Shown: piece by piece, positions 1 through 64,000 of the stretch | How positions within the stretch are numbered: position 1 is the stretch's first letter | Layout of the letters: the number at the start of each line of letters is the position of its first letter | Source: an uncultured Pseudomonadota bacterium | GTDB lineage: Bacteria; Pseudomonadota; Gammaproteobacteria; Burkholderiales; Methylophilaceae | Assembly: GCA_903876765.1 (NCBI GenBank) | Contig: CAIRBH010000001.1 | Coordinates: forward strand, 37,426 to 101,425 | Length of the DNA: 64,000 nt | Direction of reading: 5' to 3' | Notes under the pieces: generated by a model | Seen by the model: only the letters and a program-made list of their open reading frames with translations | Told to the model about the DNA's origin: nothing | Database searches by the model: none | Made by a program: the position numbers and the translations under genes

Positions 1-1127
1 AGGTATACGTGCAAAGTCAGCGCGATACTGACCCTATCAAATTGGCGGCAGTCATGCATAACCTGATGGAGGCGATGGCTAAAGATCCGCAACTGACGCC
101 GCCCAATACATTTTTCCGACCCACAGTGCCGCAATTGCTGATAGAAGTGGATGAAGCTAAAGCCCTGTCACAGGGGGTAAGAATTTCAGACATTTATACT
201 ACTCTACAAAGTACTATGGGCTCGTATTATGTGAATGATTTTAATAAAAATGGCCGTACCTATCGGGTGCAGTTGCAAGCAGAGCCTGAATTTAGAATGA
301 AGCCAGAAGACCTAGGCAAGGTCTATGTGCGTAGTCAGCCGACTAGCTCAGCGCCTAATGGCAATATGATCCCGCTTTCGGCCTTGAGTAAGGTGAGTAA
401 TAGGGTGGGGGCAGAACAGCTGGAACGTTATGATGGCTTGTTATCAGGAAAAGTGTTTGGTAGTGGTGCGCCTGGCATCAGCTCTGGTGATGCGATTAAG
501 GCCGTCGAACGTCTTGCGCTGACCAATTTGCCAGATGGCTATCAAATTGCTTGGACAGCGCAAGCTTACCAAGAAAAGCGTACAGGCTCAGCTGCCGTTT
601 ATGCTTTTGGCTTTGCCATTATCATGGTATTTTTAATTTTAGCCGCACAGTTTGAGACTTGGGCTTTGCCGCTGGCCGTGATTATGGCGGTGCCGTTTGC
701 CCTAGCGGGTGCTTTCTTGGCGGTGTTGTTACGCGGTATGCCTAACGATATTTACTTTCAAATTGGCTTAATTACCTTAATTGGGTTGGCTGCAAAAAAT
801 GCAATTTTAATTGTAGAGTTTGCCAGCCAAAAAATGGAGCAAGGCATGCCTGTTGCCGAGGCGGCGCTAGAAGCGGCAAGATTAAGGTTTAGGCCTATCG
901 TGATGACGTCCATGGCTTTTGTCTTGGGTATAGTGCCATTGGTATTTGCCTCTGGGGCGGGTGCGGCAGCACGCCGTTCTATGGGGACTGGCGTATTCGG
1001 CGGCATGTTGTTAGCCACTTTTGTGGCGACCATATTTATACCGCTATTTTTTACTTGGCTGTCAGGCAAACACGTCAGACATCATGGGCATCTTGAAACT
1101 GACATCAATGCAAAGGAAACACCGTGA
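1..1127 (+). CDS. RND (HAE1/AcrB-type) efflux pump inner-membrane subunit, 3' part only
   Basis: This is the C-terminal third or so of a resistance-nodulation-division drug/proton antiporter. It would export hydrophobic compounds from the periplasm or inner membrane through a tripartite complex. The reading frame is open from base 3 to the left edge, so the gene starts outside the window; the GTG at 9 is only the first in-frame start-like codon. The porter region (SYYVNDFNKNGR, then YRMKPEDLGKVYVRS-like) matches AcrB/MexB. It is followed by several hydrophobic segments starting near FGFAIIMVFLILAAQF and by the loop RFRPIVMTS typical of the family. Its stop overlaps the start of the downstream outer-membrane factor by 4 bases, so the two are co-transcribed. 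The substrate cannot be read from the sequence. Confidence 0.93.
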   Translation, partial: VYVQSQRDTDPIKLAAVMHNLMEAMAKDPQLTPPNTFFRPTVPQLLIEVDEAKALSQGVRISDIYTTLQSTMGSYYVNDFNKNGRTYRVQLQAEPEFRMKPEDLGKVYVRSQPTSSAPNGNMIPLSALSKVSNRVGAEQLERYDGLLSGKVFGSGAPGISSGDAIKAVERLALTNLPDGYQIAWTAQAYQEKRTGSAAVYAFGFAIIMVFLILAAQFETWALPLAVIMAVPFALAGAFLAVLLRGMPNDIYFQIGLITLIGLAAKNAILIVEFASQKMEQGMPVAEAALEAARLRFRPIVMTSMAFVLGIVPLVFASGAGAAARRSMGTGVFGGMLLATFVATIFIPLFFTWLSGKHVRHHGHLETDINAKETP

Positions 1128-2545
1128 TTTCAGCCGCAAATTTTAATGCCAAACGTATCACCCTAGTATTAGGCCTTGTACTGATTGCAGGTTGCCAATC
1201 TGTGGGGCCAGATTACCAGCGCCCCGCCATGGCGATGCCTGAGCAATATGGCGAGGCTGCCAGTGCCGCTGATAGTAAAATCACCAGTAGTTGGTGGACG
1301 CTGTACCAAGATAAAACGCTTAATGACTTGGTGACTACGGCGCAGCAAAATAACACAGATATTAAGTTGGCTGTGGCTCGTATAGAAGAGGCCGATGCTG
1401 CCGCGCGTGAAATAGGCGCAGAAACCTTTCCTACGGTTAATTTAGACGCAAAAGGGGCACGCTCAAGGGTCACAGAAGCGGGGGCTTTTCCAGTATATGG
1501 GAATAATCCACGCAATAGCTATAACGCTCAGTTAGGAACGTCTTTTGAAATCGACTTTTGGGGAAAACTGCGTAGGGCTAAAGAGTCGGCACGCGCACAA
1601 GCACTATCCAGCCGTTATGCAAAAGATACAGTGGCTTTGTCGCTAGCTGGGCTGGTGGCAAATCATTACCTGACATTACGCAGCTTAGATACACAAATTG
1701 TCATTAGCCAAGAAAACTTAATCAGTCGAGATGAAAGTTTGGCCCTGACTAAGCGTCGCTTAGCAGGTGGGGTAGTGTCAGCCTTAGACGTGTATCAAGC
1801 AGAAGTCGCCAGTGCTAACTTAAAAGCACAGTTGGCTGAGCTCACTAAATTAAGAGCAATGACTTTGCATCAATTAGCGGTATTAACTGGCAGTTTAGAT
1901 TTACAAATAACAGCTGCTGACATTGTTGCGCTACCTATTCCGCCTACGCCACCTGCTGGCTTGCCTTCTAGTTTGCTCGATGCGCGGCCAGATGTGCGGC
2001 AGGCAGAACAGCAATTGGTGTCTGCTAATGCCAATATAGGCGTTGCCAAAGCGGCGCTATACCCTAGCATTTCGCTTACTGCGGCTATGGGAGCTGAGAG
2101 TTTAGCTTTAAGTAATCTATTAAAATCTAGTGCAGGTATTTGGAGCACTGGCCTAGCCTTGCATTTGCCTATTTTTGATTCAGGCAAAACTGGCGCTCAA
2201 ATTGACCAAGTCAGTGCTAAGCAAAAGCAAGCCTTGGCTAGTTATGAGAGCGCCATGCAAAACGCTTTTAGAGAAGTCAATGATGCTTTAGTTAATGTCA
2301 GACAAACTACCGAGCGTGAAATCGCCCTCAATGACAGTCAGTTGGCCGCTAAACAAGCCTTAGCCATCTCAAAGAATCGTTATCAATCTGGCTATTCTGC
2401 TTATTTAGAAGTGTTGGATGCGCAGCGTGTGTATAACGAGGCTACGCTAGCTTTTGTGCAGAGTCGTCAGGCCAGGCTGCTAGCGACAGTAGCTTTATTT
2501 AAAGCTTTAGGCGGTGGTTGGCATCCAGATTTGCCTAATGGATAA
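1124..2545 (+). CDS. Outer-membrane efflux lipoprotein, NodT/OprM family
   Basis: This is the TolC-like outer-membrane channel of the tripartite efflux system whose pump gene lies just upstream. The 473-residue product starts at a GTG overlapping the pump stop codon. It has a lipoprotein signal peptide with lipobox LIAG-C (Cys24), predicting an N-terminally acylated protein. The QSVGPDYQRP stretch after the Cys is the usual start of mature NodT-family proteins. Two OEP repeats follow (about residues 60-250 and 270-465), including the DARPDVRQAEQQL and YPSISLTAAMG motifs. Length is normal for the family. The adaptor (MFP) gene is presumably upstream of the window. Confidence 0.93.
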   Translation: MISAANFNAKRITLVLGLVLIAGCQSVGPDYQRPAMAMPEQYGEAASAADSKITSSWWTLYQDKTLNDLVTTAQQNNTDIKLAVARIEEADAAAREIGAETFPTVNLDAKGARSRVTEAGAFPVYGNNPRNSYNAQLGTSFEIDFWGKLRRAKESARAQALSSRYAKDTVALSLAGLVANHYLTLRSLDTQIVISQENLISRDESLALTKRRLAGGVVSALDVYQAEVASANLKAQLAELTKLRAMTLHQLAVLTGSLDLQITAADIVALPIPPTPPAGLPSSLLDARPDVRQAEQQLVSANANIGVAKAALYPSISLTAAMGAESLALSNLLKSSAGIWSTGLALHLPIFDSGKTGAQIDQVSAKQKQALASYESAMQNAFREVNDALVNVRQTTEREIALNDSQLAAKQALAISKNRYQSGYSAYLEVLDAQRVYNEATLAFVQSRQARLLATVALFKALGGGWHPDLPNG

Positions 2546-2597
2546 CTTGATAGCTGGCAACTATAGCTGGCAACTTAAGTCATGCTAAAATAAAAGC

Positions 2598-3632
2598 ATG
2601 ACTGATATTTCTACCATCTTAATCATAGATCATTCGGTCGAAACGCTTGATTTGATAGGCGGTGCGCTGCGCGCCCAATATCGGGTCTTGACCGCGAATT
2701 CAGCTGAAGTCGGATTGCTGTTAGCTGGCAAGCAGCCTAAGCCTCATCTTATTGTGCTCAGTGAGAATATGCCTGACATAGGGGCTGGTAATTTGCTGAC
2801 ACTACTGCGCGAAAATCCTGCTAGCAGTGAGACTCCCATCTTGCTACTTACCGAACATGATTCAGAATTAGATTGTCAGCATGCTTTGCAACTAGGGTTG
2901 ATGGATTTTATCAGTAAGCCAATTAAGCCTGCGGCGCTTTTAGCCAGGGTGCGTCTGCAAATTGATATTACACAGCTTTTAGCTGAAAATAAGCTAGTGC
3001 AACAAACGACGATCAGAGCGCTAGCGCACTTAGCGGAATTAAGCGATCCTGAAACCAGTAATCACATTTTACGCACCTCAGGCTATGTGCGGCATCTGGC
3101 GAACAGCTTGCTACAACATCCGCGCTTCATTAAATTTTTAACTAGGCCAATAATAGATGCAATAGCGCAATCGGCCGCCTTGCATGATATTGGCAAGATT
3201 GCGATTTCTGATAATATTTTGCTAAAATCAGGCAAACTTATGCCAGAGGAATGGGGTGTAATGAAAACCCATGCGCTATTGGGTAGCCAAGCGATTAGCA
3301 AGGCCATGCGTGGTATAAAACCGCCAGTGCCTTTACTGGTCTTAGCCAAAGAGATAGCGCACTGGCATCATGAAAAATGGGATGGTAGCGGCTATCCAGA
3401 TGGCTTGGTCGGCGACGCTATTCCTATATCTGCTCGGTTGATGGCGCTGGCTGATGTGTTTGACGCATTGATTAATGCCAGGGTATATAAGCCTGCGATG
3501 ACAAATGCTGAAGCGCGTGAGATCATTATTGCGGGCCGCGGCAAACACTTTGACCCAGATATGGTAGATGCCTTTATAGAGCATTTTGACGATTTTGTCG
3601 CCATTGCCAAAAAATATCAGGATATAAGCTGA
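2598..3632 (+). CDS. HD-GYP phosphodiesterase with degenerate receiver domain
   Basis: The 344-residue protein has an N-terminal receiver-like domain (about 5-120), a short linker helix and a C-terminal HD-GYP domain (about 140-340). HD-GYP domains hydrolyse cyclic di-GMP. Metal-binding HD (H196, D197) and the HHEKWDGSGYPDG signature at 256-268 are intact, so catalytic activity is likely. The receiver is odd: the position of the phospho-acceptor Asp reads LIVLSENMP with Ser55, and the first acidic pair is DH instead of DD, while the conserved Lys107 (ISKP) remains. Phosphorylation control is therefore unlikely. It stands alone between the efflux genes and gltX, so partners are not evident. 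Confidence 0.88.
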   Translation: MTDISTILIIDHSVETLDLIGGALRAQYRVLTANSAEVGLLLAGKQPKPHLIVLSENMPDIGAGNLLTLLRENPASSETPILLLTEHDSELDCQHALQLGLMDFISKPIKPAALLARVRLQIDITQLLAENKLVQQTTIRALAHLAELSDPETSNHILRTSGYVRHLANSLLQHPRFIKFLTRPIIDAIAQSAALHDIGKIAISDNILLKSGKLMPEEWGVMKTHALLGSQAISKAMRGIKPPVPLLVLAKEIAHWHHEKWDGSGYPDGLVGDAIPISARLMALADVFDALINARVYKPAMTNAEAREIIIAGRGKHFDPDMVDAFIEHFDDFVAIAKKYQDIS

Positions 3633-3729
3633 TAGTTTAATCTAGCAGTATCAGCATGATAACTTTAGAGTCATGCCCGCAGCCATGTTAAAATAGCGAC
3701 ATTCTCATTACTATTTACGCTTGTTTAAT

Positions 3730-5139
3730 ATGACAGTTCGCACCCGTTTTGCCCCTAGCCCCACAGGTTTTTTGCATATTGGCGGTGCACGTACCGCTTT
3801 ATTTTCTTGGGCTTTTGCGAAAAAGCATGGTGGTCAATTCATACTTCGTATTGAAGATACCGATGTTGCACGCAGCACACCAGAAGCCGTGCAAGCCATT
3901 TTAGACGGTATGCAATGGCTGGGCTTAGATTATGACGAGGGGCCTTTTTACCAAATGCAAAGAATGGATCGCTATAAACAAGTGATTCAAACCATGTTAG
4001 ATGCAGGTAGTGCTTATTATTGTTATAGCAGTAAAGAAGAGCTGGAGGCATTGCGTGAACAGCAAATGGCGAATAAATTAAAGCCTCGCTATGATGGCAA
4101 ATGGCGTCCGCAAGCAGGTCTAGCGTTGCCTAACCCGCCGCCAGATGTATTGCCCGTTATTCGCTTTAAAAACCCACAAGAAGGCGTAGTAGCTTGGGAT
4201 GATTTAGTCAAAGGCCACATTGAAATAGCCAATAGTGAGCTTGATGATTTGATCATTGCCCGTGCTGACGGCACCCCTACTTATAATTTTTGTGTGGTGG
4301 TAGATGATAGCGATATGGGAATCACCCAGGTCATTCGTGGTGACGATCACGTCAATAATACGCCAAGACAAATCAATATGCTCAAAGCTTTGGCTGAAAT
4401 AGATAGCAACATTAAAGTGCCGCAATACGCCCATTTATCTATGATTTTGGGCAGTGACGGGCAAAAGCTTTCTAAGCGACATGGCGCAGTGAGTGTCATG
4501 CAATATGATGATGATGGATATTTGCCAGAGGCGGTGATTAACTATTTGGCGCGCCTAGGCTGGAGTCATGGCGATGACGAAGTGTTCAGCAAAGAACAAT
4601 TTGCCTTATGGTTTGATTTAGATCACATTACACCGTCTGCCGCGCAGTTTAATACCGAGAAGCTCAATTGGCTCAACGCCCATTATATTAAGCAAGCCGA
4701 TATTAATTACCTTGTGACAGATCTCAGTCAGCGACTAAATCAGCTAAATATTCAAGTGAGTGAGCAAGTCAGTTTGCCAGCCGCCATCGCTTTATACCGA
4801 GATCGGGTGAATACTTTAAATGAGTTAGCCGCGGGCATTGCTTATTTTTATCAGCGCCCAGTGATAGATGCGCTTGCCGCAGAAAAGCATTTAACAGCTG
4901 ACATTAAGCCTATCATGGCGCAACTGGCTAGCGCATTGTGCGCTATTGATTGGCAAGCCCCAGCCATACATCATGAGATTGAAGCTGCCGTTACGAGCAA
5001 CGGACTTAAGTTTCCTAAATTAGCCATGCCGCTGCGCGTGATTTTAACGGGCATCGCCCAATCGCCTAGCATAGACCAAGTGATGGCGCTGCTAGGTAAA
5101 GATGAAGTGTTGGCAAGAATTAACTTGGCAATAAATTAA
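3730..5139 (+). CDS. gltX: Glutamyl-tRNA synthetase
   Basis: This class I aminoacyl-tRNA synthetase charges tRNA-Glu in the cytoplasm. The N-terminus [19 protein letters not shown] contains the HIGH-type ATP-binding motif and the KLSKRHGA segment is the KMSKS-type loop. The length of 469 residues fits bacterial GltX. A TTG at 3721 would add three residues (MFN), but the ATG at 3730 gives the usual [13 protein letters not shown] start and is preferred. There is no clear Shine-Dalgarno before either. It appears monocistronic, with 177 bases before hfq. Confidence 0.96.
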
Positions 5140-5316
5140 ACAAAATAGCTGGCTGTGATTGAAAAGACGGACATCTGCCCCATATTCAATCTGTACAGCA
5201 ATGATGGCATTAAAAAATCGAACGAATTAGATGGTTGTTAATCTGAACTAGGGTAGTATCAGCAATGTTGCGGATGCTATGCAATTTTTATTTAACTCCA
5301 AACAATAGGAGAAGTC

Positions 5317-5553
5317 ATGATACAAAAAGGGCAAATGTTACAAGACCCGTTTCTTAATGCATTACGCAAAGAACACGTCGCTGTATCTATTTATCTGGTC
5401 AATGGTATTAAGTTGCAAGGTCAAGTGGATTCGTTTGATCAATATGTGATTTTGCTAAAAAATACCGTCACGCAAATGGTGTATAAGCATGCTATTTCAA
5501 CCATAGTCCCGGCACGCATGGTCAATATTGCCTTGCCTGAAAGTCATGAGTAA
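5317..5553 (+). CDS. hfq: RNA chaperone Hfq
   Basis: Hfq is the hexameric Sm-like RNA-binding protein that pairs small RNAs with mRNAs. The 78-residue product contains the Sm1 motif ([25 protein letters not shown]) and the Sm2 motif [12 protein letters not shown]. It starts [19 protein letters not shown] as in other proteobacteria. It has only a very short C-terminal tail, as is usual in betaproteobacteria. A good Shine-Dalgarno (AATAGGAG) lies just before the ATG. hflX follows 19 bases later, the common hfq-hflX-hflKC order. Confidence 0.97.
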
Positions 5554-5572
5554 GCGTTTGGTCAAATAAGCC

Positions 5573-6709
5573 TTGAAAGACTTGTTTGAAAGGCCAAGTG
5601 TTGGCGATGCTGCAATAATGGTGAGCGTTGATTTTGGTGATGATGATTACGAAGAAAGCTTGCATGAACTTAGGTTGCTAAGTTTAAGTGCTGGTTTGTC
5701 TATACGCGGCACGGTAGAAGCCAAGCGCAGCAGCCCTGACGCGAAGCATTTTATAGGCAGCGGCAAAGCTGACGAGTTATCGCAAATGATGCAAGCTAGC
5801 AAATCGAATATTGCGGTATTTAATCACGATCTTTCGCCATCACAGCAGCGTAATTTAGAACGATTATTGCAGGCGCGGGTAGTAGATAGAACGGGCTTGA
5901 TACTGGATATATTTAGTCAGCGTGCACAAAGCCATGAAGGTAAATTGCAGGTTGAATTGGCGCAGCTAGAGCATTTATCTACACGTTTGGTAAGAGGTTG
6001 GACGCACCTTGAGCGGCAAAAAGGCGGCATAGGCGTGCGTGGTGGGCCTGGTGAAACTCAGCTGGAGTTAGATAGACGCATGTTGCGTGTACGGGTAAAA
6101 CAACTGCGTGAGAAGCTGATTAAACTTAAAGCTCAGCGTGGTATGCAGCGTCGGGCACGTAAGCGTTCCAATGTCATGACGGTGTCTTTGGTGGGTTATA
6201 CCAATGCCGGCAAGTCCACCATATTCAATCGTTTAACCAAGGCGGATATTTATGTGGCGGATCAGTTATTTGCAACATTAGATACTACTACCCATAAAAT
6301 TTTTATAGCCGATTGCGGCTCAGTAGTGCTTTCAGACACGGTGGGGTTTATTAAACATTTGCCGCACGCCCTAATAGAAGCGTTTAGCGCGACCTTAGAA
6401 GAGGCGGTGCAAGCCGATTTGTTATTGCATATTGTTGATACTGCCAGCACTAACCGTGATGAGCAAATAACTCAAGTGAACAAAGTTTTGTTAGAAATAG
6501 GCGCGGCCAATGTGCCGCAAATTTTGGTGCATAACCAGATTGATAGAGTTGGATTGACCCCCTCGGTGAGCCGCGATGAGTATGGTAGAATTACGACCAT
6601 ACACGCCTCAGCTAAAACGGGCGAAGGGATGGATTTGTTGAGGCTAGCAATGACTGAGCATAGTCAATATTTGCAAAAGATGAGCACAGAAGAAAGTGCT
6701 TATGGGTAG
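5573..6709 (+). CDS. hflX: Ribosome-associated GTPase HflX
   Basis: HflX is a GTPase that binds and splits stalled 70S ribosomes after stress. The 378-residue protein has the N-terminal HflX domain (FERPSVGDAAIMVSVDF; GRTG-like RVVDRTGLILDIF; RLVRGWTHLERQKGGIGVRG PGETQLELDRR) and a G domain with P-loop GYTNAGKST and switch region DTVGFIKHLP. No ATG fits the conserved N-terminus. TTG codons at 5573 (used here) and 5582 (giving MFERP, as in E. coli) are both possible. It lies 19 bases after hfq and is followed by a hairpin at 6749-6768. Confidence 0.95.
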   Translation: MKDLFERPSVGDAAIMVSVDFGDDDYEESLHELRLLSLSAGLSIRGTVEAKRSSPDAKHFIGSGKADELSQMMQASKSNIAVFNHDLSPSQQRNLERLLQARVVDRTGLILDIFSQRAQSHEGKLQVELAQLEHLSTRLVRGWTHLERQKGGIGVRGGPGETQLELDRRMLRVRVKQLREKLIKLKAQRGMQRRARKRSNVMTVSLVGYTNAGKSTIFNRLTKADIYVADQLFATLDTTTHKIFIADCGSVVLSDTVGFIKHLPHALIEAFSATLEEAVQADLLLHIVDTASTNRDEQITQVNKVLLEIGAANVPQILVHNQIDRVGLTPSVSRDEYGRITTIHASAKTGEGMDLLRLAMTEHSQYLQKMSTEESAYG

Positions 6710-6748
6710 GCTGAGCGCTAATGCTCAATTTCTCTAGGCAGTATTTTA

Positions 6749-6775
6749 TATCAGCTTAAACGCTGATAGCATTTT
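6749..6775 (+). terminator. Possible intrinsic terminator after hflX
   Basis: A perfect 7-bp stem (TATCAGC / GCTGATA) with a 6-base loop is followed by GCATTTTCG. The T-run is short, so it may be only a partial terminator between hfq-hflX and hflKC. Confidence 0.4.
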
Positions 6776-6823
6776 CGTCAGATGACTGCGAAAAAAGTAG
6801 CGATAGATTTATTGGAGTTTTAA

Positions 6824-8026
6824 ATGATTAAATTTCCTGGATGGTTACAGGGTAATAATGAAGGTCCGCCAGATTTAGATCAGGTCATGCGTGATTTGAG
6901 TCGCAAAATCAACACTTTATTTGGTAAAGGCGGTGGAAAACCGCCCAATAGACCTGCCGCTAATCAACCAAAATCACCGAATGCCGATGAGGTGAAATTG
7001 CCTATAGTCGCTATTGTTGTAGTGGCAATGTTAATTTGGCTGGCGACAGGGTTTTATATTGTCGATCAAGGCTCGTTAGGCGTAGTTAAGCGCTTTGGTA
7101 ATTACGTGGAAACCACAGAGCCTGGTCCGCGCTGGCGTTTACCATACCCATTGGAATCTTCCGACGTGGTCAATATGGAGCAAGTGCGCAGGCTTGAAGT
7201 TGGCTACAGAAGCGCGGGTGAAGGCAGTGGTAGTAAAGTGAAACAACCCAAAGAAGCTTTGATGCTGACGGCTGACGAAAATATTATTGATTTGCAATTT
7301 GCGGTTCAATACAACCTGAAGAATGCGAAAGATTATTTATTTAATAATCGCTCGACTGACCAAGCGGTGATGTCCGCCGCTGAGAGCGCAATTCGTGAAG
7401 TGGTAGGTAAAAGCAAGCTGGACGATTTATTACAAAAAGGCTTGGCTGATACCTCCGAGCGTATGCAAATTATTTTAGATAGCTATAAAACAGGCGTAAA
7501 TATTACCAGTGTGTCTTTGCAAAGTGCTCAGCCGCCAGAACAAGTGCAAGAAGCTTTTGAAGACGTCAACCGCGCTAATCAAGACAATCAACGTCAGATT
7601 AACGAAGGGCAAGCCTATGCTAATGATGTTATTCCTAAGGCGCGCGGTACGGCATCTAGGCTATTAGCTGAGTCTGCTGGATACAAGCTAAAAATTGAAA
7701 GTGAAGCTAAAGGTAATGCCAGCCGCTTTGAGCAGATTTTAGCTCAGTATAACAATGCACCCGCCGTGACTCGTCAACGCTTGTTTTTGGACGCCCAAGA
7801 GCAAATTTTGTCTAGCGTAAGCAAAGTGTTGGTAGATCAAAAAGCGGGCAATAATATGCTGTATTTGCCGCTAGATAAACTGATAGGTACTAACGGCAGT
7901 GCTAGCGTTACACAATCACAATCGTTACAGTCGCTCAATACCCCAGCCGTGGTTGCGCCAGAAGCGACGACCGCAACCGATCGCACCCGCGACGCTTTTC
8001 GTAGTCGTGACAGAGAAAGTAGGTAA
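6824..8026 (+). CDS. hflK: FtsH protease regulator subunit HflK
   Basis: HflK is a membrane-anchored SPFH/band-7 protein that, with HflC, forms the cage regulating the FtsH protease at the periplasmic face. The 400-residue product has a Gly/Pro-rich cytoplasmic N-terminus (GNNEGPPDLDQVMRDLSRKI is the usual HflK start). A single transmembrane segment follows (about 62-83: LPIVAIVVVAMLIWLATGFYIV), then the SPFH domain (VDQGSLGVVKRFG...) and a coiled-coil region. A serine/threonine-rich tail ends it. hflC begins 9 bases after its stop. Confidence 0.96.
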   Translation: MIKFPGWLQGNNEGPPDLDQVMRDLSRKINTLFGKGGGKPPNRPAANQPKSPNADEVKLPIVAIVVVAMLIWLATGFYIVDQGSLGVVKRFGNYVETTEPGPRWRLPYPLESSDVVNMEQVRRLEVGYRSAGEGSGSKVKQPKEALMLTADENIIDLQFAVQYNLKNAKDYLFNNRSTDQAVMSAAESAIREVVGKSKLDDLLQKGLADTSERMQIILDSYKTGVNITSVSLQSAQPPEQVQEAFEDVNRANQDNQRQINEGQAYANDVIPKARGTASRLLAESAGYKLKIESEAKGNASRFEQILAQYNNAPAVTRQRLFLDAQEQILSSVSKVLVDQKAGNNMLYLPLDKLIGTNGSASVTQSQSLQSLNTPAVVAPEATTATDRTRDAFRSRDRESR

Positions 8027-8035
8027 GGAATAGTG

Positions 8036-8908
8036 ATGAAAAATTTAACAAATATTCTGCTTGCCAGTATTGTTGCAATCTTAGTGTTTTCAAGCTCAGC
8101 CTTTACTGTGGATCAAACGCAGTTTGTGGTGGTGCAGCGTTTGGGTGAAATTATCGATGTGAAGAAAGACCCTGGGCTGCATTTTAAATTACCCATAGTG
8201 GATAACTTAAAGTACTTTGATAATCGTATTCTTACCTTGGATTGGGAAAAACCCGCCAAATTTATCACCAGTGAAAATAAATATATGATGGTCGATTCCT
8301 TTGTGAAATGGCGCATCATAGACCCTGCTAAGTATTACGTTTCTATTAAAGATGGTGGAGAAGCCGCAGCAGAAGACAGGCTCTCAAAAGTGGTAAATGC
8401 CGGCTTGCGTGCAGAATTTGGTAAACGTACTGTGCATGATGTGATTGCTGGCGAGCGAGCCACTATTATGGATAATCTGCGTAAAAGAGCCGATCTGGAA
8501 GCGCGTCAAATTGGCATTCAAGTGGTTGATGTGCGTTTAAAACGGGTGGATTATGCTGAAGAAATCAGTAAATCTGTTTTTGATCGAATGATAGCAGAAC
8601 GCAAACGCTTGGCTAATCAATTGCGCTCAGAAGGCGCGGCTGCTTCAGAAAAAATTCGTGCTGATGCAGATAAGCAGCGCGAAGTGATTATCGCTGAAGC
8701 ATACCGTGATGCACAGAAGGCTAAAGGTGAAGGTGATGCGGCAGCGGCGGCGATTTATAATCAGTCTTATGGCAAAAATCCTGAATTTTACGCATTTTAT
8801 CGCAGCACTGAAGCCTACAAAAATAGCTTTAAAAGCAAGAATGACGTGATGGTATTAGATACCAACTCGGATTTCTTTAAATATATGCGTAGCCCAGTTA
8901 AAAAATAA
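8036..8908 (+). CDS. hflC: FtsH protease regulator subunit HflC
   Basis: HflC is the SPFH partner of HflK in the FtsH regulatory complex. The 290-residue protein has an N-terminal signal anchor (NILLASIVAILVFSSSAFTV) and the band-7 domain (QTQFVVVQRLGEI...DPGLHFKLP). The C-terminal segment AFYRSTEAYKNSF...MVLDTNSDFFKYM is conserved in HflC. The frame could begin at GTG 8033, but the ATG at 8036 sits at a better distance from the AAGGA at 8025-8029. Confidence 0.96.
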   Translation: MKNLTNILLASIVAILVFSSSAFTVDQTQFVVVQRLGEIIDVKKDPGLHFKLPIVDNLKYFDNRILTLDWEKPAKFITSENKYMMVDSFVKWRIIDPAKYYVSIKDGGEAAAEDRLSKVVNAGLRAEFGKRTVHDVIAGERATIMDNLRKRADLEARQIGIQVVDVRLKRVDYAEEISKSVFDRMIAERKRLANQLRSEGAAASEKIRADADKQREVIIAEAYRDAQKAKGEGDAAAAAIYNQSYGKNPEFYAFYRSTEAYKNSFKSKNDVMVLDTNSDFFKYMRSPVKK

Positions 8909-8909
8909 A

Positions 8910-9095
8910 GTGAACTACACCTTATTAACAGCCCTAGGTCTGATGATGGTGTTAGAAGGCTTGATGCCTTTGTTATTGCCTAAAACTTGGCGAGAAACCT
9001 TTAAACGCATGATTGCCTTTAATGATGGGCAGTTAAGATTTGTCGGTTTGCTGTCGGTATTAGGCGGCCTAGTGTTAATTTTGTTAAGTAAATAA
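8910..9095 (+). CDS. Small membrane protein, DUF2065 (YjeT-like)
   Basis: This 61-residue hydrophobic protein starts at GTG, one base after the hflC stop. It has two predicted membrane helices (about 3-22 and 42-59) joined by a LLPKTWRETFKRMIAFNDGQLR loop typical of DUF2065. The same gene follows hflKC in many proteobacteria. Its biochemical role is unknown; context suggests association with the HflKC/FtsH membrane complex. Confidence 0.85.
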   Translation: MNYTLLTALGLMMVLEGLMPLLLPKTWRETFKRMIAFNDGQLRFVGLLSVLGGLVLILLSK

Positions 9096-9115
9096 TAGCG
9101 TTAAGTTGAGAAAAA

Positions 9116-10297
9116 ATGCGTAATTGGTTGCTCCCCGAATATATAGAAGATGTATTGCCTGCCGAGGCGGCGCGCATAGAGTGTATGCGTCGTACTTTGC
9201 TCGATTTATTTAGAGCGCATGGCTACCAATACGTTATTCCACCGATGTTGGAATATATGGAATCATTAATCACTGGTGTGGGGCACGACTTAGATTTAGC
9301 CACATTTAAAGTGGTGGATCAATTAACTGGCCGTTTGATGGGGGTGCGTGCCGATATGACGCCGCAAGTGGCGCGTATAGATGCACATTTGTTAAACCAT
9401 CAAGACATTACCCGCTTATGCTATGCCGGCAGTGTGCTGCGTACTAAGCCAGATGGCTTGGCTATGACGCGTGAACCCCTGCAAGTGGGTGCTGAGTTGT
9501 ACGGCCATGCTGGAGTAGCCAGCGATATTGAAATCCAACGCCTGCTGATAAAAGCCTTGCAAGCGGTAGGTATCAATCAATTACATATAGATTTTAGCCA
9601 TGTCAATATATTTGGCAGCTTGATTGCAGCGATAGCGATTCCAGCGCAACTCGAGCAGGCATTATATATAGCCCTACAAAGTAAAGACCAATCCAGTGTT
9701 AGCCAACTCTCTCGGCACTTAGATAAAACCACGCGTGAAGCTTTGTTGCGTTTAACTGAGCTCAATGGCGATAAATCTGTGCTAGTAAAAGCAGCTAAGG
9801 TATTGCCAGCCATTCCAGCCATACAAGCGGCCTTAGCCAGTTTAACTGAGGTCAGTGAGGCATTAAGTGATTTAGACCTCACGGTCAGTTTTGATTTAAG
9901 TGAGTTGCGTGGCTATCACTACCATAGTGGTATTGTGTTTGCGGCTTATGCGCAGGGTTATAAAGGCCCCTTAGCTTTGGGTGGCCGCTATGACGAAGTC
10001 GGCCAAGTGTTTGGTCGCGCTCGCCCAGCAACTGGCTTTAGTTTGGATTTACGCAGCCTAGTAAGCGCTATGCCGCCAGTAAAAACTGCGATGGCTATAT
10101 TTGCGCCTGCTAGCACCGATCTCAGCACTAATTTAAGCTTAGCCGCAAAAATTGACAGCTTGCGAGCTGAAGGTCATATCGTGATTCAAGAATTGCCAGG
10201 GTCTGCTTCGAATTTAGCAGAATTAAATTGCGATAGAAAGTTGGCGCATTACAATTCTGGCTGGCATGTAGTAGAAGCAGATAAAGTCACAAAATAA
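9116..10297 (+). CDS. hisZ: ATP phosphoribosyltransferase regulatory subunit HisZ
   Basis: HisZ is a HisRS-like paralogue that activates the short form of HisG, the first enzyme of histidine synthesis. The 393-residue product lacks the anticodon-binding domain of HisRS. It keeps the class II core, with the motif [15 protein letters not shown] at the N-terminus, [14 protein letters not shown], and GGRYDEV near residue 290. In beta- and gammaproteobacteria with short HisG it commonly sits between hflC/DUF2065 and purA, as here. Confidence 0.94.
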
Positions 10298-10334
10298 ATA
10301 CAAATTTAATACTAAAACTTATAAAGTTAATTCT

Positions 10335-11666
10335 ATGTCAAACAATGCAGCAAAAAATGTAGTCGTCATCGGCACGCAATGGGGCGATGAAGGTAAAGGT
10401 AAGATAGTCGATTGGTTGACTGATCATGCACAAGGCGTGGTGCGCTTTCAAGGTGGCCACAATGCAGGGCATACGCTGGTAGTAGGTCAGGGTGATGCGC
10501 AGCGCATTTATAAACTTAATTTAGTGCCTTCTGGCATCGTCCGTTCTGGCATTAATTGCTATATTGGTAATGGCGTGGTGTTAGATGCAGGGCATTTGCT
10601 TGGTGAAATTGCCGCCCTTGAAAAAGATGGTTTAGAAGTTAAAAGCCGCTTAAAGGTCAGCTCAGGTTGCCCGCTTATTTTAAGTCACCACGTGGCGGTA
10701 GATGTGGCGCGTGAAGCTAAGCGTAGCGCGGATAAAAAAATTGGTACCACAGGCAAAGGCATAGGTCCAACTTATGAAGATAAAGTTGCACGTCGTGCTT
10801 TGCGTGTTTACGATTTGTTTTATCCTGAAAGATACGCTGAAAAATTACGCGAAGTCATGGATTACCATAACTTTGTGCTGACCAATTATCTAGGCGCGGC
10901 AGCAGTGAGTTTTAATGAGCAGTATGACGCCAGTATGCAACATGCCATAGCCTTAAAACCTATGATTAGCGATATTTCTGCTGAGCTTTATGCGGCCAAT
11001 GCGCGTGGCGATAATTTACTGTTTGAAGGCGCACAAGGCACTTTATTAGATATTGATCACGGTACTTATCCTTACGTCACCTCAAGTAATTGTATTGCAG
11101 GGCAAGCGTCAGCGGGTACAGGGGTTGGGGCGAATATGCTGCACTACGTGCTAGGCATTACTAAAGCTTATACCACGCGGGTTGGCGGCGGCCCCTTTCC
11201 CAGTGAACTAGATATTGAAACGCCATGTGTGCCAGGTTACCAAATGTCTACCAAAGGCCAAGAAATAGGCACGGTGACTAAGCGTAAACGTCGTTGTGGT
11301 TGGTTTGACGCCGCTGCGCTGCGCCGCTCTGCCATGATTAATGGCTTAACAGGTTTATGTATTACTAAGTTAGACGTGCTAGATGGCATTAAAGAACTTA
11401 AAATTTGTACTGGCTATGAGTTAGATGGCAAGAAAATAGATTTACTACCAATAGGGGCGGATGACGTTGCAGGCTGCAAGGCTATTTACGAAACGGTTGC
11501 AGGTTGGTCAGAAAATACTTTCGGCGTAAAAACTTGGGACGGCTTGCCTAAAAATGCACAACACTACCTCAAACGCCTAGAAGCCTTGTGTGGCGTACCC
11601 GTTGCGATTGTTTCTACAGGGCCTGAGCGCGAAGAAACCATAGTGATAGAACATCCATTTTCTTAA
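10335..11666 (+). CDS. purA: Adenylosuccinate synthetase
   Basis: PurA makes adenylosuccinate from IMP, aspartate and GTP, the first committed step to AMP. The 443-residue protein carries the N-terminal GTP-binding loop [11 protein letters not shown], the NAGHT motif, [14 protein letters not shown] and the [22 protein letters not shown] region, all intact. Length is slightly above the usual 430 because of a short N-terminal extension (MSNNAAKN). It is followed 27 bases later by the C1-cofactor genes, which may be read from the same transcript. Confidence 0.97.
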
Positions 11667-11693
11667 CAATAATAGTCTTAACAATATAGACAA

Positions 11694-12236
11694 ATGCAAA
11701 TTCAGCGCTTAGCTTGGGCAATTTCAGGGTCTGGGCATTACCTGCGAGAATCACTAGATCTACTCAATAACCTAGAAAATGTAGATATTTTTTTAAGTAA
11801 AGCCGCAGCCGAAATTATAAAACAATATGGTTTTCAAGCCAGTTTAGAGGCCACTGGTCATCGTGTCTACCACGATAAAACCGCCAGTAGCGTGCCAGTA
11901 GAGCTGTTTTATCAAGGCAAATATCACACACTAGTAGTAGCCCCTGCTACTTCCAATACCATCGCTAAGATGGCTTATGGTTTTTCAGACTCTTTGGTGA
12001 CCAATGTTTACGCGCAAGCTGGAAAAACTCGGGTGCCCAGCATCGTTTTTGCCTGCGATACCTCACCAGAGCTTGAATCTGAAGCGCCGCGTGACAATAG
12101 GGTGAAGGTGTATCCACGCCAAATTGACTTGGCTAATGTGGAAAAGTTGGCGGACTTTGAGGCTACTACCGTGGTGGCAGATATTGCGGCATTATCAGCG
12201 GCGATAAGCCTTCGTTTAAACGACTTGGCGGCTTAA
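11694..12236 (+). CDS. Flavoprotein family protein (archaeal dihydromethanopterin reductase/AfpA-like)
   Basis: The 180-residue protein belongs to the homo-oligomeric flavin-containing Cys decarboxylase-like fold. AWAISGSGHYLRESLDLL forms the first strand and flavin loop, and VVAPATSNTIAKMAYGFSDSLVTN is the family signature. Homologues in methylotrophs and archaea are linked to tetrahydromethanopterin metabolism, for example as dihydromethanopterin reductase-like or archaeoflavoproteins. No Cys-rich ferredoxin domain is present. It begins a tight four-gene run with DUF6513, DUF447 and MfnB-like genes, which supports a role in C1 cofactor chemistry. The exact reaction is inferred. Confidence 0.75.
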   Translation: MQIQRLAWAISGSGHYLRESLDLLNNLENVDIFLSKAAAEIIKQYGFQASLEATGHRVYHDKTASSVPVELFYQGKYHTLVVAPATSNTIAKMAYGFSDSLVTNVYAQAGKTRVPSIVFACDTSPELESEAPRDNRVKVYPRQIDLANVEKLADFEATTVVADIAALSAAISLRLNDLAA

Positions 12237-12245
12237 AATTTAACC

Positions 12246-13661
12246 ATGCAAGCTGAAAATTTACTTTTCTTAACGGGTAAATTGGCCGAAAAAAGCTTGA
12301 ATAAAGTCTTAGCCGAAGTGCAGCGCAACCCGAAAGTAGCGCCTTTTAAGTATAGAGTTCAGCAAATAGGCGTGTCGGTTGCCGCCCTGATGACACCTGA
12401 TTTAATTGCGCATAGACTAAAAGAAAGCGGTGATGCGGATAAAGTGATTTTGCCTGGCCTGTGCTTAGGAGATATCTCGCCATTGGCCGCACAATATGGC
12501 GTGCCAGTTGAACGCGGCCCAGCAGATTTGAAAGACTTACCGCAGTATTTTGGGCAAATTGGGACCAAGCCAGATTTAAGCCAGTATAGCGTACAGATTT
12601 TTGTCGAAATTGTTGATGCGCCTTATTTAAGCGTAGATGCGATTGTAAAAAAAGCGCAGCAATATCAGGCGCAAGGCGCCAATGTGATTGATTTGGGATG
12701 TTTACCCGCAGTTGCTTTTCCGCATTTGCCCGATGCAGTTAAGGCGCTTAAAGCATTAAATTTTAAAGTCAGTGTGGATTCGCTGAGCACAGAGGATTTG
12801 CTTGCGGCAGGCCATGCTGGGGCAGATTATTTACTGAGTTTGACCGAAGCCAGCTTATGGATTGCCAGTGAAGTGGCAGCCACCCCTATTCTTATTCCTG
12901 CCAAACCGCATCATTTACCCTCACTGTACCGAGCAATTGAGGGTTGTCTAAAGCTAGACAAGCCTTTTATTGCTGATGCCATTTTAGATCCGATACACTT
13001 TGGTTTAGCAAACTCCATAGTGCGCTATCAAAAATTACGCAAAAAATATCCAGATATTCAAATCATGATGGGTATAGGCAACCTGACCGAACTCACCGAT
13101 GCGGATACCACTGGGATCAACGCGCTTTTATTTGGCATGATAAGTGAATTAAATATTAACGCCGTGCTGGCGACCTCGGTCAGCCCACACGCGGTCAATG
13201 CCATTGCTGAGGCGGATTTAGCAAGACGCGTCATGTATGCCGCCAAACAAGATGATAGGTTGCCGCGCGGCTATAGCAATGGCTTGCTGGGTCTGCATGA
13301 CAGAAGGCCATTTACCTACACCGCTGATGAGATTAAAGATATTGCCAGTATGGTGAAAGACCCAAGTTTTCGTATTCAAGTCAGTGAAAATGGCCTGCAT
13401 ATTTACAATCGTGATGGGCTATATCAAGCCAGTGACCCATTTGCGCTTTATCCTAAACTCAAGGTGGATGATGATGCCTCACATGCTTTTTATTTGGGCG
13501 TAGAGTTAGCGCGGGCGCAAATTGCTTGGCAACTTAATAAGCGCTATGTGCAAGATCAAGCGCTAGATTGGGGGGTCAATGCTTTACCGCAACAAACTGC
13601 TAAAACTGCGCACCGTGAGACGGTGATTAAAGCGCGAAAAAACGCGGCTAAAAAAACATAA
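12246..13661 (+). CDS. Dihydropteroate-synthase-like protein, DUF6513
   Basis: The 471-residue protein has an N-terminal domain (about 1-150: LLFLTGKLAEKSLNKVLAEV, then LCLGDISPLA). A DHPS-like TIM barrel follows, with KAQQYQAQGANVIDLGC and a later MMGIGNLTELTDADTTGINALL stretch. Homologues are found almost only in methanogens and in bacteria with tetrahydromethanopterin-dependent formaldehyde oxidation. There they are thought to act in pterin/methanopterin side-chain assembly, which is unproven. It lies 9 bases after the flavoprotein gene and 3 bases before DUF447. The C-terminus is Lys/Arg/Ala-rich. Confidence 0.8.
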   Translation: MQAENLLFLTGKLAEKSLNKVLAEVQRNPKVAPFKYRVQQIGVSVAALMTPDLIAHRLKESGDADKVILPGLCLGDISPLAAQYGVPVERGPADLKDLPQYFGQIGTKPDLSQYSVQIFVEIVDAPYLSVDAIVKKAQQYQAQGANVIDLGCLPAVAFPHLPDAVKALKALNFKVSVDSLSTEDLLAAGHAGADYLLSLTEASLWIASEVAATPILIPAKPHHLPSLYRAIEGCLKLDKPFIADAILDPIHFGLANSIVRYQKLRKKYPDIQIMMGIGNLTELTDADTTGINALLFGMISELNINAVLATSVSPHAVNAIAEADLARRVMYAAKQDDRLPRGYSNGLLGLHDRRPFTYTADEIKDIASMVKDPSFRIQVSENGLHIYNRDGLYQASDPFALYPKLKVDDDASHAFYLGVELARAQIAWQLNKRYVQDQALDWGVNALPQQTAKTAHRETVIKARKNAAKKT

Positions 13662-13664
13662 ATC

Positions 13665-14240
13665 ATGATTTATGAAACGATTATTAGCTCGGTAAACAGC
13701 CATGGTGATGCCCATGTGGCACCATTTGGCATTCAACTACAACAAGGTTTGGTGATTATTTCACCGTATAAACCTTCGGCGACCTTAGATAATATACTGG
13801 CCACTCAGCATGCAGTATTGAACTTGACCGATGATGTGCGTGTGTTTGCTGGCGCTTTAACGAGGCGACAAGCTTGGTCGCTGATAGCGGCGGATAAAAT
13901 TATAGGCTATCGCTTGGCTGATACTTTGCAGCACCAAGAACTAAGCTTGCTAGAGGTGCGAGATGATGCCGTGCGACCGCAATTAGTCATGCAGGTAGTG
14001 CATGAAGTGCAGCATCAACCATTTAAGGGATTTAATCGAGCACAAGCGGCAGTTATAGAACTAGCCGTGTTGGTCAGTCGTCTGCACTTATTGGCTAAAG
14101 ATAAAGTGCTCGCTGAACTTGATTATTTACAGATAGCCATTGATAAAACTGCGGGCGAGCGAGAACTGCAAGCTTGGCGCTGGCTGGCAGAAAAAGTAGA
14201 AAATTATTATGCCCAGCAAGCGGGGGAGAATCTCGCTTGA
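13665..14240 (+). CDS. DUF447 family protein
   Basis: The 191-residue protein starts MIYETIISSVNSHGDAHVAPFGI. This is the FMN-binding split-barrel-like start of DUF447, a family seen in methanogens and tetrahydromethanopterin-using methylotrophs. The C-terminal half (about 110-190) is helical, with KGFNRAQAAVIELAVLVSR. A flavin-reductase-like fold suggests a redox or binding step in C1-cofactor metabolism, but no activity is established. The start lies 3 bases after DUF6513 and the stop overlaps the next gene by 4 bases (TTGA). Confidence 0.78.
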   Translation: MIYETIISSVNSHGDAHVAPFGIQLQQGLVIISPYKPSATLDNILATQHAVLNLTDDVRVFAGALTRRQAWSLIAADKIIGYRLADTLQHQELSLLEVRDDAVRPQLVMQVVHEVQHQPFKGFNRAQAAVIELAVLVSRLHLLAKDKVLAELDYLQIAIDKTAGERELQAWRWLAEKVENYYAQQAGENLA

Positions 14241-14953
14241 ATGCGCCTGTCATGTCGACTACCCAAAGCACACAGCTATTAATTAGCGTCACTAGCATTG
14301 CAGAAGCGAAAATTGCACTAGATAACGGTGCAGATATTATTGATGTAAAAGACCCTAGTACAGGGGCTTTAGGTGCGCTAGCTACGCCGCAAATTAAAGC
14401 GATAGTCAGCTTCGTGCATGAGCAAAACCCTATCAATAAAAAAACCACCAGTGCCACCATAGGCGATATTCCTATGCAGCCACAGTTGTTGCTAGCGCAT
14501 GTGTTAGATTTAGTGACCACAGGCGTGGATATTATCAAAATTGGGTTTTTTGACAGCACTGACTATCAGCCATGTTTAGACGTCTTGGCAACATTGACGC
14601 AAAGCGGCACAAAATTGATGGCGGTATTATTTGCTGAAAAAAGCTACCCTGAAAAGCTTGTGCAGTCTATAAAAGTGGCTGGCTTTATGGGGGTAATGCT
14701 GGACACCGCTCAAAAAAATGGCTTAACGCTGTTAGATTATTATTCTTTAGACCAGCGTATGGCATTCGCCCAGCAAGTGTTGCGCTGTCAATTGCAGCTT
14801 GGTTTGGCAGGTTCATTGCAGTTACAGCATATCGCCATCATAAAGCCGCTACAACCTTGCTATATTGGTTTTAGAGGCGGTGTTTGTCATGACCATCAAC
14901 GTCAATCGGGTTTAGACGCGAATAAAATACAAGCGATACGCAAAATGCTATAA
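14237..14953 (+). CDS. (5-formylfuran-3-yl)methyl phosphate synthase-like protein (MfnB, DUF556)
   Basis: MfnB condenses two glyceraldehyde-3-phosphate molecules into the furan precursor of methanofuran, the C1 carrier of the formyltransferase/hydrolase complex. The 238-residue TIM-barrel protein shows the family motifs LLISVTSIAEAKIALDNGADIIDVKDPSTGALGA and GSLQLQHI, plus the C-terminal YIGFRGGVCHDHQRQSGLD. The longer open frame from 14174 would overlap DUF447 deeply. The TTG at 14237 has a strong Shine-Dalgarno (GGGGGAG at 14222-14228) and a 4-base overlap with the DUF447 stop, so it is preferred. ATG 14252 is the alternative. Confidence 0.85.
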   Translation: MNAPVMSTTQSTQLLISVTSIAEAKIALDNGADIIDVKDPSTGALGALATPQIKAIVSFVHEQNPINKKTTSATIGDIPMQPQLLLAHVLDLVTTGVDIIKIGFFDSTDYQPCLDVLATLTQSGTKLMAVLFAEKSYPEKLVQSIKVAGFMGVMLDTAQKNGLTLLDYYSLDQRMAFAQQVLRCQLQLGLAGSLQLQHIAIIKPLQPCYIGFRGGVCHDHQRQSGLDANKIQAIRKML

Positions 14954-15116
14954 ATTGCAGTAAAAATAAATTGTGGCGCAAAAACAACCAATGTCTAATT
15001 AGCTGTTAATTAAAGCCTGCTAAAGGTTGCGTTAGCGCTAAGGGGTGAGTAATATTGAGCTATTAAAAATTTAGCTTTTTTAAAGCTATCTCTGTATAGA
15101 AATAAGGAGCAAAAAA

Positions 15117-16226
15117 ATGCAAAAAAATCTAATTAAAATTGCCGTTGCCACAGCCTTAGGCTTAGTTGCATTGACGGCTGCAGCCGAAGATATGTATCGT
15201 GGTGCTTGGTATGCTGTGCCTGGCGCAAGCTATATGAGTACGGATAGCGATTTAGAAGCGAAAAATGGTGGGGGTGCTTTTATACGCTTAGGTAAAGAAT
15301 TAAGCCCTAAGTGGGATATACAAACTGGCTTAAGCTATAACCGCGCAAATGATGATATAGCTGGCTCTTCAGGCCATTATAAGCAAACTACATTTGGGGT
15401 AGATGCCTTGTATATGTTGAGTCGCGATAGCTTCCGCCCATTCTTGCTCACAGGTTTAGGCGTGGCACACAATAATGTGGACTATTCTATCCCTACGATT
15501 CAAGATAAAACCAAAACATCTTGGCTTGCTAACATTGGTGTAGGTGCACAGTATCTCATCAACGATTCTTTTGGCTTGCAAGCCGATATACGTCAACAAT
15601 GGTCGCGCTCAAATGCAAAAGCGCCAAGCACTACTTTTGATGCGGATGGCATAGTCGGTAATACTTTGGTCAACTTAGGCGGTATTTTCCGCTTTGGCGC
15701 ACCAACCCCTATGCCAGTAGCACAAGCTGAACCAGAAGCGGCGCCAGCGCCAGTTGAGCCAGCACCAGCGCCCGCCGTAGTAGAAGCTGAGCCAGCGCCA
15801 GCACCTGTAGCTGCAGCAGAAGCATGTCAGCCTAGTATTGAAACGATAACGATTTCTGCTGAAAAATTATTTGGCTTTGATAAATCTAAATTGCAAGATG
15901 GCGCTAAGCCGATTTTAGATGGGGTTGTGGCTAAAATTAAAGCAAACCCAGAAATTGAACTCATCATGGTCACCGGCCATACAGATAGACTAGGTTCAGA
16001 TGCGTACAATCAAAAATTATCTGAGCGTCGTGCTAACCAAGTAAAAGCATATTTAGTTGCACAAGGCGTTGATGCTAAGCGTTTAAAAGCGACAGGTAAA
16101 GGTGAGTCTGAGCCAGTGGTGGCATGTGAAGGCGTAAAAGCTTCTAAAGAGTTAATAGCGTGCTTACAACCTAATCGCCGCGTGGTGATTTCAGCTTCTA
16201 GCCAACGTGAAGTAGGTTGCCACTAA
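15117..16226 (+). CDS. OmpA-family outer-membrane protein
   Basis: The 369-residue protein begins with a signal peptide (about 1-23, ending ALTAAA before EDMYRG). It continues with an 8-stranded OmpA-like beta-barrel (about 25-195) and a Pro/Ala/Glu-rich linker (about 200-238, repeated PAPAP/EPAPAP units). The C-terminal OmpA peptidoglycan-binding domain includes LFGFDKSKLQDG and VTGHTDRLGSDAYNQKLSERRA. It would tether the outer membrane to the cell wall. A strong AAGGAG precedes the ATG. An intrinsic terminator follows at 16265, so it forms a single-gene unit. Confidence 0.92.
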   Translation: MQKNLIKIAVATALGLVALTAAAEDMYRGAWYAVPGASYMSTDSDLEAKNGGGAFIRLGKELSPKWDIQTGLSYNRANDDIAGSSGHYKQTTFGVDALYMLSRDSFRPFLLTGLGVAHNNVDYSIPTIQDKTKTSWLANIGVGAQYLINDSFGLQADIRQQWSRSNAKAPSTTFDADGIVGNTLVNLGGIFRFGAPTPMPVAQAEPEAAPAPVEPAPAPAVVEAEPAPAPVAAAEACQPSIETITISAEKLFGFDKSKLQDGAKPILDGVVAKIKANPEIELIMVTGHTDRLGSDAYNQKLSERRANQVKAYLVAQGVDAKRLKATGKGESEPVVACEGVKASKELIACLQPNRRVVISASSQREVGCH

Positions 16227-16264
16227 TTGAACTGAATTTAGCGAGTGCCACCCAGCTAAAAACT

Positions 16265-16290
16265 AAAGCCCCGCATGCGGGGCTTTTTTA
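16265..16290 (+). terminator. Intrinsic terminator of the ompA-like gene
   Basis: AAAGCCCCGCATGCGGGGCTTTTTTA forms a near-perfect GC-rich stem (GCCCCGC/GCGGGGC) followed by a run of six T. Upstream A residues also make it usable from the other strand, where chrA ends 14 bases further on. Confidence 0.9.
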
Positions 16291-16302
16291 TACGACAATT
16301 GT

Positions 16303-17640
16303 TTAAATTAAACCAGCTACTTTAAGCAACACAGCTAGTGCGCCACAGGCAAATATCACAATCATGATATTTCGCTTAAAGCGAAACAGGGCAATCGCCG
16401 CGGCGATAGTCAATGCCATAGATAAGCCATCTAGCCGACCACTTATACCCAATGGCCAAAATATATGGTAAGCAAAGAACAGCGCTAAATTTAAAATGAC
16501 GCCTACAACAGCCGCGCTAATTGCAGTGAGCGGTGCGGTAAATTTTAGATTGCCGTGTGTGGTTTCTATGAACGGGCCGCCCATCAAGATAAAGATAAAG
16601 CTAGGTAAGAAAGTGAAAAATGTAGTTACACTGGCGGCAACAAAAGCCGAGGCAAATATGGCATGAGGGCCAAATGCCTGACCCAGCCAGCCACCAACAA
16701 AGCCCACATAGGTCACTACCATGATAAGTGGCCCAGGTGTCGTCTCACCAAGGGCTAGGCCATCCATCATTTGCGCAGGATTTAGCCAATGATAGTGCTC
16801 AACAGCCCCTTGATATACATAAGGTAAAACAGCGTATGCACCACCGAATGTGACTAAGGCCGCCTTGGTAAAAAACCAAGCCATTTGTGTAAAGGCCGCA
16901 TCCCAACCATAAGTCATTATCAAGCCTGCCATCACCACTAGCCAGATTGCAATGCCGACTAAAGCCACACTGAGCATCTTTGCCCAGCTAAATAAGGCGT
17001 GCTTTGGTATGAGGGAATCATCATCAATCAGGGTGGGGCCAAAGCTGCTGCCATTAGTGCCGTGTGTGGCAGCAAATTTAAAGTGCTGCGGAGCGATACG
17101 CCCAGCCAAATAGCCGATTAAGCCTGCCGCTAACACTATGAGGGGAAAAGGTAATTTAAGGGCAAATATGGCAATAAAAGCCATGGCCGCAATCAGCCAT
17201 AGCAGTTTGTTTTTTAATGTTCTGCTGCCTATGCGATAGGCGGCAAACAGCACAATAGCGACGATAGCAGGTTTAATGCCATACAAGGCGCCAGCTACCG
17301 CTGGCACGTTGCCGTAAGCCATGTATATATAGGCTAGCCCAATTAAAATAAAGAACGATGGCAAGAAAAATAGACTGCCGGCAATGATGCCACCCCAAGT
17401 TCTATGCATTAGCCAGCCTATATAAATGGCTAATTGCTGAGCCTCTGGCCCTGGTAATACCATGCAATAATTCAGTGCGTGTAAGAAGCGTTTTTCTGAA
17501 ATCCAACGTTTTTTCTCTATCAAATCATGGTGCATGATGGCGATTTGCCCAGCTGGCCCACCAAAGCTAATGCAGCCTAATTTAAGCCAGTAGATGGCAG
17601 CTTGCGCTAGGCTGACCGCTTGGGGTTTAGTGCTATTCAA
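16303..17640 (-). CDS. chrA: Chromate transporter ChrA family
   Basis: This is a membrane protein of the CHR family, which exports chromate by an unknown energy coupling (in characterised members). The 445-residue product has two CHR halves: the first has LGCISFGGPAGQIAIMHHDLIEKKRW and the second TFGGAYAVLPYVYQGAVEHYHWL. Both carry the FGG motif, and LALGETTPGPLIMV is also present. The start is TTG at 17640, with AAAGGA seven bases upstream on the minus strand; no ATG fits the conserved N-terminus. Chromate specificity is family knowledge, not shown here. Confidence 0.9.
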   Translation of the reverse strand: MNSTKPQAVSLAQAAIYWLKLGCISFGGPAGQIAIMHHDLIEKKRWISEKRFLHALNYCMVLPGPEAQQLAIYIGWLMHRTWGGIIAGSLFFLPSFFILIGLAYIYMAYGNVPAVAGALYGIKPAIVAIVLFAAYRIGSRTLKNKLLWLIAAMAFIAIFALKLPFPLIVLAAGLIGYLAGRIAPQHFKFAATHGTNGSSFGPTLIDDDSLIPKHALFSWAKMLSVALVGIAIWLVVMAGLIMTYGWDAAFTQMAWFFTKAALVTFGGAYAVLPYVYQGAVEHYHWLNPAQMMDGLALGETTPGPLIMVVTYVGFVGGWLGQAFGPHAIFASAFVAASVTTFFTFLPSFIFILMGGPFIETTHGNLKFTAPLTAISAAVVGVILNLALFFAYHIFWPLGISGRLDGLSMALTIAAAIALFRFKRNIMIVIFACGALAVLLKVAGLI

Positions 17641-17768
17641 TTACTGTCCTTTGCTGGTTAAGACCCATTATTGCCGCGAGCGCTGCCGAGCCACCTTGTT
17701 TGGCCATGCGACAAAAGACCGATAATCTTGAGATTAAATAATTTGACTGAGCATAACAAATCATGGCT

Positions 17769-19865
17769 TTACCAACGCCCTTCTAGTGTCATCATTAAAC
17801 TGCGGTAGCCCGCTTCATTAGTATTAAGTTGCCAACTATTAGTGTCATAGCGATAAGTATTCTGGCTATGAGTAGCTGACGCTAATAAATTTTGGCCTGC
17901 CAGCCGCAAGTTCATTTTTTGGTTAATTTGATATAAGCAAAAAGCATCTACTAGCACGCGTGCTTCATTGTAAGCGTTTTGTTCATTGGCAATATAAGTG
18001 CTGCTACGCCCAGAAATTTGCATACTAAGCCCATAACTAGCGTTTAATTTTGGCAGATTTTGATCTAAGCCCATAGATAGAATGTAGTGCGGGGTATCGC
18101 GTGCCGTGCGCTGTATGCCCAGCCTAACATCATCGACTTGTGCATGTGGTAAGGTTAGATGCGATTTAACGGTGGCGCCTTGCCAACCAAACTGATCCAG
18201 ACGCAGTTTACCATCTAGCTCCAAGCCCCAGTGTAGCGCGTCACCTTCATTTTGCGGCCTATCTACCCAGCGATCTCCCTCGAGCGCTACGCGCCGCTCT
18301 ATGAAGTTGCTGGTAGCGCGCACATACAAGTTTGCTGCCACCACGCCGGTTTTTTCCGCCAAATAATGCTCAAGCACGGCCTCAAAATTTACACTGCGCT
18401 CAGGGCTTAAATTGGCGTTACCGCGCTTATCTGCTTCTGTTGGCGTGTTGACAATAATGCTGCGTTCAGTTGAATTGCTAATTTCACTTAATTTGGGCAT
18501 TTTCAGCCCAGCGCCCAGTGATGTGCGCATGACCCATAGTTCACTGACTTGCCAGCGCAAGGCAATAGAAGGCAATAGCGCCGCATGCCGTTGCGATACT
18601 GCATCAGCATCCAAGCGCATATTTTCTAAGCGCAAGCCTGTGGTTAATGTCATGTTTTCTTCAGGCGTCCAATCGTCTTGCAACCATATAATTGCATCAC
18701 GTGATGAAGTTGCATATTGGCGTTGTTGAGTAAATTCGCCTAAATATGTTTGGTCATCATCGCTCATGACTTTTATGTACTCCGTGCCGATGGAGATTAA
18801 ATGCGCTCCCAATGATTGGTCTAAACGTAGTGCTGAGTTAAATTCTCTATTGTGGCTAAGGGTGCTTTCTTTACTGATGCTGAGTGCAGCCAATTCATCC
18901 CATGAGTTGCGCACTAAATCAGAGGTCTGGCGACTATCGGTGTAGGCCGTTCTCGCGCTTAATTTAATGTCGGCAAAGTGTTTTTCGCCATCTAAGCGCA
19001 AGCGCAGCGTTCTGGTTAAGTCATCTTCGGGGGTATCTCTATTGCCGTAGTCAAGTAAATTCGTACTGCTTGCTGGATTAGCCCGACTGAGCAGGGTATT
19101 GCTATTGCGCGCTGAGGGGATGAAAGAAATCATGGGGGCTACTCTTAAGCTATCTTGTCCTGATTTCCAAGTAAATTTAGGCGAAATTGAATAATGCCCC
19201 ACCTTGTTTGACCCATTAGCTTGTTCTTGCTGCCATAAAGTGCGCGAGCCTGCTGCATAATCTTGTTTATCGGTTAGCGTTTCAAAAGGCGTGTTATTGT
19301 AAAACAACGATACAGGTAAAGACCAGCCAACATTGCCCGAGCCGCCATGTTCAGCCCATGATAGAACGCCGCCCAGTTCATCGCCGCGTACGCCCAGTCC
19401 AGCTCTATATTCTGTAGAGCGTTTGGCAATCGCCTTTTTCATGACTAAGTTGACGGTGATAGCCGATGATCCACCATACTCAGCCGATGAACCGCGTAAT
19501 ATTTCTATGCGATCCAACTCGCCAGCTGGCAACAGCCCCATGGCATTAATTACCCCTTGTGAAGATTGTCGTTCACCATCGATCAGCACTTTTACAGAAT
19601 CACGTGACATGCCACGCGCTCTTTGACTGCCACCTTTTATTTCTACGCCAGGCAGTCTGCCTAACACCTCAGCTATGGTTGTCACACTCATGTTGTCGAT
19701 TTCTTTACGATCAATAATCACTTTTTGTGTCGCCGCATCACGGCGCATGGCAATATCGTCGCGTTCGCCTGTTACCGTAATGCTTTTTAGCTCAATCGCG
19801 GTTTCTTCCGCATTTACTAAAGTTGTTGCTGTAAATAATACTAATGTCAGCAGGTAACGCTTCAT
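17769..19865 (-). CDS. TonB-dependent outer-membrane receptor
   Basis: The 698-residue protein has a signal peptide (MKRYLLTLVLFTATTLVNA) and a TonB-box-like ELKSITVTGERD segment. The plug domain covers about 30-150 (TIAEVLGRLPGVEIKGG, DRIEILRGSSAEYGGSSAITV), followed by a 22-strand barrel ending in ..LMMTLEGRW with a terminal aromatic residue. Such receptors import siderophores, cobalamin, metals or sugars using TonB energy; the ligand cannot be deduced. The upstream region carries a 10-bp inverted repeat (19890-19899/19939-19948) that could be a regulator site. chrA lies downstream on the same strand, 128 bases away. Confidence 0.9.
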   Translation of the reverse strand: MKRYLLTLVLFTATTLVNAEETAIELKSITVTGERDDIAMRRDAATQKVIIDRKEIDNMSVTTIAEVLGRLPGVEIKGGSQRARGMSRDSVKVLIDGERQSSQGVINAMGLLPAGELDRIEILRGSSAEYGGSSAITVNLVMKKAIAKRSTEYRAGLGVRGDELGGVLSWAEHGGSGNVGWSLPVSLFYNNTPFETLTDKQDYAAGSRTLWQQEQANGSNKVGHYSISPKFTWKSGQDSLRVAPMISFIPSARNSNTLLSRANPASSTNLLDYGNRDTPEDDLTRTLRLRLDGEKHFADIKLSARTAYTDSRQTSDLVRNSWDELAALSISKESTLSHNREFNSALRLDQSLGAHLISIGTEYIKVMSDDDQTYLGEFTQQRQYATSSRDAIIWLQDDWTPEENMTLTTGLRLENMRLDADAVSQRHAALLPSIALRWQVSELWVMRTSLGAGLKMPKLSEISNSTERSIIVNTPTEADKRGNANLSPERSVNFEAVLEHYLAEKTGVVAANLYVRATSNFIERRVALEGDRWVDRPQNEGDALHWGLELDGKLRLDQFGWQGATVKSHLTLPHAQVDDVRLGIQRTARDTPHYILSMGLDQNLPKLNASYGLSMQISGRSSTYIANEQNAYNEARVLVDAFCLYQINQKMNLRLAGQNLLASATHSQNTYRYDTNSWQLNTNEAGYRSLMMTLEGRW

Positions 19866-19889
19866 TATCGACCTTATTGAATTTTGCTT

Positions 19890-19948
19890 ATTGCCGATGG
19901 TATCCTGAATTGAGTGTAAAGCACAGACTATCGGTCAACATCGGCAAT
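19890..19948 (-). promoter_or_regulatory. Inverted repeat upstream of the TonB receptor gene
   Basis: ATTGCCGATG at 19890-19899 and its perfect complement CATCGGCAAT at 19939-19948 flank a 39-base spacer that contains a further CTATCGGT. It lies 25-83 bases upstream of the receptor start. It is a plausible operator for an unidentified regulator. It does not look like a Fur box. Confidence 0.4.
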
Positions 19949-20056
19949 CTGATTAATAGTGCAGCCTAATAGGTTAGTTAAGTTAAGTGCAATGATAATC
20001 AGCGATTATGATGCCCTGATGTATCTCAAACATAAATAGCAGGTAAAATAAGCACT

Positions 20057-21409
20057 ATGGTTAAATTATGCAAATTCCCTGTCGATCTTGTCATTGAAGC
20101 GCGTTGGCTGGCAACTGTGGCCGCCGATCAGGCGGTCTTGGAGAATCATGCAGTTGTTGTGCAAGCTGGCGTTATTATAGACCTGCTGCCTATTGCCGAG
20201 GCTAGGCAAAAATATACTGCAAGCTCACTGGTTTGTTTAGAAAACCATATACTCATTCCCGGTTTGATTAATTGCCACACCCATGCGGCAATGAGCTTAA
20301 TGCGTGGCTTGGCCGATGATATTGCCCTAATGCCTTGGCTAGAGCAGCATATTTGGCCGGCGGAGCAAGCGGTTGTTTCTGCCCCTTATGTACAAGATGC
20401 TTCATTACTAGCCTGTGCCGAAATGTTAAGTGGCGGCATTACTTGTTTTAATGATATGTATTTTTACCCGCAAGCCACGGCAGCAGCGGTAACACAAGCA
20501 GGTATGCGAGCTAATCTAGGGTTGCTAGTGATGGACTTTGCTTCAGCCTATGCCAATGATGCCGATGACTACTTACAAAAAGGCTTTGATGCCCACGATA
20601 CTTGGCGTAGCAATCCATTGATAAGCTCTTCCATCGCGCCACATGCACCTTATACGGCATCTAATCAAACTTTACAAAAAGTCATTACTTATGCCGAACA
20701 GCTAGGGCTAGGCATACATACACACTTACATGAAACTCAAGATGAAATAGTTAAAAGCGAGGTGCAGTATGCTTTGCGCCCTATACAAAGATTGGCTGAG
20801 CTGGGCTTGTTAGGCCCTAGTTTTGTTGCGGCACATGGCGTACATTTGCTGGAGAATGAGATTCAATTACTGGCTGACTACGGTTGCCATATCGCACATT
20901 GCCCAAGTTCTAATTTGAAGCTGGCGAGCGGCATAGCGCCAGTAACGCAATTATTAGCCACAGGGGTGAATGTTGCCTTGGGCACAGATGGTGCTGCCAG
21001 CAATAATCGCCTAGATATTTTTGCTGAAATGCGCTTGGCGGCTTTATTGGCCAAAGGCACGACGGGTGATGCCAGTGTCGTGCCAGCCAAGCAAGCCTTA
21101 GCGATGGCGACTATCAATGGCGCTAAAGCCTTGGGCTTGGACGATAAAATTGGCTCCATAGAGCTGGCAAAATACGCAGATTTAGTCGCGGTAAGATTAG
21201 ACGATATTGCCACCGCACCATATTACGACCCCATTTCGCACTTGGTTTATAGCTGTGGCCGCGAACATGTCACCCATACTTGGGTGGCTGGCGATTTGCG
21301 CTATAGTCATGGTGTGTATGCCAATATAGAGCCAAATGAATTAAAAGAAATTATTAACCTCTGGCAAGTAAAACTATCACAGTTGAAAGTGGAGCAACAC
21401 AAAAAATGA
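20057..21409 (+). CDS. mtaD: 5-methylthioadenosine/S-adenosylhomocysteine deaminase (TRZ/ATZ amidohydrolase)
   Basis: This metal-dependent amidohydrolase is predicted to deaminate S-adenosylhomocysteine or methylthioadenosine to the inosyl forms. The 450-residue protein has [13 protein letters not shown] (metal-binding HxH), [21 protein letters not shown] and [13 protein letters not shown], all residues needed for a zinc or iron site. Its stop overlaps ubiG by 4 bases (ATGA). The pairing with a SAM-dependent methyltransferase fits a role in removing the SAH product. Substrate choice within the family is inferred. Confidence 0.88.
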
Positions 21410-22119
21410 ACACTGATTCGCCCCTAAATGCCGACGACGCTGAATTGCAAAAGTTTGGCGATTTGGCCCATAAATGGTGGGATAAAAATAGCGAATTCAA
21501 ACCGCTACATGAAATTAATCCGCTCAGACTCAATTGGATAGACAGTCTTGTTGCCCTAAAAGGCAAGCGGGTCTTAGATGTAGGCTGTGGTGGTGGCATT
21601 TTGTCTGAATCTATGTATTTTAAGGGGGCAGATGTCACTGGTATAGACTTGGGCGAAAAAGCACTCAATGTGGCTAAATTACATCAGTTAGAAAGTGGCG
21701 CTCAAGTCAATTATCAATATATCTCAGTAGAACAATTGGCGGCAGCCCAGCCAGCGAGTTTTGATGTGGTCACTTGTATGGAAATGCTAGAGCATGTGCC
21801 TGACCCTGCGGCCATAGTGGCGGCCTGTGCAAAGTTGGTGAGAGCTAATGGCGCTGTATTTTTTTCAACCATTAATCGCAACCCTAAAGCTTATTTGTTT
21901 GCCGTGTTGGGGGCAGAATACCTGTTAAATATGTTGCCCAAAGGCACGCATGATTATGCAAAATTCATTAAACCGTCTGAGCTCTCAGGTTGGGCGCGGC
22001 AGGCAGATTTAAATGTGGCAAGTTTGCGCGGCATGAGTTTTAACCCCATTACACAACATTACAGTTTAGGTGATGACGTTACCGTGAATTATTTGATGCA
22101 TACGGTGTTAACAAAATGA
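21406..22119 (+). CDS. ubiG: Ubiquinone biosynthesis O-methyltransferase UbiG
   Basis: UbiG carries out both O-methylations of ubiquinone synthesis using S-adenosylmethionine. The 237-residue product shows [26 protein letters not shown], the SAM-binding motif [13 protein letters not shown], and EMLEHVPDP, the standard UbiG sequence. ATG overlaps the mtaD stop and the UbiG stop overlaps gph, so the three form a translationally coupled operon. Confidence 0.96.
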
Positions 22120-22778
22120 CAGTGGTGTTATTTGATTTGGATGGCACTTTGGTCGATACCGCCTATGACTTAGGCTTGGCGCTTAATATGCAGCTGGTAC
22201 GCCACGGCAAGCCAGCGTTGCCGCATGATGCCATTTGGCCAGTAGCTTCGCATGGCACACGCGGTTTATTGGCTTTAGGTTTTGCCATTGACCCCAGTGA
22301 CAGTAATTATGCCGCCATGCAAATAGAGTATTTAGATTTATATCAATCGGTTTTTACTCATCATCCACAATTCATGCCAGGCATAGCACCTATGCTTGAA
22401 GCCTTAGATGCAAGAGGCATTAAGTGGGGCATAGTCACCAATAAACCTAGGCGGTTTTCGGTCGATTTAACCAAGGCGGTTAAATTAGGCCATCAAAGTT
22501 TGTACCAGCGTTCTGCCTGCTTGTTGTGTGGTGACGATGCGCCATTACCTAAACCCGCACCAGATACCTTATTGATGGCATGTCAAGTGACTCAAAGTGA
22601 GCCTAGTGACTGTGTTTATGTTGGGGATGCGGAACGTGATGTAGTCGCAGGTAAAGCCGCTGGCATGAAGACTGTACTGGCATTATTCGGCTATATTGCG
22701 GCAACAGATCAGCCTCATACTTGGGGCGCGGATGTTTTAATTAATACGCCTAATGACTTATTAGCTTGCCTGCCTTAA
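22116..22778 (+). CDS. gph: Phosphoglycolate phosphatase (HAD superfamily)
   Basis: The 220-residue HAD hydrolase has motif [17 protein letters not shown], motif II VTNKP, and motif [13 protein letters not shown]...[18 protein letters not shown]. It likely dephosphorylates 2-phosphoglycolate or, like MupP paralogues near ubiG, an N-acetylmuramate phosphate; sequence alone does not decide. The start overlaps the ubiG stop by 4 bases. Confidence 0.88.
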
Positions 22779-22857
22779 ATGAGCAGAATGAGCGGGTCAA
22801 TTTAACAGCTAATGTTAATGGATTTGGTTTGAGTAGCCTGACCTAAAGCTAGGTAGA

Positions 22858-22885
22858 AAGCCTTGTTGTAAAGGCTTGTTCTGCC
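22858..22885 (+). terminator. Possible bidirectional terminator between gph and recR
   Basis: AAGCCTT (22858-22864) and AAGGCTT (22871-22877) form a 7-bp stem with a 6-base loop in the convergent gph/recR gap. There is no long T-run on the plus side, so activity is uncertain. Confidence 0.3.
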
Positions 22886-22888
22886 ATT

Positions 22889-23488
22889 TTAGCTGATACT
22901 GCGTCTTTCCATCATGGCTTGAGCCAGCGTGCCACTATCTACATATTCAATCTCACCACCCATAGGCATACCCCGCGCAATGCGACTAGTTTTAACGCCG
23001 CGAGCTTTGAGTAGCTCGCTAATGTAGTGCGCGGTGGCATCACCCTCTACCGTGTAGTTGGTGGCGAGTATGACTTCTTCTACCATGCCATCTTGCACAC
23101 GCTTAATCAGTTTATTCAGGTGAATTTCTTTAGGACCTATGCCATCTAATGGTGACAATCTGCCCATTAGCACAAAATACATGCCAGTATAGGCTTGGGT
23201 GTTTTCTAGCATTAACAGGTCGGTTGGCATTTCTACCACGCATAACAAGTTTTTATCGCGATTGCTAGAATCGCATAAAGGGCAAACAGGCTGCTCGCTA
23301 AAGGTGTTGCAGAGTTGACAATGATCCACCACCTGCAAGGCATTGCTGAGTGATGTGGATAAAAGATCTGCCCCTTTGCGATCGCGCTGCAATAAGTAAT
23401 AAGCCATGCGCTGAGCAGACTTAGGCCCCACACCAGGCAAGCAACGTAAACTATCGATGAGCTGTTCTAGTGCAGGTGGGTTTTTCAT
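22889..23488 (-). CDS. recR: Recombination mediator RecR
   Basis: RecR is the ring-forming partner of RecO/RecF that loads RecA at gaps. The 199-residue protein has the helix-hairpin-helix ([21 protein letters not shown]), a four-Cys zinc finger (CQLCNTF...CPLC) and a Toprim domain. The Toprim segments are [24 protein letters not shown] and [16 protein letters not shown]. It is the last gene of the minus-strand dnaX-ybaB-recR operon, 22 bases after ybaB. Confidence 0.97.
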
Positions 23489-23510
23489 TAAGACGGCTTG
23501 ACGCTATTGT

Positions 23511-23819
23511 TTAGAATGGCAGCTTCATGCCGGCCGGCATAAAGCTACCCATACGTGCTGATGAAGTCGCCTCAACTTTTGCGCTGGCGTCTTTGAGGGC
23601 AATGACCAATAAATCTTCTAAGGTCTCTTTATCATCCATGACACTGTCATCTAAAGTCACACGTTTGACAACATGATTGCAGGCCATGGTCACTTTAACT
23701 AAGCCATTACTGGCAACGCCTTCAACATCCATGTTTGCCAATTCTGCTTGCGCTTTTTGCATATTCGCTTGCATTTGTTGCGCTTGCTTCATCATGTTGG
23801 CCATGCCGCCTTTCATCAT
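23511..23819 (-). CDS. Nucleoid-associated protein YbaB/EbfC
   Basis: This is a small DNA-binding dimer. The 102-residue product has the family start MMKGGMANMMKQAQQMQANMQKAQAELA and the VKVTMACNHVVKRVTLDD core. The position between dnaX and recR (15 bases from dnaX) is conserved across bacteria. Confidence 0.95.
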   Translation of the reverse strand: MMKGGMANMMKQAQQMQANMQKAQAELANMDVEGVASNGLVKVTMACNHVVKRVTLDDSVMDDKETLEDLLVIALKDASAKVEATSSARMGSFMPAGMKLPF

Positions 23820-23834
23820 TGTATTGCTCCTTAT

Positions 23835-25505
23835 TTAAATCGGTTTAATTGAGTTTGGAATAATCGACGCATCGAATTCATTAATCAAAGCCTGCACAAA
23901 GCGGTCATCCTCAATGGCGCTCTCTGCATTTGTTTGCGCATGGGCTTTTTCTTGTGAAATTTGCTTAGCAGGCGTATTGCCCGTGCCGCCTATGCTAAAT
24001 TGCAGCTTTATTTTTTTATTAAAATATTGGCAAATGGCACTGCTTAATTTTTCTTGGTAATTCGGTAGCAGCAAGTGTTTTTGCGCTTCAGGCACGCTAA
24101 GTGAAATGCTATTTTCATCATAAGCAATCAGCTCGCAATTTTGTGATAAAGCGCGTGCTAAGCCAAGTTTTAACTCATCTACTAGGCCACGCCAATTGCC
24201 ATTAAATTGTGGCGTGGTGCTCAATGCTACTGGGGCTTCAGCTGGTTGTTCAGTATTTTGCGCATCTATGGGCGGCGCATCTGTTGGCTCTTGTTTGGGG
24301 GTGTAAGTCTCAGTTTGACCAGCTATTTGCATGACTGTTGCTGGAGACGTAAGTATAGTTTTAGCTGGGTTATTAACTATGCTGGCTTGCGGGTTGCTAG
24401 GCAGTTTTTGCGAACCAGCTTCATTGGGCGTAAAAGCCAACATACGTAATAAGCTCATGGTGAAGCCAGCAAATTCGTCAGGCGCAAGGCCCATGTCGCG
24501 GCGGCCAAGCAAAGCGATTTGGTAATACAGTTGCAAGTTTTCCGCCGAGATTTTTTTCGCTAAATCTAGCAGAACCGAGCGGTCAGGCAGGTCTTCGGCG
24601 ATACTATCAGGCACCGCCTGAGCGATAGCAATTTGGTGCAGCAATTGCGCTAAATCATTTAAGGCAATTTCAAAAGACAGGCTGCGCTCTGCCATCAACT
24701 TGGCTTGGGCGATTAAGCTCGCACCATCACTAGCCAGTAAGGCATTTAGCAGTTGGTATAAATAGCTTTGATCAATTGCACCTAACATGCTGCGCACTTC
24801 TGCTTCATTGACGGTTTGGCCACCATAGGCGATTGCTTGGTCGGTCAGCGAAAGTGCATCTCGCATACTGCCATCGGCAGCCCTTGCAATCAGTTGCAGC
24901 GCGGCAGCTTCATAGGGAATATGTTCTTGACCTAGTATATTTTGTAAATGGCTGATAATTGAACTGCCAGCCATTTGCCGTAAATTAAATTGCAAACAGC
25001 GCGATAACACGGTGACAGGTACTTTTTGTGGGTCAGTGGTCGCGAGTATGAATTTTACATGCGCTGGCGGCTCTTCTAGCGTTTTAAGCATGGCATTAAA
25101 GGCGCTTTTAGACAGCATGTGTACTTCATCGATGATGTACACCTTAAAGCGACCCGCAGTAGGTGCATATTGCGCGTTATCTAGCAAATCACGCATGGCA
25201 TCTACTTGCGTATTGCTGGCGGCATCTACTTCAATCAGGTCAACAAAACGGCCTCTATCAATTTCCGTACAGGCGTTGCAAACGCCGCAGGGTTGGGCGG
25301 TGATGCCAGTTTCACAGTTGAGTGATTTAGCCAAAATACGTGCCAGCGTGGTTTTGCCTACACCTCGGGTGCCAGTAAACAAATAAGCATGGTGCAGGCG
25401 TTTTTGTTCTAATGCATTGCTAAGCGCACGCACTACATGATCTTGTCCGACCAAGGTTGCAAAAGATTTTGGACGCCATTTACGGGCGAGTACTTGATAG
25501 CTCAT
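23835..25505 (-). CDS. dnaX: DNA polymerase III subunits gamma and tau
   Basis: This is the clamp-loader ATPase. The 556-residue product has Walker A GTRGVGKTTLAR and a zinc module with four Cys (CETGITAQPCGVCNAC). Walker B is IIDEVHMLS, the sensor 1 region is LATTDPQKVPVTVLSRCLQF, and SMRDALSLTDQAI follows. A Pro/Gln/Thr-rich linker (about 370-430) leads to the tau C-terminal domain (WRGLVDELKLGLARALSQNCEL). An A7 run near codon 495 is noted, but its phasing does not fit a classical -1 slippery heptamer. It is the first gene of the dnaX-ybaB-recR operon. Confidence 0.96.
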   Translation of the reverse strand: MSYQVLARKWRPKSFATLVGQDHVVRALSNALEQKRLHHAYLFTGTRGVGKTTLARILAKSLNCETGITAQPCGVCNACTEIDRGRFVDLIEVDAASNTQVDAMRDLLDNAQYAPTAGRFKVYIIDEVHMLSKSAFNAMLKTLEEPPAHVKFILATTDPQKVPVTVLSRCLQFNLRQMAGSSIISHLQNILGQEHIPYEAAALQLIARAADGSMRDALSLTDQAIAYGGQTVNEAEVRSMLGAIDQSYLYQLLNALLASDGASLIAQAKLMAERSLSFEIALNDLAQLLHQIAIAQAVPDSIAEDLPDRSVLLDLAKKISAENLQLYYQIALLGRRDMGLAPDEFAGFTMSLLRMLAFTPNEAGSQKLPSNPQASIVNNPAKTILTSPATVMQIAGQTETYTPKQEPTDAPPIDAQNTEQPAEAPVALSTTPQFNGNWRGLVDELKLGLARALSQNCELIAYDENSISLSVPEAQKHLLLPNYQEKLSSAICQYFNKKIKLQFSIGGTGNTPAKQISQEKAHAQTNAESAIEDDRFVQALINEFDASIIPNSIKPI

Positions 25506-25683
25506 GAGGTCAATACATCTACTTTCGTTGCTAAGCGCTTAGTTGCCAGGTTCTTCGTTGTTAAGTTCATTGAGAGTTTCAGTGTATATAAAAATAACGA
25601 GAGAATTTATACTAGAACTTTAGCCGAATTTACTCAGCAAGAGTAGTGAGTCGTAAAAATAGTCTAGTTCATTGCGCAAATAA

Positions 25684-25780
25684 GGAGGCGAGCCCTGACC
25701 CCGGCACTTGCTCAATAGTTGTGGCTGCTTGCTTCCGCACCTGACCAGGTTGGCTACTTTACAATGCGGGGAGGCCCGCC
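25684..25780 (-). ncRNA. ffs: Small SRP RNA (4.5S RNA)
   Basis: On the minus strand, GGCGGGCCTCCCCGCA... and ...GTCAGGGCTCGCCTCC pair at the two ends. The conserved apical domain reads CAGGTGCGGAAGCAAGCAGCC with the GGAA loop that binds Ffh and its 4.5S-type internal bulge. The length of about 97 bases fits bacterial small SRP RNA. It lies upstream of dnaX on the same strand, a common arrangement. The exact ends are estimated. Confidence 0.93.
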
Positions 25781-26000
25781 AAGGCTTTATTTTACAATAC
25801 TTTGGCTATTTAACGGCAAGGCAAAATAGAATATTTATATTTTAGCCAAAATAGCTGGGCATCAGTGTATATGCTAAATAGAGTGATAAAAGTATCAGTT
25901 AATTTACAATTGATTTTTTAGTATAAGTAGGACAATACCTCATATATTCTTTTTGAAAAATCACTCAATACATTGCCAGCACATTCGTTCTCTTAACCCT

Positions 26001-27548
26001 ATGACTGATTATAAAAAAAATAAATCAACGATTGTGGCATCAGAAGCCGCTCGTGAAGCGCTCAAACAGATGGCTGCGCGGTGCATAGAGCCTACGCCAG
26101 ATAACTATAGAATTATTTACAATCAAATAGTGGGCATTGAAGATAAAGATACGCTTAACGAGGCGCTAGATAAAGCATTTAAGCAATTGCCTAGTCACAC
26201 CGTTGAGCAAAGAAAATGGATTAATCGTTGGAAGAAGACATTAAAGCAGGAAGATTGGCCTGAACTGACGGCTTTATTGGCTGAAGGTTCTATTGGCGTT
26301 AGTGTGGAACCTGGTGAACTTAAAGAGATTGTTGTTATTTTACAAGAGATGCTCAGGCAATCATTTCAACATGGATTAATGCCTAGCTTGCATGATTATC
26401 CTGAACTTAAGCAAGTCGCGACACAAATTCTACTGCGAGCTGATAGTGCTAATGAATTAAGTGATTGGCATTTAATTGCCGCAGATTTTTCTGTGCTATT
26501 GCAGGATTTGCATGCAGTGGACATTAATGAAGAAGGTTTAAAGCAAGATTTATTAAGTTTGCTGCAATTGTTGCTTGATAACATTAGTGAATTGGTCATG
26601 GATGATCAATGGATGAGAGGGCAAATTGCGGTGGTGCAAAAAGTGATTGCTAGTCCACTAGAAAGAAGCATGATTCAACACGCACAAAATAGCCTGAAAG
26701 ATCTGATTTTTAAGCAGGGTGTATTAAAGAATAATTTAATGGAGGCTAAAGATTCTTTTAAGAAAATGATCGCTACTTTTGTTGACCGTTTAGCTTACAT
26801 GGCAAATTCTAGTATTAGTTACCAAGAAAAAATAGAAACGTTTTCTAACCACCTAGCCAATACGGATGATGTGACACAAATCAATAGCTTGCTAGAGAGC
26901 TTAATGAAAGACACCTATCTTATGCAGACGGATATTATGCAGTCAAGTGGAGCGTTGCTAGCACAGCGTAGTCAATTTGATGCCACACAAGAGCGAATTT
27001 CTAAACTGCAAGAAGAACTTTTGCAATTAAGTGAGAAACTTTCTATAGACCCGCTCACCGGGGTACTCAATCGACGTGGATTAACCGAAGCCATGAGCCG
27101 CGAAATTGCACGGGCTCATAAAGAAGGGGGGCAATTGTGTGTAGCTTTACTGGATATAGATAATTTTAAGACTTTTAATGATAAATATGGGCATCATGTC
27201 GGTGATGGCGCTTTACTGCATTTAGCTAAGCACATACATGCAACGGTGAGGGTGACAGATACGGCGGCGCGATTTGGCGGTGAAGAATTTGTCATATTGC
27301 TACCTAATACTGAGCTAGATGAGGCGGCAAAGACTATTTTAGGTCTACAGCGAGCGTTGACTAAACGCTTTTTCTTGGGTGACAATGAACGTCTGTTGAT
27401 TACATTTAGTGCTGGCATTGCTTTATTTAAAGTGAATGAGACTCAAGATGCGGTGTTACATAGAGCAGACCAAGCTATGTATTTAGCTAAAAAATCAGGG
27501 AAAAATCAGGTTAAAACAGAAGTGGATTTGCTAGCTAGTACAAAATAA
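26001..27548 (+). CDS. Diguanylate cyclase (GGDEF) with I-site
   Basis: The 515-residue soluble protein (from ATG 26001; a TTG at 25953 would add 16 residues) has a long helical N-terminal region of unknown type. It starts IVASEAAREALKQMAARCIEPTPDNYRIIYNQ, seen in several betaproteobacterial cyclases. A coiled-coil around 320-345 precedes the GGDEF domain (about 350-510). DPLTGVLNRRGL and the active-site GGEEF (about 426-430) are intact. RVTD precedes it by five residues, a canonical product-inhibition I-site. It makes cyclic di-GMP. No transmembrane segment is visible. It lies between the SRP RNA and the sensor kinase. Confidence 0.88.
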   Translation: MTDYKKNKSTIVASEAAREALKQMAARCIEPTPDNYRIIYNQIVGIEDKDTLNEALDKAFKQLPSHTVEQRKWINRWKKTLKQEDWPELTALLAEGSIGVSVEPGELKEIVVILQEMLRQSFQHGLMPSLHDYPELKQVATQILLRADSANELSDWHLIAADFSVLLQDLHAVDINEEGLKQDLLSLLQLLLDNISELVMDDQWMRGQIAVVQKVIASPLERSMIQHAQNSLKDLIFKQGVLKNNLMEAKDSFKKMIATFVDRLAYMANSSISYQEKIETFSNHLANTDDVTQINSLLESLMKDTYLMQTDIMQSSGALLAQRSQFDATQERISKLQEELLQLSEKLSIDPLTGVLNRRGLTEAMSREIARAHKEGGQLCVALLDIDNFKTFNDKYGHHVGDGALLHLAKHIHATVRVTDTAARFGGEEFVILLPNTELDEAAKTILGLQRALTKRFFLGDNERLLITFSAGIALFKVNETQDAVLHRADQAMYLAKKSGKNQVKTEVDLLASTK

Positions 27549-27611
27549 GTACGTATTGATTGATAAAATAGCCTTATTCGTTAGTTATTTAGTTTAATAC
27601 ATGAGAAGTGA

Positions 27612-29036
27612 ATGGTGTCAAATTTAGCTCAATTACCGAACGCTAATATAATCCTAGATGCGCTTTTATTAGGTGGTCTAGATGAAGTCTATCTGATAGA
27701 CGCTGGTTCTATGCGGCTGGTTTATGTGAGTGAGAGCGCGCTCAAAAATACTGATTATGGTCGAGATAGCCTTGACCAGTTAGACCTAGATCAGCTATTT
27801 GGCCTAAGTCAGCAAACCTTGCAATCGCATTTAGACAACCATAGAGCTCATTCTTATTTCATCGAAGTAGAACAAAATCAGCCGCCCCTAATTGGCCATA
27901 CGGCACACGCACAATTGCGCATCATGATTTTGCAGTCTAATCAGCAAGAATACATTTTAATTATTAAAAATAATCCCAAGCCAGCCTCTAGCAGCGCTGC
28001 ATTAAAGGCTATGGTGTCGAATGCACCTGCGGTGGTCTGTCAATTTAGGCTAGATTATCATGGTGAAATAAAATTTATCTATTTGACAGAAGGCTGCCAA
28101 GCCCTACTAGGCTTGAAAGCGGAAGATTTAATTATTGATAGCCGCTTATTTTTTGCTCTGATGGCTGATGCTGATTCTAACGACTTGCGCAAGCGTTTAA
28201 TGCAATCTGCGGCCGAGCTAGACCCGTTAAACTGGGAAGGAAAAATTTGGATTGAGAGCTGGAAAGATAATAAGTGGCTAGATTTTAGAGCAATGCCTAG
28301 AGTGCTCAATACTGGCATTACCCAGTGGGAAGGCATTATGACTAACATTACGCGTAGTAAGCTTGAAAAGAGTGAGATTGAGCAGTCGCATCGCGAGATG
28401 GCTGAATTAACCGCCCATATTAATAATATCAAGGAGCAAGAACGTAATGTCATTGCCCGTGAAATACATGATGATTTAGGTGGCAACCTAACCGCGATTA
28501 AAATTGGTTTGGGCTCTATGATTAATCGAATAAATGCGGGCACCTCTCCTACAGTAGAGCAGGTAAGGAAGTTAGAGTTTATTGTTGATAATACTTTTGA
28601 ATCTGTACATAGAATTTCTAGTAACTTAAGACCTAATATTTTAGATTTAGGTATCGTGGCAGCTTTGGATTGGCAAGCCAAGGAATTTGAGCGGCAGTTT
28701 GAATTAAAGTGTCGATTTAGTTGTAATCAAGTAGAAGTTACCGTCAGTCCAGAGCAGGCGATTACCTTGTTTCGTATTTTTCAAGAGTCCATGTCTAACG
28801 TAGTTAAACATGCTCATGCCACGCAAGTTGATGTGAAATTAGTCGCTGGTAAGAATGACATTGTCATGACGGTGATTGATAACGGCTTGGGGCTTAAGCC
28901 CAGTGATGTGTTGAAAACCAATTCATTTGGCATACGTGGGATGCGGGAACGTGCAGCAGCTTTGCATGGTAGTTTTAATGCCATTCAATTTGGTGAGGGT
29001 GGCACTTTGATTACGCTCAAACTACCTGTGCTCTAG
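27612..29036 (+). CDS. NarL-family sensor histidine kinase with PAS domains
   Basis: The 474-residue cytoplasmic kinase has two PAS-like regions (about 15-115, starting ALLLGGLDEVYLIDAGSMRLVYVSESA, and about 135-255). A linker with coiled coil leads to HisKA_3 (EQERNVIAREIHDDLGGNLTAIK; phospho-His near 285) and HATPase_c (FRIFQESMSNVVKHAHA, DNGLGL, FGIRGMRERA). There are no membrane helices, so the signal is internal. The response regulator gene follows 168 bases later on the same strand. The pair is just upstream of fliC and could control flagellar genes, but that is inference from position only. Confidence 0.87.
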   Translation: MVSNLAQLPNANIILDALLLGGLDEVYLIDAGSMRLVYVSESALKNTDYGRDSLDQLDLDQLFGLSQQTLQSHLDNHRAHSYFIEVEQNQPPLIGHTAHAQLRIMILQSNQQEYILIIKNNPKPASSSAALKAMVSNAPAVVCQFRLDYHGEIKFIYLTEGCQALLGLKAEDLIIDSRLFFALMADADSNDLRKRLMQSAAELDPLNWEGKIWIESWKDNKWLDFRAMPRVLNTGITQWEGIMTNITRSKLEKSEIEQSHREMAELTAHINNIKEQERNVIAREIHDDLGGNLTAIKIGLGSMINRINAGTSPTVEQVRKLEFIVDNTFESVHRISSNLRPNILDLGIVAALDWQAKEFERQFELKCRFSCNQVEVTVSPEQAITLFRIFQESMSNVVKHAHATQVDVKLVAGKNDIVMTVIDNGLGLKPSDVLKTNSFGIRGMRERAAALHGSFNAIQFGEGGTLITLKLPVL

Positions 29037-29204
29037 CAGTGCCAATCTTGCGCTTGTGAAAATTTAGATTGTGAAAATTCTACATTTCAATCTGGTACTA
29101 ATTCAGTTTTGCCTCAATTTTTTGCAATTTTGCATTACCTTTATCAAAAAATTACAGTATTATTTTAAGCACGTCCTTAGTCGATGAATTAGATATAGCT
29201 CAAC

Positions 29205-29852
29205 ATGGTAAAAAATAATCAAATTAAGGTTGTTATTGTCGATGATCATGCTATTTTGAGAGCAGGCTTGAGGCAAGTGATGGCAGAAACCCCCGATATT
29301 ATTGCGATAGCTGAAGCGCAAAATGCTGCAGAGGCTATACAGTTGGCCAGACAGCCAGATGCAGATGTCATGTTGCTAGACATTGCTTTGCCCGACCGCA
29401 GCGGCATTGATACGCTGAAATACATTAAGCACATCAACCCCAATATCGCGGTGCTGATGTTATCTATGTATAAAGAAGATCAATATGCAGTGCGCGCTTT
29501 AAAATCAGGCGCTGCTGGCTACTTATGCAAACAAAGCGCTTCTTTAGAGCTGATTGATGCTATTCGAATTGTCTCTAAGGGTAAGAAATATATTACACCT
29601 GATGTGGCCGAAATTTTAGCTAACCAAGTGAGTATGGATGCAGCCAAAGCCCCGCATGAATCGCTTTCTGACCGTGAATTTCAAACGCTGACCATGATAG
29701 CTTCAGGTTTTTCTGTGAGTGATATTGCCGAAAAATTGTCGCTTTCTGTGAAAACTATCAGCATGTATCGCACTCGTATGCTAGCGAAAATGCAGCTACG
29801 GCATAATGCAGACCTCACGTACTATGCTATCAAAAACAAACTGGTTGAATAA
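29205..29852 (+). CDS. NarL/FixJ-type response regulator
   Basis: The 215-residue protein has a receiver domain with the acidic pair DD (13-14), phospho-acceptor Asp59 (VMLLDIALP) and the conserved Lys (LCKQS). A C-terminal LuxR-type HTH follows (about 150-212: LSDREFQTLTMIASGFSVSDIAEKLSLSVKTISMYRTRMLAKM). It is the likely partner of the PAS kinase upstream. Confidence 0.9.
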   Translation: MVKNNQIKVVIVDDHAILRAGLRQVMAETPDIIAIAEAQNAAEAIQLARQPDADVMLLDIALPDRSGIDTLKYIKHINPNIAVLMLSMYKEDQYAVRALKSGAAGYLCKQSASLELIDAIRIVSKGKKYITPDVAEILANQVSMDAAKAPHESLSDREFQTLTMIASGFSVSDIAEKLSLSVKTISMYRTRMLAKMQLRHNADLTYYAIKNKLVE

Positions 29853-30025
29853 AGCTTAAGCTTAGCAAGCACTCTAGCTAGCATTCAACTAGCAAACAGC
29901 CCAACATTCAATAAAGTCATGCAACCCAGTGACATTCAAGTCACTGCAATACCCTGCCATGGTCAGCCTATACTGACTTGCACGTTCAAACCTATCCATC
30001 AAAATCTAAGGTATTTCAAGGCATC

Positions 30026-30052
30026 TAAAGTTTTTTAAATCATGTCCGATAA
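30026..30052 (+). promoter_or_regulatory. Sigma-28 promoter, distal, upstream of fliC
   Basis: TAAA at 30026-30029, a spacer of exactly 15 bases, and TCCGATAA at 30045-30052 match the FliA consensus TAAA-N15-GCCGATAA at all but one position. It lies about 210 bases before the fliC start. Confidence 0.65.
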
Positions 30053-30142
30053 CCCTAGCATCAGGATTGCTAAAGCGGTGAAAGATTTAAAAGTCCAGAG
30101 TAAATTTTAGGCTAAGTTGCAAAGTTCTTTTTAGCTTAAGAC

Positions 30143-30169
30143 TAAACTTTTTAAATTGCTTACCGATAA
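30143..30169 (+). promoter_or_regulatory. Sigma-28 promoter, proximal, of fliC
   Basis: TAAA at 30143-30146, a 15-base spacer and ACCGATAA at 30162-30169 match the FliA consensus with one mismatch. This gives a 5' leader of about 85 bases before fliC. Confidence 0.8.
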
Positions 30170-30261
30170 AGATTTTAACAGCGACGCAAATTTAACCAAG
30201 ACTGCGAAGCTTAAAAGCAATATCTTGTTATCGTCGTTTAATTATATTTAGGAGAATTATT

Positions 30262-31059
30262 ATGGCTTCAGTGATTAATACCAACATTGTTTCATTAAAC
30301 ACACAACGTAATTTAAGTGCGTCACAAAGTTCACTTCATACTTCAATACAACGCTTATCTTCTGGTTTGCGTATTAATAGTTCTAAAGATGATGCGGCTG
30401 GCCTAGCTATCGCGACACGTATGGATGCACAAATTCGTGGACAAAATGTAGCGATTCGTAATGCAAATGACGCGCTTTCTTTAGCTCAAACTACTGAAGG
30501 TGCGCTAGGCAAAGTCAGTGATGCCTTGCAACGTATGCGTGAATTGGCCGTTCAATCTGCCAATGGTAGCAATAGTGACGATGATCGAACTAACTTAGAT
30601 GCTGAGTTTCAACAATTGGCGGATGAAGTAGATCGTTTAGGTACGCAAAAATTTAATGGTGTGGACATATTTGGTAGTACTGCAACTACATTCCAAGTAG
30701 GTGCAGACTCATCAGATACCATTGATGTTGATGCTACGGCAGCCATTTCTATTTCTGGCGATATCACAGATGCTAGTAATGCCAGCACGGCAATTGATGA
30801 TATTGATACGGCCTTAAGTGAAGCGAACGCATCAAGAGCTTCATTAGGTGCGGTACAAAACCGTTTTGATTCAGTCATTAGTTTCTTGCAAACTTCAGTT
30901 GAGAATCAATCAGCTGCTAAATCGCGCATCATGGATGCTGACTTTGCAACAGAGACAGCCAACATGACGCGCGGCCAAATCTTGCAACAAGCAGGTACTG
31001 CCATGCTAGCACAAGCCAACTCTTTACCTAACGGTGTGTTATCACTCCTAAAAGGTTAA
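30262..31059 (+). CDS. fliC: Flagellin
   Basis: This is the flagellar filament subunit, exported by the flagellar type III system. The 265-residue protein has the conserved N-terminal D0/D1 region (VINTNIVSLNTQRNLSASQSSLHTSIQRLSSGLRINSSKDDAAGLAIA). The C-terminal D1/D0 region is TETANMTRGQILQQAGTAMLAQANSLPNGVLSLLKG. The central variable part is very short (about 135-185), so this is a minimal flagellin. A strong Shine-Dalgarno (AGGAGAAT) is present. It is preceded by two sigma-28 promoters and followed by a terminator-like hairpin. Confidence 0.97.
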   Translation: MASVINTNIVSLNTQRNLSASQSSLHTSIQRLSSGLRINSSKDDAAGLAIATRMDAQIRGQNVAIRNANDALSLAQTTEGALGKVSDALQRMRELAVQSANGSNSDDDRTNLDAEFQQLADEVDRLGTQKFNGVDIFGSTATTFQVGADSSDTIDVDATAAISISGDITDASNASTAIDDIDTALSEANASRASLGAVQNRFDSVISFLQTSVENQSAAKSRIMDADFATETANMTRGQILQQAGTAMLAQANSLPNGVLSLLKG

Positions 31060-31085
31060 GTGAATTAGCAGTTAAATTTTAAATA

Positions 31086-31117
31086 CCCACAGGACTCATC
31101 ATTCTGTGGGATTTTGT
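31086..31117 (+). terminator. Terminator-like hairpin after fliC
   Basis: CCCACAG (31086-31092) and CTGTGGG (31104-31110) form a 7-bp stem with an 11-base loop followed by ATTTTGT. It would separate abundant fliC transcript from flaG-fliD. Confidence 0.6.
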
Positions 31118-31130
31118 ACTGGAGATTATC

Positions 31131-31499
31131 ATGATTAGTTCTTTATCAGAGGCTAGTGGCTCATCAAAAAAGCTTGTTGCCGTAGATAATACGAGTAACA
31201 AGGATGCAATTGAGCTCAAGGCAACTATAAAAACTGAAATTGCCAATAATGAAACTAAGCAATCAGCAGAAGTTGATAAAGCTAGCTTAGAGAGTGCGGT
31301 TGATAAATTGAATGATTTTATCGCCCCTGCGGCACAAAGTATCAAGTTTGAGTTAGATCAAAGCACTGACCGCGTAGTGGTCAAAGTGGTGGATGAGGCG
31401 TCTCAAAAAGTATTAAGGCAAATACCCAGTGAGCAAGTATTGTCTATGGCGAAAACGCTAGATAAGCTTAAGGGTTTAGTCATTAAACAAACCGCATAA
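31131..31499 (+). CDS. flaG: FlaG family protein
   Basis: The 122-residue protein has a variable N-terminus and a conserved C-terminal FlaG domain (LNDFIAPAAQSIKFELDQSTDRVVVKVVDEASQKVLRQIPSEQVL). FlaG affects filament length in other bacteria. It sits between flagellin and the filament cap, its usual place. Confidence 0.92.
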   Translation: MISSLSEASGSSKKLVAVDNTSNKDAIELKATIKTEIANNETKQSAEVDKASLESAVDKLNDFIAPAAQSIKFELDQSTDRVVVKVVDEASQKVLRQIPSEQVLSMAKTLDKLKGLVIKQTA

Positions 31500-31654
31500 C
31501 TGAGTTTTATTGAGTTTCTATTAGCAGTATTTTTATGTGCTTGTTTAGGCAAATGCTTAATCAGATGTAGATATATAGTGGCTATCAAGTTTGCCAAATT
31601 ATTTTGAATGGCAGGTTCCATTGTGATTAAAGATTGTTGCAGGAGAAGATTAGC

Positions 31655-33298
31655 ATGGGTATTTCATCGGCAGGAGTAGGGTCGGGCTTAGATGTAAATT
31701 CTATGATTACAGGTTTGATGGGAGTTGAGAAGAAGCCTTTGGCCGCAGTGGCACAGCAAAAATCAGATTATCAATCCAAAATATCCGCTTACGGCACAAT
31801 AAAAAGTGACTTATCTTCGTTTCAATCATCAATAGCTGCGCTGACAGATGTCACAAAATTTAATGTACAAACAGCAACATCAGCCGATACCACTGTATTT
31901 ACAGTCACTAGCAATGGTAGTGCGACAAATGCTGAACATGCAATCACCGTGAATCAGGTGGCTAAATCACAAAAACTAGCATCGCAAGGCTTTAGCAATA
32001 TTACTGACACGTTGGATACAGGCACACTGAACATTGCATTTGGTAGCTATGCAGCGACTGATAGTCACTTTACGGCTAATACCGCTAAATCATCTTTGGC
32101 CATCACTATTGATAACACAAATAACACTCTAGCTGGTGTGCGGGATGCCATTAATGCGGCTAAAGCCAGTGTTTCAGCTACTATTATCAATAATGGCACT
32201 AGCTATCAGCTGGTGCTCACCTCAAGTGACACTGGCGAGGTGAACAGTCTACAAATTTCTGGTGTCAATCAGTTGGCCTATGATAAAAGCATGGCTAGTG
32301 GCGATGTTGACGGTTTATCCGAAGTGCAAGCCGCTAAAAATGCATTGTTAAACGTCGATGGTATTAGCATAGTTAAAGCCAGTAATACGATTACTGATGT
32401 GATAGAAGGGCTTACGCTCAATGTACTGTCTGCCAGCAACGCTAACAATATTAAGCTTAATATTGCCAGTAACCAAGATGCTGTTAAGACCTCCGTGACA
32501 TCGTTTGTAGATGCCTATAATAAATTAGATAAAAGCTTTCGAAATCTGACTAAATTTGATTCGGTAGGCAAAAATTCTGGCGCGCTTTTGGGCGATGCGA
32601 CTGCACGCTCGGTGATTAATCAGATTAAGTCTGTAATGACTAAATCTATCGCTACTAGCGGCAATTTGACTACATTGAGCAATATAGGGGTGAGTTTTCA
32701 GCGCGATGGGCAATTGGCTTTAGATGCAAGCAAATTAACTTCGGCTGTTGATAGCCATTATAGCGATATTGCTACTTTATTTGCTAGTTCAGCTAAGATC
32801 AGCGATACGCAAATTAGTTATGTGGGCAGCACCAGTAAAACCCAAGCTGGTATATATGCCATCACAGTCAATCAATTGGGCACTAGTGCAGCCAATACCG
32901 CAGGTACCATTAATGGTGTAACGGCAACAGGCAGTTTAACAGGCTTAAAGGGAGCTGTCGGTGATGCCAGTGAAGGCTTAAATCTTAAAGTCTCTGGGGG
33001 TGCCTTGGGGCCAAGAGGTACTGTTGAGTTTAGCTTAGGCTATGCCGCCCAGTTGGATAGGATTATCAATAATTTGTTGAGCGATACTGGCATATTAACT
33101 TCTAAAACAGAGGGCATGAATAAGTCTATTAGTCAGCTCGATAAAAAAACAGAGTCAATTAACCTAAGATTGGTCGGGGTAGAAGCGCGTTACCGAGCCC
33201 AATTTACTAAGTTGGATAGCCTGTTGTCTGGTATGACCACCACCAGTAGTTTTCTTACTCAGCAAATTAATTCAATGAATGCAAATAAAAATGCTTAA
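31655..33298 (+). CDS. fliD: Flagellar filament cap protein FliD (HAP2)
   Basis: FliD is the pentameric cap that directs flagellin polymerisation at the filament tip. From ATG 31655 (AGGAGAAG at 31641-31648) the product has 547 residues. A TTG at 31634 would add seven residues that do not resemble FliD. The start GISSAGVGSGLDVNSMITGLM is the FliD N-terminal signature. The C-terminus (RIINNLLSDTGILTSKTEGMNKSISQLDKKTESI...) is the FliD_C coiled coil. Confidence 0.95.
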   Translation: MGISSAGVGSGLDVNSMITGLMGVEKKPLAAVAQQKSDYQSKISAYGTIKSDLSSFQSSIAALTDVTKFNVQTATSADTTVFTVTSNGSATNAEHAITVNQVAKSQKLASQGFSNITDTLDTGTLNIAFGSYAATDSHFTANTAKSSLAITIDNTNNTLAGVRDAINAAKASVSATIINNGTSYQLVLTSSDTGEVNSLQISGVNQLAYDKSMASGDVDGLSEVQAAKNALLNVDGISIVKASNTITDVIEGLTLNVLSASNANNIKLNIASNQDAVKTSVTSFVDAYNKLDKSFRNLTKFDSVGKNSGALLGDATARSVINQIKSVMTKSIATSGNLTTLSNIGVSFQRDGQLALDASKLTSAVDSHYSDIATLFASSAKISDTQISYVGSTSKTQAGIYAITVNQLGTSAANTAGTINGVTATGSLTGLKGAVGDASEGLNLKVSGGALGPRGTVEFSLGYAAQLDRIINNLLSDTGILTSKTEGMNKSISQLDKKTESINLRLVGVEARYRAQFTKLDSLLSGMTTTSSFLTQQINSMNANKNA

Positions 33299-33332
33299 TC
33301 AAAGAAATAAACATCAATAGAGGACATGAATT

Positions 33333-33824
33333 ATGTTTGGATTAAATCAAAATGGCGCCAACCTTTATGCCAAAGTGAGCATGGAAACAGGGGTATTAGC
33401 TGCAAACCCGAATAAGCTAATTGTGATGTTGTATGAAGGTGCTATTACTGCATGTCGCAGTGCGATAGAACACATGCAGCAGCGAGATATTGTCAATAAA
33501 GGTAATAAACTGACCAAAGCGATCTTAATCATAGAAAACGGACTACGCGCTAGTTTAGATAAAAAAGCAGGCGGTGAAGTTGCTACTAGCTTAGACGCGC
33601 TTTATGGTTATATGAGTATGAGATTGATGCAGGCAAATATTCGCAATAAACCTGAATTAGTCATAGAAGTGATAGCTTTGTTAGCTAGTTTAAAAGAGGC
33701 ATGGGAGCAGATAGAGCCTGGTCAGGCTAAAACTCAGTCACTTTCTGAGACCTTGCCCAAAGTAAGCGCTGCAAAGCCTTATGCAGTGGAGAATCGCAAT
33801 ATTGCCAGTTATGCAAAGGTTTAA
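33333..33824 (+). CDS. fliS: Flagellin export chaperone FliS
   Basis: FliS is a helical chaperone that binds the flagellin C-terminus. The 163-residue product has YAKVSMETGVLAANPNKLIVMLYEGAITACRSA and INKGLRAS-like IIENGLRASLDKKAGGEVATSLDALYGYM, typical of FliS. The C-terminal 30 residues are longer than average. It is followed by the fliT-like gene 3 bases later. Confidence 0.94.
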   Translation: MFGLNQNGANLYAKVSMETGVLAANPNKLIVMLYEGAITACRSAIEHMQQRDIVNKGNKLTKAILIIENGLRASLDKKAGGEVATSLDALYGYMSMRLMQANIRNKPELVIEVIALLASLKEAWEQIEPGQAKTQSLSETLPKVSAAKPYAVENRNIASYAKV

Positions 33825-33827
33825 TCT

Positions 33828-34151
33828 ATGTCATACCAAAATGCCATAGCAGTGTATGAAGAGGTTGAAACCTTGACTGAACAAATGTTGCAGGCGACTA
33901 AACAACAAGATTGGCAGCAGTTAGCAGAGCTAGAGGCCTTATGTGCTCAGCAGCTAGGTCAGCTAAAAAATATGGCAGATGGCCAGCCATTGTCGGCTGC
34001 CGCGCGTAAGCGAAAACTAGCGGTGATCAAGCACATTTTAGCGACTGATCGCGAGATACGTCAGTTAATGTCGCCTTGGGTGGACAACATGTATATGCAG
34101 ATGATTAGCTATGACATGAAAAATAATTTGACGTCAAATTCCCTGCAATAA
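33828..34151 (+). CDS. fliT: FliT-like flagellar chaperone
   Basis: This 107-residue helical protein follows fliS, with EEVETLTEQMLQATKQQDWQQLAELEALCAQQL and DREIRQLMSPW, matching the FliT general pattern (helical hairpins binding FliD). Sequence conservation in this family is low, so the call rests partly on position after fliS. Confidence 0.75.
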   Translation: MSYQNAIAVYEEVETLTEQMLQATKQQDWQQLAELEALCAQQLGQLKNMADGQPLSAAARKRKLAVIKHILATDREIRQLMSPWVDNMYMQMISYDMKNNLTSNSLQ

Positions 34152-34167
34152 TTGATATATTTTTCAC

Positions 34168-35178
34168 ATGTTCAAGCCTATAGATAGGGCGACCGTACAG
34201 CCCGTCACTAGCATAATGCCAGTGTTGGCTGTTGACGATATAGGCAGTGTGGCTGAAGAAATGAGCCATAGCGCGGCCTTATTTGTTAAAGGCCATTTAT
34301 ATGCTGGGCAAGTGTTATCCAAATTATCTCAGACTGACTATCAAGTAAAAATCAGCAGCGCAGCACATGATGCTTCTGCTAATGATGCTAAGCTGGTTAA
34401 TCAGGTCACGCAAGATGTCATGGTTAAAATGTCGCTAGGCAGTTCGGCGAGAGTAGGGCAGCATCTATGGTTAAGGTTTATGCACAACAGCCCGCAGCTT
34501 ACATTTTTATTATCAGCTAGCCCTAGCCATATTGCTGAAAGTGCCGCAGAGATTAGTCCAGCGGCACACATCATCGCTAAAAACTTGCAGCAGGCAGAGT
34601 TGACTGGTGTTGCTAGCCATATTTTAGCGAGCCAAGTCATTACGCAGCAACCGAAAAACGCACAATTGCTGGCGCAGCAGTTGCAAAATAGTGTGAGCAG
34701 CAGCGGTCTTTTTTACGAAGCACATTTAGCAGATTGGCTGCAAGGCAAGCAAGCCTTGGCGGCTATTATGCAAGAGCCGCAAAATCAAAATCCTGCTGCA
34801 ATGGCTAACTTAATGAGCCAGCAATTAGCGGTGCTAGAGCATCAGCGCATTGCCTGGCAAGGGGAAGTGTGGCCAGGGCAAAAGATGCAATGGGATATTG
34901 CGCTAAACCAGCCAGTCAATAATCAAGATGAGCCAGCTAGGCAGGCACTGGCCACAGAGCAAGCACGGCCTATAGTTAGCGAGTTGACCCTGCATTTGCC
35001 AAATTTAGGTAGGGTGTCGGCCAAAATTAGTTTGATCGACGGCAATATGCAGATGCACATTCTTGCCGAGCAAGATCGCACCATCAAAACTTTGACTCAA
35101 CAAAAGCAATCACTGCACGATGCGATAGTTAAAAATGGCCAGCATTTAACGCTTTTAAGCTTAGCGCAACAACATTAG
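34168..35178 (+). CDS. FliK-like protein with hook-length-control C-terminal domain
   Basis: The 336-residue protein has no signal peptide and a low-complexity Gln/Ala-rich middle. The C-terminal region (about 255-336: VSELTLHLPNLGRVSAKISLIDGNMQMHILAEQDRTIKTL) resembles the Flg_hook domain of FliK. A true fliK lies at 41756, so this is a second, divergent copy. It directly precedes a FlhB C-domain-like gene; Bacillus subtilis has an analogous ylqG-ylqH pair. Its function is unknown, possibly modulating export substrate switching. Confidence 0.68.
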   Translation: MFKPIDRATVQPVTSIMPVLAVDDIGSVAEEMSHSAALFVKGHLYAGQVLSKLSQTDYQVKISSAAHDASANDAKLVNQVTQDVMVKMSLGSSARVGQHLWLRFMHNSPQLTFLLSASPSHIAESAAEISPAAHIIAKNLQQAELTGVASHILASQVITQQPKNAQLLAQQLQNSVSSSGLFYEAHLADWLQGKQALAAIMQEPQNQNPAAMANLMSQQLAVLEHQRIAWQGEVWPGQKMQWDIALNQPVNNQDEPARQALATEQARPIVSELTLHLPNLGRVSAKISLIDGNMQMHILAEQDRTIKTLTQQKQSLHDAIVKNGQHLTLLSLAQQH

Positions 35179-35215
35179 TTTAGCTAATTTAGTAAATAGC
35201 AAAGCCAGATAAACC

Positions 35216-35566
35216 ATGTATCACGAGCAAGCCAAGACGCTATTAGAAGTGAGCCAGCAGCATGGAATTAGCCATGATACAGGCTCAAAGCCTGCACATT
35301 ATTCAAATCAGCAAGCCGTTGCTTTGGCATACGCCAGTGGTGATATCGCGCCTAGAGTATTAGCTAAAGGTCGCGGTGTGGTTGCCGAGCAAATTATCGC
35401 TTTGGCTAAGCAGCATCAGGTTTTTGTGCATGAATCTAAAGATTTGCTGGCATTGTTGATGCAAGTAGATTTAGATAGCCATATACCACCAGCCTTGTAT
35501 CAAGCGATTGCCGAGTTGCTAGTTTGGCTTTACCGTCTAGAACAAGGTCAGGCAGTGAGCCGATAG
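35216..35566 (+). CDS. FlhB C-terminal-domain-like protein (EscU/YscU family)
   Basis: The 116-residue protein matches only the cytoplasmic C-terminal domain of FlhB (AVALAYASGDIAPRVLAKGRGVVAEQIIALAKQHQVFVHESKDLLALL, then IPPALYQAIAELLVWLYRL). There is no membrane part. The autocleavage NPTH of FlhB is not present; the aligned region reads KPAHYSNQQ. Full-length FlhB is not in the window. Such standalone domains (YlqH/FlhX type) can act in the flagellar export gate in some bacteria. It is convergent with fliE. Confidence 0.8.
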   Translation: MYHEQAKTLLEVSQQHGISHDTGSKPAHYSNQQAVALAYASGDIAPRVLAKGRGVVAEQIIALAKQHQVFVHESKDLLALLMQVDLDSHIPPALYQAIAELLVWLYRLEQGQAVSR

Positions 35567-35654
35567 TGGGCGATGATGGCGCTTTAGGTCTGGCGCTTGA
35601 GGTCTGGCTTGGTTGATGTCATTAATTTCTAGCATTAAAGCTTGCCGTTAAATC

Positions 35655-36017
35655 TTAGACTTGCATATTCATGATGTCATGGTAAGCCGATACTAGTTTA
35701 TTTCGCACTTGTACCGTAGCCTGAAATGAGATATTTGCTTTTTGACCAGCAATCATGACGTCAGACAAGCTAACGCTATCATCGCCCATCGCAAAGTTTT
35801 GCCCTAATTTTTCCGCATTAAGCTGTACTTTGTTGACTTGGTCGAGTGAAGCTTTTAATGCCTCAGAGAAGCCAGTTTTGCTTGAATTGCTTGTCTTTTC
35901 TATGCCTGTTGTTGAACTCATTCCGCCGATAGCATAGTCCTGCGGCCGCTGCGCCGAGGCTTTTAACTGGGCGAGCATAGACTCTATTCTACTTGCGTCA
36001 ATTCCACCGGTTTTCAT
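35655..36017 (-). CDS. fliE: Flagellar hook-basal body junction protein FliE
   Basis: FliE joins the MS ring to the rod. The 120-residue product has the conserved C-terminal half GFSEALKASLDQVNKVQLNAEKLGQNFAMGDDSVSLSDVMIAGQKANISFQATVQVRNKLVSAYHDIMNMQV. It is transcribed away from fliF from a shared 415-base intergenic region holding tandem hairpin repeats. Confidence 0.95.
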   Translation of the reverse strand: MKTGGIDASRIESMLAQLKASAQRPQDYAIGGMSSTTGIEKTSNSSKTGFSEALKASLDQVNKVQLNAEKLGQNFAMGDDSVSLSDVMIAGQKANISFQATVQVRNKLVSAYHDIMNMQV

Positions 36018-36432
36018 GGGTTTTCCTATCTAAATTTAAATTCACATTATGTGGCTAAGCCAGCAAGTGTTGCTAACCAGAACAAACTGATAACCAACAC
36101 TAAAGCTGGCTAAACCAGCAAGTGTTGCTAACCAGAACAAACTGATAACCAACACTAAAGCTGGCTAAACCAGCAAGTGTTGCTAATTTAACATTAGAAA
36201 ATCATGCTGAGCGGCCAAATAGGTCGGTGAAAATTACTCTATTCTTAAATTTGAAAATTCAATAAATCCGCATAATTCTATTCAACAGGTCATACCAGCT
36301 ATTTGCCGCGCTATTTGAAGTTGAGCTGGCCTGAAGTAAACGGTATGACTGATATTATTGATCAAGCTTGAATCAATCTGACGATATTGGCCCTAGGCGG
36401 GGCTTAGCAGGAATAAAAGTAAGAAGGATATT
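36018..36432. other. Divergent fliE/fliF intergenic region
   Basis: This 415-base region must contain promoters for both fliE (minus) and the fliF operon (plus). It holds a 55-bp tandem repeat with internal dyad symmetry (36053-36186). The remaining sequence is AT-rich. No sigma-28 match was found, and no clear sigma-54 match was found by eye. No gene is seen. Confidence 0.6.
36053..36186. repeat. 55-bp tandem repeat (about 2.4 copies) with internal hairpin
   Basis: Units start at 36053, 36108 and 36163 (period 55). The first differs from the second by one base near its start and the third is truncated. Each full unit is a long dyad: CCAGC-aa-GTGTTG, then CAG-AACAAA-CTG at the centre, then CAACAC-taaa-GCTGG. 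It is located immediately upstream of fliE and 247 bases before fliF. Confidence 0.9.
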
Positions 36433-38031
36433 ATGTCTCAAATTAGCAATAAACTATTTTTATTACTAGGCGCTGCGGCGGTGATCGCCGTAATGGCAGT
36501 GTTTTGGCTATGGAGTCAGCAGCCTGATTACCGCATTTTGTTCTCTAATTATTCTGATAAAGATGGTGGGGCCATTGTTGCCGCACTTGAAAAAATGAAT
36601 GTGCCCTATAAGTTTTCTGAAGGTGGTTCTGCCATTTTAGTGCCTGCCGCTCAAGTGCATCAAGCACGCCTTAAATTGTCGGCCGATGGCTTGCCTAGAG
36701 GCGGCAATATAGGCTTTGAGATATTAGAAAATCAAAAATTTGGCGTGTCACAATTTGTCGAGCAAGTGAATTTTCAGCGTGCGCTAGAGGGTGAATTAGA
36801 GCGCAGCATACAATCTATAGGTGCGGTAGAAGTTGCCAGAATTCATCTGGCTATTCCTAAGGCCAGTGTTTTTGTCAGAGATCAGCAAAAACCCACTGCA
36901 TCCGTGCTGTTAAACCTTAGAGCAGGCCGCAGCCTAGATGCGCAGCAAGTGGGGGCGGTGGTACATTTAGTCGCCAGTAGTGTGCCAGATCTACCTGCCA
37001 GTAATGTGACGGTGGTAGATCAAAACGGCAATTTATTATCTGATACCACTAAGAAAACTGGCGCAAATAATTTAGACCCCTCTCAACTTAAATATATAGA
37101 CGATATTCAGCAAAGTATAGCGAAACGAGTTGAATCTATTATTGCGCCTATCGTCGGGGCTAAAAATGTCAGGGCTGAGGCTAGTGTTGAAATTGATTTT
37201 TCTAGTTTAGAACAAGCCGCCGAGAGCTATAAACCTAATCAAAAACCTGAGGATGTAGCGATACGCAGTTTGCAAAGCAATGAATCGCAATCTAGCAATG
37301 CCAGTGCAGCTAGTGGCGGCGTCCCTGGGGCGTTGTCTAACCAACCAGCGGCGACGGCCACTGCGCCGATAGCAGGAGCGGCTGGCGCGGCGGCTGAAGC
37401 TACACCTATCAATAGCCAAAAAAACATGACGACAAATTATGAAGTAGATAAAACGGTGCGTTATGTGCAGCAGGCCATGGGTGGGGTTAAGCGCTTAAAT
37501 GTGGCGGTGGTAGTCAATAACATGCAGGTAATAGACAAAGCTGGCAAAGTTAGCTACAGGCCATTGACCGCCGCAGAAAAAACACAAATTAATGATTTAG
37601 CCATGCAGGCCATGGGCTTTAATAAAGAACGTGGTGATGCCTTAACCGTGGTCAATAGTTCATTTGCAACTGAGCCTGTAGAAGTAACGCCAGTTGTGCC
37701 AATTTGGAAAAATCCAGAAACCATAGAGTACGCCAAAGACACGCTGCGCTTTGTGGTGGGTATTTTGGTGTTGATGATGCTGTATAAACGGGCACTCAAA
37801 CCCATGTTAACTAAACTGGTCACGCTACCATCACCTCAGTTGCTTGCTGCCTCAGGGGATAATTCGCTGGTTAATTTAAGTGATGATCAGCCTAACCAAT
37901 CTGGCGCTGGCAGAGCGATGAAATTAGCCTCTCCAAAAGATAAAAGTTTGGCATCGGCAAAACAATTAGCAAAAGACAACCCAAGAATGGTGGCGAGTGT
38001 AATCACCAATTGGACGAATGAAAATGAATAA
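36433..38031 (+). CDS. fliF: Flagellar MS-ring protein FliF
   Basis: FliF forms the inner-membrane MS ring. The 532-residue product has two membrane helices (about 8-28 and 436-455). It has the YscJ/FliF domain (YRILFSNYSDKDGGAIVAALEKMNVPYKFSEGGSAILVPA) and RBM3 with a Gly/Ala-rich insertion. The C-terminal FliG-binding tail ends near ITNWTNENE. The first gene of the fliFGHIJK operon; fliG overlaps its end by 14 bases. Confidence 0.96.
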   Translation: MSQISNKLFLLLGAAAVIAVMAVFWLWSQQPDYRILFSNYSDKDGGAIVAALEKMNVPYKFSEGGSAILVPAAQVHQARLKLSADGLPRGGNIGFEILENQKFGVSQFVEQVNFQRALEGELERSIQSIGAVEVARIHLAIPKASVFVRDQQKPTASVLLNLRAGRSLDAQQVGAVVHLVASSVPDLPASNVTVVDQNGNLLSDTTKKTGANNLDPSQLKYIDDIQQSIAKRVESIIAPIVGAKNVRAEASVEIDFSSLEQAAESYKPNQKPEDVAIRSLQSNESQSSNASAASGGVPGALSNQPAATATAPIAGAAGAAAEATPINSQKNMTTNYEVDKTVRYVQQAMGGVKRLNVAVVVNNMQVIDKAGKVSYRPLTAAEKTQINDLAMQAMGFNKERGDALTVVNSSFATEPVEVTPVVPIWKNPETIEYAKDTLRFVVGILVLMMLYKRALKPMLTKLVTLPSPQLLAASGDNSLVNLSDDQPNQSGAGRAMKLASPKDKSLASAKQLAKDNPRMVASVITNWTNENE

Positions 38032-39022
38032 TGAAGGGGTCATGAAAAGCGCTATTTTGATGCTTGCGCTAGGAGAAGAAGAAGCGGCCGAAGTGATGAA
38101 GTTCCTCAGTCCTAAAGAGGTGCAGAAGATAGGGGCGGCAATGACTAGCTTATCTAGCATAGGCCGTGAACAAGTGGATGAAGTTGTCCATCATTTTTTA
38201 ACTGAAGCTGATGTTGAGGGCAGCATAAACACCAATTCGACTGAATATATACGATCAGTATTGAATAAGGCCTTGGGCGAAGATGAAGCTGTTGATGTGT
38301 TGCAGCAGATTTTTGAATCCCGTGATGCGCCTGGCATAGTCGGGCTCAGAGCCATGGATGCTAATACGGTATCTGAGTTTATTCAGAATGAGCATCCGCA
38401 GATTATTGCCACGATTTTAGTTCATTTAGAGCCTGAACAAGCGTCTAAGATTATTGGTGGATTTCCTGAAAGTTTGCAAAAAGACGTCATGCTGCGCATT
38501 GCAACATTAGATGGTGTAAAACCATTTGCCCTGCGAGAGCTTGATGATGTGATGAATAAATTTATTACGGCGAATGAGACTGTGAAAAAGAAATCCATGG
38601 GTGGCATTAAAGTGGCTGCCGACATTATTAACTTTATGAGTGGTGATAATGAGTCTGCGGTAATGGAAGGCCTGAAAAAATACGATGATGATATGGCGCA
38701 GAAAATTATGGATGAGATGTTTGTCTTTGATGACATCATGGATATTGATGACAAGTCAATTCAAGTCATATTGAAAGAAGTGCAATCAGAAATGCTGATT
38801 ATCGCCTTGAAAGGCACGACAGAAGAAATGCGCGAGAAGATATTTAAGAATATGTCATCACGCGCTGCTGAAATGATGAAAGAGGATTTGGAATCGAAAG
38901 GCCCAGTCAAGCTTTCAGAGGTGGAGGCCGAGCAAAGAAAGATTTTACAAATTGTCCGTAAATTGGCTGATGATGGGCAAATTCAGATTATCGGTAAAGG
39001 TGATGGTGAGCAATATGTGTAA
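38018..39022 (+). CDS. fliG: Flagellar motor switch protein FliG
   Basis: FliG is the switch-complex subunit that contacts the stator. The 334-residue product shows KSAILMLALGEEEAAEVMKFLSPKEVQKIG, the EHPQIIATILVHL middle domain and the C-terminal torque helix region (FDDIMDIDDKSIQVILKEV...LIIALKGTTEEMREKIFKNMSSRAAEMMKEDLE). The charged residues needed for torque are present. The start at 38018 or ATG 38024 cannot be separated; both overlap fliF. Confidence 0.96.
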   Translation: MKMNNEGVMKSAILMLALGEEEAAEVMKFLSPKEVQKIGAAMTSLSSIGREQVDEVVHHFLTEADVEGSINTNSTEYIRSVLNKALGEDEAVDVLQQIFESRDAPGIVGLRAMDANTVSEFIQNEHPQIIATILVHLEPEQASKIIGGFPESLQKDVMLRIATLDGVKPFALRELDDVMNKFITANETVKKKSMGGIKVAADIINFMSGDNESAVMEGLKKYDDDMAQKIMDEMFVFDDIMDIDDKSIQVILKEVQSEMLIIALKGTTEEMREKIFKNMSSRAAEMMKEDLESKGPVKLSEVEAEQRKILQIVRKLADDGQIQIIGKGDGEQYV

Positions 39023-39070
39023 TTTGCGCACTGTTAATTTAGCCAATAGCTATGCTGGGGGTCGGTTCTG

Positions 39071-39718
39071 ATGGTGATTCCTAAGGAACAGCAAACGGCC
39101 TACGAAAGATGGGAGATGTCTTCTTTCTCCTATAGTGACCAAAGCGTGAATGCTTCTAGGCCAGTGCGCAAAGACCATCATGCAGGTTCAGAAAAATTAT
39201 CCGCAATTTTAGAAGAAGCGCGCAAGGAGGCCTATGCCAAAGGCTTGCAAGAAGGATTTGATGTGGGCCTGGCAAAGGCCAGAGAGTATGCTAAAGAAGA
39301 TAAGCAGAATTTTATTCAGCTGATGCAATCATTTACCGAAGCACTAGAAAAATCTGATGAGCAGATCGCTAATGAGGCATTGTCGTTGGCATTAGACATC
39401 GCTAAATCTATGTTAAAAGTGAAATTGAATGTCGATCCATCCGCAGTCTTACCTGTGGTGCTGGATGCGATTCATTATCTGCCTTATGTGCAGCATCCTG
39501 CCAGAATAGTCTTGCATCACGCTGATGCACATATTGTTCGCGCATATTTAGCCGAAGAAATCACTAGTCAACAATGGCAGATACAGGAAGATATCAATAT
39601 AGAAAGAGGTGGTTGCATAGTTGAAACTGGCGCTAACCATATTGACGCTAGCAATGAAGTGCGTTGGAAAAGAATTAGCGAAGCCTTGGCACAGAATAAT
39701 GACTGGTTACTAGTATGA
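39071..39718 (+). CDS. fliH: Flagellar assembly protein FliH
   Basis: FliH is the stator-like regulator of the export ATPase FliI. The 215-residue product starts with an aromatic-rich tail ([14 protein letters not shown]). It has the Gly/Ala helix region ([28 protein letters not shown]) and the C-terminal FliH domain ([27 protein letters not shown]). fliI overlaps its stop by 4 bases. Confidence 0.93.
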
Positions 39719-41208
39719 ACTTATCTAGCATGAATGAGCCGGTTTCAGCCAGCGTAGCGCCAGACTTAAGTCTTGATGCGGGCGCTAAGCTTAGAGTGGA
39801 TTACCAAAATATACATCAGCAGCGCTGGCATGACCATATTCGGGACTGCCAAGAAATACTGCGAATCGTTGAGCCCCTAGAAGTCGCAGGCCGCATTACT
39901 AAGCTCACAGGCTTAGTCATGGAAGCGGTGGGCATTAAATTGCAGGTAGGCAGTGCATGTTATGTGCCTTTGGCTGATGGTAGGCGAGTAGAGGCAGAGG
40001 TAGTTGGCTTTGATGGTGACCGTATGTTGTTGATGCCGCATAGCAGTGTTGAAGGGGTGATGCCAGGCGCTAAGGTATTTACTTTAGAGTTGGCAAAGGC
40101 TTTGCCTAAGCCGCATCACAGCCAGCCACCACGCAGACGAGCAGCTGATCGTACTCGACATTTACCCGTAGGTTATGAATTGCTTGGGCGGGTAGTCGAT
40201 GGCGCGGGCAACCCTTTAGATAGTTTAGGCGATATTATCACTGAGCACAGTGCACCTTTGAACTCGCGGCCTATGAACCCGTTAATGCGTGCGCCGATTG
40301 AAGAAATATTGGATGTAGGCGTGCGCGCCATCAATACCATGTTGACAGTTGGCCGGGGCCAGCGCATGGGCTTATTTGCAGGTTCTGGCGTTGGTAAAAG
40401 TGTGCTATTGGGCATGATGGCACGCTATACCAGCGCAGATGTTATCGTGGTGGGGCTGATTGGTGAGCGCGGTCGTGAGGTTCAAGAATTTATTGAGCAA
40501 ATATTAGGCACCGAAGGTTTAGCCCGCTCGGTAGTGGTGGCAGCTCCTGCCGATGCTCCAGCGTTGATGCGATTACAGGGTGCTAATTATGCAACCGCCA
40601 TAGCTGAGAATTTTCGCAATCAAGGTAAAAACGTGCTGCTGATTATGGATTCGTTGACGCGATATGCCATGGCGCAACGTGAAATTGCTTTAGCCATAGG
40701 CGAGCCGCCTGCCACTAAAGGTTATCCACCCTCAGTATTTGCTAAATTGCCCGCATTGGTTGAGCGGGTTGGCAATGGGCCGCCAGGTGGTGGCTCAATT
40801 ACCGCTTTTTATACTGTACTTACCGAAGGCGACGACCAGCAAGATCCAATTGCGGATGCAGCTCGCGCTATTCTTGATGGACATATTGTGTTGAGTCGCC
40901 AACTGGCTGAGAGCGGCCATTACCCTGCCATAGACATAGAGCAGTCTATCAGTCGGGCTATGCATAATATTACTAAGCCAAAACACCAAAATTTAGCGCG
41001 CAAACTAAAACAGCTTAATTCACGTTATATGCGTAGCGTAGATTTGATTAACGTCGGCGCTTATGAGGCTGGCAGTGATGCGTTGTTAGATCAGGCAATT
41101 GCTAGACACGACAATATTGCGGCATTTTTACAACAAAGCATATCAGAACGCGCAGGGCTGATCGAGAGTATAGAGCATTTGGTTAATCTGCTAGATGGCT
41201 TGGCCTAA
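39715..41208 (+). CDS. fliI: Flagellar export ATPase FliI
   Basis: FliI is the F1-beta-like ATPase energising flagellar protein export. The 497-residue product has Walker [12 protein letters not shown], Walker [36 protein letters not shown], and the [23 protein letters not shown] region specific to FliI/YscN. Length is slightly long because of an N-terminal extension of about 20 residues. Confidence 0.97.
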
Positions 41209-41240
41209 GTTGAATTGAGCTTTAAACGGATCGCGACAAT

Positions 41241-41693
41241 ATGGCTGAAAAATCAATGGGTGTATTGCTTATGTTAGAGGAAATGGCTGCCAAAGAAGTA
41301 GACCTTGCCGCTGAAGTTTTGGCTAAATCTATGCAATTAGCCGATGAAGCCAAGGCCAAGCAAGCCTTGCTCGCAGGTTATAAGCAAGATTATGTGAATA
41401 ATCTTCATCAACTGCTAGGCCATGGGGTGAGTGCGGATACCTACCAAAATTTTCAGCAATTTTTTGCAAAGTTAGATCAAGCGGTAATAGGTCAGCATGA
41501 GTTGGTCGTTATGGCTAATCAGCAAGTACAACTGCATAGGCAATTGTGGCAAGAGAGCCAACGTAAAAGGCTATCTTATCAAGTTTTATTAAAACGCTCA
41601 GACAAACGTGCGCTAAAAATTGAGCAAAAAAAAGATCAAAAAATGATGGACGAGTTTGCCATGCGTAGCGCTAGGTCAAGATCTTCATCTTAG
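41241..41693 (+). CDS. fliJ: Flagellar export chaperone FliJ
   Basis: The 150-residue product is a coiled-coil protein (gamma-subunit-like) rich in Lys/Gln/Ala, with a Ser/Arg-rich end. Similarity to FliJ is weak as usual; the call depends on its position after fliI and its size and helical composition. Confidence 0.85.
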   Translation: MAEKSMGVLLMLEEMAAKEVDLAAEVLAKSMQLADEAKAKQALLAGYKQDYVNNLHQLLGHGVSADTYQNFQQFFAKLDQAVIGQHELVVMANQQVQLHRQLWQESQRKRLSYQVLLKRSDKRALKIEQKKDQKMMDEFAMRSARSRSSS

Positions 41694-41755
41694 ATAGCAT
41701 TATCTTAGACAGATTTATTTTTAACTTCAGTTGCGTTTTTTAGGAATTTAATCTT

Positions 41756-43468
41756 ATGCAAAACTTATCCTTAACAGCCAGCCCTGTAGTATCAACAGCT
41801 GGCGCAATAAAAAAAGCCGAAAAAAATATAATGGAAGTGAATTCGACGTCGGATAGAGCGCCAGACGCACTGAAAAATTCGTCATTTCAAATGCTCTTAT
41901 CTAAGCAAGTGCAGGCCAAGAAAGCGGCAGAACCTGCAATCAAAAGCCATGGTGAGGAGTCGAATCCCCCTAGCTCAAAGGCAAAAGCTAAGGCAGATAA
42001 TATCGCAGATGACAATGAAACGCTGGATACAAATCTTATAACCGCTAACTCAGTCGGCGAGGTTGTGATGTCTTCTATGCCACAAGCAATGCTAGAAGCT
42101 GCCTCTATGTTGAAAGATGACGCTATACAAGCGCAAAATACCAATGACCCCTTAGGTAATGAGGCGCTAAATTCTACTAGTGCCTCATTATTAGCCGTAA
42201 TGAATAGCATGGGGCCAGTGAGTACGCAACTGCAAAAACACTTGCCAGAAAAAGTAGCTGCCCTGAGCCTAAATAAGTCTGCTGATAGTCATTCTGTAGA
42301 TTCACGCCTGGTAGATATGATAATGGCAGCTAGGGCTAAGCCTAAAGAGCTTAATAATCCAGCCCTTGGACAATCCTCAACACTTGATTTAATGGCGTCA
42401 GCCGCATTGCCAGACTCAGCTCAGCTAGTAGCCAAAGCAGATAAAGTACAAGCCAGAGCGGCGATAGGGCAAGAACAGATGACCTCTACAGACTTACAAG
42501 TGTTGCTACCAGTAAGCAATTTAGCTATCACACAAGCTGGTGCCGTGCTAAACAATAAAAACACGCCAAGCGCTAAACAGATAGTCACTTTAGTACAAGC
42601 AGCTGCCAGCCAAGCTGGCACGGCGGCGGTTTCCACCACAAGTAAGCAAACGCAGACAACGACAGACATGCTAACCTCAGCACAGCTAACTAGCAGTTCA
42701 GCGCTAACAAAAATCAGTTCGTCTATCAGCAATGAGACCATGCCTTTTACAGACATATCTGCACAGCTAGCTACCAGCAATGCGAGCAATATAGTTAGTG
42801 TCATGACGGCGATTGATGTAGCGTCTTCTTTAAATTTAACAAATCCAGCAGAACTTGCTACTAACCCATTTCTAAGTAAAGACTTGTCAGTATCAACAGA
42901 CTTAGCAAGTCCAGACTTGGCAAGCCCAGACTTAGCAGCAGATGTAGCATTGCAGACTGACCTAGTTTTGTCAGCACAATTAAATACCAGTGCACCTGTA
43001 GTGCAGGCTTTGCAAGAGGCGAGTGCTAATTATATTCACGCTCATCCAGGTAAAACGGGTTGGGATCAGGCCATAGGCCAAAAAATTGTTTGGATGGTAG
43101 GGGCCGAACAGCAGTCGGCGACACTTAACTTAAACCCCCCCGATTTAGGGCCTTTGCAGGTGGTGATTAATGTGCAAAATGATCAGGCGGATACTAGCTT
43201 CATTTCTGATAACGCTGAAGTCAGACAGGCTTTGCAAGACGGCATGGATAATTTACGCAATCAAATGCGCGAATCTGGCATTCAGTTAGGTCAGACCAAT
43301 GTCAGCTCAGGCCAGCAAGCGCAACAACAATTTCAGCAGGCGATGCAGGGTCGCCAAACCAGCAAAGTCAGTGCTAATCAGGCCCCATCAGTATCAACCT
43401 CAGCGGAAGCCGCAGGCAATATCGCTGTCGACCGAGTCGCCAATGGCTTGGTTGATACTTTTGTTTAA
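41756..43468 (+). CDS. fliK: Flagellar hook-length control protein FliK
   Basis: FliK is a secreted molecular ruler that sets hook length and switches export specificity. The 570-residue product has a long Ser/Thr/Ala-rich disordered ruler. It includes a short DLASP-type in-frame repeat near 42897-42938 (about residues 381-394). The C-terminal Flg_hook domain (about 425-530) has WDQAIGQKIVWMVGAEQQSATLNLNPPDLGPLQVVINVQNDQADTSFIS. A Gln-rich tail follows. It is the last gene of the fliF-K run. Confidence 0.93.
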   Translation: MQNLSLTASPVVSTAGAIKKAEKNIMEVNSTSDRAPDALKNSSFQMLLSKQVQAKKAAEPAIKSHGEESNPPSSKAKAKADNIADDNETLDTNLITANSVGEVVMSSMPQAMLEAASMLKDDAIQAQNTNDPLGNEALNSTSASLLAVMNSMGPVSTQLQKHLPEKVAALSLNKSADSHSVDSRLVDMIMAARAKPKELNNPALGQSSTLDLMASAALPDSAQLVAKADKVQARAAIGQEQMTSTDLQVLLPVSNLAITQAGAVLNNKNTPSAKQIVTLVQAAASQAGTAAVSTTSKQTQTTTDMLTSAQLTSSSALTKISSSISNETMPFTDISAQLATSNASNIVSVMTAIDVASSLNLTNPAELATNPFLSKDLSVSTDLASPDLASPDLAADVALQTDLVLSAQLNTSAPVVQALQEASANYIHAHPGKTGWDQAIGQKIVWMVGAEQQSATLNLNPPDLGPLQVVINVQNDQADTSFISDNAEVRQALQDGMDNLRNQMRESGIQLGQTNVSSGQQAQQQFQQAMQGRQTSKVSANQAPSVSTSAEAAGNIAVDRVANGLVDTFV

Positions 43469-43698
43469 AGAAGCAAGCTCACTATCATTGCTTAAGGCCT
43501 CTATTGATGGTTTGTGCTAGCGTTTTTTAAAAAAAGACGACAGAAGTTTGCTGGGTGCAAAGCATAATTAAACGCCTTTTTCTAGCTCTTATTTAAGCTT
43601 GTTATCAGGGCTTTTCTTTTCATAATATCACTGTCGATAACCCCTAGTACTACAGCACTTGTGGTCAAGGAAGAAGTTACTATGAAAAGGCAATACCC

Positions 43699-44196
43699 AT
43701 GGCACTAGATCCAAAATCTGAAGCAGCAGAGGCGGCGCCTGCCAAGTCCTCGAAAAAGAAAATCATTATTATCGCGCTGGCGGCCTTGCTGTTGATAGGT
43801 GGAGGTGGCGCAGCTTGGTTTTTTATGCATCATAAGTCGGCAGATGCTAAAAAAGAGGTCAAAAGTGAGGCTCCTGCGATCGCCCCAGTATTTGTCAAAT
43901 TAGAGGCATTTACCGTCAATCTACAACCAGACCCAGATGAAAAGTTTTTGCAAATGGAAATGTCATTGCAAGTGGCAAACCCTGAGCAAGCCGAGCTGTT
44001 GAAGCTACAGATGCCAGCGGTGAGAAATCGTTTATTAATGTTATTAAGTAGCAAGCTTGCGACCGACATTTCCACTCCTGAAGGTAAGCAACAATTAAGT
44101 AATGAAATTGCTACTGAGGTTAAAAAGCCTTTTGCTAAAGATGCTAAGCCACAAGAAATCTTGGGCGTTTTTTTTACCTCGTTTGTCATTCAATAA
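43699..44196 (+). CDS. fliL: Flagellar basal body-associated protein FliL
   Basis: FliL supports stator function. The 165-residue product has a short cytoplasmic part, one membrane helix (about 21-42: KKKIIIIALAALLLIGGGGAAWFFM) and a periplasmic domain with VFVKLEAFTVNLQPDPDEKFLQMEMSLQV. It starts the fliLMNOPQR run after a 230-base gap in which no gene is seen. Confidence 0.94.
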   Translation: MALDPKSEAAEAAPAKSSKKKIIIIALAALLLIGGGGAAWFFMHHKSADAKKEVKSEAPAIAPVFVKLEAFTVNLQPDPDEKFLQMEMSLQVANPEQAELLKLQMPAVRNRLLMLLSSKLATDISTPEGKQQLSNEIATEVKKPFAKDAKPQEILGVFFTSFVIQ

Positions 44197-44214
44197 GCCA
44201 TGCAGGTTTAAATT

Positions 44215-45219
44215 ATGGCTGAAAAGTTTTTATCCGAAGAAGAAGTCGACGCCTTATTAAAGGGCGCCGATGCAGAGCCCGATGAAAAAAAATCTGCTGC
44301 TAATGCGGCCGAAGTACGTGATTATGATTTGGCTTCACAAGAACGTATTGTGCGTGCTCGTATGCCGCTATTGGAGATTATCAACGAGCGATTCTCACGT
44401 TTAGTCCGTATCGATTTATTTAATTTATTGCGGCGTTCGGTTGAGGTCTCTATGAGCCCGATTCGCATTACTAAATATAGTGATTTTATTAAGCATCTAG
44501 TCGTGCCAACTAATCTTAACTTAATTCAGATGAAGCCTTTGCATGGCACGGCCTTGATTGTACTTGATCCCTCACTGGTATTTTTGGTGGTTGATAATAT
44601 GTTTGGTGGCGATGGTCGTTTTGAGGCCAATGTAGAAGGGCGTGAGTTTACACTCACTGAACAGCGCATTATTCAACGTATTCTAGACATTATCTTTGCC
44701 GCTTATGCAAAATCTTGGGAGTCAGTCTACCCATTGCAATTTGAGTATGTCAGGTCAGAGATGAATACGCAGTTTGCCAATATTGCTTCACCCAATGAAG
44801 TGGTGATAGCCATTAACTTCAATGTTGAAATGGGCTCAGCCAGCGGTGAAATACATTTTTGTTGCCCTTATTCCATGATACAGCCTATACGCGATGTGCT
44901 AAGTAGCTCGCTACAGGGCGAAGCACTCGGCACGGATAAGCGCTGGGCTAAGTTAATGGCGCAACAGGTACAAGCGGCAGAAGTCGAAATTTTAGCGGAA
45001 TTGGCTAAGACCAGTATGCAGATAGGTGATGTGCTTAATATGAAAATTGGCGATGTGATTCCACTGAATATCAGTCCATCGGTAGAGGCCACTATAGATA
45101 AAGTCCCCTTCATGCTGTGTAAATATGGCGTGTTTAATGGTCAGTACGCATTGCGTGTAGAGAAACTCTTAAGATCAAATTCAACAGAATACATAAAAGG
45201 AGAAGCTTATGGCGAATAA
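44215..45219 (+). CDS. fliM: Flagellar motor switch protein FliM
   Basis: FliM binds CheY-P and forms the C-ring. The 334-residue product has the CheY-binding start (KFLSEEEVDALLKGA) and the FliM core with the GGxG-type FGGDGRF loop. The C-terminal SpoA domain includes IGDVLNMKIGDVIPLNI. Its end overlaps fliN by 11 bases; AGGAGAAGC for fliN lies inside fliM. Confidence 0.97.
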   Translation: MAEKFLSEEEVDALLKGADAEPDEKKSAANAAEVRDYDLASQERIVRARMPLLEIINERFSRLVRIDLFNLLRRSVEVSMSPIRITKYSDFIKHLVVPTNLNLIQMKPLHGTALIVLDPSLVFLVVDNMFGGDGRFEANVEGREFTLTEQRIIQRILDIIFAAYAKSWESVYPLQFEYVRSEMNTQFANIASPNEVVIAINFNVEMGSASGEIHFCCPYSMIQPIRDVLSSSLQGEALGTDKRWAKLMAQQVQAAEVEILAELAKTSMQIGDVLNMKIGDVIPLNISPSVEATIDKVPFMLCKYGVFNGQYALRVEKLLRSNSTEYIKGEAYGE

Positions 45220-45622
45220 TGCCGCAGATGAAGCGACTGAAGGTGATGTGCTAGGCCCAGATCAGCCTGCGGCTGACGGATCAATGTTGCCAGGCAGTCA
45301 TGCTGAGCAGGCGCAAGTATTTACCGAATTTAGCGGTAAAAGTAAGTTGCAAGATACGCAAAATGACATTGATTTTATTTTAGATATTCCAGTGCAAATT
45401 ACCGTTGAGCTGGGCCGTACAAAAATTGCGATTAAGAATTTGCTCCAATTAGCGCAAGGCTCGGTAGTGGAGTTAGACGGTATGGCGGGTGAGCCTATGG
45501 ATGTGCTAGTCAATGGTTGTTTGATTGCACAAGGTGAGGTGGTGGTGGTCAATGATAAATTCGGCATTAGGTTGACTGACATTATTACCCCTGCCGAACG
45601 CATCCGCAAAATTAATAAATAA
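45209..45622 (+). CDS. fliN: Flagellar motor switch protein FliN
   Basis: The 137-residue C-ring subunit has a variable N-terminus (about 1-55) and the SpoA domain (FILDIPVQITVELGRTKIAIKNLLQLAQGSVVELDGMAGEPMDVLVNGCLIAQGEVVVVNDKFGIRLTDII). ATG at 45209 has AGGAGAAG within the preceding fliM. Confidence 0.96.
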   Translation: MANNAADEATEGDVLGPDQPAADGSMLPGSHAEQAQVFTEFSGKSKLQDTQNDIDFILDIPVQITVELGRTKIAIKNLLQLAQGSVVELDGMAGEPMDVLVNGCLIAQGEVVVVNDKFGIRLTDIITPAERIRKINK

Positions 45623-45638
45623 GCCTAAAAGTCTATCT

Positions 45639-46103
45639 ATGAAAAACAGCCAAAAAATATTTGTATTTGCTGTATGCGCTTGGCCTTATTGCCTATGGGC
45701 AGGCCAGCCAGCGGTGATTTCGCCATCAGGCGGCCTCATCAAAATGCTGGTGGGACTACTCACCGTACTAGCGGTCATGGCGCTCATCGCTTATTTATTA
45801 AAGCGTATATTGCCGGCGGCAACTGGCAGGCCATCTTTGCTAAGAGTCTTAGGTGGGGTCAGTGTGGGTTCGCGTGAACGAGTAGTCTTGCTGGATGTGG
45901 CGGGGCGTTTGCTAGTAGTTGGGGTTGCGCCAGGACGCGTTAGTCAATTGGCCAGCTTGGATCTGGATGCTGCCGAGCTGCTACAAGCTATAGCTAGTGA
46001 CAACCATCCAGCAGGCACAATGGCAGGCAATCTTAGCACTAGCTTTGCACACTGGCTGATCAAATCAAGCAACAATATGATGAAAAAACCCAGTAAAAAT
46101 TAA
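45639..46103 (+). CDS. fliO: Flagellar biosynthesis protein FliO
   Basis: FliO helps assemble FliP rings. The 154-residue product has an N-terminal signal-like segment and one membrane helix (about 28-51: IKMLVGLLTVLAVMALIAYLLKRIL). The FliO domain follows (VLGGVSVGSRERVVLLDVAGRLLVVGVAPGRVSQL). Its stop is followed directly by the fliP ATG. Confidence 0.92.
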   Translation: MKNSQKIFVFAVCAWPYCLWAGQPAVISPSGGLIKMLVGLLTVLAVMALIAYLLKRILPAATGRPSLLRVLGGVSVGSRERVVLLDVAGRLLVVGVAPGRVSQLASLDLDAAELLQAIASDNHPAGTMAGNLSTSFAHWLIKSSNNMMKKPSKN

Positions 46104-46967
46104 ATGATCATGAATATGACATCTCAGAATATGACATCGCAGAATATGACATCGCAGAATATGACATCGCAAGCTAAATTTAAAAGCGCTACACAATCTT
46201 TATGCGCTCGCCAAGCGGCGATCAGCTTTTTTTCAGCCCTGGCCTTAGTGTTAGCGATAGGCTTAATCTACCCTATGCCAGCCTTGGCAGCAGGCGGTTT
46301 ACCCTTAATCAATGCCTTGCCATCGGCTGGTGGTGGGCAGAGCTACACTTTAAGTTTACAAACCCTAATCTTGCTGACGTCATTGACGTTTTTACCAGCG
46401 GCGTTATTAATGATGACAGGCTTTACCCGCATCATTATTGTCTTGTCATTATTACGTCAAGCGCTAGGCACGCAATCTGCACCACCAAATCAAGTCATGG
46501 TGGGATTGGCATTATTTCTGACTTTTTTTGTGATGAATCCCGTCATAGATAAAATTTACACAGATGCCTATCGGCCGCTATCTGAAAATAGCATAACTAT
46601 GCAAGAGGCGATGGATAAAGGTGCAGCGCCACTTAAGGAATTTATGATGAAGCAAACCCGCGAAGCGGATTTGGCTTTATTTGTAAAAATGGCGAAAATT
46701 GAAAAAATAGACAGCCCAGAGCAAGTGCCTTTATTGGTGCTAGTGCCAGCCTTTATGACTAGCGAGCTAAAAACCGCTTTTCAAATTGGTTTTGCTATAT
46801 TTATTCCATTTTTGATTATAGACATGGTGGTAGCCAGCGTCTTGATGGCGATGGGGATGATGATGGTTTCACCATCAATTGTTGCGTTGCCTTTTAAATT
46901 AATGTTATTTGTACTAGTGGACGGCTGGCAGTTATTGCTAGGCTCGCTGGTGCAAAGTTTTTACTAA
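46104..46967 (+). CDS. fliP: Flagellar biosynthesis protein FliP
   Basis: FliP is the core pore of the export gate. The 287-residue product is longer at the N-terminus than usual (about 245 aa). The first 23 residues consist of four NMTSQ units from a 15-bp tandem repeat. A leader peptide (about 34-60, ending PALA-AGG) and the FliP motifs follow: [42 protein letters not shown] and [20 protein letters not shown]. Several in-frame ATGs in the repeat could serve as starts. Confidence 0.95.
46113..46172 (+). repeat. Four 15-bp tandem repeats at the 5' end of fliP
   Basis: AATATGACATCKCAG occurs in four copies at 46113, 46128, 46143 and 46158. The first has T and the last ends CAA. Each encodes Asn-Met-Thr-Ser-Gln and carries an in-frame ATG. 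Confidence 0.95.
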
Positions 46968-46998
46968 TATCAGTAAGCCGCATGGTTAAGGATAAAAA

Positions 46999-47268
46999 AT
47001 GACCCCAGAAAGCGTGATGACCTTAGGTCGTGATGCAATGCAAATCACCTTGCTAGTAGCTGCCCCCGTGCTATTGGCCGTATTGCTGATAGGCCTAATT
47101 GTGAGTATTTTTCAGGCAGCCACCCAAATCAATGAGGCAACTTTATCATTTATTCCAAAACTGGTGGGGGTGTTTGCGGTGCTGATGTTTGCTGGGCCAT
47201 GGATGCTCACGACCATGGTAGATTATATGCATTTGGTATTCACCAATATTCCCGCTATGGCCAATTAG
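46999..47268 (+). CDS. fliQ: Flagellar biosynthesis protein FliQ
   Basis: FliQ is the small export-gate subunit with two membrane helices. The 89-residue product shows MTPESVMTLGRDAMQITLLVAAPVLLAVLLIGLIVSIFQAATQINEATLSFIPKL, the full-length FliQ pattern. Confidence 0.96.
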   Translation: MTPESVMTLGRDAMQITLLVAAPVLLAVLLIGLIVSIFQAATQINEATLSFIPKLVGVFAVLMFAGPWMLTTMVDYMHLVFTNIPAMAN

Positions 47269-47318
47269 CCATGGCTGGCTAGTAACGCCTAGCGTATTGA
47301 TTACATTGAAGTATTGCC

Positions 47319-48101
47319 ATGATTTCATTGACTAGCGACATGCTGCAGACTTGGATTATCAGCCTGCTATGGCCACTAACCAGAATCATGGCTGTCATCG
47401 CCGTAGTACCTATATTCAGCCGTAATGCTATTCCAAATATGGTTAAACTGGGCTTAGGCGTCATTCTTACCTTGGCGATATTGCCCACACTGCCAGCCAT
47501 GCCACATTTTGAGATATTTTCTTATCAAGGCCTATTGATTTTGCTACAACAACTTATCATAGGGTTGGCCATAGGTTTTAGTATGACGTTGGTGTTTGCT
47601 GCGGTTGATGTGGCAGGACAGCTGATAGCCATGTCTATGGGGCTAGGTTTCGCGAGTTTTTTTGATCCCGCACAAGGCCAGAGTTCAGCCGTCAGTCAAT
47701 TTTTAGGCTTGCTCACCATGCTGATCTTTTTAAGTGTAGATGGTCATTTAATGATAGTCACCGCGCTAGCAAATAGTTTCGTTACTATGCCTATAGCGGT
47801 CGCTGGTGCTGGCATTAACCCGATGAAAATTGCCATTTGGGGTGAGGTGGTATTCAGTGCGGGTTTGCTGCTGGCATTGCCCGCTGTGGTGGCATTGCTT
47901 ATCACCAATATGGCTTTGGGTATTTTAACTAGAACAGCGCCGCAGCTAAACCTATTTGGCATAGGTTTTCCTATTACGCTGAGTATGGGCTTTGTGGTGT
48001 TAGCGCTGGTCTTGCCAGGAATGCTGCAACCCTTAGAACGCTTAATAGAGCAGGGGGTCAGTCACATGTCTGAAATAGCCCTAGTAGCTCTCCCACATTA
48101 A
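47319..48101 (+). CDS. fliR: Flagellar biosynthesis protein FliR
   Basis: FliR is the export-gate subunit that caps the FliP5Q4R1 complex. The 260-residue product has several membrane helices, RIMAVIAVVPIFSRNAIPNMVKLGLGVILTLAI near the N-terminus, and the MSMGLGFASFFDPAQGQSSAVSQFLGLL region. It is the last plus-strand gene before the convergent flgL. Confidence 0.95.
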   Translation: MISLTSDMLQTWIISLLWPLTRIMAVIAVVPIFSRNAIPNMVKLGLGVILTLAILPTLPAMPHFEIFSYQGLLILLQQLIIGLAIGFSMTLVFAAVDVAGQLIAMSMGLGFASFFDPAQGQSSAVSQFLGLLTMLIFLSVDGHLMIVTALANSFVTMPIAVAGAGINPMKIAIWGEVVFSAGLLLALPAVVALLITNMALGILTRTAPQLNLFGIGFPITLSMGFVVLALVLPGMLQPLERLIEQGVSHMSEIALVALPH

Positions 48102-48138
48102 AGCAGCCTTAACCAAGAAACGCTAGGCGCGTATTAGT

Positions 48139-49068
48139 TTAAATAATCTTGAATAGCGACAGACCAGCCATGGTGACAAAGGATTTTTGAGCTGCTTCTA
48201 TAATCGTTTGTTGTTTGGCAAAATCAGATAGGACGCTGGTGTAATCAGCATCCTGTAATTCTGAGAGTGATTGGCTGTATTGAAAATCTCGGTCAACACC
48301 TGCATTATCTAGCGCATCAAGTTCATTAAGTTTGCCACCTACAGAGGCGCGCACATTGACAATATTGTCTATAGTGCTTTGTAGATTGCTGATAGCACTC
48401 GCAAGGCTGCTAGTGTATGTGGTTTGAGAAGCTGGGTCAGTGATAGGGCTGTTTAATAGGGTGACTAAGCTACTTAAGTTGCTAAAAACGTCATTACCGT
48501 CGGCCTGAAATATCTTATCACCCGAAATGCTGACCTCTATCTGCCGATGTGAATCTACTTGTATTAACTGTTCGCCAGTATCCCCTTGGTAGCTTGCGCC
48601 GCTGGCAGTGGCAACAAATGGCTGAGTGGTGGTTTGATAGCCAGCATATAAATAATTGCCATAAGCATCTTTAGAGTTGGCAATGCCTATGAGCGCCTGT
48701 AGTGAGCTATTCAAGTCGGTAGCAATCATTGCTCGATCTTGATTGGCCAGCGCACCATTACCAGCGGCCACTAAATTAGATTGCGCAGCAACTAGCAAAT
48801 TCGTCACGCCAGTTAGGTTGGCTTCAATAGTATTGAGTTTGGTTTGCGCTACTTTACGCGAATCGGCAAACTTAGTATTGACCCTCTGTGCATGAGACAA
48901 TTCAAGTGCCCGTGCAGCGCCTACTGGATCATCCGCAGGTGTCGCAATGCGCTTGCCAGTTGCAATTTTTTCTTGCAATGTTTTCTGCTCTAATTGTATT
49001 GCATTGATTTTAGCAATACCTGACTGATACATAGTGTTGGTGCTAATGCGCATGATAGATTCCTTCAA
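48139..49068 (-). CDS. flgL: Flagellar hook-filament junction protein FlgL (HAP3)
   Basis: The 309-residue product has the FlgL N-terminus RISTNTMYQSGIAKINAIQLEQKTLQEKIATGKRIATPADDPVGAARALEL and a flagellin-like C-terminal helix. It may start at MRISTN (5 codons in) rather than MKESIMRIS. It follows flgK by 18 bases, which is the normal flgKL order. Confidence 0.94.
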   Translation of the reverse strand: MKESIMRISTNTMYQSGIAKINAIQLEQKTLQEKIATGKRIATPADDPVGAARALELSHAQRVNTKFADSRKVAQTKLNTIEANLTGVTNLLVAAQSNLVAAGNGALANQDRAMIATDLNSSLQALIGIANSKDAYGNYLYAGYQTTTQPFVATASGASYQGDTGEQLIQVDSHRQIEVSISGDKIFQADGNDVFSNLSSLVTLLNSPITDPASQTTYTSSLASAISNLQSTIDNIVNVRASVGGKLNELDALDNAGVDRDFQYSQSLSELQDADYTSVLSDFAKQQTIIEAAQKSFVTMAGLSLFKII

Positions 49069-49086
49069 ATAGCTAATTAGCTTAGC

Positions 49087-51039
49087 TTAAGCGTGCCCAA
49101 GTTGCAGTAGTACGTCAAATAGCTGAGAGGCAATTTGCATCATCTTGCCCGCCGCTTGGTAAGCTTGTTGGTAGCGTAATAAATTAGTAGCTTCCTCATC
49201 CAGATTAACCCCAGATTCTGACTGAACGGCGGCTATTGCTTGCTCTAATACTTTACTTTCTGCCGCGCCAGTCACGGTTAATTCACGCATTTTGTTGCCG
49301 ACATTATTAACCAGCTGGCCGAATACCCCTGAAAAACTATCTGAACTATTATTTAATACATCTTGACTTTGTAAGTCCCCCAATAGCAGTCCGTTGCGGT
49401 TATCAGCAGGGCCATTGCTGGTATTAGGGGTGATGGTAAATTGATCACCATTAGCTGGCGTGCCAGTAATGCTGAAGCTTAAGTTCCCTACACTGATGCT
49501 TGCACCACTGGTATAGGTCACGGCGCTGCCAGCTGAAAATGTTGTACTGGTGCTCCCTACCGTCACGGTGACGGCTTGCGTTGCAGGCGCTAGTGTGAAT
49601 GTATTAGTTGCTCCGGTTTGATAGGTCAACGTTAGTGGCGTTAGCATGGGGCTATTCACATAACTACTGCTGGCAGTGGCAGTGCTAATGCTAGCAGCAC
49701 CAGAGTTGGCGGCATTCGCTGAAGCAGTCAATACAGGCCCACCTACTGCTAATTTTTTCGCATCGGTAATAGCCAAGGTCATTGCACTAGCTACATTTGG
49801 CGTAGCCCTAATAACGAAATCATCGCCTGCCAGCATGGTGCCAGAAGCTTGAGTAAAGCTAAGCCCATCTAAGGTTTGCGGCAGGCTAGTAAAACTCTGT
49901 GCAGTATTATCTGAAAGACGGGTAATTTTATATTCAGTACCGTCATATTGCAGTCTATAGTCACTGCTTGTGACAGCTCGCCCATCCACGACCTTGCTTT
50001 CAATCGCTGCACTGCCATCGTTGTATATGCTGGCGCTTACAGTTGGGTCAGGTATATTAAATAAAATACCGCCAGGCTTAGCATACAAATCTAATCCTTG
50101 GGCATGCTGTCTGTTAAAAGTATCTGCAAGCACCAGTACAATTTGACCTAATTGGTTTTGTACGATATCCAGCGACTCAGCACGAAATTGTAATAAGCCT
50201 CCTAGCGTTCCACCTGGTAAGCTATCTGAACCTAGTACTGTAGATTTATTTTTACTTCGATAAGCGACTTCGAGTCGGCTTGGGTCGGTAGGTGACGGTG
50301 TGGTTGTGAGTGAATTGGTATTGGTGCCCACCACTAGCGGTAGGCCATTACCAATAAATACATTGTAGCTAGTCTGCCCCTGCGAGACAACGCTGGTTTT
50401 AATTTCCTTGCTAAGTTCAGACACTAGCTGGTCGCGTTGGTCCATCAGGTCATTGGGTGGGTTGCCAGTTGCATTAATTGCTTTTTCAATGACATCATTT
50501 AGATTGGCAATTTCTGCGGCATAGGTATTGATTATGCCGATAGTAGAAGATACTTGCATGTTGACGTCATTACGAATTTCATTCAATCGACTACCGCTAC
50601 TTTGAAAACGATTAATCATGGATTGTGCATTAGACAACATAGATTGTCTGGTGGCGGTATCGCTTGGGTTGGCAGATAGATCTTGTACGCTAGCAAAGAA
50701 ATCACTCATGGCGGGATTAATGCCCGAAGTAGTATCAGCTAGCATATTGTTGACAGTATTCAATTGGCTGCTGTAGGTATCAAGACCAGTACTGACTGAC
50801 TGGCTATGGATAGCCTGTTTAGCCAGTATTTCATTATAAACACGGGCAATGGATGATACCTCGCTACCTTGTCCTATATAGGCGTAACCTAAGTTGTGTG
50901 ATTGTATCGCCGCTTGAACTACCACTTGCCTTGAATACCCTGGAGTAGAGGCGTTGGCAATATTGTGGCCAGTTGTGTCCAGCCCAATTTGAGCAACAGT
51001 CAGTGCGCTTTTACCTATACTTAAAATATTTGTAGTCAT
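49087..51039 (-). CDS. flgK: Flagellar hook-associated protein FlgK (HAP1)
   Basis: The 650-residue product has the rod-family N-terminus (ILSIGKSALTVAQIGLDTTGHNIANASTPGYSRQ) and the C-terminal helix (VNLDEEATNLLRYQQAYQAAGKMMQIASQLFDVLLQLG). The middle carries a Thr/Ser-rich variable domain (about 430-560). It forms the junction between hook and filament. Confidence 0.95.
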   Translation of the reverse strand: MTTNILSIGKSALTVAQIGLDTTGHNIANASTPGYSRQVVVQAAIQSHNLGYAYIGQGSEVSSIARVYNEILAKQAIHSQSVSTGLDTYSSQLNTVNNMLADTTSGINPAMSDFFASVQDLSANPSDTATRQSMLSNAQSMINRFQSSGSRLNEIRNDVNMQVSSTIGIINTYAAEIANLNDVIEKAINATGNPPNDLMDQRDQLVSELSKEIKTSVVSQGQTSYNVFIGNGLPLVVGTNTNSLTTTPSPTDPSRLEVAYRSKNKSTVLGSDSLPGGTLGGLLQFRAESLDIVQNQLGQIVLVLADTFNRQHAQGLDLYAKPGGILFNIPDPTVSASIYNDGSAAIESKVVDGRAVTSSDYRLQYDGTEYKITRLSDNTAQSFTSLPQTLDGLSFTQASGTMLAGDDFVIRATPNVASAMTLAITDAKKLAVGGPVLTASANAANSGAASISTATASSSYVNSPMLTPLTLTYQTGATNTFTLAPATQAVTVTVGSTSTTFSAGSAVTYTSGASISVGNLSFSITGTPANGDQFTITPNTSNGPADNRNGLLLGDLQSQDVLNNSSDSFSGVFGQLVNNVGNKMRELTVTGAAESKVLEQAIAAVQSESGVNLDEEATNLLRYQQAYQAAGKMMQIASQLFDVLLQLGHA

Positions 51040-51136
51040 AATGCTTGCTCGTAAAAATTCTGCTGGATACCTTACATGACGGCATAAAATGCTAAAACTT
51101 TAGGTCAGTTAATAAAATAACATGCTTAAATGCAAG

Positions 51137-52021
51137 CTAAGTGGCTGATATTTTTTGAATGACACTGGCTAATTTAGCAGCATAATTCGGGTCGCTAGCG
51201 TAGCCTGCTTTTTGCATAGATAGCGCGTAATTATTGATATTGTGCAAATTAGCCATGACTTTTTCATAGCGCGGGTTGCTGCACATCATGTTAGCAAAAT
51301 CTTTAAATGAATCTGCATAACTGTCATAAGCGCGGAATTTTTCAATACGATTTTGTTTAATACCATGAATATATTCGGTGGTGCTGGCTTCTACCACCTT
51401 GCCATGCCAGTCGCTAGAGGCTTTGATGCCAAAAAGATTATGACTAGGGGTGCCGTCCGCAGCTGTAATTTGATGTTTACCCCAGCCACTTTCTAAGGCC
51501 GCTTGGCCCAACATAAGATGGGCGGGCACGCCGGTAGCACGGCTGGCTGCTTCAGCGTGCTTGCTCATGTGGTTTTGAAAATCCGCAGCATGACCACTCA
51601 TGGGTTTTGCTTTGAATACGGGATTAAGGCTAGGAGCGGGTTGTTCTGTGTTGGGCGTTACAGCTGGCGTTTTACCCTCAGTTTGCGCGGGCGCTGTTGA
51701 ATTTTGAGGTAGATAGCCATTTTTACTCAGCTGCTTAGTCAGTATGTCAGATAGGCCTAAGCCTTTTGCGGATAAGTTGCTACTGACTTGTTGATCCAAC
51801 ATAGAGGTAAACGTGCGACTTTGTTCATTATCAAAAAGATTATCTTCAGAAGCGGATGCTTCACGCATACTTTTAAGCATCATGTTCATAAAAATTGCTT
51901 CAAATTGCTTGGCAACGCCTTTGATGGCTTCAGGTGAATTTTCTTTTGCCGCTAGCTTAAGGTTGTTTAAGCCATTGGCATCAAACGCGAGTTTTCCCGA
52001 TAAATCAGAGCTTCCCACCAT
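51137..52021 (-). CDS. flgJ: Flagellar rod assembly protein/muramidase FlgJ
   Basis: FlgJ caps the growing rod and cuts peptidoglycan. The 294-residue product has an N-terminal rod-binding domain (AKQFEAIFMNMMLKSMREA). A Pro/Thr linker leads to a C-terminal glucosaminidase domain (VPAHLMLGQAALESGWGK, HNLFGIKASSDWHGKVVEASTTEYIHG). Both domains are present, the two-domain beta/gammaproteobacterial form. Confidence 0.94.
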   Translation of the reverse strand: MVGSSDLSGKLAFDANGLNNLKLAAKENSPEAIKGVAKQFEAIFMNMMLKSMREASASEDNLFDNEQSRTFTSMLDQQVSSNLSAKGLGLSDILTKQLSKNGYLPQNSTAPAQTEGKTPAVTPNTEQPAPSLNPVFKAKPMSGHAADFQNHMSKHAEAASRATGVPAHLMLGQAALESGWGKHQITAADGTPSHNLFGIKASSDWHGKVVEASTTEYIHGIKQNRIEKFRAYDSYADSFKDFANMMCSNPRYEKVMANLHNINNYALSMQKAGYASDPNYAAKLASVIQKISAT

Positions 52022-52022
52022 G

Positions 52023-53183
52023 CTAAATCACCTCTAAGTCGGCATGTAATGAGCCTGCCGCCTTCATGGCCTGTAATATTGCCAGCAAGTCTTGTGGGGT
52101 AGCGCCAATCGCATTAAGTGCTTTGACTACATCGGCTAGATTAGCGCCGCTATTAATTTTGAGTACTTTGCCAGGCTCTTTGCTAATGTCTATGGATGAC
52201 ACTCCAGTTGAGATGGTTTGTCCGCCTGATAATGCGTTGGGTTGGCTAATCACTGGTGAAGTTTCTATGACCACGCTAAGGTTGCCGTGAGACACCGCAC
52301 AGCTATCTAGCGTCACTGCTTTATTCATCACCACAGAGCCAGTGCGGGCATTAAGGATAATTTTGGCAGATGTAGTGGCGCGTGTAATATTAATCGTTTC
52401 TAATGCTGCAAGAAAAGTCACGCGACTCAAATTGGCTGTCGGCTCTATTTTGATCACACGGCCATTTTGCGCCATCGCCGTGTTCTGGCCAAAGCGCTGA
52501 TTAATCGCGTCTGCCACTAATGTTGCGGTAGAAAAATCAGTTTCTTTCAGTTCTAAATTAATACTATCGGTTTGGCTAATGGTATTAGCAATAGCACGTT
52601 CTACCGTTGCACCATCAGAAATACGCCCCACACTTAAATGGTTGATTTGTGTTTCACTGCCATTGGCAGAGGCGCCTACGCCGCCTACCACTAAGTTACC
52701 TTGCGCCATAGCATAAATCTGGCCATCTGCACCTTTAAGTGGCGTCATCAGTAAAGTGCCGCCACGTAAGCTTTTAGCGCTGCCCACAGATGAAACGGTG
52801 ACGTCTAAAGTTTGCCCAGGTTGGGCAAAAGCAGGCAGGCTACTGGTGATAATCACAGATGCCACATTTTTGGTTTGTACGTTAGTGCCTGCTGGCAGAT
52901 TGACGCCCATTTGCTTCATCATACTAATGGTGCTTTGTATGGTAAATGGGGTTTGGTCGCCTGTACCGTCTAACCCAACCACTAGACCATAGCCTAGCAG
53001 TTGGTTATTTCTAACGCCTTGAATGGTGGCTAAGTCTTTGAGTCTTTCAGCCTTAGCTGGTGCGATGAACATTAAGCTGCAAAAAAATACAATGCAAGTA
53101 ATGTCTGTGCCATGATTGACTAAAAGCGCGGCAGTTTTTTTAAGCAATATGGCTAAATAACTAGGCATCATCGTTAAGCTCAC
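52023..53183 (-). CDS. flgI: Flagellar P-ring protein FlgI
   Basis: FlgI forms the periplasmic P ring. The 386-residue product starts at GTG overlapping the flgH stop. A long signal peptide (about 1-44, ending PAKA) precedes ERLKDLATIQGVRNNQLLGYGLVVGLDGTGDQTPFTIQS. A shorter start at MMPSYL is possible. The C-terminal VVKALNAIGATPQDLLAILQAMKAAGSLHADLEVI matches the family. Confidence 0.95.
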   Translation of the reverse strand: MSLTMMPSYLAILLKKTAALLVNHGTDITCIVFFCSLMFIAPAKAERLKDLATIQGVRNNQLLGYGLVVGLDGTGDQTPFTIQSTISMMKQMGVNLPAGTNVQTKNVASVIITSSLPAFAQPGQTLDVTVSSVGSAKSLRGGTLLMTPLKGADGQIYAMAQGNLVVGGVGASANGSETQINHLSVGRISDGATVERAIANTISQTDSINLELKETDFSTATLVADAINQRFGQNTAMAQNGRVIKIEPTANLSRVTFLAALETINITRATTSAKIILNARTGSVVMNKAVTLDSCAVSHGNLSVVIETSPVISQPNALSGGQTISTGVSSIDISKEPGKVLKINSGANLADVVKALNAIGATPQDLLAILQAMKAAGSLHADLEVI

Positions 53184-53836
53184 AATGGGCCTAAACTCAA
53201 GAAAAAACGCGCCATGATGGAGGCCACTGCGGCAGCATCAATCTTGCTATTGGTTCTGTATTCAATCCGTGCATCGGCCACTTGATTGGATGTAACAAAA
53301 TTGCCAGTGGTAATGCTATCTGGGTTGATTACACCAGAGAATCGGACAAATTCTGTGCCCTTATCTAACGACACTTGTTTTTCGCCAGCGACTGCTAAAT
53401 AGCCGTTGGCTAGCACATCAACCACGGTGACGGTAATCGAGCCATTAAAGGTGTTTTCTAAACTTGCATCTGCTTTGTCTTTGTAAGAATTTGCCGCGCT
53501 ACCAGCAACACTGGCTTTAGGTAGGTTGCGGCCAAATAAGCTACTAATTTCACCGCTGGCTTTACCTTCTTTGCTAGCAGAATTTTCACCTGTTTTACTG
53601 GCGGTAGTATTTTCTGTGATGTTAATCGTCACAATATCACCGATATAGCGTGGACGTCGGTCTTCAAACAAGGGGTGATATGCAGCCGCGTTAAATATTG
53701 CGCCATTGGCAGCTATGCTAGTATTGGCAATAGCAGGTTTGGCGGTCATGGGCTGTTTGACAATAGAATCAGGCGTGATAGCACAAGCGCTGACCAAGAC
53801 CCATAAAACTAAAGATAAAAAAACATGTTTTGCCAT
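53180..53836 (-). CDS. flgH: Flagellar L-ring lipoprotein FlgH
   Basis: FlgH forms the outer-membrane L ring. The 218-residue product has lipobox LVSA-C near residue 18, FEDRRPRYIGDIVTINITENTTASK and FVRFSGVINPDSIT. The stop overlaps flgI by 4 bases and the start is 16 bases after flgG. Confidence 0.95.
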   Translation of the reverse strand: MAKHVFLSLVLWVLVSACAITPDSIVKQPMTAKPAIANTSIAANGAIFNAAAYHPLFEDRRPRYIGDIVTINITENTTASKTGENSASKEGKASGEISSLFGRNLPKASVAGSAANSYKDKADASLENTFNGSITVTVVDVLANGYLAVAGEKQVSLDKGTEFVRFSGVINPDSITTGNFVTSNQVADARIEYRTNSKIDAAAVASIMARFFLSLGPL

Positions 53837-53852
53837 TGTAATAAAAGCCTAA

Positions 53853-54635
53853 TTACATTTGTGAAAGTTTTTGTAGCATCTGGTCAGAAGTGGTAATCGC
53901 TTTGCTATTAATTTCATAAGCGCGTTGGGTTTGTATCATGTTGACTAATTCTTCTACCACGTTGACATTAGAAGTTTCTACATAGCCTTGCGTTAATAAG
54001 CCAGCGCCATTTGCGCCTGGTGTGTTGGTTGAAGCGCTGCCAGATGCGGACGTTTCTACGTATAAATTCTCACCTTTAGCCTGTAAACCAGCTGGATTAA
54101 TAAATGTGGCGAGCTGCAAAGTGCCGACTTGGGTGGCGCTGGTTGAGCCGGTGGTGGTGACAGATACTGTACCATCGCGGGCAATGGTCAGGCTTTCTGC
54201 GGTTGCTGGAATGGCTATGCTCGGTTGCACAGCAAAGCCGCTTGCAGTCACTAGTTGGCCTTGGCTGTCAACCTGAAAAGAGCCGTCACGGGTATAGGCG
54301 GCTGTGCCGTCTGGTAATAACACTTTAAAGAAGCCAGCGCCTTGAATGGCTACATCTTTATCATTGCTGGTAGCCTGCAAATTGCCTTGGCTAAAAATAC
54401 GCTCAGTGGCCACAGGCCTCACGCCAGTGCCCAATTGCAAGCCAGAGGGTAGCTGCGTTTGTTGAGATGATTGCGCGCCAGGTTGGCGAATATTTTGATA
54501 GAGTAAATCTTCAAAAACAGCGCGAGAGCGCTTAAAGCCATTGGTGCTGACATTTGCCAAGTTATTGGCAATCACATCCATTTGTGTTTGCTGGGCATCT
54601 AAGCCAGTTTTCGAAATCCATAGTGAGCGTATCAT
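53853..54635 (-). CDS. flgG: Flagellar distal rod protein FlgG
   Basis: The 260-residue rod protein has the N-terminal signature [44 protein letters not shown]. The C-terminus is [42 protein letters not shown]. It is full length. Confidence 0.97.
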
Positions 54636-54714
54636 TTTATTCTTCCTCTAACATCAGCGACTAGTCAACACCCGTTAAACCAGTTCAGTTGCTTGCATCA
54701 TAAATCGAGTTAAG

Positions 54715-55455
54715 TTAATTCAAACTGAGGAGTTGACCAGCTTTATTGGCGTTATTCTCAGCGTTTTGCATCAGTTTCATTTGCATTTCAAATTCACGTG
54801 CTAGACTAATCATGCTTACCATTGCATCAACCACATTGACGTTGCTGCCTTCTAAAGATCCACCGACTACGTTGACATTCGCATCAGCTTCTGCGGCACT
54901 GCCATCTTTGGTTTTAAATAAGCCATCTTCTGCGCGTACTAGGTTGTTTTCTGCTGGATTGACCAATTTTAAGCGGCCTATGACATTTGATGGCCCTGGA
55001 CTGGCGCTGTTAGACATTGCGGATACAGTGCCATCTTTTGCAATCGAGATCGACATATCTGGCGGTATGCTGATGGGCCCGCCATCCCCCATGACGTTGA
55101 GTCCGGTAGATGTTTGTAGTAGGCCATTTTCACTGACTTTAAAGGAGCCATTACGGGTCAGTCCTTCAGAGCCATCGGCGCGCTGTGCAACAAACCAGCC
55201 TTGGCCTTGGACCGCTACATCTAGGTCGCGATTGGTCGCTTGGATAGGGCCAGGCGTAAAATCTGTGCCTACCGTGGCATCCACCACAAAGGCGCGCGTT
55301 TGCAATCCATCACTAACCACGGGTACTGCTCTAAATGAATCCACTTGTGCCTTAAAGCCTGTAGACGTAGCATTAGCCAAGTTGTGGGCGGTTGTGGCTT
55401 GTTGCTCAAGTATGTGTTTTACGCCTGACATTGCCGTATAAATCATTCTATCCAT
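54715..55455 (-). CDS. flgF: Flagellar proximal rod protein FlgF
   Basis: The 246-residue product has DRMIYTAMSGVKHILEQQATTAHNLANATSTGFKAQVDSFRAVPV at the N-terminus and GSNVNVVDAMVSMISLAREFEMQMKLMQNAENN at the C-terminus. It is the FlgF form of the rod family. Confidence 0.96.
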   Translation of the reverse strand: MDRMIYTAMSGVKHILEQQATTAHNLANATSTGFKAQVDSFRAVPVVSDGLQTRAFVVDATVGTDFTPGPIQATNRDLDVAVQGQGWFVAQRADGSEGLTRNGSFKVSENGLLQTSTGLNVMGDGGPISIPPDMSISIAKDGTVSAMSNSASPGPSNVIGRLKLVNPAENNLVRAEDGLFKTKDGSAAEADANVNVVGGSLEGSNVNVVDAMVSMISLAREFEMQMKLMQNAENNANKAGQLLSLN

Positions 55456-55495
55456 TGCAGCACTCCTTTTTTATTTAGCTATTAGCGCCAGTTTA

Positions 55496-56728
55496 TTAGC
55501 GTAAGTTCACTAGCGTTTGTAGCACCTGATCCTGCGTTTTAATGGTCTGTGCATTGGCTTGGTAAACACGTTGTGCGGTAATCATATTGACCAATTCAGC
55601 CGTCAGATCGACGTTAGAATCCTCTTGTGCTGAAGCTTGCAAGACGCCTAAAGTACCTGTATTAGGCTGACCTAGCAGGGCATTGCCTGACTCCGAAGTT
55701 TCGGACCAGTCATTGCTACCCAGCGATTGCAAACCATTTGGGTTCACAAAACTTGCTAATATCAATTGGCCAAGAATTTTGGATTGACCATTGGTATAGC
55801 GTCCCAAAATAACACCGTCTACACCTGTGCCAAAACTGGCTAAGCGACCTGATGTATAGCCATCTTGTGATAGTGAATTAATACTGAAGTTAGAACCAAA
55901 CTGGGTGCTATCTGAATAATCTAAATTTAAGCTAAGCGGAGTGACTGCGCCTGTTGTCACTGCGAAAGATACGTTTGCTGAAGGAGCTGTAGGTGAAGTG
56001 CCAGTGCCATCAAAAATAAGCGTAGTGGTAGGGGTAGGTAATGTCGTGGTTGATGTGCCATCGGCAGTAGTAAATACACTCCAAGTTGTGTTGCCAGAAC
56101 TGCTATCTGTTTTGACAAAATAATTTTGTAAAGTATGTCCATTACCTAAGCTATCATAAATAGTGATAGCGGTAGAGTTATGGTAAGTCGTCGGGTCTGT
56201 TGGATCAAAGTCGTTTGCTGATAATGTGCTATTGCGCGAATCTAAATTAACTGCCCCTAACACTTCGCTCGTTCCAGTTGGTTGTGAGTCGGCCGTATTG
56301 ATATTAATTTCGGCAGGCACGCCAGTGGCAATCACGCCAGTAGAATCAGCCGCATAGCCTGTAAGTCGCTTACCAGTAGAATCTACAATATAGCCAGTTT
56401 TATCCATTTGAAACTGACCATTACGGGTATAAGTAATAGCACCATTGTCGCTCAATCTAAAAAAGCCATTGCCATTAATGGCGATATCCAGAGAGTTATT
56501 GGTGCTAGTAATATTACCCTGAGAAAATTGCTGGCCGACACTGGCTAGTTTGGTACCAATACCGATTTGCGGTGACCCACCACCTGTTAATGAGTTGGCA
56601 AATACGTCGGCAAATTGTGCACGAGATTGCTTGAAGCCTACCGTGTTGGCATTAGAAACGTTATTGCCGATGATTTCTAGTTGCTTAGAAGTGGCATTGA
56701 GGCCACTTAATCCTTGTTGAAAACTCAT
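55496..56728 (-). CDS. flgE: Flagellar hook protein FlgE
   Basis: The 410-residue hook subunit has SFQQGLSGLNATSKQLEIIGNNVSNANTVGFKQSRAQFADVF and a central variable domain. The C-terminus is ESGNALLGQPNTGTLGVLQASAQEDSNVDLTAELVNMITAQRVYQANAQTIKTQDQ. It follows flgD in the operon. Confidence 0.96.
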   Translation of the reverse strand: MSFQQGLSGLNATSKQLEIIGNNVSNANTVGFKQSRAQFADVFANSLTGGGSPQIGIGTKLASVGQQFSQGNITSTNNSLDIAINGNGFFRLSDNGAITYTRNGQFQMDKTGYIVDSTGKRLTGYAADSTGVIATGVPAEININTADSQPTGTSEVLGAVNLDSRNSTLSANDFDPTDPTTYHNSTAITIYDSLGNGHTLQNYFVKTDSSSGNTTWSVFTTADGTSTTTLPTPTTTLIFDGTGTSPTAPSANVSFAVTTGAVTPLSLNLDYSDSTQFGSNFSINSLSQDGYTSGRLASFGTGVDGVILGRYTNGQSKILGQLILASFVNPNGLQSLGSNDWSETSESGNALLGQPNTGTLGVLQASAQEDSNVDLTAELVNMITAQRVYQANAQTIKTQDQVLQTLVNLR

Positions 56729-56789
56729 GTTGTACTCCTGTTATTATTCAATAGGGTGATTAAAAATACTTTGCTAAAAAATTGCCTGA

Positions 56790-57467
56790 TTAAAAAACTT
56801 CCTTCACATCGCTAGTGTTGACACTGGCTTGATTGCTTAAATTTAACTTGATGCCGCTGGTGCTATTGGTCAGGCTCATCACTTGTGCGTAAGTTAAGCC
56901 GTCTGCTGCGGCAGTTTTTCCGGCAGTTGAGGCGCTTGCTTCAAATTTATAACTGCCTGTTTTTGCCACCGAACCATCGTCTGCCAGCCCATCCCAATTC
57001 AAGGCGACGCTACCAGGGTTTTGTGCGCCTAGGGTCAGCGTTCTAATAGTGCTACCCGCAGAATTTTTGATGGCAACTGATAATCTATCTGCGCCTAGAG
57101 GTAAATCAACGCCAAAATAGCCACCAGTGCCAGTGCTGCTTACTTGATTGCCAGCGACCAGTACATTGCGGCCTATCATGCTAGCAGCTTGGTAAGACTG
57201 GCCAGTTTGCACATTGCCTATTAAGGTCTCCATGGTGTTATTGAGTTTATCAATGCCTGTGACGGTGGATAACTGCGCCATTTGGCTGGTCACTTGTGCG
57301 TTATCCATAGGGTTAAGTGGGTCTTGATTTTTCATTTGCGTGACTAGCAAGGTCATGAATCTATCTTGTGCTTTGTCTACACTGGTAGTCGTGGCGTTTT
57401 TTTTGCCATTGACGCTATCTAGTAATGCTTGTGAGGCTATGTTTTGCGTGCTTTGTACTGTGGTCAT
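56790..57467 (-). CDS. flgD: Flagellar hook cap protein FlgD
   Basis: FlgD is a scaffold for hook polymerisation. The 225-residue product has DRFMTLLVTQMKNQDPLNPMDNAQVTSQMAQLSTVTGIDKLN and a FlgD Ig-like domain (ALNWDGLADDGSVAKTGSYKFEASA). It is full length. Confidence 0.95.
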   Translation of the reverse strand: MTTVQSTQNIASQALLDSVNGKKNATTTSVDKAQDRFMTLLVTQMKNQDPLNPMDNAQVTSQMAQLSTVTGIDKLNNTMETLIGNVQTGQSYQAASMIGRNVLVAGNQVSSTGTGGYFGVDLPLGADRLSVAIKNSAGSTIRTLTLGAQNPGSVALNWDGLADDGSVAKTGSYKFEASASTAGKTAAADGLTYAQVMSLTNSTSGIKLNLSNQASVNTSDVKEVF

Positions 57468-57539
57468 AATGATTCCTTAATATAAACTCGGCGGTCTTTT
57501 GATGTTTTTTTGCTTATTGTTGGGCATATTGATAACGGC

Positions 57540-57947
57540 CTATTGCTGGCCTATGGTCAGCGTTTTTACCAGCATGGTTTTTGCAGCATTCATCGTTTCT
57601 ACATTGTTTTGGTAAGCACGTGAGGCAGAAATCATATTCACCATTTCTTCTGTCACATTTACATTTGGCATACTGACGTAGCCTTTTGCATCGGCCAAAG
57701 GATTTTTGGGGTCGTAAATGACTTTTGCTGGCGATGAGTCTTCTATGACTTTGAGTACTTTAACGCCGCTGGCATCAGGCGTTTCGCTAGCCATGGCGCT
57801 AAACACCACTTGTTTGGCTTTATAAGGAGTGCCATTGGCACTGGTTGCGCTATCGGCATTGGCAAGGTTGCTGGCCACGACATTTAAGCGCTGCGATTGT
57901 GCACTCATGGCAGAACCAGAAATATTAAATACATTAAATAGAGACAT
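57540..57947 (-). CDS. flgC: Flagellar proximal rod protein FlgC
   Basis: The 135-residue product has [43 protein letters not shown] and the C-terminal [28 protein letters not shown]. It follows flgB by 25 bases. Confidence 0.96.
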
Positions 57948-57972
57948 GTTTTATCCTATTAAAATAAAAAAA

Positions 57973-58383
57973 TTATGAACCTTGAATGGCCGCTAACATT
58001 TTTTTAAGCTGGGCATTAATCATGGTTAAGCTGGCTTCATAGCGAATACTGTTATCAACAAACTGATTGCGTTCTACGTCCATATCTACCGTATTGCCAT
58101 CGATGTTAGCTTGGGCAATATTTCTAAATAGCACTTTGGCCGAACTGTCCTGATTAACAGAGCCCGCATCTAAGTGCATGGCAGAGGTTTTGCTAGCGGT
58201 CACGGTCTCGCCAGCTAGGCCTGCGTTTGCATTTTGCAGAGCTGTTTTAAAGTCTATGTCACGTGCTTTGAAGTGAGGCGTATCAGCGTTGGCAATATTT
58301 CCTGCTATCAATTCTTGGCGCTGGCCACGTAAACGCAATGCGTTTTGGTGAAAACTTAATTCCGCATCTAATTTATTTAACAT
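57973..58383 (-). CDS. flgB: Flagellar proximal rod protein FlgB
   Basis: The 136-residue product has FHQNALRLRGQRQELIAGNIANADTPHFKARDIDFKTALQ and the C-terminal VDMDVERNQFVDNSIRYEASLTMINAQLKKML. It is the first gene of the flgB-L operon, facing flgA from a shared intergenic region. Confidence 0.96.
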   Translation of the reverse strand: MLNKLDAELSFHQNALRLRGQRQELIAGNIANADTPHFKARDIDFKTALQNANAGLAGETVTASKTSAMHLDAGSVNQDSSAKVLFRNIAQANIDGNTVDMDVERNQFVDNSIRYEASLTMINAQLKKMLAAIQGS

Positions 58384-58432
58384 GCACTTATCCTTTTAAG
58401 ATCTAAGCTCAGGCTACTGGCAAAAGTGCAGT

Positions 58433-58459
58433 TAAAGAAAATACACTTATTGCCGATAA
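58433..58459 (+). promoter_or_regulatory. Sigma-28 promoter upstream of flgA
   Basis: TAAA at 58433-58436, a spacer of exactly 15 bases, and GCCGATAA at 58452-58459 match the FliA consensus completely. It reads toward flgA, whose start is 144 bases downstream. Confidence 0.75.
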
Positions 58460-58602
58460 CATTCATGAGCGCCAGTCTAGATTTAATAGCTGGGGTTTAA
58501 TCGCCTAAGAAAAGAGGTAAAACTTGTCCTTTTCTAAGTTTTGCTAATGAGACATGACCGTAAAATTCCTATTGTTTTTAATGAGCAACATGGGGATTGA
58601 AT

Positions 58603-59343
58603 ATGAAACAGCTTGATTGTTATAGGTGCGCAGCCTTAGTAATAGCAGGGCTATTGAGCATGTCAGTGCGTGCTGCGCAGCTAGCTAACCCGTCTTTAGC
58701 TATCAATAATCAAACAACTAAACAAGACCTCAGTTTGGTAAAAACCCAAATTACAGATTTTTTGCAAACACAAACCATAGGTTATCCAGGTAAAGTCAGC
58801 ATTAATGTGGGGGCAATAGACCCCAATATTAAATTGGCGGCATGTCCTGAGGTGCAGATTTTTTTACCTGTTGGTAGTAGGGCATGGGGAAAAACCAGCG
58901 TGGGGGTTCGTTGCAATGCACCGGTCAATTGGACTATCTATGTGCAAGCTGCGGTGAATGTGGCAGCACAATATTTGGTAGCGGCAGCGCCTTTAGCGCA
59001 AGGACAGGTGCTGACTAGCCAGGATGTGATGTTCGAAAAAGGCGATCTTACTCAGTTGCCAGCAGGTATTTTTACCGATATTAGCCAAGCGCTAGGGCGC
59101 TCAGTCATGATATCGATGAATGCAGGGACGGTGTTTAGGCAGGAAATGTTAAAAATTGCGCCTGTCGTACAGCAAGGACAAAACGTTAAGCTGATTTCAG
59201 TAGGTAAAGGCTTTAGTGTGTCTGCCGAAGGGCAAGCACTGGCTAAAGCCAATGAAGGCCAGTTGGTGCAAGTGAAGGTTGCTAGCGGCCAAGTCATCAG
59301 CGGTATTGCCAAAAATGGTGGCCAAGTGGAAGTTAATTTCTAG
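58603..59343 (+). CDS. flgA: Flagellar P-ring assembly chaperone FlgA
   Basis: FlgA is the periplasmic chaperone for FlgI. From ATG 58603 (GGGGA seven bases upstream; TTG 58597 would add two residues) the product has 246 residues. A signal peptide ends near SVRAAQ. The SAF-type domain contains YLVAAAPLAQGQVLTSQDVMFEKGDLTQLPAG, and the C-terminus has VKLISVGKGFSVSAEGQALAKANEGQLVQVKVASGQVISG. All are family features. Confidence 0.95.
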   Translation: MKQLDCYRCAALVIAGLLSMSVRAAQLANPSLAINNQTTKQDLSLVKTQITDFLQTQTIGYPGKVSINVGAIDPNIKLAACPEVQIFLPVGSRAWGKTSVGVRCNAPVNWTIYVQAAVNVAAQYLVAAAPLAQGQVLTSQDVMFEKGDLTQLPAGIFTDISQALGRSVMISMNAGTVFRQEMLKIAPVVQQGQNVKLISVGKGFSVSAEGQALAKANEGQLVQVKVASGQVISGIAKNGGQVEVNF

Positions 59344-59381
59344 CATTATCCTAATTTGTAGGAGAAAAACTTACAAAGCAT

Positions 59382-59408
59382 TAAAGTTCGCTTAAACTAT
59401 GCCGATAT
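59382..59408 (+). promoter_or_regulatory. Sigma-28 promoter of flgM
   Basis: TAAA at 59382-59385, a 15-base spacer and GCCGATAT at 59401-59408 match the FliA consensus with one mismatch. It lies 58 bases before flgM, as expected for feedback control of the anti-sigma factor. Confidence 0.8.
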
Positions 59409-59465
59409 ATGCATTATGGATGTATTAAAGTGTGCATAACACATTAAGCCTAAGGATGAACTAGC

Positions 59466-59807
59466 ATGAAAATTAACGCCCCTAATACTAACGGTTTAGC
59501 GCTAAATGTAGATAAAGCTAACACTGCTAAATTAGAAGCTGAAGCTGCGATTAAGTTTGCTAAGCCACAAGCCGAACCCACGGTGACCGCAGCTAAAGAG
59601 AATGTCAGCCTGTCAACTATGTCGGCGCAATTGAGGTCATTAGAAGATAAAATTGCGACGGCCAATGTTTTTGATGCTAAAAAAGTTGATGCAATAAAAT
59701 CAGCGATTACTAAAGGTCAGTTTAAAGTGGATTCTGAGAAAGTAGCCGACGGACTTATAGAGACAGTAAAAGATTTATTAAACCCGCAAAACCGCCAATA
59801 TCCTTGA
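59466..59807 (+). CDS. flgM: Anti-sigma-28 factor FlgM
   Basis: FlgM binds FliA until exported through the finished hook. The 113-residue product has a disordered Ala/Lys-rich N-terminus and the FlgM C-terminal domain (about 50-105: SLSTMSAQLRSLEDKIATANVFDAKKVDAIKSAITKGQFKVDSEKVADGLIETVKDLL). It has its own sigma-28 promoter. Confidence 0.94.
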   Translation: MKINAPNTNGLALNVDKANTAKLEAEAAIKFAKPQAEPTVTAAKENVSLSTMSAQLRSLEDKIATANVFDAKKVDAIKSAITKGQFKVDSEKVADGLIETVKDLLNPQNRQYP

Positions 59808-59814
59808 GAACATT

Positions 59815-60288
59815 ATGAGTCTAATCCCATCTACTAAGCCGATATCGTTTATACAAGATGCCCAACTAGTCGCCGAGCTACTAGATGCTTTGTCGCGTGA
59901 GCAGTCCAGCTTAGTGATGGCAGATATTGACGCCATAGAAGATTTGATGAAAGAAAAGTCTGATTTATTACAACGTATTAATATGGCAGCAAAGCTTAGA
60001 TATGGTGACTTGGCAGTCAATGGCTTTGAGGCAAATGAATCTGGTATGTTGGCCTGGCTTAAGCGTCAAGCTAAGCCAGCGCTAAATCAACAATGGTTAA
60101 ATTTTCAAAAAACCTTAAGTCAAGCAAAAGAAATGAATAGACTTAACGGCATACTTATTAACAAACATTTTAATCGTAACCAGCAGTTGCTTAATCATAT
60201 ACAAGGCAATGCTCATGCTAATCATGTGTATGGCAAAAATGGCCAAGCGCAAACCTATGCGCAAGCACGTGGCTCATTAACGGTGTAG
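59815..60288 (+). CDS. flgN: Flagellar chaperone FlgN
   Basis: FlgN is the chaperone for FlgK and FlgL. The 157-residue helical product has LVAELLDALSREQSSLVMADIDAIEDLMKEKSDLLQRI, the FlgN pattern, and follows flgM by 7 bases. It is the last flagellar gene of the window. Confidence 0.9.
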   Translation: MSLIPSTKPISFIQDAQLVAELLDALSREQSSLVMADIDAIEDLMKEKSDLLQRINMAAKLRYGDLAVNGFEANESGMLAWLKRQAKPALNQQWLNFQKTLSQAKEMNRLNGILINKHFNRNQQLLNHIQGNAHANHVYGKNGQAQTYAQARGSLTV

Positions 60289-60308
60289 TGGTTGGCTGGT
60301 TTTTATAT

Positions 60309-61589
60309 TCACTCGGCTAGGCGAAAGGCTGGCGCGTAAGCATCCTGCTCTCTGCGTGAAATTCCTAGCTCATTAGCAAGATTTCGCCATTTGCTGACAA
60401 CAGAGCGCACCTGAGTAATAATTGCGTTAGCCTCATCATTCTTGAGCCTGAACAGGTGTGCCACTGATAGCGCTAATTCCAGATCCAATGCATTATCTGT
60501 TTCACTAACGTTGAGCTTGAGCCCAGATGAGTGGGGAGTGGGATTCATGTCGTAGGCTTCAGATAGCTTCCAGCCTTGATTTGGTACAAGGATAAAACCG
60601 TGATTACGTAGATGATCATCGGTATTGGAAACGCACATATTGAACACGATGCGTGTCCACAATTCACGCAGATCTACATTAGTCTGCGCACCGTGATCAA
60701 TCAATACCTGAGCCAACTCAAGATAGCTGACGCCAGAGGATGCGTCATCTCCGTCGGAATGCCCAGTCAGCGTCATTGCCGAGGCAAAGTGCTTGCGTAA
60801 ACCTCCCGCCGTGCGATCAAATCGCTTAATCATGAAGGTATGGCTGCCTGAGGCGAACTTTTGTGCAGAAGCGTCAGCAACATACAGACCACAAGCTTCC
60901 GCCAAGGTATAGGTCAATAACTCCCATGCACCCATATCCGATTCGTCTCTGATGCTGGGAAACTTGGCAATCCATAGCTGGCCTTCAGGATCAATGACGC
61001 TGGCTTTAGGCCTTGCTCCGCCAAGAGACCCGCCTGGTGCAATTAAAATGCGCAACCATTCATCAATTGAATCTGCATTTATTGCGTCATCCCGCTCGAA
61101 TGATTGACTAGCATATTCAAGTTCACGCAACCGAATAAATGGAGGTGCCGCTGTATAGGTGTCATCATCGAGAAATGGGCCATCTTCATCCAGCTTAAAC
61201 CTAAGTGCACCTATGCGATAAAGGTCATGCACACCCAATAGATAATCAGACTCCATCAACCTGATGTCCTTGCGCACCTCTCCCTTGCGCTGTGCTCGCT
61301 CAAGCCGACGGTTCATGAGAAGCTTACCCCAACGATCTGGGCTTGAATCAAGAAATAGGCCGAAATTTTCCTTATCGTGAGGCGCGAATTGCCTACCACC
61401 AAAATTGCTAAGTACAGGGTCAAGCCTTATGTCTATTACGTGTGGATGTGCTAGTGCCTCTGCAGTATATTCAAACTCAAACACTTCGTGACTGCCTTGG
61501 GCGTGCGAATGTAGATATCCAAGCCTAAGTGGCTCATCCAGAGCTTCCCAATCAGCATAAACGATAATGTCATGGGTTCCGCGCGGCAT
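60309..61589 (-). CDS. HipA-type serine/threonine kinase toxin
   Basis: The 426-residue protein is a HipA-family kinase. Its motifs are the Gly-rich loop IAPGGSLGGARPKA (183-196), ATP-binding Lys209 (LWIAKFPS), the catalytic SNTDDHLRNHG (321-331) and metal-binding AYDMNP (345-350). Characterised HipA proteins phosphorylate translation factors such as glutamyl-tRNA synthetase and cause growth arrest. It starts 3 bases after the HTH partner gene, as in hipBA operons. Target and toxicity are not shown here. It marks the start of accessory DNA beyond the flagellar locus. Confidence 0.9.
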   Translation of the reverse strand: MPRGTHDIIVYADWEALDEPLRLGYLHSHAQGSHEVFEFEYTAEALAHPHVIDIRLDPVLSNFGGRQFAPHDKENFGLFLDSSPDRWGKLLMNRRLERAQRKGEVRKDIRLMESDYLLGVHDLYRIGALRFKLDEDGPFLDDDTYTAAPPFIRLRELEYASQSFERDDAINADSIDEWLRILIAPGGSLGGARPKASVIDPEGQLWIAKFPSIRDESDMGAWELLTYTLAEACGLYVADASAQKFASGSHTFMIKRFDRTAGGLRKHFASAMTLTGHSDGDDASSGVSYLELAQVLIDHGAQTNVDLRELWTRIVFNMCVSNTDDHLRNHGFILVPNQGWKLSEAYDMNPTPHSSGLKLNVSETDNALDLELALSVAHLFRLKNDEANAIITQVRSVVSKWRNLANELGISRREQDAYAPAFRLAE

Positions 61590-61592
61590 GCA

Positions 61593-62045
61593 TTATTCCT
61601 TAACTTGCGATTCATTCAGTAGTAAGAGTAAATGCTTAGAGGATATTCTGCCAGAAGCAGATTTATCCTCAGTGGGCTCTGTCGGTCTTTTTGTCGAGGA
61701 TGGCAGGCCTCCTAATTTTATTGATGTTGAAGGTATAGCCCGACGAGGCTTTATATTCTTAACAAGCGTGGCGTCCTGTAGTCGATGTCCCATCACATCG
61801 ACCTTAGCGACTTCTGCAATATCCTGCTCAACCTGCAGCACTTGCATCACGGCTAAGTAAGCACCTATTGTTACACCAGCGCTACCACGCTCAATCGCTC
61901 GCAGTGTCATCACAGACATGCCAGCACGCTCGGCCACTTGCTTAGCTTGCAACCGACGGCGTAAACGCGCCATGCGTAGACGCTCACCCAAATCTTCAAT
62001 GAGACGGGTGGTAGGTGGGAGAAGTGATGCTGTCTTGTTAGACAT
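61593..62045 (-). CDS. HipB-like XRE-family antitoxin/regulator
   Basis: The 150-residue protein has an N-terminal XRE HTH (about 18-76: LGERLRMARLRRRLQAKQVAERAGMSVMTLRAIERGSAGVTIGAYLAVM). A C-terminal tail with Lys/Arg/Ser/Pro of no recognised domain follows (about 85-150); typical HipB is only about 90 residues. Position just before hipA suggests it is the antitoxin and autorepressor. The intergenic region upstream has three TTGCAT-type repeats likely to be its operator. Confidence 0.85.
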   Translation of the reverse strand: MSNKTASLLPPTTRLIEDLGERLRMARLRRRLQAKQVAERAGMSVMTLRAIERGSAGVTIGAYLAVMQVLQVEQDIAEVAKVDVMGHRLQDATLVKNIKPRRAIPSTSIKLGGLPSSTKRPTEPTEDKSASGRISSKHLLLLLNESQVKE

Positions 62046-62046
62046 A

Positions 62047-62088
62047 ATGCAATTATTCTATTACTTTATGCAACTAAATGCAATAATA
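62047..62088 (-). promoter_or_regulatory. Phased direct repeats upstream of the hipB-like gene
   Basis: ATGCAA followed by an AT-rich tail occurs at 62047, 62068 and 62078 (plus strand), spaced by 21 and 10 bases, i.e. on the same DNA face. It lies directly upstream of the HTH gene start at 62045. A regulator binding site is inferred. Confidence 0.5.
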
Positions 62089-62330
62089 GTTTCACTTTGT
62101 TGGTAAATTTTACATTCTCGTCGTTCTTGGCAAGGATGTCGCTGCCTCATGTGAGCCATGCGTTCTGAGGATTTTCTTTTTTTAGGTTTCTACAGCTCAT
62201 ATTTTATGAACAGCTTGATTTTAATTTTGATCGGAATGCGGCAAAAATAGACGGCGCATTATTGCTTGAAAACTAGATTTGCCAAAAATTATTTTTACAG
62301 TAATCTATTGGAAATAGTTACGCGATAAGA

Positions 62331-62650
62331 CAAATGGTCCTAAAGGGCCGAGCTTGCAAGAGCTAAATTGACCAGACTCAGCACTCTCAATGCTTAATTG
62401 AGACTTAAATGCCGCGCAAGCGGGCGCTACGTTAGTAAGAAGTATCAGACGTACCTTGGAATGCTTCCTTAATTTCAAGCTCTACAAGGATTTGACGAAG
62501 AAGCGGAAAGGTAAAGCCGCCAACGTCTTATCTAAGGTCGAAAGGCTGAAGCTGCTTACTGACATTGTCGAAGGGAGGCCGGCGCAAGCCGGCGAAACAA
62601 GACCCGTAAGGGCTGGCAGCTGGAAAGACAGCGTTAATTATTAACAATGG
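62331..62650 (+). ncRNA. Putative omega-RNA (HEARO-type RNA) upstream of an iscB remnant
   Basis: This 320-base stretch has no convincing gene but several stable hairpins with GNRA loops. These are CCGC-GCAA-GCGG at 62412-62423, GCCGGC-GCAA-GCCGGC at 62578-62593, and CCC-GTAA-GGG at 62603-62612. GGTCC-TAAA-GGGCC sits near 62337-62350. It ends with an AATGGAGCG stretch just before the ATG of an IscB-type (PLMP) protein fragment. In IscB/HEARO loci, a structured RNA of about this size lies immediately upstream of iscB and guides the nuclease. The ends are estimated, the class is inferred from context and structure, and it may be inactive. Confidence 0.6.
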
Positions 62651-62656
62651 AGCGAT

Positions 62657-62836
62657 ATGGCCGTATTTGTATTAGATCGTAGTGGACAGGCATTAATGCC
62701 GTGTACCGAGAAACGGGCGAGATTACTTCTCGTGCGTAATCGTGCCCGAGGGCATCAAATACTACCGTTTACTATCCGACTAACAGATCGGCTTGCAGCT
62801 TCAGTAGCATTTCAAGCCCAATATCAAATGGGCTGA
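62657..62836 (+). pseudogene. Truncated IscB-type (RRXRR/PLMP-domain) nuclease, N-terminal fragment
   Basis: The frame from ATG 62657 encodes only 59 residues. It starts MAVFVLDRSGQALMPC TEKRARLLL and continues ..PFTIRLTDR. This is the PLMP domain (here ALMP) and bridge start found at the N-terminus of IscB/IsrB, RNA-guided nucleases of IS200/IS605-type elements and ancestors of Cas9. The RuvC-I motif (DPGSKTTG-like) that should follow is absent. The frame runs into LAASVAFQAQYQMG and a stop inside a hairpin. RuvC, HNH and C-terminal parts are missing, so it cannot be an active nuclease. Confidence 0.78.
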
Positions 62837-62838
62837 AA
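62810..62838 (+). repeat. Hairpin at the 3' edge of the iscB remnant
   Basis: TTTCAAGCCCA (62810-62820) pairs with TGGGCTGAAA (62829-62838), with one bulged A, around an 8-base loop. It resembles the subterminal right-end hairpin of IS200/IS605-type elements and may mark the transposon end. It overlaps the stop of the iscB fragment. Confidence 0.5.
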
Positions 62839-62883
62839 CAAAAAGAGACATTCATTTGTGTATGCGTCTAATCGACGAAGAAA

Positions 62884-63081
62884 TTAGTGCGCGTCTGGAA
62901 GTTCTTGGGACGTATCAGAAACAGCTTTAAGTTTACCTTTAGGGCTTAATTTCTGATTGATGTCATCTACTTTTTTCTCTAGCTCTTTTTGATCAAAAAC
63001 AGTAAATAAGGCGTGGGATATCTGGTTTTCCAGATCATCCCGCTGCCCCTCAATCACTGTCAAAAACACTTTCTTAGTCAT
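62884..63081 (-). CDS. Small hypothetical protein
   Basis: From ATG 63081 the product has 65 residues (MTKKVFLTVIEGQRDDLENQISHALF...). The longer frame from 63117 adds 12 residues without a ribosome site, while TAAGGT precedes 63081. It has a beta-type N-terminus and a charged helix with KKVDDINQKLSPKGKLKAV. I do not recognise a family. It is divergent from the CHC2 gene, within accessory DNA. Confidence 0.5.
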   Translation of the reverse strand: MTKKVFLTVIEGQRDDLENQISHALFTVFDQKELEKKVDDINQKLSPKGKLKAVSDTSQELPDAH

Positions 63082-63141
63082 GTGGTGTACCTTAGTTATC
63101 GTTTGTGCCTCCAGCATAGCATTTAAATAACGCTACGCAAG

Positions 63142-63177
63142 TCTAGATCCGCTTGTATCAATATAAACGAATCTAGA
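63142..63177. promoter_or_regulatory. Inverted repeat in the divergent gap before the CHC2 gene
   Basis: TCTAGATCCG (63142-63151) and CGAATCTAGA (63168-63177) form a 9/10 inverted repeat between the divergent small gene and the CHC2 gene. An operator is possible. Confidence 0.35.
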
Positions 63178-63294
63178 TTTCTTGTGAGTAATGACGGAAA
63201 CCCGTGCATGTAAATGCGCATCTCAAAAGTCGCAAGACATTTGGTGATTCTCGCCAATTTTAATCATCAACCATTAATCTTGAAAGGATAATAT

Positions 63295-63723
63295 ATGGTT
63301 AGCAATAATTTCGAAGCAGTATATGCAGAAGTACGCGAACTATCATTATCAGACTTTCTTGATAGTGAATTGAACGTAAAAGGCAAACCTTTATCGGGAA
63401 CAGTTCGTTATTCAGAGTGCCCTTGGTGCGGCTTAGCCACAAACAACGCAAGCAATCGTCTTGCTGTGTTGGTAGGTGATCGCATGTGCCATTGTCATCG
63501 TTGTAAAGAGGGTGGAGATGTTGTTAAACCCGCTATGAAACTATGGGGTACGGGGAACTGGGAAACAGCGTTACGTTTAGCAGATAAGTCCAAAAATACA
63601 TCAAACAATGTCAGTAAGCAGCTTCGGTCTGTCGACCTTAGAAAAGACATTGGCGGCTTTACCTTTCCGCGTCTTCGTCAAATCCTTGTAGAGCTTGGAA
63701 CTAAGGAAGCATTCCAAGGCTAG
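63295..63723 (+). CDS. CHC2 zinc-finger (DnaG/phage primase-type) protein, short
   Basis: The 142-residue protein has a DnaG-type zinc-binding domain with CPWC (42-45) and CHCHRC (65-70), embedded in YSECPWCGLATNNASNRLAVLV...KEGGDVVKPAMKLWG. A full primase has a Toprim and often a helicase part after it; none is found here. AAAGGA lies before the ATG. Such short primase-like genes occur in plasmids, phages and ICEs. It may be a truncated or a dedicated small protein. Confidence 0.75.
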   Translation: MVSNNFEAVYAEVRELSLSDFLDSELNVKGKPLSGTVRYSECPWCGLATNNASNRLAVLVGDRMCHCHRCKEGGDVVKPAMKLWGTGNWETALRLADKSKNTSNNVSKQLRSVDLRKDIGGFTFPRLRQILVELGTKEAFQG

Positions 63724-63788
63724 AAGAATACTTTGGATTTTTAGTCGTGCTGATTAAATATAAAGCCTAAAAATAGGGCTTATATTTT

Positions 63789-63882
63789 TTAGTTCCAAAA
63801 ACGCATGATGAAATTTTCGGTGAGCACGCCAATGTTGGCAAAGAATCCCAATGACGTCACTATGAGCTGAATAGGATTATCC
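63789..63882 (-). pseudogene. Possible 3' end of a gene interrupted by the IS element
   Basis: On the minus strand the frame runs from the IS boundary to TAA at 63789 and encodes about 30 residues (NPIQLIVTSLGFFANIGVLTENFIMRFWN), hydrophobic in the middle. It could be the end of a membrane protein gene disrupted by the insertion. This is weak evidence because of its length. Confidence 0.25.
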
Positions 63883-64000
63883 TGGACTTCCCCCAATATC
63901 GTAGACATTTTTCAATGTCCGATTTGTTGTTGTTCAAACTGAACGGGGCTTAAATAATTCAAATAACTATGCCTGCGTACACGATTATAAAACACTTCGA
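63883..64000 (-). mobile_element. IS3-family insertion sequence, right end, cut by window edge
   Basis: The plus-strand sequence from 63883, TGGACTTCCCCCAATATCG, looks like an IS3-family terminal inverted repeat. It is followed by the 3' end of a transposase gene in the inward orientation. The element continues beyond the window. Confidence 0.7.
63912..64000 (-). CDS. IS3-family transposase OrfB, C-terminal end only
   Basis: The minus-strand frame reads EVFYNRVRRHSYLNYLSPVQFEQQQIGH then stop. This is the typical C-terminus of the DDE (rve) OrfB transposase of IS3-family elements, which contains the NRxRxHSxLxYLSP motif. The rest lies outside the window. Confidence 0.8.
   Translation of the reverse strand, partial: EVFYNRVRRHSYLNYLSPVQFEQQQIGH

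Follow-up and report, generated by a model that had tools for sequence, protein, structure and literature searches.

Among the described systems closest to the locus analysed here is IscB with its omega-RNA (OMEGA; Rfam family RF02033, HEARO). According to PMC9581776 and PMC9640706, solved complexes of IscB and IsrB show the PLMP domain in contact with the omega-RNA's terminal hairpins, and that of IsrB also contacts the Shine-Dalgarno region. The same papers give the target-adjacent motif (TAM) as NTGA for IsrB (PMC9581776) and NNRR for OgeuIscB (PMC9640706); for OgeuIscB a nexus pseudoknot within the RNA is further described, and TAM-proximal mismatches are reported to have abolished cutting (PMC9640706).

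The present locus lies near the right-hand end of a stretch of 64,000 nucleotides, the whole of which is referred to as the window. A sequence-only reading had interpreted it as an omega-RNA followed by a truncated iscB. Our analysis indicates that it is very likely a non-functional fossil, the decayed left portion of a mobile element of the IscB (HEARO) type, and the relic is predicted from its sequence to have lost both mobility and the capacity for DNA cleavage. The features on which this interpretation is based are listed in Table 1.

Table 1. Features of the relic and its surroundings, in window coordinates.
Feature	Position	Strand	Basis or remark
Left flank, duplicated on contig C30 upstream of another frame	62258-62330	+	Likely host-gene 5' region and insertion site
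Predicted guide of 16 nt, host sequence abutting the element's 5' end	62313-62328	+	Deduced from the IscB layout
HEARO/omega-RNA core, full model length	62329-62583	+	RF02033 match
Altered guide-adaptor hairpin	62335-62350	+	C-run lost; weaker 6-pair TGGTCC-TAAA-GGGCCG can be drawn by hand
Hairpins TCTCAAT-GCTTA-ATTGAGA (62385-62403) and CCGC-GCAA-GCGG (62412-62423, GNRA-type)	62385-62423	+	At the 31-column insert; sequence
omega-RNA terminal hairpins, 5' of the start codon	62578-62612	+	Sequence (GNRA-type GCCGGC-GCAA-GCCGGC, 62578-62593, and CCC-GTAA-GGG, 62603-62612); alignment helices 11-13
Ribosome-binding-like GGAG ahead of ATG	62649-62652	+	Read by eye
Truncated iscB, PLMP domain only, 59 aa	62657-62836	+	IscB homology runs to about codon 54
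Likely deletion junction; TTTCAAGCCCAA resembles the right-end terminus TTTCNCGCGCAA	62810-62821	+	2 mismatches at 11 specified positions
Antisense 115-nt omega-RNA core fragment	63605-63719	-	107/115 identical to 62454-62568; 111/115 to the RNA of the sister genome

A scan of 2.5 kb with RF02033 recovered the proposed omega-RNA as a match to model positions 1-211 of 211 at 63.8 bits (E 5.8e-12). This score is below the gathering score of 83, and HEARO is consequently unlisted when the whole window is scanned at Rfam thresholds. The RNA was located where the sequence-only reading had placed it, except that the element begins at 62329, two bases before the 62331 given there, and GNRA-type hairpins are present as described. 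The folding energy of the RNA lends weak support to a structure (z -1.68, with 6 of 100 shuffles folding equally well); support for a structured RNA comes instead from the covariance model together with covariation over 21 aligned sequences, namely 19 of the 50 relatives' loci, a further locus (L067) and the window itself. With the nexus pseudoknot included, 94.6% of the cells in this alignment are paired, and its covariation score exceeded those of all 500 shuffles and all six slid versions, a score that is favoured by the derivation of the structure in part from the same 21 rows. A helix proposed by RNAalifold between columns 10-12 and 299-301 (5' CCC : 3' GGG), which made the core of the window RNA look broken, was dropped, since the nexus pseudoknot reported for OgeuIscB uses the same GGG.

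In the window row 55 of the 63 named pairs form, including four of four in the nexus pseudoknot. The same number form in the row of a genome of the same genus (G016, hereafter the sister genome), where four of the eight failures are due to contig ends, and five pairs in two helices are changed on both sides between the two. The RNA had been described as looking intact, which holds for the pseudoknot and nearly holds for the core; it does not hold for the 5' end. The outer strand of the 5' guide-adaptor hairpin, the C-run that relatives carry in columns 10-13, is deleted in the window row alone of the 21. Likewise confined to the window row is a change of T2 to A in the second pair of the first helix, giving an A-A mismatch. 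Of 82 columns that are otherwise near-invariant, seven are altered in the window, five of them within the first 26 columns; a relative with a 444-aa IscB frame (L023) also has seven deviations, of 84 columns, so the count alone is no proof of decay. A 31-column insert (columns 76-106), absent from the 20 other rows, forms two good hairpins with its 3' neighbourhood and probably lowers the Rfam score. The sister RNA differs from the window RNA in both respects, with the C-run largely kept and the insert lacking. Compared with HEARO, the window RNA shares the full-length match, the core helices and the nexus pseudoknot, and differs in its score, its lost guide-adaptor strand and its hairpin-bearing insert.

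A promoter scan returned three candidates against a shuffle mean of 2.1 (sd 1.6), which is no clear excess. A candidate picked by eye in the flank, TTGCCA...TAATCT, was unlisted by the scan, and with the count within the range of the shuffles no promoter is claimed.

The 59-codon frame starts 73 bases past the end of the HEARO match. Its assignment to the PLMP domain of IscB was borne out by matches to Pfam RRXRR (E 2.1e-12, over the cut-off, profile positions 1-48) and to NCBIfam guided_IscB (E 2.3e-13, positions 1-48 of 314, at 50 bits against a cut-off of 175). Six PDB sequences match the protein at E <= 0.01, and five of these, from solved IscBs, align over its residues 2-47 (E 0.0022-0.0027). 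The sequence-only reading had been staked on a covariance match and on kinship with RRXRR/IscB proteins, and both were found. At 59 aa the frame lacks the RuvC, bridge-helix, HNH and TAM-interacting domains; the loss of RuvC and HNH had been recognised from the sequence and agrees with the end of IscB homology in the frame.

The first 54 codons contain no stops and, compared with the sister IscB, give a dN of 0.18 and a dS of 1.28, differences that may for the most part be older than the truncation. Records of the 59-aa protein come from six contigs, as two member sequences, which makes an error of one assembly unlikely, even if some of these contigs may share a sample. As the protein search was confined to lengths between 0.55 and 1.75 times that of the query, the many short matches returned are no sign that short forms are common. 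A search of 150 relatives' genomes showed the truncated form in no genome but its own.

The left end of the element could be placed exactly. Positions 62258-62330 are duplicated in the same assembly (G000:C30:291-366; 70 of 76 columns identical), and the two copies cease to resemble each other no more than two bases from where the HEARO match begins. As the duplicated flank ends where the RNA starts, the left end of an IscB element is placed at 62329, and the preceding 16 bases are the predicted guide. Beyond its own genome the flank was matched in 5 of 150 genomes, over stretches of just 23-29 bases. The flank copy on C30 precedes a 151-aa frame that is itself upstream of an AAA ATPase, and a start codon there (ATGAA) begins eight bases past the guide match. 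In relatives the right end runs directly into ATGA, and the spacing on C30 is at odds with a simple insertion ahead of that motif. A further likeness between the two contigs joins window positions 63883-63922 to G000:C30:100-139 on opposite strands (32 of 40 bases). One stretch lies close to where its contig ends and the other close to where its contig begins; these are perhaps insertion-sequence ends at assembly breaks.

A DNA search of the 150 genomes found matches to the unit in three, namely its own genome, the sister genome and G146. The latter two match parts of the unit only, in the sister genome partly because contigs end inside the element. There, contigs C18, C31 and C32 each carry the left end close to a contig end, with a different flank in each case, and C39 starts with an IscB of 468 aa that scores above the cut-off. 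A relative's locus from the Methylotenera sp. E6 MAG (L008, JAUSAG010000014.1) has the same match coordinates as this C39 locus. Breaks of four contigs inside the element would be consistent with a repeat present three or more times. The omega-RNA core of the window is identical to that of the sister element at 143 of 151 positions and the PLMP domain is 74% identical. The order is likewise RNA followed by iscB. The earlier description of the locus as an omega-RNA with a truncated iscB, the relic of an IscB locus, is borne out by the HEARO and PLMP matches. The sister element differs from the window in its 468-aa IscB, its three left ends on three contigs and the presence of a right end.

Right ends were surveyed in 36 hand-chosen loci, comprising 35 of the 50 relatives' loci and L066, which stood in for L008; a scan of relatives' loci covered 38 of the 50 together with L066 and L067. 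The survey omitted loci with a frame open at the contig end (L016, L024 and L051) or with an early stop (L027, L029, L032, L046 and L056), as well as six with complete frames that were simply not included (L045, L047, L048, L049, L050 and L052). A string with at most two mismatches from TTTCNCGCGCAA, followed within 0-6 bases by ATGA, was found in 29 of the 36 loci; at random places in the same loci ATGA was found in 138 of 7200 draws. The remaining seven were misses under this rule, two of which (L028 and L031) have ATGA after a poorer right-end string. A G+C-rich palindrome, imperfect in some cases, precedes the right end in 21 of the 36 loci as found by a stricter pattern. The ATGA of the relatives fits the NTGA motif of IsrB. 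It is also often the start of an apparent downstream gene.

After the PLMP frame of the window, neither the right-end hairpin nor the ATGA flank was found. The best string there, TTTCAAGCCCAA, stands where IscB homology stops and may be a final trace of the right end, spared by a deletion between two copies of TTTCA. This reading is suggestive only, since the PLMP codons of the sister gene also account for seven of the first eight bases of the string. A search of 62805-63600 against the relatives gave its own genome and two matches of about 45 bases only; with no source match for the DNA to the right of the junction, the deletion is deduced rather than seen. A palindrome at 62815-62834, AGCCCA-ATATCAAA-TGGGCT, was rejected as a right end since it is unlike those of relatives (DNA fold z -2.12).

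No IscB over the cut-off was found in the host assembly (1.91 Mb in 53 contigs); with a completeness of 90.3%, the assembly may lack one that the cell has. The two weak IscB-profile matches under the cut-off are the window fragment itself and a broken HNH gene on contig C3. The latter (C3:56873-57088) was rejected as an IscB, as it covers only the HNH part of the profile at 37 bits, contains three stops and was read by eye as an HNH-type relic; an Rfam search of this stretch gave RNase P RNA and no HEARO. A second full HEARO was also not found in this genome, and the search that had been proposed for a full-length iscB and near copies of the RNA yielded no iscB over the cut-off and no further full copy of the RNA. 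The only Y1 transposase match, at 52.6 bits and over the cut-off, contains an internal TGA.

Taken together, the HEARO and PLMP matches, the exact left end, the intact version in the same genus, the missing right-end hairpin, the lack of an IscB over the cut-off, the broken Y1 transposase, the 5' deviations of the RNA and a second omega-RNA scrap 1 kb away argue for a relic. Counted against it were the mostly kept RNA, the equal deviation of L023, the 54 open codons with low dN/dS, the completeness of the assembly and the junction DNA, whose source was not found. Under the relic interpretation, the element would have inserted into a host-gene leader, as suggested by intact relatives sitting directly before ATGA. 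A deletion from about codon 54 of iscB, possibly at the shared TTTCA and probably running into or past the right end, would then have removed everything from RuvC to the right end. The omega-RNA would now be drifting. Were it transcribed, its guide would be 16 nt copied from the host leader, and a protein to use that guide would be lacking. By itself such a relic means little, being one ordinary decayed IscB copy. It is useful as a marked case of decay with an intact version in the same genus, in which the protein is cut down to the PLMP boundary and the 5' guide-adaptor end, not the RNA core, has begun to change.

A non-autonomous mini-element, consisting of a left end, omega-RNA, short ORF and right end and mobilised and guided in trans by an intact IscB element, is highly improbable as an account of the window. 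Units of this kind exist in Acidithiobacillus marinus. One (L055:2659-3204) has both ends, an ATGA flank and a HEARO match of 80.9 bits, and contains a 67-aa frame that joins the start of PLMP to the IscB C-terminus; its 5' part is 79% and 74% identical to two of three intact loci, the third giving no match at E 1e-10. Another (C44:23203-23852; L110:320-960) also has both ends, an ATGA flank and a HEARO match, of 56.1 bits, and its contig gave no IscB-profile match at E 1e-8 in a search of the A. marinus genome. Both HEARO scores are below the gathering score. Like the window, these two loci have an omega-RNA with iscB internally deleted or absent; unlike it, they keep both ends and the ATGA flank and occur in a genome with three full-length IscBs besides. 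The 12-base right-end-like string at the junction would also suit a mini-element in the window. Against it, the unit has one copy only in its own genome and matches in 3 of 150 genomes, of which one is its own and two match only in part; a mobile mini-element was rejected for want of a right-end hairpin, an ATGA flank and a second copy. On sequence grounds the two A. marinus loci, and not the window, are the candidates that better fit the idea of trans-acting omega-RNAs, for which that species provides a cleaner test. In the open-licence literature, an internal deletion in an IscB transposon was not found, nor was ATAAA as an IscB target-adjacent motif; iscB-less elements are not claimed to be unpublished. 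A 317-aa IscB frame in a Lamprocystis MAG (L044:208-1161) joins the start of PLMP to the part before HNH, with the RuvC-I region absent.

Domestication of the omega-RNA, of the free PLMP domain or of both, with a cellular role kept after loss of the nuclease, is highly improbable. The kept RNA core and terminal hairpins, and an open PLMP frame with its start codon and GGAG, speak for such a regulator, as do the published contacts between PLMP and terminal hairpins; the 5' hairpin is changed, however, the low dN/dS need not reflect selection since the truncation, and the truncated form appears in no other of the 150 genomes. A specific form, in which the orphan omega-RNA and free PLMP domain would act as a minimal RNA-protein pair, the 59-aa protein binding the terminal hairpins of its own leader and so controlling it, is extremely improbable; if true, the pair would be a nuclease-free survivor of an RNA-guided system. 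Least probable of all is service in trans to an IscB elsewhere in this cell, as the sequence-only reading had suggested: the guide has a copy on C30 identical at 15 of 16 bases and the assembly is incomplete, but no IscB over the cut-off was found in it, the C30 mismatch is the last base, nearest the TAM, where mismatches abolished OgeuIscB cutting (PMC9640706), and ATGA does not adjoin the C30 copy. A search of the genome for guide plus ATGA, allowing three mismatches, returned its own locus alone, and there the element occupies the downstream bases.

Searches for the element beyond cellular genomes gave no match in phage records and none in viral contigs, for which one pattern was searched. 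Among 72,556 plasmid records two matched, both from Polaromonas and both with weak similarity to the RNA, the better of which adjoins an annotated iscB. Returning to the relic and its surroundings, the antisense scrap about 1 kb away is closer to the RNA of the sister genome than to that of the window itself, and a short primase-like frame terminates in it; this frame matches a CHC2 zinc finger at E 0.0018, below the cut-off, and had no match among plasmids. More than one IscB element has probably visited this region and decayed there. The sole gathering-level Rfam match in the window is a Small SRP RNA at 25684-25780 on the minus strand. Adjoining the relic, also on the minus strand (60309-62045), is a HipBA-type pair composed of a HipA-like protein (HipA_C) and a helix-turn-helix partner.
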